Part shown: in pieces, positions 1 to 34,655 of the stretch | Position numbering within the stretch: position 1 is the stretch's first letter | How the letters are laid out: each line of letters begins with the position of its first letter | Virus record (IMG/VR): IMGVR_UViG_3300044981_000169 | Coordinates: 1-34,655 of that record | Reading direction: 5' to 3' (one strand) | Source of the DNA: a virus | Length of the DNA: 34,655 nucleotides | Translations under genes and position numbers: made by a program | Notes under the pieces: model-generated | Told to the model about the DNA's origin: nothing | Seen by the model: only the letters and a program-made list of their open reading frames with translations | Databases searched by the model: none

Positions 1-785
1 CTCCACGTTCCCAGCGTCCCGTCGCAAACGAGCAACTTGGCGGCGCTGAGGTTGACGTAGCCGACGACGTTCGACGTGAAGCTGTCGAGCAGGGTCATCG
101 AGTTTGAGGCGGAGCGGTTGAAGATCAGGAACGCCAGGCCGCTCGAGGCGGTCTCAAGAGGCATCGAAATCGTGGCCGCACCGCTGGGGGTCCAGCTCTG
201 GATGCGCCGCGAGCTCGTCTTGAGCGCCCCGCCCGTGGTCGTGGGCTGGTCGCACAGGGAGCCGAAGGGAGCCTCGAGCGTGTTGCGGGAGGCCTTATTG
301 ATCGGCCGGCGGAGGCGAACCTTGACCTGCGTCACGGCCGTGTTGCCGCTCTTCAGGACGCATTCGCCGATGGCCGCGTCAGAGTCGCTCGTCTTGGTGA
401 CCACGTTGGCCTGAAGGCCGTTGGTCGTGCTGTTCTCGCGGACAGCGATCAGGTCGCCGACTTCGAACGTATTCGAGGGGCAACTGAACCAACCGGTGAA
501 GTCCGGGAAGATCCCCAGGCTGAAGGGGCCAGCCGACGTGCTGTCGACGCCGTCGGTGGCCAGCTTCTTGTCACGGGCCACGCCACGGAAGCGCTGCGCG
601 AAATACCGCTGGTTGCGGGCTTCGGTCCCCTGGTCGGGCATCGAGGCCGCGTTGAGCGGGGCGAGCTGCGTGTCGTCGAAATACATGAGATCGAAGTTGT
701 TGCACGTCATGCTCGTGCCGCCGATGAAGTAATCGTTCTCGGCGAGTGGCGTCGCGTCGGGCGAGGGGAGCTGCATGGTCGACAT
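1..785 (-). CDS. Probable phage head structural protein (capsid or decoration), C-terminus cut by window edge
   Basis: The frame is open from ATG 785 to the window edge, about 261 codons without a stop. GAGG lies 7 nt before the ATG; a second in-frame ATG at 776 has no ribosome site. The N-terminal part reads as an ordered soluble domain. Around residues 115-165 there is a Gly/Asp/Val-rich stretch (VGDLIAVRENSTT, then DAAIGECVLKSGN) of the beta-rich kind seen in phage decoration and capsid proteins. It directly follows the protease/scaffold gene, the usual place for decoration and major capsid genes. I see no family-defining motif, so the exact role is inferred from position. The true end is outside the window. 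Confidence 0.6.
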   Translation of the reverse strand, partial: MSTMQLPSPDATPLAENDYFIGGTSMTCNNFDLMYFDDTQLAPLNAASMPDQGTEARNQRYFAQRFRGVARDKKLATDGVDSTSAGPFSLGIFPDFTGWFSCPSNTFEVGDLIAVRENSTTNGLQANVVTKTSDSDAAIGECVLKSGNTAVTQVKVRLRRPINKASRNTLEAPFGSLCDQPTTTGGALKTSSRRIQSWTPSGAATISMPLETASSGLAFLIFNRSASNSMTLLDSFTSNVVGYVNLSAAKLLVCDGTLGTW

Positions 786-793
786 GTCGGCCT

Positions 794-821
794 CGTGTAT
801 TTGTCAGTGGTCAGTTGTCAG
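794..821 (-). promoter_or_regulatory. Putative promoter of the capsid-like gene
   Basis: On the minus strand, CTGACA (816-821) is followed by 16 bp and TACACG (794-799), which ends 8 nt before the ATG at 785. Spacing matches the other three predicted promoters in this window. The -35 box is part of a heptad repeat. The start of transcription would fall at or very near the start codon. Confidence 0.4.
801..821. repeat. Three tandem heptads TTGTCAG/TGGTCAG/TTGTCAG
   Basis: Three perfectly adjacent 7-mers differ only at the second base of the middle copy. Read on the minus strand they are CTGACAA, CTGACCA and CTGACAA. They lie in the 82-bp gap between the protease/scaffold gene and the capsid-like gene and overlap its predicted -35 box. 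Confidence 0.8.
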
Positions 822-867
822 GTCGGAGAAAAAACGTCCGTTGTTGCGGCTTGCCTCGCGGCGATTC

Positions 868-1761
868 TCAGTAGCCCAGCGACTTCATCGCGTTGCCCAG
901 GCTGCTGAAATCGACTTCCCCCGGAACTCCGGAGACGGTCGCGGTTTCGGGGATGCCGCGTCGGGCGACTCGGGTACCGCGGGCGTCGCGGTCTTCTTGT
1001 TTCCAGGTCTCGATCATGGAGCGACGGACCGCCTTGTCGCGGATCTGGGCCAGGCCGTTGATCCGCAGGCTGTTGACGACCACTCCCTGCGATTCGAGGA
1101 GGCTGCGAGCCTTGTCGCGGCGATCCGATTCGCGCAGTTTCGAGGACAGTGTTTTCACGCTCTCGGCCAGCTTGCGGACGACTTTCTGTCCGGCGACGGG
1201 ACGACGAGCCGTGGTGCGGGAGGCCGCGGGGCGCTGCGACTCGGGGAGTCGGCGGGCGCCGTTGGCCGGCGGGGTCGAGCGTTGGCTATCCATCGCCAGT
1301 TCCGAATCCTTCATGCCGCCCTCTTCCTCATCTTCGTCATCGCCTTCGCTCTCGTAGGATTCCTCAGTGCTGCCTTCGCCCAGGAGGGCTTCGACTTCGC
1401 TCTGAAGTTCCAGCACTTTCTGGATAGCGGCCGCTTTGGCGCCGGCGTCCGCGCCGCTGCAATCGTGGATCTGAGACACGACCTGCTTGAAGCACTCGTG
1501 GATGCCGGGCGCGGCCGGTTCCATGTCGTCTTCGAGAATGCCGGTGTCCTGCTCGGAACCTTCCTGGCTGCCGATCTCGTCGTTTTCCTGGGCGCCGGAA
1601 TTGAGATCGCCGTCGATGTGCCCGTCATCTTCGGCGGGGATGTCGTTGCGGCGTTCGACGGGCTTGGCGCTCATGTCTTCGCGGGTGTCGACGACCTTGA
1701 CGCCTGGCGCGGGGACTTCGACTTTTTCGGTGAGCGGCTTCGTGGCGGGGGCGGTGGCCAT
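868..1761 (-). CDS. Possible nested scaffold protein from an internal start
   Basis: In-frame ATG at 1761 (Met244 of the protease) is preceded by GAGAGGGA about 10 nt upstream, a better ribosome site than that of the full-length start. The product would be 297 aa: only the acidic/basic scaffold half, without protease motifs. The N-terminus (MATAPATKPL) echoes residues 58-70 of the full protein (MSTAVAAPATKPL). Lambda C/Nu3 is the known precedent for a scaffold nested in a protease gene. Inference only. Confidence 0.5.
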   Translation of the reverse strand: MATAPATKPLTEKVEVPAPGVKVVDTREDMSAKPVERRNDIPAEDDGHIDGDLNSGAQENDEIGSQEGSEQDTGILEDDMEPAAPGIHECFKQVVSQIHDCSGADAGAKAAAIQKVLELQSEVEALLGEGSTEESYESEGDDEDEEEGGMKDSELAMDSQRSTPPANGARRLPESQRPAASRTTARRPVAGQKVVRKLAESVKTLSSKLRESDRRDKARSLLESQGVVVNSLRINGLAQIRDKAVRRSMIETWKQEDRDARGTRVARRGIPETATVSGVPGEVDFSSLGNAMKSLGY

Positions 1762-2490
1762 TGGGGTCTTTCCCTCTCGGGACGGGGGTGATGTCTGTGA
1801 TTCAAAAATGCCGCGGTTCGTGGCCGGCCGGGTGACGACGTCCAGGCTGCGGACCGCTTCGACGCGCTCGACGACGTCGGGCTGGCCGTTCTCGGATTCG
1901 CGGACCTGGCCGTCGGCGTTGTGGCTCATGCCGAACTGGCGGGGAAAACGCTCGGCCGCCTCGCAGATCGAGCCGGCCATTTCGTGGGTCTTCAGGAAGT
2001 GCAGATCGCCGAAGTTGCCCTCGGGGGTGCGCCTCACGTCGCGGATCTCCCCGAAGAACGACTGCATGGGGCGGTCGGCATCGGGCTTGTCGCGGTCGGG
2101 ATGGTCGACATTGACCTGAACGCCTTCGTAGAAACCGGCCGCGTCCTGCATCGCCTGATCGCTGTAGACCCGGCCGTTCTTGCTCTTGGGTCCCAGCAAC
2201 TTCACGCCCCGAATGACGCCTGCATCCCGGTCGACTTTGGGCTCGGCGCCGCTGGCGTACTCTTCGAGGAGCACGGCCTTAAGGGGTTTGGTGGCAGGGG
2301 CTGCGACGGCTGTCGACATCGACGAGGATTCGCTGGTCTTGCGTTTCTTGTTGCTTTTGCCCGCTTTGGAGAGGGCGATTGCGACCGCTTGTTTCTGGGG
2401 CTTTTTTCCGGCGGTCATCTCTGTCCGAATGTTCTGACTGATGACTTTGCGGGAGGACCCCGATGCAAGCGGCATGACGGGGCGAATCAT
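868..2490 (-). CDS. Prohead serine protease fused to scaffold
   Basis: 540 aa. Residues 25-50 (MTAGKKPQKQAVAIALSKAG) resemble the short DUF6496-type basic segment. Residues 75-235 look like a prohead protease of the T4 gp21/S78 type: VNVDHP (His130), FGMSHNADG (Ser189-His190), and RSLDVVTRPATNRG (Ser215 onward), which is a strong family signature. The C-terminal half (about 245-540) is acidic and Ser/Glu-rich, then basic, as in scaffolds. The known role of such proteins is to guide capsid assembly and then cleave scaffold and head proteins. The start is uncertain: ATG 2490 has no clear ribosome site and the in-frame ATG at 2418 (Met25) follows GGACAGAG. It precedes the capsid-like gene, the classic order. 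Confidence 0.85.
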   Translation of the reverse strand: MIRPVMPLASGSSRKVISQNIRTEMTAGKKPQKQAVAIALSKAGKSNKKRKTSESSSMSTAVAAPATKPLKAVLLEEYASGAEPKVDRDAGVIRGVKLLGPKSKNGRVYSDQAMQDAAGFYEGVQVNVDHPDRDKPDADRPMQSFFGEIRDVRRTPEGNFGDLHFLKTHEMAGSICEAAERFPRQFGMSHNADGQVRESENGQPDVVERVEAVRSLDVVTRPATNRGIFESQTSPPSREGKTPMATAPATKPLTEKVEVPAPGVKVVDTREDMSAKPVERRNDIPAEDDGHIDGDLNSGAQENDEIGSQEGSEQDTGILEDDMEPAAPGIHECFKQVVSQIHDCSGADAGAKAAAIQKVLELQSEVEALLGEGSTEESYESEGDDEDEEEGGMKDSELAMDSQRSTPPANGARRLPESQRPAASRTTARRPVAGQKVVRKLAESVKTLSSKLRESDRRDKARSLLESQGVVVNSLRINGLAQIRDKAVRRSMIETWKQEDRDARGTRVARRGIPETATVSGVPGEVDFSSLGNAMKSLGY

Positions 2491-2529
2491 GGCGCGGGGA
2501 GAAACGGCGCAAAGGGGGATTTACCAGAT

Positions 2530-2706
2530 GCACCGCAGATTTAGGCCGGTTTCGCCCGGCGACTAAATTTCAGCGCGGCTCTTTGGCTGTGCGTCCGCAG
2601 CAGAGGCACCGCAGATAACGAACGCTGCGGCCCGTGCAGTAGACGACCATCGGGCTGTCGTGGCAGGTGGGGCGGGAGTCGCGCGCGGGACGGATGCACC
2701 GCAGAT
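2530..2706. repeat. Three dispersed copies of GCACCGCAGAT
   Basis: The identical 11-mer occurs at 2530-2540, 2606-2616 and 2696-2706. On the minus strand, two copies fall in the 60-aa zinc-ribbon-like gene, where they encode LRC(I/L), and one falls just past its stop codon. The pattern suggests internal duplication of a Cys-containing segment followed by truncation. Confidence 0.6.
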
Positions 2707-2752
2707 CGCGGCGCTTTTCAGAGATCGGCATCGTCGAGACCGGGCGACCCAT
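2570..2752 (-). CDS. Small Cys-rich zinc-ribbon-like protein
   Basis: 60 aa, starting at ATG 2752 in a TGATG overlap with the gene before it. The second half has C-H-D-S-P, then VYC, then RYLRCLCCGRTAK. This resembles phage zinc ribbons in which a CxxC pair is followed by R-Y-x-R-C-xx-CG. The first Cys pair looks degenerate. Possibly DNA- or RNA-binding; function unknown. Last gene of the leftward accessory block before the protease gene. Confidence 0.55.
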   Translation of the reverse strand: MGRPVSTMPISEKRRDLRCIRPARDSRPTCHDSPMVVYCTGRSVRYLRCLCCGRTAKEPR

Positions 2753-2985
2753 CAGCCGCAGCTCCGATCGGCGGGGGCGGCGTGGTCTGTTTCCATGTTT
2801 GCCGGCCCATTGTCTGCGGTCTCAAGCGCGTGAGGACAACCCATCATCGGACACCGCGGCTTCATGGCCAACGCGTGTACGGGGCAGAGATCGGGGTGCT
2901 GGGGGATCTGTCGCGGGGGCGGCTCGGGGAGGCTTAGCGGGTTGAACATGGGGCGGGATTGTGGCCCCATGAGGGCCGGCGTCAA
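2752..2985 (-). CDS. Small hypothetical protein, Pro/Cys-rich
   Basis: 77 aa from TTG 2985, whose bases overlap the TGA of the preceding gene. ATG codons at 2970 and 2949 are alternatives, and none has a clear ribosome site. Cys residues occur as DLCPVHALAMKPRCPMMGCPH, a possible metal-binding cluster. Coupling at both ends (TTGA upstream, TGATG downstream) is the main evidence that it is expressed. Confidence 0.45.
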   Translation of the reverse strand: MTPALMGPQSRPMFNPLSLPEPPPRQIPQHPDLCPVHALAMKPRCPMMGCPHALETADNGPANMETDHAAPADRSCG

Positions 2986-3182
2986 CGTCTCTGCGGATTG
3001 CGGCGCGGCAGTGAGGACTTGCGATCCGAGAAACGGTCGATCAGGTCTGACAGCGCAAATCCTGCCGACTTCAGCGAATCCGGGTCTCCCAGCTCGACAT
3101 AGTTGGCGATCAGCATGAGCTGATTCACGAGCTGGTCTTTGTCAGTCAACGGGGGCGGGGGACGTTTGAGTTTGTAGGGCAT
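2982..3182 (-). CDS. Small hypothetical protein
   Basis: 66 aa. ATG 3182 follows AAAGGA at 9 nt. The protein has a basic Pro-rich start (MPYKLKRPPPP), a predicted helical middle (residues 14-50, amphipathic) and a basic tail. The first 37 nt overlap the end of the gene upstream. No family recognised. Confidence 0.55.
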   Translation of the reverse strand: MPYKLKRPPPPLTDKDQLVNQLMLIANYVELGDPDSLKSAGFALSDLIDRFSDRKSSLPRRNPQRR

Positions 3183-3346
3183 GATGGTGATCCTTTCTCT
3201 TGCAAGGCCCTATAGGTCGCGATCACAAATTTCTGGTTCGGGCTCGATGGAAAACACCGCAACGCCAGAACTTGCAACTTCAGGATCTTGAGGCTGTCGG
3301 AGCAGTCTCTGGCCATGATGCGGGACACCGCGGTCGTAACTTTCAT
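3146..3346 (-). CDS. Small hypothetical protein
   Basis: 66 aa from ATG 3346, which has GGAGGGG only 2-6 nt upstream, one of the strongest ribosome sites in the block. It begins 10 nt after the stop of the 108-aa gene and ends 37 nt inside the next gene. The protein is helical and basic with no known motif. The long downstream overlap is a reason for some doubt. Confidence 0.5.
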   Translation of the reverse strand: MKVTTAVSRIMARDCSDSLKILKLQVLALRCFPSSPNQKFVIATYRALQEKGSPSCPTNSNVPRPR

Positions 3347-3356
3347 GACCCCTCCA

Positions 3357-3683
3357 TCATTCGTATTCCGGAGGATCGGGCTCGTAGGTACAGGCTGATG
3401 TTGCCGCTCGCTCGCTGATTTCCTCATCGAATGTTTCCAGACACCACTGGCCCAGCCAGTTGCCAAGGTCACAATTCGCCGGCTCTCCGATGTCGTCACG
3501 CGGGAAAATGATCCGCGAGTCGCCCGCTGTGTGCATCTTGATTTCTTCGCACACGACTTTTGTGATTTCTGCACCGGCGCTCATGATCCCGGTGTCGGGA
3601 TCGGCTTCGAGAAGATCGTAGGTGACTTCGAGCGTGTACTCGGTGTCGTGCTCGTCAGAAATGAACGTCGTGAAAACTGGCAT
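3357..3683 (-). CDS. Hypothetical protein, acidic
   Basis: 108 aa from ATG 3683 in a TGATG overlap, with GGAGA 8 nt upstream. Acidic and beta-rich at the start (FTTFISDEHDTEYTLEVTYD), with two Cys and several Trp further on. No family recognised. It looks like a small ordered globular protein; function unknown. Confidence 0.6.
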   Translation of the reverse strand: MPVFTTFISDEHDTEYTLEVTYDLLEADPDTGIMSAGAEITKVVCEEIKMHTAGDSRIIFPRDDIGEPANCDLGNWLGQWCLETFDEEISERAATSACTYEPDPPEYE

Positions 3684-3949
3684 CACTCACTCTCCTTTCG
3701 TTTCGCGCGCCACTCGTCGTACTCGACCTTCTGGCTGTCGCCGTCTTCGCCCCAGCGGGCGTTGAGCGCCTGTTCCATCTTCAGATCCTCGAAGTCGATG
3801 GCCCAGGCGACCGCCTGTTCTGGCGTCTTGACTTCGTTTTCGTCGAGAAACGCCAGCAGCTCGGCGTCGCTAAAGCACTCGTCGATCGACGTGCACGAGC
3901 CGCGGCCCACAAGGCGGTGTTTCCGGATGGCTTCAACTCGGGCGTCCAT
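3683..3949 (-). CDS. Hypothetical protein
   Basis: 88 aa. ATG 3949 overlaps the TAA of the methyltransferase gene (TAATG) and has AAAGGAG 6 nt upstream. Predicted largely helical, with a central segment SDAELLAFLDENEVKTPEQA suggesting a helix-turn-helix-like or coiled fold. Ends in a charged KRKESE tail. Function unknown; translated with the methyltransferase. Confidence 0.6.
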   Translation of the reverse strand: MDARVEAIRKHRLVGRGSCTSIDECFSDAELLAFLDENEVKTPEQAVAWAIDFEDLKMEQALNARWGEDGDSQKVEYDEWRAKRKESE

Positions 3950-4725
3950 TACAAACTCCTTTCGATGACCAGCATGGCCACATTGACGTTGGTCCCGCTC
4001 TCCGCGAACGATCCTTCGGGGAGCGGCTCGTAGTACCCGCCGCTCTCCTCGGCGATCGGTTTCAGGATTTCCTGTTGCCGGGGCCCGTTCGCGCACAGGG
4101 CGACCAGCCGTCCGCCCGGCTTCAGAAACCCCTGAGCGTGGCGGATGTGCTTGATGTCGCTCCCTTTCTCGAACGGCGGGTTCATCACGATCCGGTCGAA
4201 CTGGCCCAGATCGCCGTTGCAGGTGAGAAAGTCGGAGCAACGCACGTCCAGCTTCGGGTACCTGGCCCGCAGGGCGTCCGCCAGTGTGTGATTGATCTCA
4301 ACGGCGACTGTGCGACCGTCCGGCGGATTGCCGGTGAATCCCGAACTGTTCAGCATGAATGCCTTGTCGATCAGCGCGCCGGTGCCGGCGGAGGGCTCGA
4401 GCACGTCCTGGCCCGGCCCGATGTCCGCGGCCTCGATCACCCGCTCGGCCACCTCGGGCGGGGTATTGAACCGACAGAACTTCTTCCTTTCGTCGGTGAC
4501 CTGGCCCGTGTCGCAGGCCGCGTCGATCGCCTGTTGCGGGCTGCCGGCGAACACGTGACCGGCCAGCTTGCGATTCCACTTGCCCCCGATCGCCTTGAGA
4601 ACCTTGTCGACCTTCACGTAGGTCTCACGGTCGAGTTGCTGCGGCAACTTCAGTACGTTGCCGTCGATGGCAGACCGCGCGAGAATGTCGCGCACATCAC
4701 TGGGAACTGTTTTCGTGTGGCTCAT
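3949..4725 (-). CDS. SAM-dependent DNA methyltransferase, N6-adenine type
   Basis: 258 aa from ATG 4725, with GGAGG 9 nt upstream. Residues 25-70 form an N-terminal helper domain (LDRETYVKVDKVLKAIGGKW). The class I methyltransferase core has FNTPPEVAERVI (86-97), motif I LEPSAGTG (109-116) and motif IV NPPF (182-185), the NPPF type that methylates exocyclic amino groups, usually N6-adenine in DNA. No target-recognition domain or restriction partner is visible, so it fits an orphan phage methylase that protects phage DNA or marks its own genome. The first 29 nt overlap the DUF3560 gene. Confidence 0.85.
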   Translation of the reverse strand: MSHTKTVPSDVRDILARSAIDGNVLKLPQQLDRETYVKVDKVLKAIGGKWNRKLAGHVFAGSPQQAIDAACDTGQVTDERKKFCRFNTPPEVAERVIEAADIGPGQDVLEPSAGTGALIDKAFMLNSSGFTGNPPDGRTVAVEINHTLADALRARYPKLDVRCSDFLTCNGDLGQFDRIVMNPPFEKGSDIKHIRHAQGFLKPGGRLVALCANGPRQQEILKPIAEESGGYYEPLPEGSFAESGTNVNVAMLVIERSL

Positions 4726-5569
4726 GGCTTTCTGCCTCCTGTCCAAAATGTTTCTTGACGATCGCCTCGGCATAGTAGCGCGCCGCGTTGCTCAGGTGCC
4801 TCTGCCACGCCCCTTCGCGGGGTGACCATCGCCAGCCGCTCGATTTGAGATCAGCCCGCACGGCTTCACTGGGCTTACCGGGGAAGAAAATCTGCACCCG
4901 GTTTTCGGCGTTGTTCGAAACGATCTCGACTTCGCCGATCTTGACCGACTCAACCGGAGTCTCTTCAGCTTTCTGGAAGGACGCTTCCAGATGCTTCAGT
5001 CGCTCGCGGACTCGCCGGATGTTCGCGTTGTTATTTGAAAGAACGTAGGCCGGGATTCTGGCGTACGGCTTGAGGTGATATGGGCAAATATGGGCCAGCG
5101 TCCGGATTTCTTTCTGCGTCCACTCGGACAGTCCCAGCTCTGCCAGCTTGACGGCGAGGGCCGGGTCATCGCCGGACAGCTTGGCTTTGCGCAGCTTCGC
5201 GTTGTCGGACTTGACCTGGCTCTGAAACGATTCCAGCTCGGCGACCTTCTCCTTCAGCTTCACGACCGCCTCGGGATCATCACTGCTGATCGCGTCATTC
5301 GATTCGGCAGACGCGGCCCGCTGGTCGTAATACGCTGCCTTGTCGCTGGCCTCGACCGACTTCCGCATGTCGTTGTCTGCCCGTTCGAGCAAGGCCCGGT
5401 GCCGCTTTTCGGAATGATGGCCGACGAGCACCGGTTGACCGCACAGGCCACGGACCGTCTGAATGTTATGGCTGTTGAATCGCGCTGTGGCCTCGGCCCG
5501 GTTCTTCTCGGCCAGCTCCTCAAAGCGTTCGATCCGGTTTTGTCGACGTTCCTCGTAATCGCTTCTCAT
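4697..5569 (-). CDS. DUF3560 domain protein
   Basis: 290 aa from ATG 5569 with TAGGAG 8 nt upstream; the upstream gene's stop lies in this site. Residues 1-110 match my memory of DUF3560 (YEERRQNRIERFEELAEK, then GQPVLVGHHSEKRHR). A Lys/Glu coiled coil follows (about 110-145). The C-terminal 60 aa have GWRWSPREGAWQRHLS, a Trp-rich module often found at the ends of such plasmid and phage proteins. The family occurs on mobile elements and its biochemical role is unknown. Its overlap with the methyltransferase suggests a joint role in DNA modification or anti-restriction. Confidence 0.75.
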   Translation of the reverse strand: MRSDYEERRQNRIERFEELAEKNRAEATARFNSHNIQTVRGLCGQPVLVGHHSEKRHRALLERADNDMRKSVEASDKAAYYDQRAASAESNDAISSDDPEAVVKLKEKVAELESFQSQVKSDNAKLRKAKLSGDDPALAVKLAELGLSEWTQKEIRTLAHICPYHLKPYARIPAYVLSNNNANIRRVRERLKHLEASFQKAEETPVESVKIGEVEIVSNNAENRVQIFFPGKPSEAVRADLKSSGWRWSPREGAWQRHLSNAARYYAEAIVKKHFGQEAESHEPHENSSQ

Positions 5570-5579
5570 GGTTTGTCTC

Positions 5580-6149
5580 CTACGCATACCAAGATCTTGA
5601 AACCGCTTCGCCTTCCTCAATCGGAGTGCCGGAGCCGAAATCAAACGACACGCCCCACGGCCCGATCATTTTCCGAATCGGTTCGCCGATGAAGTCGTCT
5701 TTCTTCGGCCGAACCCGGTCGCACATGAATCCTTCTGATCCGGGAACCGACTTGCCGCCGATCTCGCGAATCACTACGCCTCGCGCGCCGAACCTATCGA
5801 CGACCTGATAGAACTCGGCGTTGGTCTGATCGTAGCCCCACGAGTAATGCAGGATCGTTCCGACCTTAATCTGGGCAGCCATCTTTTCGATTCTGGCCTG
5901 CCGATCGGTTTTGCGGGTGACCGCCGCCACCTCGGCCGAATCCTCGGCCTGCTTCAGTTTCGCGAGGTATGTGTCGCGGGCCTGGGTCGTCTTGAAACTG
6001 TAGTGGGCGAATGGCTTGCGGGCCTTGCCGCGCCAGGCCTTCAGAATGAGCATGGGCGCGCCGTCGTGATCGATGACCGACATAACAAACTTGAGTTTCT
6101 TGTAGGTCTGGGCATCGGCCGGCGGACCCGAGTGAATACTGAATCGCAT
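5580..6149 (-). CDS. Conserved-type hypothetical protein with HYSWGYDQTN motif
   Basis: 189 aa from ATG 6149, GGAG 8 nt upstream. Residues 1-75 are basic and mixed alpha/beta. From about 98 the sequence LHYSWGYDQTNAEFYQVVDRFG resembles hypothetical proteins I recall from plasmids and phages next to DUF3560-like genes. The C-terminal part is Gly-rich. No catalytic motif seen. The gene ends 10 nt before the DUF3560 gene and so probably shares its transcript. Confidence 0.6.
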   Translation of the reverse strand: MRFSIHSGPPADAQTYKKLKFVMSVIDHDGAPMLILKAWRGKARKPFAHYSFKTTQARDTYLAKLKQAEDSAEVAAVTRKTDRQARIEKMAAQIKVGTILHYSWGYDQTNAEFYQVVDRFGARGVVIREIGGKSVPGSEGFMCDRVRPKKDDFIGEPIRKMIGPWGVSFDFGSGTPIEEGEAVSRSWYA

Positions 6150-6152
6150 GGC

Positions 6153-6407
6153 TCAAACTCCAAAAACGGTTTTCTTGATGTGTCCGACCGGTGCCCCGGC
6201 CGTTCCGAATCCGTAGAACACAGCGCGTGCGTCGTGCCTCTCTGCCAGCTTGCGCCCCCGATCGACATTGGCCAGTGCCTCGGCGTGACTGGGAAACGGC
6301 CCCAGCAAGAGGCCCCGCTTCTGGCCTGAGTCGTCGATGACGCTCACGAAGAATTCCATGCCGCTTTCGTCTGCGGGAGGTTCTTTAATTTCAATCGCTG
6401 GTTTCAT
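6153..6407 (-). CDS. Small hypothetical protein
   Basis: 84 aa from ATG 6407 with GGAG 8 nt upstream that overlaps the end of the gene before it. Predicted alpha/beta: MEFFVSVIDD, GLLLGPFPSHAEALANV and AVFYGFGTA look like strand-helix-strand units of a small domain that occurs in many phage 'DUF' proteins. Function unknown. Confidence 0.55.
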   Translation of the reverse strand: MKPAIEIKEPPADESGMEFFVSVIDDSGQKRGLLLGPFPSHAEALANVDRGRKLAERHDARAVFYGFGTAGAPVGHIKKTVFGV

Positions 6408-6409
6408 CA

Positions 6410-6613
6410 CTATGCTCCGGTTCGAAGTTGTTCTCTGGCGTCCACCGCTTCCGCAACGTCGTCAAATTTCAGGAACCCAAACACCGGCTTGCGGCTGCCG
6501 TCGTCATTTTTGAAAACGACGTTCACATTCCACCAACCACAGTCGAACAGGATTCCGATCGTGTTCGGCTCCCATTTCAAACCGAGATTCTTGAGGACTT
6601 GGACAAGCTTCAT
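6410..6613 (-). CDS. Small hypothetical protein
   Basis: 67 aa. ATG 6613 follows AAAGGA at 6 nt. Hydrophobic/aromatic core (IGILFDCGWWNVNVVF) and a C-terminal helix. No family recognised. Its stop TAG lies 2 nt before the next start, so both are probably translated together. Confidence 0.55.
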   Translation of the reverse strand: MKLVQVLKNLGLKWEPNTIGILFDCGWWNVNVVFKNDDGSRKPVFGFLKFDDVAEAVDAREQLRTGA

Positions 6614-6625
6614 GGCTTCCTTTCT

Positions 6626-6934
6626 CTAAACGAGTTGCCCTTCTACATCTTTGATCTTGCTGACAGTCACCTCTCCGCCGATTTCGATCACGGCTGCTTT
6701 GAACGCCTCCGCCCATCCGTAGCTCACGGCCTCGCGACCGCTCACCTTGAAGCGGTACATCGCGGTCTGGCCACCGTGCTCATTGGGCCGCATCTCGACG
6801 GCCTCGCGGCTATATTCGATTTTCAGGTTGATCGTCGGGCTGTTCATGCCGGCCAGGAACGGCTGCATGACGCCATAGTCGTTCAGGTTGAACGGAACTG
6901 CGCCCTCGATTTGAACTCGCTTCACGTTGGACAT
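6626..6934 (-). CDS. Hypothetical protein, first gene of the leftward accessory block
   Basis: 102 aa. ATG 6934 follows AAAGG at 7 nt. Beta-rich, with an N-terminal VKRVQIEGAVPFN and several YRFKVSGREAV-like strands; no motif recognised. It is the first gene after a 133-bp divergent control region and probably the promoter-proximal gene of the block that ends at 2570. Confidence 0.6.
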   Translation of the reverse strand: MSNVKRVQIEGAVPFNLNDYGVMQPFLAGMNSPTINLKIEYSREAVEMRPNEHGGQTAMYRFKVSGREAVSYGWAEAFKAAVIEIGGEVTVSKIKDVEGQLV

Positions 6935-7067
6935 TGGTTGCCTTTCGTTTCTGTCCGCCGTATCATTCCCACCACACTATATTAGACGTAATACGCGTAA
7001 TTGTGGATCATCACAGCGGGTAGATTTCGGCAAGATTTAAGCGCAATACGCCAACGGAGTTACGACA
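6935..7067. promoter_or_regulatory. Divergent control region with CGTAAT repeats and TACGCGTA palindrome
   Basis: 133 bp between the leftward 102-aa gene and the rightward regulator gene. It is more AT-rich than its surroundings. It holds two direct repeats CGTAAT at 6987-6992 and 6996-7001, and the 8-bp palindrome TACGCGTA at 6992-6999 spanning both. On the minus strand a TAATATAGT run could be a -10 box, but no good -35 is visible. A regulator binding this site would control both directions; the adjacent AT-hook/RHH-like gene is the obvious candidate. Confidence 0.5.
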
Positions 7068-7277
7068 ATGGCCAGAAAAGCAGCCAAAAAGAGGCGCGGC
7101 GGGACGTCCAAGCGCGGCCCCGGAAGGCCCCCAAATCCGGATGGCCCGGTAGGGATCGTGGTGGCAATCCGCTCGACACTCGACGAATTATCCCGCTGGG
7201 AGCGTGCTGCTAAGGCGGTCGGCCTGCCGCTGCGGACGTGGATTCGCATGGTCGCCAACGAGAGCGCGGCGCGCTAA
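7068..7277 (+). CDS. Small AT-hook / ribbon-helix-helix-like DNA-binding protein
   Basis: 69 aa on the plus strand, against almost all neighbours. ATG 7068 has GGAG 8 nt upstream. Residues 1-22 are Lys/Arg-rich with an AT-hook-like KRGPGRPP. Residues 29-66 (VAIRSTLDELSRWERAAKAVGLPLRTWIR) fit a ribbon-helix-helix shape, one strand and two helices, as in small phage and plasmid repressors. It probably binds DNA as a dimer and may autoregulate and control the leftward block. Its stop overlaps the stop of the convergent 60-aa gene by 3 nt. Confidence 0.7.
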   Translation: MARKAAKKRRGGTSKRGPGRPPNPDGPVGIVVAIRSTLDELSRWERAAKAVGLPLRTWIRMVANESAAR

Positions 7278-7456
7278 AGCTCGGGAACCTCGACGCTGCC
7301 CCCACTCTTTCGAATCTCTGAGATCTCCTGTTGTATTCGCCTTCGACATGCGGCCATTGCTGGTGTGTCGGGACGCGCTGGCGACTTGCCGAGCGTGACC
7401 TCCAGCAAGATTCGCTCAGAGTCCTCAGAGCTGACCGTGGCGTCTTCTTCGCTCAC
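7274..7456 (-). CDS. Small hypothetical protein
   Basis: 60 aa from GTG 7456, which shares one base with the TAG of the head protein gene and has AAGG 8 nt upstream. Acidic start (SEEDATVSSEDSE), then a basic helical part. Its stop overlaps that of the convergent regulator gene. Function unknown. Confidence 0.5.
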   Translation of the reverse strand: MSEEDATVSSEDSERILLEVTLGKSPARPDTPAMAACRRRIQQEISEIRKSGGSVEVPEL

Positions 7457-9288
7457 TATTTGGCCTTGTCGAGAAATCTCTGCCAGGCTGCCGGGTCGTG
7501 GATCGTCAATTTCTTCCCGTGTGCCGTGGCGATCTTCTGCGGCTCCCGGCCGTTATTATCCCAGACCGTAAGATGGTCGTACAGTCCGCGCTTGATCGCC
7601 TCGGGCACGACGCGCGATACAGAGGCGTGCAGGTTTCGAATGTGCTCTTCGGGGACAAATCGCCCAGACTTTTGGCCGCGGGCATGGCTGCGCCGAACCG
7701 CTTCCTCGGTATCGACCGTCACATAATGCGCCACGATCTTGTGGCCCCCGGCGCGGAGCTGTCCGATTTTTTTGGCGAGCTTTTCGATCCCGCCGTCACC
7801 GACCGAATCGTAAACCATGTTGAAGCCCTGGTGCGCCCCGTGGGCGATGGCACCGGCAGACACGTCTGAGGATTCTTCGTGAACAAAGGCTGCCGCGGCG
7901 GCATTATTAGCCTTGAGCGCTTCGTGGTACTCGGGCAGGTGTGCTTTAATGTGGTCTGAATCGATGTGCATCGCCTGCTCGAGTCGGCCGAAAACTCCGC
8001 TGCTCAACAGCGAGCCCTTGCCGGATGCCGAGCCGCCACCGGTCATCAGCACCGTGGGCTCTCGCGACGGTTTCGCGCCTTCGGCCAGCGTGCTGATAAT
8101 CGCGCGGTGCAGCTCCTGTCGCTGTTTCGTGTAATGCCCGTCGGCGCCACGGAATCGCGACTGCGTATCGTGCCCCTCTGGATTCGGGATGTGATATTCC
8201 GAGGCGGTCCTCGCCAGAACGGCGCGATGGGTCGTTGCAGTCGCAGGCTTTGATGCCGCCTTTCGATGTGCGGCAGGTCTCTTTTGGCCGAGAGCCGCAT
8301 CGAGTTTTCTACGCTCTTGCGGGTCGGTCACTTTCTTCCGCAGTTCCGTGGCTTTTGTCGGGTCGGACTGCGCAGCCTTGATTGATGGCGAGCTGATAAA
8401 GCGACCATGATCGTCGCGCGGATGTTTTGCCGAATCGAAGGCCTCGCGGATCGACTCGCCGACTCCCGCCAGCGCGAACCCGCGCACATTGGCATGGCGC
8501 AGCTCGCATCTGCACCACCGATGCGCCGGCGGCCCGTCCGGAAAGAACCTCGACCAAAAGCTGCGCTTGGTCCCATTCAACCGATGACACACCGGACACA
8601 CTCGAGAATCTTCCCGCCCGCTTCCCCCGATCGTCCCCCACAAATCATCCTCGCTTATTCCCACGGTCTTCCCGACCGACCACTCCCCTCCCGCCGTCTG
8701 GGCCCGTGTGAACTCGGTGACCGCCTCTGCCTCAGCCCGGGATGGCCCGAAGATATTCGCGGCCCGGTCGAAGACCTCCTGCCGGTTCACGGGCTGTTTC
8801 GGGATGCCCAATTCGTCCAGAATTCCCGGCGATAGCGGCCCATGTTCGAAGCTGGGGATGCCCGGGACGCCGAAACGCTCCGCGGCTGTCTTGCGCGCCT
8901 GTGCGATCTTCGATTGCCAGTCGAGTGATTTCGCGTCCCAATCGGCGCCGGCCTTGGCCAGCATGTCACGGCCTGCCCGCGCCCAGTCGGCGCTGGCGGC
9001 GTTGGCCCGGCCAAATGCCCACGCTATTCCTTCGCTCTGGGCCTCGGTGGCGCTGGTGGTGCCGTGTTCCTGCGCGGATGTGATCCACACCAGAAGCAGC
9101 AGCGCCAGGAGCGTGTCCCGGTGCTCTTTTTCCCAGCGGTCCCAGGCCTCCGGCGGGACGTTGCGGGCGCTTGGAGGGTCGGTCAGCGTGAGGTAATGCT
9201 CCAGCTCCTGCCTCTGCCGACCATTCAGGGCAGCGATGCGGGAGGCGAACTGGGCTTCGAGGTTGGCACGGTCGCGGAGTTCGGGCAC
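7456..9288 (-). CDS. Mu F-like head morphogenesis protein fused to a zeta-like P-loop kinase
   Basis: 610 aa from GTG 9288, one base after the stop of the small membrane protein; no earlier ATG fits. Residues 1-270 match the Mu gpF/minor head family, including the Cys/His cluster CPVC (231-234) and HRWCRC (256-261). A linker at 289-297 reads HPRDDHGRF. Residues 350-610 look like a zeta-toxin-type kinase: Walker A GGGSASGKGS (417-426), IDSD (442-445), and a later basic helix RRSHARGQKSGRF. Gp F-type proteins occupy the portal/head vertex and enter the virion. Zeta kinases phosphorylate sugar nucleotides or other small targets. Kinase activity is inferred. Confidence 0.85.
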   Translation of the reverse strand: MPELRDRANLEAQFASRIAALNGRQRQELEHYLTLTDPPSARNVPPEAWDRWEKEHRDTLLALLLLVWITSAQEHGTTSATEAQSEGIAWAFGRANAASADWARAGRDMLAKAGADWDAKSLDWQSKIAQARKTAAERFGVPGIPSFEHGPLSPGILDELGIPKQPVNRQEVFDRAANIFGPSRAEAEAVTEFTRAQTAGGEWSVGKTVGISEDDLWGTIGGSGREDSRVCPVCHRLNGTKRSFWSRFFPDGPPAHRWCRCELRHANVRGFALAGVGESIREAFDSAKHPRDDHGRFISSPSIKAAQSDPTKATELRKKVTDPQERRKLDAALGQKRPAAHRKAASKPATATTHRAVLARTASEYHIPNPEGHDTQSRFRGADGHYTKQRQELHRAIISTLAEGAKPSREPTVLMTGGGSASGKGSLLSSGVFGRLEQAMHIDSDHIKAHLPEYHEALKANNAAAAAFVHEESSDVSAGAIAHGAHQGFNMVYDSVGDGGIEKLAKKIGQLRAGGHKIVAHYVTVDTEEAVRRSHARGQKSGRFVPEEHIRNLHASVSRVVPEAIKRGLYDHLTVWDNNGREPQKIATAHGKKLTIHDPAAWQRFLDKAK

Positions 9289-9289
9289 G

Positions 9290-9505
9290 TCACAGGCTCA
9301 CCGCACAAAGCACAACTGCCAAACCGATCAACAGCCCGAGCAGCGCGACAACGACAATGGAGCTCCCATGCACGGCCTTACGCAACGGGCCCGGGTCGCG
9401 CTCTTCCGCCACCACGAGTTCGGCGTTCTCTTCGTATGCCGACATGACGTCGAGCGTCACGTTCTGCGCGCGGATGACGCGCGGGTCTTTGATGCGGCGA
9501 ATCAT
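9290..9505 (-). CDS. Small single-pass membrane protein
   Basis: 71 aa. ATG 9505 is in an ATGA overlap with the preceding gene, and AAGGGGAA lies about 10 nt upstream. Residues 1-46 are polar; residues 48-70 are one hydrophobic helix (IVVVALLGLLIGLAVVLCAV). It lies between portal and head protein genes, a place where phages often keep small membrane or moron genes. Role unknown. Confidence 0.6.
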   Translation of the reverse strand: MIRRIKDPRVIRAQNVTLDVMSAYEENAELVVAEERDPGPLRKAVHGSSIVVVALLGLLIGLAVVLCAVSL

Positions 9506-9810
9506 TTCGGATCTTCCCCTTTGTCTTCCCACTCATAATCGGGAATCAATGTCCCCTGTTTGGTTTCTGCGAACGAATCGCTCGCCAAAAACATTGAAAC
9601 GCCGACAACGCCATCCCGGCAGCAAACAGTCACATGCTCGACGATGGTTTCGGGCCACGGAAGATCGAGCGGAATCTGGTGATGCGCGCGCCGATCCGGA
9701 TCGGTACCCGTTTTACTCCGCAGCTTTTCTCCATGTGCGGCGATGAATTCCAGGGGGATAAAGACAATTCGTTTGCGTCGCTCGCGAATGCACTTCGGGG
9801 CCTCAGACAT
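9502..9810 (-). CDS. Hypothetical protein
   Basis: 102 aa from ATG 9810, overlapping the last 8 nt of the portal gene. GGAG lies 13 nt upstream, a rather long spacing. Basic start (CIRERRKRIVFIPLEFIA), a pair VCCRDG in the middle and an acidic end. No family recognised. Coupled to the membrane protein gene by ATGA. Confidence 0.55.
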   Translation of the reverse strand: MSEAPKCIRERRKRIVFIPLEFIAAHGEKLRSKTGTDPDRRAHHQIPLDLPWPETIVEHVTVCCRDGVVGVSMFLASDSFAETKQGTLIPDYEWEDKGEDPK

Positions 9811-12088
9811 GAGGATTGCTTGTCTCCATGAAGTCTTTCAGCACCGCTCGGGTGGCTTCGGGCAGGTCTTCGCAGGTGGCCAGTGACGCGGCCAAGGCGG
9901 CGCGAGACGTGGATTCGTTGATGGACTCCCCCATGGGCCGCGCGTGGTCAAACGGGTCGATCTTGCGACGGGCGTTGATGAACGCGGCCGCGGCTTTGTC
10001 GATGATGTTGGCCGGATGCAGGGCATTGGCGGCAGCGGCAATGTGCAGCTTCGCACCGTGAAGAATCGGGGCAACTCCCCACATGATTCCGTCGTCGCCC
10101 TTCAGGCTGCCATCCGCGATTGAAACGATCTTGCGTTTTTTCCCGTCGGATGTTTCCAAATGCACATCGCGGCCGGATTGGAGCGCCTTCTGCACAGTAG
10201 TATTCACACGCTTTTTGAACTCATGCAGATCGCGAGTTCCGGATTTGTCGGTGATTTTGTCGGCATGATCTGCCGTGATCGTGACTGCTTTTCCGGAGGC
10301 AAAGTCTCCCGGTGCCGATGCTCCACCGTTCCCGCTGGAAAATTGGCCATTTGATTTGTCGTGATTTGGATTGCCGCCGGCTTCCCCGAGATACCCGCGA
10401 TTCCCCGCCAGTCCCTCCGCCTCCGGCCGCTTGCCGTCATGTCCCAGAAACTGCCGCTGGCCTGGCTGACCGGGTTGTCCCGCCCGGCGCACCTGTGCAT
10501 TGGGCTCTGTCCCATCGGCGACAGCCGCGTTGGGATCGGCCTGCTTCTCGCTCCGCTCCCGTTCGACTTTCTCTTTCTCCTGCTCGTCAAACCCCTCCTG
10601 CGAACGACGCGTGTCCGTCGAGATGATGCCGTCGTCGTTGAGCACCTTGAGCCGGTCAGTCTCAGTTTTCTTGTCGCGGCCGATCGGCGCCGTGGGCACC
10701 GCCTGGATATCGACCAGGTGCTTGAGGTCGTTCCACGAGAGCCCGAGCCGATTGAAACGGCCCGCCAATGCGGCCAGCTTCAACACCCGCATCATTACCT
10801 TCCGGTGCCGGTTCCCCTGCTGCTGTTGTCGGTGCAGCACGCAAAGGGCGAAGGGCGACTCGGCCACCAAGGCGCTGGCGAAGTTCTGGGCCGAATAATC
10901 CCCCGAGATCATTCCCTCGGGCATCTGCCAGCGGACCCCGATCGTGCGGAGGACAAGCTGGGCCACGAGCTGGAAGTTGGGGGCGTTGCTGTTCCCCATG
11001 GGTCCGTACTGGAAATCCATCCCGTCGGCGATATTCACGATCCGGCCGGACTCGTGGCGCTGCACATTACTCATCTGTCCCGGCTGCTGGACGCTGTAGC
11101 GGGCCACCTGAAAGTCGGTCTTCTGCGTGTTGAACGCCTGGATATTGCTCTGCTGGGTCCCCTTCTGGAACTTGCGGATGTAGGCGATCGACGCCTGCAG
11201 CGCCGCCCCGTCGGCCATGTTGCGGATCAGCTTGCGGGCCTGGTCGACGTTCATTGTGATCGGGTAGAAGTCCGACAGGCCGCGTTTGATCACCCGGTCG
11301 ACGTTGCACTTCGTGTGCACGACCTGCCGCGAATTCAGATATTCTGACGCATGAAAGACGTCGGTGTAGACGTTGTATCCCAGCACCTGCGTCGTATCGT
11401 CCCCGAGCGTATGCACCCCGAACATCCATGACGAGCCGGGCGAATCGCTCGAGTTGATGTGAGTGGCCACGGGATCGGCATAATCTCGCCCGGCCTCGGT
11501 GCAGTATTCCGGCTCGATCGTTTTGGCGATGGCGTGGCCGGCGGTGTCCTCGGGCATCACGTGCACGAAGTCTTCGCCGTCGCGGAGATCCCGGCGGAAC
11601 AGCTCGCGCTCGAGGTCCCAGTATTCGTTTTCCTCGACGAACTCGGCGATGACCTGCTGGGCCTTGCGGATGGTGCGGGGCCCGACGGTCTGATCCGGGC
11701 GCGGCACGGCTTTGTAAGTGAAGCCCTTCCCAACCACATAGTTGACAAGTGATTCGAGCACGGCCTGGGCATGCGGAGACGTGTCGGCCAGAAGCCGGGC
11801 CGTCCCCCGAATGATGTTGAGCTCCCACTCGGTGCGGAAGATCGGCCAGTTCATGCCGCCGCGGCGATCGCCGATGAACGAGGCAGGGGCGAGCGCCGAC
11901 GCATTCAGCGCCGGGTCTTGCAGGATCCAGCGAGGATCGACGTAATCGCCCACCGTCTCCCGGAGCGGCATCGTCGCATATTCCGGCGACTTGGATTCCT
12001 TCAGCGCGGAGATCTCGTGTTCCAGCAGCAGGCAATCGCGCTCAGCTTCGAGGGCCTCGCGCCGTTTCATGGCGGATGATCTTGACAT
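9803..12088 (-). CDS. Phage portal protein, lambda family, with C-terminal extension
   Basis: 761 aa, longer than the usual 500-550. Residues 75-520 carry typical lambda-type portal features: NIIRGTARLLADTSPHAQAVLESLVNYVVG, then GLSDFYPITMNVDQARKL and MISGDYSAQNFASALVAE. The portal is the dodecameric channel at one capsid vertex through which DNA enters and leaves. From about 550 the sequence is Gly/Asn-rich with HDKSNGQF (about 576-583), then a 170-aa extension with a compact alpha/beta part and a helical tail. ATG 12088 has no ribosome site but a TTGAC-like promoter ends 9 nt upstream. Confidence 0.9.
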   Translation of the reverse strand: MSRSSAMKRREALEAERDCLLLEHEISALKESKSPEYATMPLRETVGDYVDPRWILQDPALNASALAPASFIGDRRGGMNWPIFRTEWELNIIRGTARLLADTSPHAQAVLESLVNYVVGKGFTYKAVPRPDQTVGPRTIRKAQQVIAEFVEENEYWDLERELFRRDLRDGEDFVHVMPEDTAGHAIAKTIEPEYCTEAGRDYADPVATHINSSDSPGSSWMFGVHTLGDDTTQVLGYNVYTDVFHASEYLNSRQVVHTKCNVDRVIKRGLSDFYPITMNVDQARKLIRNMADGAALQASIAYIRKFQKGTQQSNIQAFNTQKTDFQVARYSVQQPGQMSNVQRHESGRIVNIADGMDFQYGPMGNSNAPNFQLVAQLVLRTIGVRWQMPEGMISGDYSAQNFASALVAESPFALCVLHRQQQQGNRHRKVMMRVLKLAALAGRFNRLGLSWNDLKHLVDIQAVPTAPIGRDKKTETDRLKVLNDDGIISTDTRRSQEGFDEQEKEKVERERSEKQADPNAAVADGTEPNAQVRRAGQPGQPGQRQFLGHDGKRPEAEGLAGNRGYLGEAGGNPNHDKSNGQFSSGNGGASAPGDFASGKAVTITADHADKITDKSGTRDLHEFKKRVNTTVQKALQSGRDVHLETSDGKKRKIVSIADGSLKGDDGIMWGVAPILHGAKLHIAAAANALHPANIIDKAAAAFINARRKIDPFDHARPMGESINESTSRAALAASLATCEDLPEATRAVLKDFMETSNPHV

Positions 12089-12097
12089 GGCACGCGG

Positions 12098-12125
12098 AGT
12101 GTCGCGCGCCGGGGGCGGGAGTCAA
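12098..12125 (-). promoter_or_regulatory. Putative promoter of the portal gene
   Basis: Minus strand TTGACT (12120-12125), 16 bp, GACACT (12098-12103), then 9 nt to the portal ATG. No ribosome site lies between. The -10 is weak by itself; the exact 16-bp spacing shared with three other sites is the main support. Confidence 0.35.
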
Positions 12126-12143
12126 GATGATGCCGAAGCCTGT

Positions 12144-12410
12144 TCAATCCGTGATCAATCCAGAGATTTGGGGGCAGCCCTTTCGGTGGCCTCTCCGAAC
12201 TTCGAAAGTCCCCGTCAGGATTCGATCGAAAACGTAATCGCCAACGGGGTCGATGAATGGGCACCAATATCCGGAACGCATCTGCTTCTCGACCTCGTCG
12301 TTAACTGAATGGCCGCGAACGGCACGGGCCATCATGCGGGCTTCTTGGCGCGAACAGCCGGCCAACACGAAAGTGCCGGCACGCGTTCTGATTAGTTCGC
12401 GGTGATTCAT
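12144..12410 (-). CDS. Small hypothetical protein
   Basis: 88 aa. ATG 12410 is in an ATGA overlap; ribosome site weak. Residues 10-45 form a helical basic segment (GCSRQEARMMARAVRGH), followed by GYWCPFIDPVGDYVFDRIL. No family recognised. It lies in the small-gene group between glycosyltransferase and portal. Confidence 0.5.
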   Translation of the reverse strand: MNHRELIRTRAGTFVLAGCSRQEARMMARAVRGHSVNDEVEKQMRSGYWCPFIDPVGDYVFDRILTGTFEVRRGHRKGCPQISGLITD

Positions 12411-12679
12411 GGCGGTTCTGTCGCCCCCAGCGCAGCCGCCAACTGATCAGCCGGAATCCCCGTGAGCGCCTGCACGATATCGGCGGGCGGCCGGTTCCGT
12501 TCCTGTTCTTCGGCGATCCTCTGTCGGGCAAACTCGGCGGCGAGATCAAACTCCTTTTGGGTAAAGTCCCCGCGGCTCATCAGGAGCATGACGATGGCCG
12601 TCAGCTTGGACTCAAAGACGACCAGGCGACGATTGATCTCAGCGAGCTGGACGGTCGGTGGTGGATCGAAGAGACTCAT
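12407..12679 (-). CDS. Small hypothetical protein, helical
   Basis: 90 aa. ATG 12679 is in an ATGA overlap with GGAG 5 nt upstream. Residues 10-60 are a long amphipathic helix (AEINRRLVVFESKLTAIVMLLM...EFDLAAEFARQRIAEEQERN), suitable for coiled-coil pairing. In this position (just before the portal) a head-assembly or gp W-like role is possible but not shown. Confidence 0.6.
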   Translation of the reverse strand: MSLFDPPPTVQLAEINRRLVVFESKLTAIVMLLMSRGDFTQKEFDLAAEFARQRIAEEQERNRPPADIVQALTGIPADQLAAALGATEPP

Positions 12680-13020
12680 TCCCTCTCCAAACGGTCCAGC
12701 AGTCCGGCCCTGCCTGCTGCGGCAATGAAATCGAATGACGATTTCTGATTTGCCAGTACTTTTGGGTGCTTCATTAGTTCAACCAACACGTGGTTCGAAA
12801 CTCCCTCAAGGAAATTAATGCAGGTGATAATTCGATTCGAAATTTGCTGCGCATCGGCTTGAGTAGGAGCAAGACTACTCAGTCCGCGAATCGTAGATCG
12901 ATCACTGAAAAGACGGGCAATGTTCCGACCGAATGAATCTCGAATCATTAAATTCAAAACGTTATCCGGATCTCCAATAGTGCAGATCGGATTCTTCCAG
13001 GGTTCGCCGAATTCGCTCAT
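12676..13020 (-). CDS. Hypothetical protein
   Basis: 114 aa from ATG 13020 in an ATGA overlap, GGAG 7 nt upstream. The gene is visibly more AT-rich than its neighbours. Helical protein with hydrophobic segments (RIITCINFLEGVSNHVLVELM) that are too short and polar to be membrane helices. No family recognised; the base composition hints at recent acquisition. Confidence 0.55.
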   Translation of the reverse strand: MSEFGEPWKNPICTIGDPDNVLNLMIRDSFGRNIARLFSDRSTIRGLSSLAPTQADAQQISNRIITCINFLEGVSNHVLVELMKHPKVLANQKSSFDFIAAAGRAGLLDRLERE

Positions 13021-13790
13021 GCCACCGCTCCGCGCTCCAGCGCATCAACCGGCTTAATCGCCATTCCCGGTCGCGGCTGCCCGACAATGTACGCGGCCCG
13101 GTTGCAGTCCGCCAGACTGGTCCGCCGCACCTCCAGGTGATGGCACTCGATGCGGGGGTCGAAGTAACTCTTGATCCCCAGACGCTTCAGCCGCTCGAAG
13201 AAGCTCATGTCCTCGCCCAGATGCCGTACGGAGTCAAAAGGCTTTTCTCCCAGCTCGGCGAATACGCGGTCGTAGACCGAGGCCCGGACCATGAGACAGC
13301 CAGCGCCGGCCGCATCGACCTGCACGAGTTCGTTCCCCAGCACGCCTTCGCCGGTGGCGTTCCAGTCGCCGATGACGCGCCCCAAACCGGTGTTCTCGTT
13401 GAACTGATAGAGCACAGGCAGATAAGGCGGCGTCTTGAACGTGTAGACCCCGCACACGACGTCGACCTCGAAGGTGTTCAGCCGGTCGAGCATTCTTGCG
13501 GTCAGATCAGGTTCAAACCAGTGATCCGTGTCGACCATCAGCAGCCAGTCGCCGCGCATCTCGCCGACCAACTCATTGCGGGCCGCGCTGTGGAAGCTCT
13601 TTTGCGTCCAGGTGCGGTGCACGTATTCGTCGGGACCGCACAGGATCTCGGCGTTGTACGCGCACATCTCACCCCAGGCGATCGTGAACGGTGTCAGCAT
13701 GGCCGGGACGCCGGCAGGCATGGCCACCGTTCCGAGGCAGCGGCGGTGACGGAGGCGGGGATAGCGGCCGGATTGGAGCACGGGGTTCAT
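13017..13790 (-). CDS. GT-A type glycosyltransferase (family 2-like)
   Basis: 257 aa. Residues 82-93 are LLMVDTDHWFEP: a DTD motif of the DxD type that binds metal and nucleotide sugar. Further on are VDVVCGVYTFK, AGAGCLMVRASVYDRV, then GEDMSFFERLKRLG and ECHHLEV, with acidic and His positions typical of GT-A enzymes. It most likely moves a sugar to a capsid protein, DNA base or host surface glycan; the acceptor cannot be told. ATG 13790 has no ribosome site. It closes the modification cassette 13017-16886. Confidence 0.75.
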   Translation of the reverse strand: MNPVLQSGRYPRLRHRRCLGTVAMPAGVPAMLTPFTIAWGEMCAYNAEILCGPDEYVHRTWTQKSFHSAARNELVGEMRGDWLLMVDTDHWFEPDLTARMLDRLNTFEVDVVCGVYTFKTPPYLPVLYQFNENTGLGRVIGDWNATGEGVLGNELVQVDAAGAGCLMVRASVYDRVFAELGEKPFDSVRHLGEDMSFFERLKRLGIKSYFDPRIECHHLEVRRTSLADCNRAAYIVGQPRPGMAIKPVDALERGAVA

Positions 13791-13836
13791 GTTTAATGCC
13801 AGTTTTTGAAAGTGGGGGATGATCCGGCGGTAAGAA

Positions 13837-14136
13837 TTATCGGAGCGGCCTCGCAGTGAAACTGAATCCGGGGCCGCACGTGATCGCGCCGCTCGTGTAA
13901 CACCCGGCGAGCCAGCACCGGCAGTTGGGAGGATGGCGGGACAGAACGCAATGGGTCAGGGTGCCATCGTACGGTGTCAGGTACGGGGAATCCTTCGGCT
14001 CCGATTCGATCCGCTTTGGTTCTGGCGCGCCGTTCCCAGGTAGGGGAAGTCCCACGGTCGCAATGGCCGCGGCGCCCCCGATCAAGCGACCGGCCCGGGA
14101 GAAGAATCCGCGTCGGGTTGTGCGTTCGTTGGTCAT
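13837..14136 (-). CDS. Small exported protein with twin-arginine signal
   Basis: 99 aa. ATG 14136 is in an ATGA overlap, GGAG 6 nt upstream. Residues 5-14 contain T-T-R-R-G-F-F, matching the S/T-R-R-x-F-L-K Tat signal, followed by a hydrophobic Ala/Gly stretch (GGAAAIATVGLPLP) and a possible cleavage site after GNGA. The mature part has five Cys (CVLSRHPPNCRCWLAGCY...CGPG) and so may hold metal or disulfides. Tat substrates are exported folded, often with cofactors. Gene is coupled to the QueC-like enzyme. Confidence 0.65.
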   Translation of the reverse strand: MTNERTTRRGFFSRAGRLIGGAAAIATVGLPLPGNGAPEPKRIESEPKDSPYLTPYDGTLTHCVLSRHPPNCRCWLAGCYTSGAITCGPGFSFTARPLR

Positions 14137-14783
14137 CGGCGACTCCGCGTTGTTTTGCGTCGTTTGGCTGGTCGCTTATTGCCAGCCTTGCTGTTCTCGC
14201 TGTCGTCGCGCTCAATTCGCCAGAGCGCGGCCTGGTGCGTCCGACACGGGACGCATGTCCCGCACGGCGTTCCCGATTTTTTGGAAGCTTTCGGGTTCTC
14301 GCAATACCAGCACAGATCGTAGAGCTCGGCTGCCTTCAGCCTGCGAATCACGTCCTCTTTGCGCTCCCATTCGAGCGGACAAACCAAATTGCCGGTCTTA
14401 TGAGTGAGCGTCTGAAGCGTCGAGAACATTTCAAAAACGAAGTTGCGGTAGTGCCACACGTCGTCGCCGCGAATCCAACCGGTGGCCAGGTCTTCCTCGT
14501 CTTTCAGGAATGCCTGCGCGTTGGGAATCCACAAGTTCGGTTGCTCAGTGCCGCTACAACCCGGAACTGAGAATTGACCATTGTGGTCGATCGTCAAAAT
14601 GGTGTGATCAATCCGACAGCCCCGTCCACGCAGTCGCTTCAGAATTGCCGCGCGGGCCTTCGTGAGCTCCTGTTTGGCTGGTACGTTCACGTGGTCAATG
14701 CTGATAGCGCGGACATCACCCTTCGGCAATGCCTCAAGCATGGCCAGCGTGGAATCACATCCGCCAGACCAGAGGATCAGCAT
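14133..14783 (-). CDS. QueC-like PP-loop enzyme (7-cyano-7-deazaguanine synthase family)
   Basis: 216 aa. ATG 14783 follows GGAGG at 10 nt. The PP-loop SGGCDST (residues 6-12) binds ATP. The end has C-W-Y-C (158-161) and CGTCVPC (174-180), the Cys cluster of QueC, which holds zinc. QueC makes preQ0 from 7-carboxy-7-deazaguanine. In phages the pathway feeds deazaguanine DNA modification, and QueC-like proteins also occur in defence systems where a protein is the target. The partners QueD, QueE, FolE and a DNA transglycosylase are not seen in the window, so the substrate is open. A basic tail (KRPAKRRKTTRSRR) is unusual. Confidence 0.8.
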   Translation of the reverse strand: MLILWSGGCDSTLAMLEALPKGDVRAISIDHVNVPAKQELTKARAAILKRLRGRGCRIDHTILTIDHNGQFSVPGCSGTEQPNLWIPNAQAFLKDEEDLATGWIRGDDVWHYRNFVFEMFSTLQTLTHKTGNLVCPLEWERKEDVIRRLKAAELYDLCWYCENPKASKKSGTPCGTCVPCRTHQAALWRIERDDSENSKAGNKRPAKRRKTTRSRR

Positions 14784-15373
14784 TCGTTCGTGCCCTCCGG
14801 CCACGCCCCAACAAGTGCCACGACGCCCCACCCCTTGCAAAATCCGTAATCAATGGGGTCATGCCCGAGAACCTGCAGGCCCGCCGCGTCACACCAGCCG
14901 AGCATCATGTCGATCGTGACGGGCCGGGGATGATTTTTTGGAACGCCGGGCACATGTTCAGCCGTCTCGCCCTGTTCTGCCGCGGTCCGATAATCCTCCG
15001 GGCAGGTGATGACGATCCGACCACCTGGCTTCACGATGGCCGACGTATTGCGCAGGGCCAAGGCCACGTCGTCATCGCTGAAGTGTTCCAGGATGTCCCC
15101 GAGAATGGCCACATCAAAGCAGGCGTGACAGGGGAACGGCTTGCGAACGTCGTGAATGCGATCAGCCGCCGTGGCGCGGTTGTTCGAAGCGGACCAGCGG
15201 TTGATGTCCACGTTGACGGCCCCAAAGTCCCGGCGCAAGAGGGCCAGGTCGATGTCGCATCCGATGTTCACCGCCAGTTGCCCGCGGCCGATCTGGGCAC
15301 GCTGGAACTTGTATTGCGGCAGGTTGCGGACCGCCGCCAGAACTTCGTCGAGCGTTGGTTCGCGTTCAGGCAA
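14777..15373 (-). CDS. SAM-dependent methyltransferase
   Basis: 198 aa from TTG 15373, chosen because GGAGG lies 6 nt upstream and no ATG or GTG fits; it overlaps the glycosyltransferase end by 8 nt. Class I fold: LAVNIGCDID (33-42, motif I), ILGDILEHFSDDD (90-102, motif II/III) and VKPGGRIVITCP (114-125). This resembles small-molecule or sugar methyltransferases more than DNA methylases, since no NPPY or PC motif is present. It sits in the cassette with glycosyltransferases and QueC-like enzyme, so a sugar or modified base is a likely acceptor. Confidence 0.8.
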   Translation of the reverse strand: MPEREPTLDEVLAAVRNLPQYKFQRAQIGRGQLAVNIGCDIDLALLRRDFGAVNVDINRWSASNNRATAADRIHDVRKPFPCHACFDVAILGDILEHFSDDDVALALRNTSAIVKPGGRIVITCPEDYRTAAEQGETAEHVPGVPKNHPRPVTIDMMLGWCDAAGLQVLGHDPIDYGFCKGWGVVALVGAWPEGTNEC

Positions 15374-16886
15374 GGGGGGCCTCCGTGGCAGCGCCTACGG
15401 CCGATGGTTCTTCAGGCCAGATCCGCTCGAGGAATTCCTTGCGGGTGACACGCGGCGTATTCTGTTCGGTCAGGAATCTCTGGACATCCTGGACCATCGT
15501 GTTTTCCCAGTCGAAGCGCTGCCGGGCCCATGGCATCATCTCGGCGCGGATCGCTTCGGCCCATTCGCGGTCCCGGGCATACCCCAGAATCGCCTGGACG
15601 AACCGGGCGCGGACCATGTGCTGCGTGCCGTCTTTGGCCATCGGGTCGCCATCGACGAATGTGCCGTATTCGACGTTGTGACCGACGGCCCAGAAGCGAT
15701 TGGTGATGGGGATGGCACCGAGGGCCTGCGCCAGCATACACGTGCAGCAGCTCGTCTCCGTGAACGTCGTTGGGTAAACCCACATCGACGACTGCGCGAA
15801 CTCGAGCCAGAGCTGCGGCTGGTTGATCCGGCCGTGCCAGTGCACGTTCGGCGTCGATTCGATCAGGTCGGTGATCCGCTTCTTCATGTTCTCCTGGACG
15901 CTGGCCACCTGCCCGTATTGCATCGGGTACTTGTATCGGACGAAGTTCACGTCGATCGGCGTATCGTCAGGAACGGTTTCTCCGCTGGTGATATGGAACT
16001 TCTCTCGGGCGATTCCGGCACGGGTCTTCTCGTTAAGGCAGACCCCGTTGCGGACCTGAGCGGCCCCGATTACCTTGTCCCAGTTGTCGAACCCGTAGAA
16101 GCAGTGCAGCTCGAGCGCGGGTTCGAACTCGACGGCCCGGCGAAAGATGTGCAGGAGCGCCTCGAGGCCCCGGTCGGGGGAGCTGGCCCAGATGAGGCGC
16201 ATCGGGTTACGCAGGCCGTTCCAGGCCTTGAATTGGTCGTCGGCTGCTTTGCCAAGCGCGATTTGCTCGACCGGCTCATCACCGACGTAGCCCACGATGG
16301 GATCATGGGGCAGCGCGAACAGCTTCTCGATGCGATCGACTTCGATCCCGTTGGAGCTGACATCGATCTTGTCCGCCATGAACGGGAAGGCTTCGGCGAG
16401 ATATTGTGCGTGCGTCGGGCAGAGGGCCCAGATCTTGTCGAACCGGGCGCAGCGCTCTTCGGTGAACGCCGGCGTACCATCGGCGTTAAAGTAAACAACG
16501 TCTTCAGCCACGAGTTGCCACGTCTGCGCGATCCTGGTGTCTTCGCGCGTCGGAATGCAGTCACCCACGCTGGGCTGCCGGAAGATGATCCAGTGGCCCG
16601 GGTCCTTCAGGTTCCATTCGATTTTGTCGGTGGGGACACCGGGCTTGAGCTGCGCCGGATCTTTGCAGAGCTCCTTGAAGTGCCGCCATTTGACCGGGTG
16701 CCCGTCATTCGGATCGTCCGTGCAGTCGGCAGGAATCGGGGCATAGCTGGTGACGTCGTGGCCACGACGGGCCAGGCGGCGGGCGAGCTCGATTTGTGCC
16801 GTTTCGCTTCCTCCGATTCCTTGAGTCTCGGGGTTCCGCCAGTCCCATTCCTCGAACGCTGAAAAAGTCGCGATCACGATGCGCAT
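15366..16886 (-). CDS. GT-B glycosyltransferase (family 4-like)
   Basis: 506 aa from ATG 16886, GGTGACC-like site upstream and 4 nt after the previous stop. Rossmann start MRIVIATFSAF, then GIGGSETAQIELARRLARRGHDVTSY: the Gly-rich donor-binding loop of GT4 enzymes. Middle residues SSNGIEVDRIEKL and LIWASSPDRGLEALL, then TFTETSCCTCMLAQALGAIP match the second domain with its E-x7-E-like region. It transfers sugar from a nucleotide sugar. No membrane segment, so cytoplasmic. First enzyme of a coupled five-gene cassette. Confidence 0.85.
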   Translation of the reverse strand: MRIVIATFSAFEEWDWRNPETQGIGGSETAQIELARRLARRGHDVTSYAPIPADCTDDPNDGHPVKWRHFKELCKDPAQLKPGVPTDKIEWNLKDPGHWIIFRQPSVGDCIPTREDTRIAQTWQLVAEDVVYFNADGTPAFTEERCARFDKIWALCPTHAQYLAEAFPFMADKIDVSSNGIEVDRIEKLFALPHDPIVGYVGDEPVEQIALGKAADDQFKAWNGLRNPMRLIWASSPDRGLEALLHIFRRAVEFEPALELHCFYGFDNWDKVIGAAQVRNGVCLNEKTRAGIAREKFHITSGETVPDDTPIDVNFVRYKYPMQYGQVASVQENMKKRITDLIESTPNVHWHGRINQPQLWLEFAQSSMWVYPTTFTETSCCTCMLAQALGAIPITNRFWAVGHNVEYGTFVDGDPMAKDGTQHMVRARFVQAILGYARDREWAEAIRAEMMPWARQRFDWENTMVQDVQRFLTEQNTPRVTRKEFLERIWPEEPSAVGAATEAPLA

Positions 16887-16890
16887 TTGG

Positions 16891-17184
16891 TCACCACGAG
16901 TTGTAGAAACGAAGCGTTTTGATTTGCTTCGGGAGCTTCGAGAGGTCGATTTCAAAACCGGACGCGCAGCCTTTGCTGTCGTCGTATTTACTCACCGATT
17001 CATGCTGCGGATGTAGCAGCTTTATTCTCACACCAGATTCATCCGGCCGGTCGTAGTTGAAAAACTTCTGGACCTCAGCCGGAATGGGTACGTTCGCGGC
17101 GTTGCACGAATTCCAGATGGATTTCATCTTGCGCCATGTTTCATCCGGCGGCGCAAAACCCTCGACTCCAGTGCTCATGCCCAT
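16891..17184 (-). CDS. Small hypothetical protein
   Basis: 97 aa. ATG 17184 overlaps the TAA of the gene before (TAATG); Met3 is an alternative start. A GGTGG-like site is 6 nt upstream. Aromatic and charged, with two Cys. No family recognised. Confidence 0.55.
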   Translation of the reverse strand: MGMSTGVEGFAPPDETWRKMKSIWNSCNAANVPIPAEVQKFFNYDRPDESGVRIKLLHPQHESVSKYDDSKGCASGFEIDLSKLPKQIKTLRFYNSW

Positions 17185-17393
17185 TAAACCACCACCCTCC
17201 CCATCTCCACCGTCGAGTCCCCGTGCTCGGCGATCGCCTCCAGCCTCGCCGCAATCGCCAACTCATCCCCCGTTGTCATCGCCACGACCATCGTCTTGTC
17301 CCGGCTCTTCGCGGGCACGGCCCTCCGAAACAGATCGGCGAGCTGCTTCAAAAACTGGCGGTCTTCTGGAATCAGGGAGTTGGACTCGAACAT
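17184..17393 (-). CDS. Small hypothetical protein
   Basis: 69 aa from ATG 17393, GTGAGA upstream. Helical, with the segment IPEDRQFLKQLADLFRRAVPAK and a second helix DELAIAARLEAIAEHG. No family recognised. Part of the coupled group after the large terminase. Confidence 0.5.
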   Translation of the reverse strand: MFESNSLIPEDRQFLKQLADLFRRAVPAKSRDKTMVVAMTTGDELAIAARLEAIAEHGDSTVEMGRVVV

Positions 17394-17399
17394 CGGATC

Positions 17400-17618
17400 T
17401 CACCAAATTTGCACAACCTCGTGCATCTCGTGTTTGTCATGAACCACCTTTCCGGGATACTGCTCAAATCGCCAGCCGTTCCACCAATCGCCTTCGTAGT
17501 AATGGGCAAAAAACACCTTGGAGACACCGGATATCTCCCCCATTTTTTCTCCCAGCAGGACCACGGCATCGGGCGGTAGTTTCTGCAAGCGCGCGATTAG
17601 ATCGGCGACGGTTCTCAT
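17400..17618 (-). CDS. Small conserved-type phage protein
   Basis: 72 aa. ATG 17618 overlaps the terminase stop (TGATG). It begins RTVADLIARLQKLPPDAVVLL, the layout of a widespread small phage family that starts with a helix and 'LPPDA.V' and has no assigned function. It ends with a Trp/Tyr-rich part (YEGDWWNGWRFEQYPGK). Confidence 0.6.
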   Translation of the reverse strand: MRTVADLIARLQKLPPDAVVLLGEKMGEISGVSKVFFAHYYEGDWWNGWRFEQYPGKVVHDKHEMHEVVQIW

Positions 17619-19078
17619 CAAAAATCAATCGCCTCCTCCTCCGGAACCGTATTGATCGCCGACCCCTGCTCCGCCAGCCTCACCGCCATTTCCAGTGCAT
17701 CGGGCCCATCGTCATGCGCGCTCTTGTCCGGGAACATCCGCAACTGCTTTACGAGCTCGGTGCAGCCTTCGCAGCGCACGAATCGCAACACCTTGCGTGC
17801 CAGGTGCCGGTCGAGGCGCAGGATGCGGACCGCCTTATTTTCCGTGTTCACGATCTGGCTCAGCCGTAGCGGCGGCCGCTGTCGGATCTGACAGGTCAGG
17901 TCGAACACCTCGGAGAGCACTTCCTGAAAGCCGTTCGATTCGATGCCGAGAAACGTCGGGTTCATCGAGTCGCCAACCTTGATCACGTCGTCGACGATCT
18001 TGCTGGGGGGACGCCGGGCCAGATCGGCCCACACGTAAATCAGCCCCCGCGATACGCCGATAAAGACGATCGCCGAGAAATCCCCCGGCCTGGCTTCTTT
18101 GCCAATGCTCGGGTCCACCGCGATCGCCGACACATCGAATGTCGCCGGGAGGGCGTCGACCCAGATGTGATCCCCGAAATAGTGATCGGGGAACATGGCC
18201 CCTTCGTGACGCCCGGGCTTCTGCTGATAGAGCGCGTTCCAGATCCAGGGGGACATCTCTGCCCGGGTCTTCTCGAGTTGCGCCAGTGGAAACCTGTGCG
18301 GCCACAGGGGCTCACCGGGCTGTCTTCCCAGTGCGTCGTCGGCTTCGGCGATGGCCGGCAGCCTCAGGCGCCTTACCGGGTTCAATGAGTCGATCTTGGA
18401 GTTCCGGATCAGGCGTCCCGAGACGTCTTCTTCGTGCCAGCGGGTCGAAACAATGACGACACAGCCCCCGGGTTCGAGGCGGGGATGCACGTCTCCCTGG
18501 TACCAAGTCCACTGCTTCTCGCGCTCCGATTCGGAACCGGCCTGTTCGTGCCCCTTGATCGGGTCGTCGATGATGATCAGATGGCCGCCCCGCCCTTGGA
18601 TGGCGGTACCGGCCCCAGCGGTCAGCATCCCCCCCTCGTGGTCCGCGAGATCCCAGTGGTTCACGGCTCGGGAGTCTCCGCGAACGTGCATCCCGAAAAC
18701 TGCGGGCCCGTGCTCGGTCATCACGTCGCGGGCCTTCCGGCCGTACGTTGCCGCCAGGTCCGCCGTGTTCATGCACAGGAGGCAGCGGTTCTCGGGGAAT
18801 GTCCCCAAGTACCATGCGGGCAGGTATCGGCAGATCAGCTCGGATTTCCCGTGCCGGGGCGGGGCCTCGATGATGAGCACGTTGGGCCCGACGCCGCTTT
18901 GGCCGGCTCGGATCGTTTGAATGACCGCCGCGTCAATGAGCGACAGGTGTGCCGCCATGATCCAGGCGTATCGCAGGTTCCGGCTGGCGTGGCGAGCGAA
19001 CAGAGCCGGGGTCGAGCTGGCCTCGATCAGCTTGGTTTCCGGGCTTTTCTCGGGCGTCTTGGCATCCATGACAGGCAT
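17618..19078 (-). CDS. terL: Terminase large subunit
   Basis: 486 aa, usual length. ATPase: Walker A EAPPRHGKSE (71-80) and Walker B HLIIIDDP (166-173). C-terminal RNase H-like nuclease: AVDPSIG (Asp322), LGIESNG (Glu380) and DDGPDALEMA (Asp456-460). It packages and cuts phage DNA with the small subunit and docks on the portal. ATG 19078 has no ribosome site but a TTGACG/TATACC pair ends 7 nt before it. It lies a few kb downstream of the small subunit gene rather than next to it; seven genes intervene. Confidence 0.95.
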   Translation of the reverse strand: MPVMDAKTPEKSPETKLIEASSTPALFARHASRNLRYAWIMAAHLSLIDAAVIQTIRAGQSGVGPNVLIIEAPPRHGKSELICRYLPAWYLGTFPENRCLLCMNTADLAATYGRKARDVMTEHGPAVFGMHVRGDSRAVNHWDLADHEGGMLTAGAGTAIQGRGGHLIIIDDPIKGHEQAGSESEREKQWTWYQGDVHPRLEPGGCVVIVSTRWHEEDVSGRLIRNSKIDSLNPVRRLRLPAIAEADDALGRQPGEPLWPHRFPLAQLEKTRAEMSPWIWNALYQQKPGRHEGAMFPDHYFGDHIWVDALPATFDVSAIAVDPSIGKEARPGDFSAIVFIGVSRGLIYVWADLARRPPSKIVDDVIKVGDSMNPTFLGIESNGFQEVLSEVFDLTCQIRQRPPLRLSQIVNTENKAVRILRLDRHLARKVLRFVRCEGCTELVKQLRMFPDKSAHDDGPDALEMAVRLAEQGSAINTVPEEEAIDF

Positions 19079-19085
19079 GGGCGGC

Positions 19086-19113
19086 GGTATATGCCACGGC
19101 CTGTGCGCGTCAA
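19086..19113 (-). promoter_or_regulatory. Putative leaderless promoter of terminase large subunit
   Basis: Minus strand TTGACG (19108-19113), 16 bp, TATACC (19086-19091), then 7 nt to the ATG. The -35 shares bases with the stop codon of the gene upstream. No ribosome site is present, so the mRNA would begin at about the start codon. Confidence 0.5.
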
Positions 19114-19358
19114 GGGGGATGTCCGGTTGACTGACCAGGAATGCGGGCTACCGGCACGGCTTCGTACCGGTCATGTGCGGTGGTGCTCGTGGCCGCATAC
19201 AGCTTCGCCCGGGCTTCATCATCGAACGCCATCACGGCAAAGCCTTCGCTGGGGTAGTGGCCACCGGGGGGCTTCCCGCGGCAGTCGTCGCAGTCGCAAC
19301 GGACCTGCGCGACCACGGCGGGGTCGGCGTGCCGTACGACGAGCCACCAGGTTTTCAT
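19110..19358 (-). CDS. Small hypothetical protein with Cys cluster
   Basis: 82 aa from ATG 19358 in an ATGA overlap with the AAA+ gene; GAGG 10 nt upstream. Residues 19-29 hold CDCDDCRGK, a possible metal site, after a strand MKTWWLVVRHAD. The end is Pro-rich. Function unknown. Its stop lies in the terminase promoter. Confidence 0.6.
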   Translation of the reverse strand: MKTWWLVVRHADPAVVAQVRCDCDDCRGKPPGGHYPSEGFAVMAFDDEARAKLYAATSTTAHDRYEAVPVARIPGQSTGHPP

Positions 19359-20686
19359 GCCGACATCGCCTCGCCGCGGCTCCAAAACAGATCCAGCGCC
19401 AGGTCACAGCAGCGTCGCTCGAACTCAGCGCCGGAGTCGGTCTTGCCGTCCCGAACTATTTCACCGATCCGGTCAGGCCAGTCCGCGAGAATCCGCGACG
19501 CGATTTTGAGTCGGCCGGGGAAATCCGGGTTCACCATCTCAATCATTCGGTCGATGCGCCCCGGTCGGCAGAGGGCCGATGAGAGCAGCTCCGGCCGGTT
19601 CGTCGTGATGAAGGTCAGAATGCCATCGGAGCGCGAGACCCCGTCGAGGCAGTTCAGGAAGCAGTCGAAGCTGGGCCCGGTCTTTTGGGCGTTGTCCCGA
19701 TCATGGTAAACGCTGTCGACGTCGTCGAACAGAACGATGCACGGGGTTTGCGCCTGCACTCGCTGCCACTCGCGCCGCAGCTCATCGTTGTAGAGCGTCG
19801 CCAGATCGAAGGCATAGATTGGCAGATCCAGGTCCTCGGCGATCGCCCGCACCAGCGTGGTCTTTCCGGTACCCGGAACGCCAGTCAGTCCGAAGCCCCG
19901 CTTCCACGGCAGGCCACGCTCACGGTGCCATTCCCGGCTGTCCAGCCAATGCCGGATTTCCTGCACCATGCCGACCGCTTCCGGCGAGAGGAACATTCGC
20001 TCGAGCGCGGAGCCGGAGTATTGGAGGGGGCCAATGTCTGCCTGCGTCCATTTCAGAATACGCTCCGATCTGAGATTGAAACAGGACTCGGTTGCGGGGC
20101 ATTGCCCAGGATGACCAGGCCCATCTCCATGTGACCGGTCCAACTGGGCAGGCTTGCCATCGCTTCCGGATACGAAAACGATTCGGTGCAGATGCCCGTT
20201 GCGGCGGTTATGTCGCAATTGCATCGCATTGAAATGGTCGACGGCATCGGTCACGAACTGGTCGGAACTTATCGTCCCGCGAAAGAACGAGATCGAAAGC
20301 GGGCGAGCGTCGATCACCTGCTGGTCGGCATTATTGCCCGTTCGGCTCGTGCGACTGACCCAAACCGGAACCCGATCAAGCCAATAGACCCGCGTTCCCT
20401 TGCCGAGCGTCTCCGCCGCAATCGTCATCTGCCGGCCTTCGGGGCGAACGAAATCAATCCAGCCGTGATAGGTGCGCAGACCGAATCGCGAGGGCTGGCA
20501 CTTTTGCCAGAGGTAGGCGCTCACGGCCTCCGCGGCGCCGTCGGTGACTTCGATCGTCACGACAACGCGGCTGTACGCCTGTAGCGCGATCGATTTGCAC
20601 TGCCCCCAGAACGCGGTGATCGCAGCAATGATCCCGCCGGCGAACAGCCATTCCATGCCCGGAATCCCTCCGGTGGCGTTGTCCAT
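19355..20686 (-). CDS. BCS1-like membrane-anchored AAA+ ATPase
   Basis: 443 aa from ATG 20686, GGGAG 5 nt upstream. Residues 11-27 form a membrane helix (MEWLFAGGIIAAITAFW), then a BCS1-N-like beta domain (about 40-170). The AAA+ module has Walker A GVPGTGKTT (269-277), Walker B VLFDDVD (318-324), sensor TTNRPELL and RPGRID (374-379). Mitochondrial BCS1 moves folded proteins across a membrane. Bacterial relatives are poorly known, and some sit in conflict systems. Here it follows a small membrane protein and a lipoprotein, so an envelope complex is plausible. Confidence 0.85.
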   Translation of the reverse strand: MDNATGGIPGMEWLFAGGIIAAITAFWGQCKSIALQAYSRVVVTIEVTDGAAEAVSAYLWQKCQPSRFGLRTYHGWIDFVRPEGRQMTIAAETLGKGTRVYWLDRVPVWVSRTSRTGNNADQQVIDARPLSISFFRGTISSDQFVTDAVDHFNAMQLRHNRRNGHLHRIVFVSGSDGKPAQLDRSHGDGPGHPGQCPATESCFNLRSERILKWTQADIGPLQYSGSALERMFLSPEAVGMVQEIRHWLDSREWHRERGLPWKRGFGLTGVPGTGKTTLVRAIAEDLDLPIYAFDLATLYNDELRREWQRVQAQTPCIVLFDDVDSVYHDRDNAQKTGPSFDCFLNCLDGVSRSDGILTFITTNRPELLSSALCRPGRIDRMIEMVNPDFPGRLKIASRILADWPDRIGEIVRDGKTDSGAEFERRCCDLALDLFWSRGEAMSA

Positions 20687-20687
20687 G

Positions 20688-21005
20688 TCACTCCCGCGTT
20701 TCATTAAGCGTTTGTTTCACGCCATCGAGCGTGCGTTTGATCCGGAGTCGTGCCCGCTGCTCATCCCACGCGCGCCGCTCTGCCACCGTGATCTTGCCGT
20801 CGGCGATTGCCTCGCGCAGAAGTTCGCGCGCGTCGGCGTCATCCTTCACTTCACTGGCGATGGCACGGTAGTCCCATTCGTCGATTTCCGAGTTGTCGAC
20901 GTGATCGTCCCACGCGCGATTAAGCGACCAGACGATTGTCCCGAACGCCATCATCACGGCGGTAATTCCGGCGACGATCTTCCATACAGGCGTGTCGTTG
21001 TCCAT
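20688..21005 (-). CDS. Small membrane protein
   Basis: 105 aa from ATG 21005. A GTG at 21017 would give 109 aa and overlaps the preceding stop (GTGA), so the start is uncertain. Residues 8-27 are one membrane helix (KIVAGITAVMMAFGTIVWSL); the rest is an acidic-to-basic helical domain (about 30-105) resembling a coiled coil. It ends 2 nt before the AAA+ gene, suggesting a partner role. Confidence 0.65.
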   Translation of the reverse strand: MDNDTPVWKIVAGITAVMMAFGTIVWSLNRAWDDHVDNSEIDEWDYRAIASEVKDDADARELLREAIADGKITVAERRAWDEQRARLRIKRTLDGVKQTLNETRE

Positions 21006-21013
21006 GCTGCTAA

Positions 21014-21316
21014 TCACCGCTCGTCCCGAACCGTGGTGTTCGGCTTTCCCACCACCTCCTCGTGGTCGCCCAGCTCGGAAATCCCCACGCCGCTGAGCCC
21101 CACGTATTCTCGCCCAGTACTCGTGTCCCGGATGATGTAGATCCCTCGGCGATTGTTGTATGCCAGATCGTCAGACAGAACGCCCACGCGCTCGACTTCG
21201 AATCGGGCCGCGCTTTCCAGTTTGATACCCGTCGATGCGGGCGACGACGTCTTGAGAGGCGTGTCGGGCTCGGGCACGCAGCCGCACAACAGAACCAGCA
21301 GGAGTGAGCGCTTCAT
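21014..21316 (-). CDS. Small lipoprotein
   Basis: 100 aa from ATG 21316 in an ATGA overlap; AAAGG 10 nt upstream. N-terminus MKRSLLLVLLCGC is a lipoprotein signal with lipobox L-C-G-C; cleavage before Cys13 would leave an 88-aa mature protein attached to the membrane. The mature part has a Gly-rich strand (TGREYVGLSGVG). Spanin, superinfection exclusion or envelope roles are possible; not resolved. Confidence 0.65.
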   Translation of the reverse strand: MKRSLLLVLLCGCVPEPDTPLKTSSPASTGIKLESAARFEVERVGVLSDDLAYNNRRGIYIIRDTSTGREYVGLSGVGISELGDHEEVVGKPNTTVRDER

Positions 21317-22449
21317 GTCCGGTGCCTTTCACAGGGTTCGACCTGCCCGGAAAGGCCGATATAGCAGTCGGGGCAGTTTGGTTTCGGCTCGGCGTTGGCC
21401 TGAATCTGGGCAACTTCCGCCAAGGCCGGAATCGCCGTCGGTGAGCCGTAGCCAAACGATGCCCACGGGTATTCCCGGAACGGCCGCTCGACCATTTCCT
21501 TGTGATCGGCTGGCGTGAAAGGGCCCAACTGATCGGTATCCCGAGGCATCGCGTAATGGGTCGCGCACTCGAGTGACCAGCACTGTGTACCCTGCATAGG
21601 TTCCGTGCGAAAGACCCAGCACCTATTGTCGAGGCGAGCAAGCCCGATTTCGATTGTGCCCATTCCGTCATCGAATCGCACCAGTCGCCACTTCTGCGAA
21701 TCACCGCTGGCACGCAGACGCTCAATCGTCTTCGGCCCCACGTGGCGCCAGTCGTGCCCGTCCGGCAGTCCGAGTCTCTGACGGGCCGAGAACAGCACGG
21801 GCACGTCTTGATCCTTGGCTATGGCGACCGTCCCGCAACCGCCGCTGAATCCATCGCATATCCATCGACCCTGAAAATCGATTGTCATCGCCTCGGTCGT
21901 CTTGCGGCACATTGGGTTCGAGCAGATCGGCGTCTCGATGACCTGCGGGACCGCCTTAGTGAAACCCACTCCTGGTAACTGAACGACCCGTGATGTCACG
22001 CTGCCCTGCATCACCGACGCGGGAACATCGCGACGGTAGATTCCTGCGTGACCGGGCACCGGCACGAATCCGATGGACTCGAATGGGTTGCCGAAGGGAT
22101 GGCCGAAGGTAATGTGATCAAGCTTGCACTCGCCGAGATCCATTCGCTTGACCGGTGGCGCTGGCATCACTGCCTTCTCGACATCTCGGGCCAGCTCTTC
22201 CACGCACTGGACCAGGCACTCCTGCAAGTTGATGTCGCCAGTTCGATAGGCATTCAAAAGCTGCGCGATCGTCGACGACTTTTCCGCGACCCGCTCAATC
22301 CTGCGAACGGTGTCGTGATTCTCGATTTCGCGGCGATGGCCCTTCGTGTCCACCTCGATCTGCACATGACGAGACTGGCCTAGCCATAGCGTCGTTCCCA
22401 TCGGCATATCCCTCGCTCTCTGGACGTTCCCGGAATCGTCACCGAACAC
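21313..22449 (-). CDS. Hypothetical protein with two Cys clusters
   Basis: 378 aa from GTG 22449, GGTGAG just upstream; ATG codons at 22407 and 22401 are alternatives. Residues 175-206 contain CSNPMCRK...WICDGFSGGCG, and residues about 358-376 CPDCYIGLSGQVEPCERH: two likely zinc ribbons. The centre is mixed alpha/beta. No family recognised. It stands in the small-gene group between the two terminase genes. Confidence 0.55.
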   Translation of the reverse strand: MFGDDSGNVQRARDMPMGTTLWLGQSRHVQIEVDTKGHRREIENHDTVRRIERVAEKSSTIAQLLNAYRTGDINLQECLVQCVEELARDVEKAVMPAPPVKRMDLGECKLDHITFGHPFGNPFESIGFVPVPGHAGIYRRDVPASVMQGSVTSRVVQLPGVGFTKAVPQVIETPICSNPMCRKTTEAMTIDFQGRWICDGFSGGCGTVAIAKDQDVPVLFSARQRLGLPDGHDWRHVGPKTIERLRASGDSQKWRLVRFDDGMGTIEIGLARLDNRCWVFRTEPMQGTQCWSLECATHYAMPRDTDQLGPFTPADHKEMVERPFREYPWASFGYGSPTAIPALAEVAQIQANAEPKPNCPDCYIGLSGQVEPCERHRT

Positions 22450-22452
22450 GTC

Positions 22453-22635
22453 TCACCCCCTGTTCCCGAAAATAACAGTCTTCTCCTGAACCTCGACGCA
22501 CCCGCACTCGTGCACGCGAACCTCGGTCACCGGGATCGGATCGCCGCGTTTGATCCTGCGCTGCAGGCCGCTGATCGCGTCGGCGATTTGCTCGCCGAGC
22601 TGTTTGTCGCCAGCCTGCTGTTCGAGACGGTTCAT
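22453..22635 (-). CDS. Small hypothetical protein
   Basis: 60 aa. ATG 22635 is in an ATGA overlap, GGAG 6 nt upstream. An amphipathic helix (residues 3-28) is followed by HECGCVEVQEKTVIFG. No family recognised. Confidence 0.55.
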   Translation of the reverse strand: MNRLEQQAGDKQLGEQIADAISGLQRRIKRGDPIPVTEVRVHECGCVEVQEKTVIFGNRG

Positions 22636-22823
22636 CCGCTCTCCAATTCTTCCTGGAGCTTGCCAGCCAGAAAACGCTCAGCGCTCTCCCGAAGCCGCAG
22701 GCAAATCTGATCCCCGGTCCGAAATGGAAACCACATTTGCCCCGTCTCTGTCTGCTTCGGCTCCGGTGGCTCCGTCTCCTTCAGGATTCGAAACGCCAGA
22801 TCAATCTGCTCGGCCAAACGCAT
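22632..22823 (-). CDS. Small hypothetical protein
   Basis: 63 aa from ATG 22823, with GGAGG 8 nt upstream, which decides this start over ATGs at 22838 and 22859. Two helices around a central Trp-Phe segment (QMWFPFRTGDQI). Function unknown. Confidence 0.5.
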   Translation of the reverse strand: MRLAEQIDLAFRILKETEPPEPKQTETGQMWFPFRTGDQICLRLRESAERFLAGKLQEELESG

Positions 22824-22986
22824 CCCGTGCCTCCTCATGCGGCTGCGGAATCTTCTCATTCACCGTCACGCATCGCAAGCCGAATTGTCGCAGCGCGGCC
22901 TTCAAGACCTGCTTGAGCCGTACGCACGGGGGGGCGGTCGTCGCCTGGCACCGCGCGCAGGCGAATGACGAAATCCGCGGTCGCAT
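22801..22986 (-). CDS. Small Cys-rich hypothetical protein
   Basis: 61 aa from ATG 22986 in a TGATG overlap. C-x2-C, then C-x17-C (SSFACARC...PPCVRLKQVLKAALRQFGLRC) suggests a metal site in a short helical protein. Follows the small terminase gene directly and overlaps the next gene by 23 nt. Confidence 0.5.
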   Translation of the reverse strand: MRPRISSFACARCQATTAPPCVRLKQVLKAALRQFGLRCVTVNEKIPQPHEEARDAFGRAD

Positions 22987-23717
22987 CACTTGGTCTCTGG
23001 TTTCGCATTCGGGCCGGCCTGGGGGGCCTCTGGTGGTTTCTCTGGAACGGGCTGGGCTGCCGATGTAGCATCTCCCGCGCCAGATTGACGCGCCGCCTCC
23101 GCTCTATGTTCATCCAGGATCTCAGGGTGCCCGATGAGCTCCTGGCGGATCGCCGCGAACTGTGACATGTCGATGCGGTGCTCGTTTTCGACCTTGAGGC
23201 GCCCGCTCTGCTCGATTTTCAGGTTCTCACGAAATCGCCGCGGCCGATACGCCCGCAGCAGCACCTGCAAGAGCCCATCGGAATACTTTCGAACATAGCC
23301 GCAGATTGCGCCCTTGTAGAATACCGGTTCATCAACGCCCACCATGGCGCGCCGGCGGGCCTCGCGCTCCAAACCGTCGGCTGCCTGGGCACAAGCCTCG
23401 CGGAAGGCCAGTCGATATTCCGGGTCTTCCATCCATTCGTAGTGCGTGCGACGGCCAACGCCGGCGATCTTGGCCGCATCCGAAATGTTACCAACGCTCG
23501 CGAACGCCGCGAGAAAAGACCCCCGCTTCAGTGTGCGGTTTTGTGCGGTTTCTGCCGGCCGATCGGCAACAGGCGCAAAGGCTTGCGCGAAGGCTTTCTG
23601 CGACACGGGGGGAGAGGGCTGGGGTGTGGATGGCGCAGCGGGACTCACCCGGACGGATGCTCGCGTCCTCCTGTCCCGCTTCTTGCCAGCCGATTTCTGT
23701 TTTCGTTTTTTTGCCAT
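22986..23717 (-). CDS. terS: Probable terminase small subunit
   Basis: 243 aa. Residues 1-25 are basic (MAKKRKQKSAGKKRDRRTR). Residues 65-100 hold an HTH: SFLAAFASVGNISDAAKIAGVGRRTHYEWMEDPEY, typical of terminase small subunits that read pac/cos DNA. Next come LEREARRRAMVGVDEPVF and KYSDGLLQVLLRAYRP, a layout common in this family. The tail is Pro/Ala-rich. No ribosome site. It is transcribed away from the ParB-integrase unit across a 77-bp gap. Confidence 0.75.
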   Translation of the reverse strand: MAKKRKQKSAGKKRDRRTRASVRVSPAAPSTPQPSPPVSQKAFAQAFAPVADRPAETAQNRTLKRGSFLAAFASVGNISDAAKIAGVGRRTHYEWMEDPEYRLAFREACAQAADGLEREARRRAMVGVDEPVFYKGAICGYVRKYSDGLLQVLLRAYRPRRFRENLKIEQSGRLKVENEHRIDMSQFAAIRQELIGHPEILDEHRAEAARQSGAGDATSAAQPVPEKPPEAPQAGPNAKPETK

Positions 23718-23794
23718 AACGCACGAATCGTCGCAGACTTACTGCTGGTGGGAAGTCCGGTTGACTCTCGGCAAGGCAGTCGTACAGTCCCCGC
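23718..23794. promoter_or_regulatory. Divergent promoter region between small terminase and ParB-like genes
   Basis: 77 bp. On the plus strand TTGACT (23761-23766), 16 bp, TACAGT (23783-23788), then 6 nt to ATG 23795 and no ribosome site: a predicted leaderless promoter. For the minus strand I see no convincing pair. Confidence 0.55.
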
Positions 23795-24529
23795 ATGGCC
23801 AAGAAATCTCTGTCCAAAAAGTCGCCAAAAGCGCGCCAAAAGGCCTCCGGCATTGAGAGCGTGAAGCCGCCCACACGGGCCGCAGCGCTGAGAAAGAAGG
23901 CCAAGGGTGCGTGGAAGAACCCGCCGGAAGAGACGGCGGGCGAAACGATCGGAACGCAGGACGGCATCATTCGCGACCGGATCAAAGAACTGCGGCGGGT
24001 CCCCGCCTCGCAGATCGTCGGCGCGCCATGGAACTGGCGTACGCACGACCAAGAACAAGCCGACGCCGTGGCGGGCTCGCTGGTAGAGCTGGGGATCTTC
24101 AGCCCCCTCGACACACGCGAATTACCCGACGGCACATTGCAACTCATCGACGGTCACCTCCGCCAGGATTTGATTAACGCTCGCGTCGGCCCAGAGACGC
24201 TGATTCCGTGCAGCGTCTGCGATCTCAGCGAATCCGAGGCTCGCAAGGCGAATCTGATTAAAGATCCGCTGAGCGCCATGGCGGGTGTAGACAAGCAGAA
24301 ACTCGACGACCTCTTGCGCGAGACGAACACCGGCAGCGAAGCGCTGGCCAAACTGTTCGACGAGCTGGCGAAAGCGAACGCGATTGTGCCACCAGAGGAA
24401 TCCGGAGGTGGGTTGCCCCCAGCTGATCGATATACCGTCGTCGTCGAGTGCGAGTCGGCCGCACAACAGACGGAATTGCTGGAACAGTTTCAGCGGGACG
24501 GGCTCAATTGCCGGGCGGTTATTTCCTGA
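23795..24529 (+). CDS. ParB-like nuclease-fold protein
   Basis: 244 aa. Lys-rich first 45 residues. ParB/sulfiredoxin-like domain from about 65 to 165: VPASQIVGAPWNWRTHDQEQADAVAGSL, then LQLIDGHLR (the GHxR motif that binds nucleotide in ParB) and LIPCSVCDLSESEARKANLIKD. The C-terminal 70 aa are acidic. Phage ParB-like proteins are often next to terminase or methylase genes and may bind or cut DNA; CTP binding is known for true ParB but not tested for these. It begins the only rightward unit with the integrase, and no ribosome site is present. Confidence 0.75.
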   Translation: MAKKSLSKKSPKARQKASGIESVKPPTRAAALRKKAKGAWKNPPEETAGETIGTQDGIIRDRIKELRRVPASQIVGAPWNWRTHDQEQADAVAGSLVELGIFSPLDTRELPDGTLQLIDGHLRQDLINARVGPETLIPCSVCDLSESEARKANLIKDPLSAMAGVDKQKLDDLLRETNTGSEALAKLFDELAKANAIVPPEESGGGLPPADRYTVVVECESAAQQTELLEQFQRDGLNCRAVIS

Positions 24530-24538
24530 GAGCGTTCC

Positions 24539-25414
24539 GTGCTCGTCCCCGCCGTCATCGCCCTCTTCCTCGCCTGGTGCGAGCGCCACCGCTCAGAACC
24601 TACTGCCAAATTCTACCGTAGTAACCTGCGCCGGTTCCGAGACAAGTTTCCCGCCCGTCACTTTGCCTCGCGCGTCCCCGAGGCGCCGGTCCAAACTGGC
24701 TTCACACCGCTCGACATCGATGAATATCTCGACGACGCCGGCAAAGGACTGAGCGACACGACCCGCCGACACCAAGCCGTCGCGCTGGAGACCTTGCAGA
24801 AATTCTCCATCGAGCAGAAATTGATGCCGGGCCGCATCTTCGAGAAGCTCGAAAAGCCGCCGATGGGGCACAGGGACGAAATTCTCAGCGACGACCACGT
24901 AAAGCGCCTCCTCAAAAACGCCCCGCCGGCGTTTCGCCTGATCTTCACCGCCCTCTTGCAAACCGGATGCCGCCCGGCCGAACTGTGCCGCCTCACGATC
25001 CCCGACGTGCTCAAGGCACCGGGCCGATTCGTCGACGTCATCGAACTCAAGATCCACAAGACGGCACGCAAGACGGGCAAGCCACGGCTCGTCCCGATCG
25101 GCAAGAAATTCGCGCGGCTGCTCTGGCTGGCCATCGGTGAGCGCCGCGAGGGGCCGGTGTTCCGCAACGCGCGGGGGAGGGCGTGGACTCCGGATACGCT
25201 GGGCAAGGCGTGTCGGAGGATCAGGGAACGGGAGGGGCTGCCGCGAAGCGTTATCGTCTATCTCGCGCGCCACACGAATGCGACGCTACAACTTGAATCG
25301 GGGCAGGACATCAAGACTGTCGCAGATTTGCTCGGACACAGCAGCACGAAGACGACGGAAAAATACATTCACCGGGACATGCGGCAGTTGCGCGGAGATC
25401 AGGACCGTATATGA
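24539..25414 (+). CDS. int: Tyrosine recombinase / phage integrase
   Basis: 291 aa from GTG 24539, 9 nt after the ParB-like stop. N-terminal SAM-like domain (1-95). Catalytic core: Arg145 (TGCRPAELCRL), Lys174 or Lys177, Arg244 (YLARHT), His267 (LLGHSS) and Tyr276 (TTEKYIH). The His normally at the first box-II position (HxLRH) is Tyr241. It inserts or excises the element at attP/attB. No att site is visible in the 110 bp after it. Confidence 0.9.
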   Translation: MLVPAVIALFLAWCERHRSEPTAKFYRSNLRRFRDKFPARHFASRVPEAPVQTGFTPLDIDEYLDDAGKGLSDTTRRHQAVALETLQKFSIEQKLMPGRIFEKLEKPPMGHRDEILSDDHVKRLLKNAPPAFRLIFTALLQTGCRPAELCRLTIPDVLKAPGRFVDVIELKIHKTARKTGKPRLVPIGKKFARLLWLAIGERREGPVFRNARGRAWTPDTLGKACRRIREREGLPRSVIVYLARHTNATLQLESGQDIKTVADLLGHSSTKTTEKYIHRDMRQLRGDQDRI

Positions 25415-25524
25415 GCGGCGCGGGCATCAGTGCGCTCACCGATCTGTCGGGGCAGTTGTTGCCGGGGTTTGCGGTTTAGTCACCCGTCTATGGTCGATTG
25501 ATGGGCTGTTCTTCGTCCAAAATT
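25415..25524. other. Convergent gap between integrase and 195-aa gene
   Basis: A 110-bp non-coding gap. A 22-codon frame (25411-25479) overlaps the integrase stop but has no ribosome site. The best hairpin, GGCAGTTGTTGCC, has only a 4-bp stem and no T-run. No attachment core or repeat found. Confidence 0.5.
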
Positions 25525-26112
25525 CTATCCCTCTCCGTCCCCCTCAAACCTCATCCGCCACTGATCAGTCGGCGATCTCTTCACTGGCGCCTCGCGCACC
25601 AGCGCCATCCCGAATGCATCCGCGACCGCGGCATAGAGCTCTTCGGGCGGCAGAAGGTAATAGTGCCCCTCGAGCCGCACGACCAAGCCTCGATTGCAGA
25701 TCGCGACATCGGGAACGTTCTGCCGGCGGCTTTGATCCGTCATGGCCCACAGCCCCGTGAAGTCCTGTAGCTCGGTGCGCTCGACCTGCCGGAGACGAAC
25801 GTTGACCGCAAACCCGGTTTTGACGTTGAGGTCCATCTTGCGCGGCGCCCGCAGGTCCTGCATCGACGTGAGCAGCTTGGCGGGTTCGAGGAGGTCGTGC
25901 CGGGGTGTCACGCAATGCACGGCGCCAGCGTCGATAACCTGGCGGCATTTCTGCTCGTCCGGCTTCCCCCTCGTCACGAGACCATTCTCGGCGGCCGCGG
26001 CCAACAGCAGCATCAGGTGCGCCGCGTCGACCGTGGCCTGGATCTCGGCGCGCGACTTTCCTTCGAAGAGATCGGCGGCGACTTCGCTGTCTTCAACTGC
26101 TTCCGTGTTCAT
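25525..26112 (-). CDS. Hypothetical protein
   Basis: 195 aa from ATG 26112, GGAGG 5 nt upstream. An acidic N-terminus (EAVEDSEVAADLFEGKSRAEI) is followed by a helical segment LMLLLAAAAENGL. The C-terminal half is beta-rich (NVKTGFAVNVRLRQVERTELQDF, NRGLVVRLEGHYYLL). No family recognised. It follows a ParB-like gene by 16 nt and may work with it; last gene of the right-hand chain. Confidence 0.6.
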   Translation of the reverse strand: MNTEAVEDSEVAADLFEGKSRAEIQATVDAAHLMLLLAAAAENGLVTRGKPDEQKCRQVIDAGAVHCVTPRHDLLEPAKLLTSMQDLRAPRKMDLNVKTGFAVNVRLRQVERTELQDFTGLWAMTDQSRRQNVPDVAICNRGLVVRLEGHYYLLPPEELYAAVADAFGMALVREAPVKRSPTDQWRMRFEGDGEG

Positions 26113-26128
26113 TGATCCTCCGGTGATT

Positions 26129-27163
26129 TCAGTCCCTCGCGCGGCCGTCGGGACACTCTTTACAGGCCGGCCCCTGCGCCGTTTTCTTCTGCGGACTGGC
26201 ACTATACAGCAGGAACCCGCAGCGGACGCAAGGTGTGAATGACTTGATGCCCCCGACCTTGAGCCCCACCCCCGTCACCACCGGCGAGTACTTCTCCGGG
26301 TCGATCCCGCGGCGCTCGAGCAGGTCCAGCGCCATGCGCTTCGCCGAGTCGACGGCCAGGTCGGGCGTTTCCGCCGGCACCCATTCCTCGATGCGCACCA
26401 GGTGCATGTCGGACTTCACCGACATCCCCGGCAGGTTCGGATTGCGGGCCCGCAGATGCGTCATTGCAATCGTGAGGCTCCCCGGCTTCGGCTTTGTCTC
26501 TCGGAAATACTTGAGGATCTTCCGCTGTTCCTTCGGGTCGAGATCGCGAAGATTGGCCGCATCCCGCGCGCTGAACTCTTTCCCGACCGCTTCCTGAATC
26601 TCTTTGACACAGCCCTCTCGCACCAGCTTTTCGTCTTCGCTCTCCTCGCGGGCGCGCTGGAGCGTTCTCGGGGAGATGCCCGATTGCCGCGCCAGCTTTT
26701 CGTCGCTGGGGCGCTTAATTCCGCCATTTGGCGGATTTTCCTGATCGGCATTTCCCGAGGTTTTCGACGGTCGGCCGCGCGGCAGCGGCGGGTACAGCCG
26801 GACAAGAACCGCGGCGATTTCCCCCGGATTGAGTTGCCGCCGGTCCAAATCTTCCATCTCGATCAGCTTGCGGGCCGCGGCCTCCTGATCGGGCCGCGTC
26901 TTGCACCGCCGGAACATCGGCAGTTCTTCGAACTCGCAGAACCATGGCGGCTGTCCGGTCTCCAGACAGGCCAGCAGCCGATTCGCCCCCGACAGGATCT
27001 TCTTTTCCCAGCGCACAATCGGATACCGCAGACCGAACTCGCCCACGCTGTTGCGGAACCGCGTCCATTCGGTCTCGTTCATCCGCCGGACGTCGGCCTG
27101 TAAATGAATCGCGTGCCGCTCGTACACCCCGATATGCGTTGCCGTCACCGTCACCGCGATCAT
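26129..27163 (-). CDS. ParB-like protein with HTH and C-terminal Cys motif
   Basis: 344 aa from ATG 27163, GGGAAG 8 nt upstream. ParB-like N-terminus: FGLRYPIVRWEKKILSGANRLLACLETG and LIEMEDLDRRQLNPGEIAAVLVRLYP (about 40-140). An HTH follows (SDEKLARQSGISPRTLQRAREES), the KorB/Spo0J order. The end has CVRCGFLLYSA and CKECPDG, a possible zinc ribbon. True ParB proteins segregate DNA or regulate; the extra Cys motif is unusual. A second, shorter ParB-like protein lies on the other side of the integrase. Confidence 0.75.
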   Translation of the reverse strand: MIAVTVTATHIGVYERHAIHLQADVRRMNETEWTRFRNSVGEFGLRYPIVRWEKKILSGANRLLACLETGQPPWFCEFEELPMFRRCKTRPDQEAAARKLIEMEDLDRRQLNPGEIAAVLVRLYPPLPRGRPSKTSGNADQENPPNGGIKRPSDEKLARQSGISPRTLQRAREESEDEKLVREGCVKEIQEAVGKEFSARDAANLRDLDPKEQRKILKYFRETKPKPGSLTIAMTHLRARNPNLPGMSVKSDMHLVRIEEWVPAETPDLAVDSAKRMALDLLERRGIDPEKYSPVVTGVGLKVGGIKSFTPCVRCGFLLYSASPQKKTAQGPACKECPDGRARD

Positions 27164-27237
27164 GCGTGCTCTTCCCGGTTCGTCGCGTAATGCGCTCCAT
27201 CGGATTAGCCCAGCCGGCCCTCCTGTCGCCGGCAAAC

Positions 27238-27462
27238 CTACTTGTCTCGCAGCTTCCGTTTCTCCTCCCGCGCCAGCCGTTTTTCCATTCGTTCCCTGGC
27301 CCCCGGATAAACTTTGTCAAGCATTCCCGAAAAGCACCGCTGGCACGTGCACGCGATGCGCTCCTCCTCCGGCACGGGGATTCGCGCCTTCGGCCTGTCG
27401 ATCATTTGCGTTTCGACAAATCCGCAGGGACAAACGTAGTGCAGCTGGCGTTGGCCAAGCAT
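27238..27462 (-). CDS. Small zinc-ribbon-like protein
   Basis: 74 aa. Two Cys pairs: CPCG (11-14) and CTCQRC (38-43), separated by about 25 residues as in small zinc ribbons. The tail is a highly charged helix (ARERMEKRLAREEKRKLRDK). ATG 27462 has a weak site (GGATG). Possibly nucleic-acid-binding. No specific family. Confidence 0.55.
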   Translation of the reverse strand: MLGQRQLHYVCPCGFVETQMIDRPKARIPVPEEERIACTCQRCFSGMLDKVYPGARERMEKRLAREEKRKLRDK

Positions 27463-27478
27463 TTGACATCCGAGGCGA

Positions 27479-27988
27479 TCAGTAATTCGAGATCCTGTTT
27501 TTCGGCATCATCGCCACGGGTTCCTCTTCTCGGCAAATCTGGTAATCCATCACATAGGCATCCTCATTGGAATCAGCATAGAACCGGCGCAAAACCCCGA
27601 CGGCGCTGAATCCATGCGCAGCGAAGAACTTCTGCGCCGCCAGGTTCGTCTCGCGCACCTCGATGACGATCGCCTGGCGCCGCTGTTGCGACAGTTTATT
27701 GACCAGCTTCTCGACCATCCGCCTGCCGACACCGAGCCGGCGGAAAGCGGTTGCCACCGCAAAATTCAGGATGTGCAGCTTCGTCCTGTGCAGCTCGTAG
27801 ACCATGAAACCGACGACACGGTTTTCGTGCTCGGCCACCATCCCGATGCAGTTGCGCTGGCGCAGGCACGCCAGAAAGTCTTCTTCGTTCCAGTTAAACT
27901 CGAAGCTATCGCGCTCGATCGCCAGTACTTCGGGCATGTCGCGGCGGATCATCCATCGAATCTGAAATGCAATCGACGAGGATTCCAT
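27479..27988 (-). CDS. GNAT-family N-acetyltransferase, RimI-like
   Basis: 169 aa from ATG 27988 in a TGATG overlap, GGAGG 7 nt upstream. Residues 10-35 (IRWMIRRDMPEVLAIERDSFEFNW) match RimI starts. Motif A for acetyl-CoA is LNFAVATAFRRLGVGRRMV (74-92), then LSQQRRQAIVIEVRETNLAAQKFFAAHGF. RimI acetylates the N-terminus of ribosomal protein S18; a phage copy may modify host or phage protein. The target is unknown. Confidence 0.8.
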   Translation of the reverse strand: MESSSIAFQIRWMIRRDMPEVLAIERDSFEFNWNEEDFLACLRQRNCIGMVAEHENRVVGFMVYELHRTKLHILNFAVATAFRRLGVGRRMVEKLVNKLSQQRRQAIVIEVRETNLAAQKFFAAHGFSAVGVLRRFYADSNEDAYVMDYQICREEEPVAMMPKNRISNY

Positions 27989-28374
27989 CACGGGCCTCCC
28001 GGCAAGAGCACCTGGAACTTGAACCGCCCCCAGATCTCCGGGAAGGCGTCGCGCGCCGCTCGGCAGGCTCCCTCGAGATCCCAATTGCCGCGGAGCACGA
28101 ATGCGCTGTTGCTGTTCATCCGGCTGTCGCCAGAGCGGTCCCAGAAGCTGAGAATCGTCCAGCTGTTGGCGGTCCAGGCATTGAAGTGCCAGAGGGCCGC
28201 GCGGCCTTCGACTTGCGGTAGACCGGGAGGCAGCAGGCTCGCGTCGAGGATCTGCCAGCGGATGGGGAAGTCCTTGGGGAGGTGGTTCTCGCGCATCCGG
28301 TGGCCGCCGACGGAATACAGATAGTGCCCGACGTCGTGGGTCCAGACGCCGAAGAATAGAACGTCGCTATTCAT
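27988..28374 (-). CDS. Hypothetical protein, Trp-rich
   Basis: 128 aa from ATG 28374 in an ATGA overlap, GGAG 8 nt upstream. Aromatic and His-rich start (FFGVWTHDVGHYLYSVGGHRMRENHLP), then WHFNAWTANSWTILSFWDRSGD. Looks like a compact alpha/beta protein. No family recognised. Translated together with the acetyltransferase. Confidence 0.6.
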   Translation of the reverse strand: MNSDVLFFGVWTHDVGHYLYSVGGHRMRENHLPKDFPIRWQILDASLLPPGLPQVEGRAALWHFNAWTANSWTILSFWDRSGDSRMNSNSAFVLRGNWDLEGACRAARDAFPEIWGRFKFQVLLPGGP

Positions 28375-28568
28375 TCGGGTCGCTCCACGGTCATGACGAG
28401 GTGAATCTTCGCCTTCTTGCCGACGGGCCAGCCCTTGCAGATCGTGGCGTACATTTCGCGGAGTCGCCGCAGGCCCTCTTCGTAACAGGTCCAGTCGCCC
28501 TTCTTCTCGCGGCATTCGTCGGTGACGACGACGTGCGCGACGCTGCTGCCGGGGATGGGGGTTGTCAC
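28371..28568 (-). CDS. Small hypothetical protein
   Basis: 65 aa from GTG 28568, which overlaps the TGA of the gene before it (GTGA) and has GGAG 9 nt upstream. A longer frame to 28604 exists but lacks this coupling. Helical with ECREKKGDWTCYEEGLRRL. Function unknown. Confidence 0.55.
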   Translation of the reverse strand: MTTPIPGSSVAHVVVTDECREKKGDWTCYEEGLRRLREMYATICKGWPVGKKAKIHLVMTVERPE

Positions 28569-29179
28569 GTGACCAGCTCCCCGTTCCGCAGGAACACGTG
28601 CCACTTCGGCGTCTGAATTGATCCGGCGCCGGCATCACACGTCAGCCCGTTTTTGTCGACAGTGATTAGCGGCGGCGTCCCGTGCCGGACCCAGCACTTG
28701 TGGGCGTTGTCGTTTGGCTGCGTGCAATTGCTGGCCCGCGAATCGACGGTCCAGTCATGGCCATCGGGGCACTTCACGACCAAGCAATGTCCGTCAGGTC
28801 CGCGGTTCCAATTAGTCGCCTCGTGAATCATCCAGTCGGCGTACCACATCGCACCTGGCGGCGCCTCTTCGGTCGTCATGACTGCGCCGGTGTCTTGGCG
28901 CCAATAAAGCCGGCGTACAAAAAGCTGGCGCTGGTCGAGGCCGCGAAATTCGTATTCGCAGTGTTCACATTTCTTTGGCCAGCGCGGATCGTCTGCCGGC
29001 CAGCGCTCCTCCTCAATTCGGCCGTGCGCATTGAGCTGAAGCGGGGCGTCGTCGAGCAATACCATCGCGTTGTGGTAGTTCAGTGGCCCGACGCACTTCG
29101 CGGTCGAAGAGAAAACAAAGCGCCGTAGCCAGCGGCGCTGGCTCTCGATCGCTTCAAGGAAAAAGCATTTGACGCCCAT
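28565..29179 (-). CDS. Hypothetical protein of a widespread phage type
   Basis: 204 aa. ATG 29179 follows GGAGG at 9 nt. It begins MGVKCFFLEAIESQRRWLRR, a start I recall from many phage proteins of unknown role. Contains CEHCEYEF (metal-pair-like) and a central HEATNWNRGPDGHCLVVKCPDGHDW. No enzyme motif. Confidence 0.6.
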   Translation of the reverse strand: MGVKCFFLEAIESQRRWLRRFVFSSTAKCVGPLNYHNAMVLLDDAPLQLNAHGRIEEERWPADDPRWPKKCEHCEYEFRGLDQRQLFVRRLYWRQDTGAVMTTEEAPPGAMWYADWMIHEATNWNRGPDGHCLVVKCPDGHDWTVDSRASNCTQPNDNAHKCWVRHGTPPLITVDKNGLTCDAGAGSIQTPKWHVFLRNGELVT

Positions 29180-29569
29180 TCACTGTCCCTCCGCCAGCCG
29201 CTTCAGAATCGTCGCCTTGGCCTCAACGCCTCGCTCCGTTAATCGCTTGCCATCGCGAAACTGCTGGTAGTGCACGAACTCGTGGGCGATAGTGTGCTTG
29301 GCGTGATCGATCCACTCGGCGCGGCTCATCTCGCTTCGAGGGAGCGGAATGCCGGCGATATAGATGGAAGGTCCGGTCGTGTAGAAGAGACCGAATCCCG
29401 ACATGACCTGCTCCTGGTCGGTGCCCACAACAAGGCCGGGAACGATATGCACCTTGAGCGCATGGCGAACGATCACGAACCGCGCGAGCAGCTTCGTAAA
29501 CTCCCGGAGTCGTCGGCCGACGTCATCGGCGACGCCCTGGTAAACACGGACTGAGACGCGACCTTTCAT
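29180..29569 (-). CDS. Small HExxH protein, possible metallopeptidase
   Basis: 129 aa from ATG 29569 in an ATGA overlap, GGAG 9 nt upstream. Zinc motif HEFVH (96-100), then YQQFRDGKRLTERGVEAKA with Glu112 or Glu116 as a candidate third ligand. It fits small SprT/IrrE/minigluzincin-like peptidases in layout. In phages such proteins may cleave a repressor or process a virion protein. Target unknown. Confidence 0.65.
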   Translation of the reverse strand: MKGRVSVRVYQGVADDVGRRLREFTKLLARFVIVRHALKVHIVPGLVVGTDQEQVMSGFGLFYTTGPSIYIAGIPLPRSEMSRAEWIDHAKHTIAHEFVHYQQFRDGKRLTERGVEAKATILKRLAEGQ

Positions 29570-29772
29570 GCCGCGAACTCCTTCCCCGCCGCCGCGGCTG
29601 CCAGGCGCACCGCCATGAAATGCGCCGCGCAGCACTGCGACAAGTTGTTGAGCAGTTCGGGACGCTCCGGGCTAGCGTGGGCCTCGCGCTGCATCCGGTC
29701 GAGCGCTCGGGTCTGGGCGCGCAGCCTGGCTGGCGACGGGGGCTGCATCAGTCTGCCGCGGTCGTAACTCAT
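29566..29772 (-). CDS. Small helical protein
   Basis: 68 aa from ATG 29772, GAGG 5 nt upstream and overlapping the stop of the gene before. Basic helices (ARLRAQTRALDRMQREAH) and a short Ala-rich end. Function unknown. Confidence 0.55.
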   Translation of the reverse strand: MSYDRGRLMQPPSPARLRAQTRALDRMQREAHASPERPELLNNLSQCCAAHFMAVRLAAAAAGKEFAA

Positions 29773-30020
29773 TCCGGCCTCGCGTCATGCAGATCCAACG
29801 TGTCGCCGTTATCACTGACGATTTTTTTGCGTCCGCCTCGCCATACGACGGGAATCGCCTTGTACAACGACATCCGCGCTTGATACGACAGATGCGCCTC
29901 CCGGCATTCCCGCGAACAGTAATGATGCGGCTTGCTGTCGATCATCGCGCACTCCCGCTTGATCGCCGTCCGGCCGCAGTCGCCCCATGCGCAGGTTCCG
30001 AAATCAGGAAGCTCGTCAAT
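29769..30020 (-). CDS. Cys-rich protein with apparent ATT start codon
   Basis: 83 aa if translated from ATT 30020. The frame has no ATG, GTG or TTG between an upstream stop and this point, yet GGAGG lies 7 nt before the ATT and the preceding TGA overlaps it (ATTGA), matching the coupling used all over the window. The region behind the ATT carries a credible zinc motif: CAWGDC, then HYCSREC (C-x4-C ... C-x3-C). An internal ATG at 29945 with GGAG 6 nt upstream would give only 58 aa and lose the first Cys pair. ATT is a known rare start (infC). Function unknown. Confidence 0.55.
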   Translation of the reverse strand: MDELPDFGTCAWGDCGRTAIKRECAMIDSKPHHYCSRECREAHLSYQARMSLYKAIPVVWRGGRKKIVSDNGDTLDLHDARPE

Positions 30021-30231
30021 TGGCGCCCTCCTTGTCGGCCGCGATAGCCGCCTCGAATTCCATCAGTCGCTCGCGGGCCTGCGCCTCGTAGAAGGCCCGT
30101 CCGATCTGCTTCTCGCCCCACGAGATCAGCCAAACGTTGTTTGGAATCGCATTCGGATCGCAGACGGCCCGGCCGTGCGCCGAGTAAAGCGTGTGAACTC
30201 CGAAGCAGGTGCGTTTGACGATGGCGGCCAT
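30016..30231 (-). CDS. Small hypothetical protein
   Basis: 71 aa. ATG 30231 overlaps the TAA of the ligase-like gene (TAATG), GGAGG 10 nt upstream. Mixed fold, then an acidic helix (FYEAQARERLMEFEAAIAADKE). No family recognised. Its stop lies in the presumed ATT start of the next gene. Confidence 0.6.
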   Translation of the reverse strand: MAAIVKRTCFGVHTLYSAHGRAVCDPNAIPNNVWLISWGEKQIGRAFYEAQARERLMEFEAAIAADKEGAN

Positions 30232-30839
30232 TACGTTCCGGCCTCCGCATTCATGGCATTCCGCGTCAGCCCGAAATCCCTCTTCTTGATCTTCACCATG
30301 CTCCCGTCGGCGCGGTGCCAGACGATGCCCTCGATGCTGATCTGCGACAGCCAGTCGCGAATTGCGTCGAACGTGCGCGGACAGCTCGGATAGATCACGG
30401 CTCCGTGCCGCACGAGAATGTGATCCGGTAAACCCTCGGGATTGCGGTTGATCTTCGGTCCGCACAATTCGTAAGTGCCGTCAACCAGGTCGCCGCGGCC
30501 CTCGCAGAATCCGTCGCTCAAGAGACATTCGCCAACGGCAAACGCCTCGCGGAACCATCGGTCATCCGGCCGATCGCCGACTGGTAGCCATCCCGGATGA
30601 TGACCACTGACAGGATCAGGCTCTTGCGCCGGCTCAAATCCCGGTGGCGGCGTCTTCCCCTGCTTGGCGTCATAACGCTTGTAGAGCACGCCGCCGCGAA
30701 TCATGCAGCAGGTGCCGTCCCACTTGCGCGTAGCGACTCCATCGCCAGCGACGACCCATTCGGCCCCCGGCACGATCTCGTCGCGCACCAGCCGATCGCC
30801 GTCGTAATTCCGCTGAAACAGGCTGATAATCTTCTTCAT
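30231..30839 (-). CDS. RNA-ligase-like nucleotidyltransferase
   Basis: 202 aa from ATG 30839, GGAGG 8 nt upstream. Motif I TRKWDG (37-42, Lys39 would carry AMP), then YELCGP (motif III/IIIa, 123-128), IEGIVWH (motif IV, 169-175) and VKIKKRDFGL (motif V, 182-191). These are the motifs of covalent nucleotidyltransferases that join RNA or DNA ends. The C-terminal domain of DNA ligases is missing, as in small phage RNA ligases. It could repair host-cleaved tRNA; no kinase/phosphatase partner is next to it. Confidence 0.8.
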   Translation of the reverse strand: MKKIISLFQRNYDGDRLVRDEIVPGAEWVVAGDGVATRKWDGTCCMIRGGVLYKRYDAKQGKTPPPGFEPAQEPDPVSGHHPGWLPVGDRPDDRWFREAFAVGECLLSDGFCEGRGDLVDGTYELCGPKINRNPEGLPDHILVRHGAVIYPSCPRTFDAIRDWLSQISIEGIVWHRADGSMVKIKKRDFGLTRNAMNAEAGT

Positions 30840-31684
30840 GTCGATCCCTCCCCGCTTTCGAGTTTCTCCTGCAATCCCGGACTCAGCCGCTTCCACAGAT
30901 TGACGCCGGCCAGCTCCTCGAGTTTGTCGGTCACCACTTCGTAATCGCGGAACGTGGCACCCTCGGGAGGCTCCTCATTCGGGACAAGCCAGCTCTGCAT
31001 GGCGAACTCATTGCCATGCTGCACCAGCACGGCTTTGGCGCAGTAGGGCGGGACCTGCTGATGGTTCAGGCCGATTGACTTCACCGTGTAGGTCGCGTCC
31101 CGCTTGCCCCAGGAACGCGGATAATCGTCCGGGGTCCAGACCGTCAGGGTCACAACCCAGACGACAACGCCCGGCTTGCAGAGCGACTGAATGTAGTCCT
31201 CGAGGTGCCGCCAGAGCTGCTCGTTGAGAGTTTTGTTCTGCGGAAATGCGTTGCGGATCGTAAAGGTGGCCCGCATTCGTTCGGCCGTGTCGCTGTGGTT
31301 GTCGGCGCGGGCTGCGTGTCCACGGTCGTAGAGGTGCGTGAAGCCGTTGTAATCGTCGGGGCTCGACGGAAATTCTTTCTGCTCGTGCTCATCGTGATGA
31401 AAGCCCAGATCGCCGCGCTTCACTTCGCCGAACGATTTCGAAGTGAGCCGCTCGAGCGTCCAGTCGGGGACGCGCCTCGCGCCGTTCCAGCTCAGGGCCC
31501 AGCCGCCGGGCATCGGGTCCCACTCCCTCGTTGGCGCGAAATCAGAGAGCTGGTAGTGAGGCGGCTCGGCGCCGCATGACGGGCGCAGCACCCAGCCGAC
31601 GACGAAGCCGAACGAGATGATGGCCACGGCGAGGGCGAGATAGCGCAGCTTGTCGTCGCGGTCGAAACCGGGTTGAGGCGTCAT
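30836..31684 (-). CDS. Membrane-anchored DNA/RNA non-specific nuclease (NUC1/EndA type)
   Basis: 282 aa from ATG 31684, GGAGG 8 nt upstream. Residues 13-33 are a signal/anchor helix. The nuclease domain shows RVPDWTLERLT (71-81), the hallmark DRGH (120-123, His general base), then RNAFPQNKTLNEQLW with Asn154 and Glu162, typical for the beta-beta-alpha metal nucleases. The protein would act at the membrane or outside it. Possible roles: degrade incoming or host DNA, or nutrient release. Coupled to the ligase-like gene by ATGA. Confidence 0.85.
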   Translation of the reverse strand: MTPQPGFDRDDKLRYLALAVAIISFGFVVGWVLRPSCGAEPPHYQLSDFAPTREWDPMPGGWALSWNGARRVPDWTLERLTSKSFGEVKRGDLGFHHDEHEQKEFPSSPDDYNGFTHLYDRGHAARADNHSDTAERMRATFTIRNAFPQNKTLNEQLWRHLEDYIQSLCKPGVVVWVVTLTVWTPDDYPRSWGKRDATYTVKSIGLNHQQVPPYCAKAVLVQHGNEFAMQSWLVPNEEPPEGATFRDYEVVTDKLEELAGVNLWKRLSPGLQEKLESGEGST

Positions 31685-31989
31685 ATAGCGCGCCTCCGGC
31701 GACGGAATCCCTGCCGATGGAACCCCACGCGATGGTCGATCACGGCCAGGGTTGCCGTCTGTTCGCATTGGCAGCGCGTCTTCCCGACCACAAACGCACC
31801 GCAGGAAGAGCACCGATCCACGGGCTCAAAATCATCCGTTCCGTCCGGCGCCACGCTTTCCACAGCCGTGGCCAGATCGGGATGCAGCCGCGCGACCTGT
31901 TCGGCGGCCAGTCGGGGCGAAGTCGCCTGCACCTGGATGTTGGTAGGGCGAAGCAGCACGGTGAATGTCTGGCGATGAGGCGCAATCAC
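31681..31989 (-). CDS. Small protein with zinc-like Cys cluster
   Basis: 102 aa from GTG 31989, overlapping the previous TGA (GTGA). Residues 59-75 contain CSSCGAFVVGKTRCQCE, a compact zinc ribbon. An N-terminal strand-rich part (QTFTVLLRPTNIQVQATS) and a basic end. Function unknown. Confidence 0.55.
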   Translation of the reverse strand: MIAPHRQTFTVLLRPTNIQVQATSPRLAAEQVARLHPDLATAVESVAPDGTDDFEPVDRCSSCGAFVVGKTRCQCEQTATLAVIDHRVGFHRQGFRRRRRAI

Positions 31990-32513
31990 GGCTCACCCCC
32001 GAACGCGTCCTCGGGGATCTCGACCGGCATATCAGGCACCTTCGTCGGGAACAACTCCATCGGCGGCAACGGTGGCCACGGCTCGGGACGGCTCGCGAAA
32101 TGATCGCGAACCTTCTGTTTCCGGTATTCAGGGAACTCGGGATCTTCCGCCCAGATGGCGCCGTCGAGGAAGGGATTGGCTCTGTCCCAGGCGTCTATTT
32201 CACAGATGGATTCAAGGGCCGACATAAATGCCCCCGAACAGCAGAACGCCCCCCCCCGGAACCGCTGGCGCTCTCCGCCGCGCCCGATCGAATATGTCGG
32301 CTCTTTCCAGGCATCGTCATCGAGCACGATCACATGCGTCCGTTCGATCTTCAGGCGCCGGGCCAGAAAGTACGGATGGTCGCGCTTGAGCTCGCTTCGG
32401 ACCACAGCGGATCGCCAGTCGTTGCCCAAATGAATCGTCAGCTTCATCGCGCCCGATGGCTGCGGCGGCCCGGTCATCAATGCAGTAACTAAAATAAGAA
32501 TCGAGGCATTCAC
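31986..32513 (-). CDS. Hypothetical protein, possibly exported, with a G9 run
   Basis: 175 aa from GTG 32513 in a GTGA overlap. Alternatives are ATG 32477 and ATG 32447. The chosen start gives a short hydrophobic N-terminus (ASILILVTALMTG) that could be a signal. The middle has HVIVLDDDAWKEPTYSI. A run of nine G in the coding strand (plus 32249-32257) lies in codons for R-G-G-A. Function unknown. Confidence 0.5.
   Translation of the reverse strand: MNASILILVTALMTGPPQPSGAMKLTIHLGNDWRSAVVRSELKRDHPYFLARRLKIERTHVIVLDDDAWKEPTYSIGRGGERQRFRGGAFCCSGAFMSALESICEIDAWDRANPFLDGAIWAEDPEFPEYRKQKVRDHFASRPEPWPPLPPMELFPTKVPDMPVEIPEDAFGGEP
32249..32257. repeat. Homopolymer run of nine C (G9 on the coding strand)
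   Basis: Nine C in a row inside the 175-aa coding frame. Such runs slip in replication and sequencing; loss or gain of one base would truncate the protein. Confidence 0.9.
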
Positions 32514-32701
32514 AGAAATAAGGCCCAAAGCAAAATAAGAATCGGGACCACAAACCCGACGCCAGCCCCGCCACAGGTGCCCTGAAGCGTGCCGGAGTGA
32601 GCGAATCCCAGTAGTCCGCCGGCGATGCCAAAGATGCCCCACACGAGGCCCACGGCCACGGCAAACCAGTATTCGGCGTCGTCGGTGTCTTTAGGTTCCA
32701 T
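32510..32701 (-). CDS. Small membrane protein, two helices
   Basis: 63 aa from ATG 32701; no ribosome site, 5 nt after the HTH gene stop. Helix 1 about 13-33 (FAVAVGLVWGIFGIAGGLLGF), helix 2 about 47-63 (VGFVVPILILLWALFL) with a Gly-rich turn. A holin-like size, but topology and place do not prove this. Confidence 0.55.
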   Translation of the reverse strand: MEPKDTDDAEYWFAVAVGLVWGIFGIAGGLLGFAHSGTLQGTCGGAGVGFVVPILILLWALFL

Positions 32702-32706
32702 GTCAG

Positions 32707-32967
32707 TCAGTGAGAGGCGGCGGGTTCCGCGTGATTGTCATCCGCGATCGCGTGCTGCGCGTCCCATTCCTCGAGCAGCGCCATCGGCATCTTGTATTCG
32801 CGCATGAACTCGATCAGGTTCTCACGCGGGACACGTCGTGCCTGCGAACCAGGGATTTGGTAGCCGCGCAGCTTGCCGGCGTCGAACCATTTGGAAACCG
32901 TGCGCGGCGCGACCTTCAGGATTTGCGCAACCACGCCGGTCGTCATTATTCGTCTGTTATCCTTCAT
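32707..32967 (-). CDS. Excisionase/BldC-like helix-turn-helix protein
   Basis: 86 aa. ATG 32967 is in an ATGA overlap with the sigma factor gene, AGGA 8 nt upstream. Winged HTH: TTGVVAQILKVAPRTVSKW then GKLRGYQIPGSQARRVPRENLIEFMREYKMP (residues 9-60), the MerR/excisionase-like fold that reads DNA and can act as excisionase or regulator. In a temperate phage it could govern excision or early transcription. Coupled to sigma and CsrA. Confidence 0.75.
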   Translation of the reverse strand: MKDNRRIMTTGVVAQILKVAPRTVSKWFDAGKLRGYQIPGSQARRVPRENLIEFMREYKMPMALLEEWDAQHAIADDNHAEPAASH

Positions 32968-33653
32968 GCGTTCATCCTGATCGGTGAGTCGATAGTGCGC
33001 GTTTTCTCGAATTGTCTGGTCCGGTTGCGCTGCGCCTCCCGAATCTTGAGGATGATCGCGGAATGCATCTGGCTGACGCGCGACTCCGATAGATCCAGGT
33101 GCGTGCCGATCTCGCGCATCGTGAGGTCCTCGACGTAGTACAGCAGCAACACGATCCGCTCCGACTTCGACAGGCCCTTCGTGAGCCCGCGCAGCGTGTC
33201 GTTGAGGGATTGCCTTTCCGACCAGACGGTTTGACGCGGGTCTGTGTATTGCTTGAAAGCCTCATCGCCACGGTCGTTGAAGCCCACCAGTTCGACCAGC
33301 GATTGCATGTGATTCGTGACGACTTCGCCCTTCTTTTCCTTGACGCGCTCGAGCCTTGGCACCCAGTCCTCGTTGCGGATTCCGTCGACCATCGCGCCAT
33401 TGATGCGCGTGCTGGCAAACGTGGCGAACTTGAGCCCGCGGCCGGGATCGAACCGCTCGATGCAGTCCACAAGGCCCAGATAGCCATAGCCGACCAGATC
33501 ACCCTCCTCGATCTGTGCGGACGTTGGCATCCGGCTGCGCTTGCGGCGGGCCATGTCCCACAACCACGGGACGTAAGCCGTGGCCAGCGCATTGCGGTTC
33601 TCAATCGACCGATCCGCCCAGTAATTCTTCCAGAGCTGTTCGGTGTCATTCAC
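32964..33653 (-). CDS. Sigma-70 family factor, FliA/WhiG-like
   Basis: 229 aa from GTG 33653, chosen because the ATG at 33649 is out of frame; GTG overlaps the preceding TGA. Region 2: [43 protein letters not shown] (51-93), matching FliA. Region 4: [41 protein letters not shown] (about 162-202). Such factors direct RNA polymerase to flagellar-type promoters in bacteria; in a phage it could switch on late genes or act on host motility genes. Confidence 0.9.
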
Positions 33654-33898
33654 GGGCCTGCCGGTCGAGTGTCACGTCGATTCGGAAATTTGCTGGCCTG
33701 CGGTGCGTTCGGGTCCCCGCCCGTGGCGCGAATATGCTCGCGCTGGATCGCCTCGTAGACTTCCTGGCGATGCACCGGGATTTCCGTGGGAGCCTGAATG
33801 CCCAGCCGGACCTTGTCGCCGCGAATATCCACCACGGTGATCACGATGTTGTCACCGATGATGATGCTTTCGTCGCGTTGCCTCGATAGAACAAGCAT
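33650..33898 (-). CDS. csrA: CsrA/RsmA-family RNA-binding regulator
   Basis: 82 aa from ATG 33898, with GGAGG 4 nt upstream. The first 55 residues match CsrA: MLVLSRQ (Arg6) and [14 protein letters not shown] (Arg44), the two RNA-contacting regions at canonical positions. A 25-aa basic/Pro tail is added. CsrA dimers bind GGA in mRNA leaders and block or favour translation. Many genes here have GGAG sites, so self-regulation is possible. The next gene is the sigma factor, 4-bp overlap. Confidence 0.92.
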
Positions 33899-33927
33899 CG
33901 TGCCTCCGGGTTCGTGTATCCGTTCGG

Positions 33928-34353
33928 TTACTTGGTTTTGATGTCCCGCGTTTTCATCCACGCCCGCCAGAACCTGATGTCATCGCCTTTGCCCCAGCCG
34001 ACAAACCGGTGCCACTTTCCGTCCTTCTCGCCGCGCCAATAGATGCACGGTGCGATCGTGTTAGCCGGCGGGTCGAGTTTGACGATCCGGCCGCGGAAGA
34101 CATGGAACGGGGGACTGTCGAGATCCGTGCGCTCGAAGTCCCGGTCCTGATCCCGGCAGTGCTGACACCACTTCGCCGAGTAGATGTAGAGAAGCGGGGT
34201 CGCCTCCGGTTCAGCCCCGCTCAGCGGCACGAGCCCGCCCAAGAGCGCCAGCACGATAATGAACACAATCAGGCAGGCGATGCCGAACGGGTCATCGTCG
34301 AGATGAAATCGCGGGTCGGGGTCTCGCTCGAGGCCCCAGCGAAAACGGGCCAT
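33928..34353 (-). CDS. Membrane-anchored thioredoxin-like protein
   Basis: 141 aa from ATG 34353 (TTG 34359 overlaps the previous stop and is an alternative). Residues 25-45 form a membrane helix ([19 protein letters not shown]), followed by [20 protein letters not shown] (about 54-73), the thioredoxin WCxxC site, and a shortened fold ending WRAWMKT. It probably handles disulfides at the membrane. The usual cis-Pro is not obvious, so activity is uncertain. Confidence 0.7.
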
Positions 34354-34355
34354 AA

Positions 34356-34625
34356 TCAATTCGAGGGGTGTTTGAACTTGCGGCGCCGAAGGCCGCGGAT
34401 TGTTTCCGTGCTCTCTCGCTGCCGGAGGTGATGCAGGGTGACCGACCGCCGATCGACGATCCCTGTAATCCGCTCCACGTGCCTTGTCCCGAGGCGCTGC
34501 ATCGTGCCGTTGGTGAACCGGCCCATCTCAATCCGCTTGATGTGCGGGCCGACCCATTCGCGGGTCAAGATTCCCCGATGCCCGGGAACGTGCTTCGATA
34601 TGTGGGTTTTTAGAACGCAGCCCAT
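34356..34625 (-). CDS. Small basic protein
   Basis: 89 aa from ATG 34625, GGAGG 7 nt upstream. Rich in Arg, His and Lys (ISKHVPGHRG...HLRQRESTETIRGLRRRKFKHP). No motif recognised; may bind nucleic acid. First gene of the leftward chain in this window, with only 30 bp of upstream sequence, so its promoter may lie outside. Confidence 0.5.
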   Translation of the reverse strand: MGCVLKTHISKHVPGHRGILTREWVGPHIKRIEMGRFTNGTMQRLGTRHVERITGIVDRRSVTLHHLRQRESTETIRGLRRRKFKHPSN

Positions 34626-34655
34626 GGTGTCCCTCCGTGAGTAGAAAAAAGACCC

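Follow-up and report, generated by a model that had tools for sequence, protein, structure and literature searches.

The five adjacent genes located between the terminase and portal genes of virus record IMGVR_UViG_3300044981_000169 form a real and unusual arrangement, and our results support that they comprise a conserved three-gene cassette for a virion sugar plus a separate, orphan QueC-like gene. Reading all five as a single pathway is not supported. We favour, as reasonably probable, the explanation that three of the genes form a cassette for virion glycosylation, and that the other two are accessory genes which entered it between the methyltransferase and the second glycosyltransferase.

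Organization of the locus

The window, i.e. the whole stretch of DNA analysed, is a virus record of 34,655 bases. The five genes occur in the order GT1, MT, QueC-like, Tat-signal and GT2, all of them on the minus strand and between the genes for TerL and the portal protein:

17618..19078, minus strand: terminase large subunit TerL, upstream flank (phrog_38, 304 bits)
15366..16886, minus strand: GT1, GT4/GT1-like glycosyltransferase, first core gene (Pfam PF13439 Glyco_transf_4, 35.3 bits)
14777..15373, minus strand: MT, class I SAM methyltransferase, second core gene (PF13489 Methyltransf_23, 33.7 bits)
14133..14783, minus strand: QueC-like predicted N-type ATP pyrophosphatase, 216 aa (PF06508, 35.0 bits; phrog_1550, 96.6 bits)
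13837..14136, minus strand: small protein with a putative twin-arginine (Tat) signal; mature part rich in Cys, about 57 aa (sequence inspection)
13017..13790, minus strand: GT2, GT-A fold glycosyltransferase with DTDH and GED motifs, last core gene (PF00535 Glycos_transf_2, 34.8 bits)
12676..13020, minus strand: ORF of 114 aa that shares 4 nt with the end of GT2 (ORF list; no family match)
9803..12088, minus strand: portal protein, downstream flank (phrog_21, 110 bits)

The Pfam matches of GT1, MT, the QueC-like protein and GT2 exceeded the curated cut-offs. As reported in a preliminary description of this DNA, consecutive genes overlap by 8 nt (GT1/MT), 7 nt (MT/QueC-like) and 4 nt (QueC-like/Tat-signal), with a gap of 46 nt before GT2. 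MT starts with TTG and has GGAGG upstream, and the QueC-like and Tat-signal genes are preceded by GGAG-type sites; from the tight overlaps, these last two genes are likely co-expressed with the cassette. GC3 values were 0.75–0.81 for the core genes, TerL and portal, 0.67 for the QueC-like gene and 0.47 for the 114-aa ORF, whose product is unlike the small proteins seen at that place in other phages. A 568-aa ORF on the plus strand, opposite GT1, was set aside because GT1 is backed by homologues.

Searches from the window yielded no match in plasmids and no DNA-level match in phages, and a single-protein scan of IMG/VR with TerL did not find relatives. The five-gene set was found nowhere else, agreeing with the preliminary remark that the exact combination was unfamiliar.

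A recurrent GT1-MT-GT2 unit

A query with GT1 from the window alone recovered one IMG/VR locus, L007, in which GT1 and GT2 are adjacent and directly follow the portal gene. Using as a query the alignment of the two GT2 proteins, from the window and L007, we retrieved 64 loci; distinct loci, with GT2 less than 90% identical and the window included, numbered 36. GT1 was present on the same strand in 35 of these, the sole exception (L035) being cut by the contig edge, and MT in 28, likewise on that strand and nearly always sited between GT1 and GT2. GT1 and MT form one fused ORF in nine distinct loci, none of them the window, and in another (L053) MT is fused to GT2 instead. Eight loci contain GT1 and GT2 with no MT homologue detected in profile searches, and one of these, L070, carries an FkbM-type methyltransferase at the place of MT. 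We consider GT1-MT-GT2 a real functional unit because of the fusions, the gene order and its spread over clearly different virus lineages; in particular, the genes are fused or overlap in two virus lineages or more, as would be expected if they serve one function. Matches in mycobacteriophages were not found by tblastn with GT1 or GT2, and a limited check of the searchable literature did not find a description of the unit.

The other two genes do not belong to this unit. No other cassette locus among the 36 distinct ones carries a QueC-like gene, and phrog_1550 had no match in the 27 cassette records that were searched whole. Reciprocally, the cassette was absent from the 20 other records with a QueC-like gene, bar two weak partial matches to GT2, so that both co-occur only in the window. 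The Tat-like small protein, searched for in all retrieved loci, was likewise found only in the window, and showed no relatives in named phages or IMG/VR and no family match. Its assignment rests on an RRGFFS motif followed by an Ala/Gly-rich stretch with a mean hydropathy of 1.24; the protein would be exported, and we found no evidence linking it to the other four genes. Other genes occupy the insertion place in L030, L036 and L070; between MT and GT2 there is an unrelated ORF in L030, and a HAD-type phosphatase plus another ORF in L036. The QueC-like and Tat-signal genes thus look like separate accessory inserts between MT and GT2.

These distributions modify the preliminary proposal that the five genes could build and attach a modified sugar or base. 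The synthesis and attachment of a sugar are probable, but a single five-gene pathway is not supported, since only GT1, MT and GT2 are conserved (of the 36 loci, 35 have GT1 and 28 have MT); the expected co-occurrence in related genomes holds for these three genes and fails for the QueC-like and Tat-signal genes.

Predicted product of the cassette

The structure model of GT2 (mean pLDDT 83) matched STIV A197 (2c0n) with a Z-score of 17.2 and an rmsd of 2.5 over 162 of 191 residues, at 18% identity. Other matches were the glycosyltransferase region of LH3, yeast Mnn9 and mimivirus R699; matches within one Z unit were taken as tied. In STIV, A197 is an essential glycosyltransferase, with the major capsid protein as its presumed target (PMC10551542). 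Like A197, GT2 is a viral enzyme with a GT-A fold; unlike GT2, A197 comes from an archaeal virus and its description mentions no linked GT1 and methyltransferase (PMC10551542). A sequence search of the PDB with GT1 gave no match. Motif I of MT is degenerate (NIGCDID), so its activity is not certain.

Phage-encoded glycosyltransferases modify the capsid and tail tube proteins of mycobacteriophages Che8, Corndog and Myrna (Freeman 2023, as cited in PMC12363180 and PMC11256854). The window resembles these systems in that its glycosyltransferases are phage-encoded, and it has them between TerL and portal; it differs from them in that GT1, MT and GT2 make up a fixed unit, which includes a methyltransferase that is often part of a fusion, and in that the acceptor is a predicted one. 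Searches with PHROG portal and MCP families recognised head genes in nine of the 27 cassette records, always on the same strand and with the nearest one 0.6–10.5 kb away; this count is low because many of the records carry other, unrecognised families of structural proteins.

From these data we infer that the core genes give a virion protein associated with the head a glycan that carries a methyl group. In the late phase of expression, GT1 and GT2 would transfer sugars from host nucleotide-sugars to this protein and extend them, and MT would O-methylate a sugar within that chain. DNA, lipid or the host surface may be alternative acceptors. In keeping with this, genes for sugar nucleotides or a sugar kinase lie near two related cassettes: a UDP-sugar dehydrogenase and a hexapeptide transferase in L044, and a GHMP kinase in L064. 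In two lineages, comprising 17 and nine distinct loci, a small protein of around 110–155 aa is encoded directly after GT2, often overlapping it, and these proteins are candidate acceptors; the window lacks a counterpart, a point against our reading. If our reading is correct, a fixed GT1-MT-GT2 unit in unrelated environmental phages represents a transferable system for virion glycans, for which the lineages with a small protein coupled to GT2 offer a candidate acceptor.

It is well known that phage glycosyltransferase genes can alter the glycans of the host envelope against superinfection. The cassette could have such a role, with the two glycosyltransferases and the methyltransferase changing an envelope glycan and excluding superinfecting phages, as in O-antigen conversion, and the GT2 model also resembles, with lower Z-scores, the cell-wall glycosyltransferases TarP and WrtF. 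However, GT1, MT and GT2 contain no strongly hydrophobic segments, there is no flippase or polymerase among the annotated genes of the window, and the cassette sits among the late packaging and head genes, several other phages also having head genes close to it. We therefore regard modification of the host surface as unlikely, and retain glycosylation of a virion protein as the preferred explanation.

The QueC-like protein belongs to a separate phage clade

A single-protein scan of IMG/VR with the QueC-like protein from the window did not find relatives, and an initial five-member alignment was too diverse for scanning. Relatives were nevertheless identified in phage SP-15, in large phages of Pseudomonas, Erwinia and Vibrio, and in one bacterial MAG; in IMG/VR there are around 18 loci with relatives, one of them SP-15 itself. 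Singleton QueC-like proteins are encoded by phages SP-15, Muddy, ECML-4 and SFP10, and such phage singletons, SP-15 included, were set aside because they probably form a subfamily of their own among the N-type ATP pyrophosphatases (Hutinet 2019, PMC6884629). More recently, a 2026 survey of PF06508 covered the largest clusters, and the sections consulted do not treat phage singletons (PMC13329287).

The preliminary description had suggested comparing the protein with QueC, QatC and CBASS relatives. In the resulting maximum-likelihood tree, 17 of these proteins, including those of the window and SP-15, grouped in one clade (support 100/98), apart from the clades of QueC (98/97), QatC (100/99) and Cap9; the root of this tree was drawn only at the midpoint, and some of its branches are long. 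The NCBIfam model for QatC scored 22 bits against the window protein, with a cut-off of 280. QatC proteins are also larger, around 400 aa, with N- and C-terminal extensions and with QatB and QatA/QatD as neighbours; the window protein, of 216 aa, has none of these.

Alignment of homologues gave a mixed answer as to the active residues. The ATP loop (SGGCDS, residues 6–11 of the window protein) and the zinc cysteines (C161, C174, C177 and C180) are kept, and a 16-member family alignment shows little or no variation in the SGGxDS motif and the four cysteines. The PF06508 fold, the SGGxDS loop and the C(x)nCxxCxxC zinc motif are all shared with canonical QueC, but the QueC motifs for base recognition are missing: alignment with the QueC proteins of E. 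coli and B. subtilis showed that YxQxHxxE, VPxRN and YPDC are absent from the window protein and the phage clade. Residues Y35, R99 and Y131 of QueC are essential in E. coli (PMC13329287). The phage clade shows GDD.WH in the substrate pocket, versus YPDC, and mostly Q(x)3W at the adenine site, versus R(x)3F in QueC and QatC. We conclude that the protein is an active-looking N-type ATP pyrophosphatase, probably with a substrate other than 7-carboxy-7-deazaguanine. It would act independently of the cassette, adenylating a carboxylate and joining it to an amine-type acceptor.

The five genes could also act together to make a hypermodified base of the phage DNA, given that other phages use relatives of QueC to modify their DNA with deazaguanines (PMC6884629). 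A singleton relative occurs in SP-15. This phage is known for its hypermodified thymine. As previously described, the deazaguanine partners QueD (PF01242) and TGT (PF01702) were not found in the window record; moreover, TGT/DpdA had no match in 21 records with a QueC-like gene, and QueD matched in only one. We consequently rejected a five-gene deazaguanine pathway, and this result supports the preliminary suggestion that the enzyme works outside that pathway. With the three QueC motifs missing and the five-gene set not found anywhere else, one pathway for a DNA base is highly improbable. The phage protein thus differs from canonical QueC in its motifs, in the lack of pathway neighbours and in its separate clade.

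The closest solved structure to the model of the QueC-like protein (mean pLDDT 88.5) was Cap9 (9nto_B), with a Z-score of 19.5 and an rmsd of 2.5 over 172 of 181 residues, as compared with Z-scores of 16.7 for QueC and 13.8 for QatC; the ATPase of phage Muddy was also a structural match. The minimal size, fold, ATP loop and zinc cysteines are like those of Cap9 from type IV CBASS. Unlike in Cap9, the positions of the Tyr and Asp that read the deazaguanine (Y115 and D117, in YxDC) align with V109/W110 and H111, there is no adjacent CD-NTase with an N-terminal MGGS, and the clade is different. QatC, whose reaction is described as unresolved, has likewise lost these two residues (PMC13279940). 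Among 17 loci, there was no conserved neighbour starting with Met-Gly, of the type of Cap9 and QatC substrates; in the window, the neighbours are MT and the Tat-signal protein, which starts with MTNER. The only notable neighbour common to distantly related loci (the window, L011, L012 and L013) was TerL, which we take as common ancestry or a common insertion region.

Members of the clade might be Cap9-like single-domain ligases that modify a host or phage protein, or that counter QueC-based immunity such as type IV CBASS and Qat. The closeness of the Cap9 structure, the retention of the ATP loop and zinc cysteines, and the wide occurrence of the singleton in unrelated phages are in accordance with this role; the replacement of the Tyr/Asp pair and the lack of both a conserved partner and a conserved MG-starting neighbour speak against it, and overall it seems doubtful. 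We find distinctly unlikely a variant in which the clade has its own PF06508 chemistry as an ATP-dependent ligase with changed adenine site and substrate pocket, adding a group other than deazaguanine to a protein or virion glycan and acting in counter-defence, and was recruited by this phage into a mobile virion-glycosylation cassette.

Alternatively, the QueC-like protein could work inside the cassette by forming, in an ATP-dependent manner, an amide or amidine on a sugar carboxylate, in a manner comparable to WbpG-type amidotransferases, so that the glycan would bear an amide. The tight coupling of the gene (overlapping MT by 7 nt and the Tat-signal gene by 4 nt), the UDP-sugar dehydrogenase near the related cassette of L044 and the existence of a PF06508 cluster acting on sugars, the WbpG group (PMC13329287), are compatible with this. 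Nevertheless, outside the window QueC-like relatives always occur without the cassette, and the other cassettes lack QueC-like genes; additionally, none of the window's genes was recognised as encoding an enzyme that forms uronates, and the nearest fold matches are Cap9 and QueC. A reaction on the cassette's sugar is thus quite improbable, and we maintain that the gene is an independent accessory.

By the tree, the model and its changed pocket, the phage clade stands apart from QueC, QatC and Cap9, setting off an orphan group already noted in 2019. This is timely, because enzymes of the QueC family are now being found to modify immune proteins. Unlike the phage singletons, the window member lies within a glycosyltransferase cassette and ends in a C-terminal tail that is not present in the aligned relatives; this tail is, as first noted, unusually basic, with ten K/R and one D/E in the last 21 residues.

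Association of the QueC-like gene with the terminase

TerL (terminase large subunit) is the sole notable neighbour common to distant loci carrying a QueC-like gene. Three IMG/VR loci from mid-sized phages have the QueC-like gene either immediately ahead of TerL or 1.6 kb behind it, and their TerL proteins are related to that of the window, at 28–33% identity.

L011, 7992-10255: QueC-like gene and TerL
L012, 7986-10191: QueC-like gene and TerL
L013, 4764-8666: QueC-like gene and TerL

Cassette variants and genes downstream of GT2

Small proteins are encoded downstream of the glycosyltransferase GT2 in the following loci:

L033, L039, L042, L043, L045, L046, L050, L055-L059

One family (MKHQQRATLQQM...) occurs directly 3' of GT2 in 17 distinct loci (GT2 under 90% identical), and a second, different family (MATNSTPVVAW...) occupies this side in nine; both are candidate glycan acceptors.

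A single ORF in L053 (6777-9064) is a fusion of the methyltransferase MT with GT2, followed by the glycosyltransferase GT1; this is a rearranged form of the cassette. L044 contains a GT1-MT fusion cassette, with genes for a UDP-sugar dehydrogenase and a hexapeptide acyltransferase in the same region (2271-3952) and additional GT2-family ORFs, possibly a complete sugar pathway within one phage.

Other genes

The window also contained:

3949-4773 and 4697-5644: overlapping reading frames, matching parts of phage proteins
30231-30896: matches phrog_14301, a family of phage RNA ligases, strongly (260 bits)

The phage proteins matched by the overlapping frames are much longer and belong to methyltransferase-type families and a primase-type family; these frames may be truncated genes or reflect a frameshift. 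Separately, the major head protein frame (15271-16227) in G023, the record of L066, contains an in-frame TAG, possibly a reassigned stop codon or a sequencing error.
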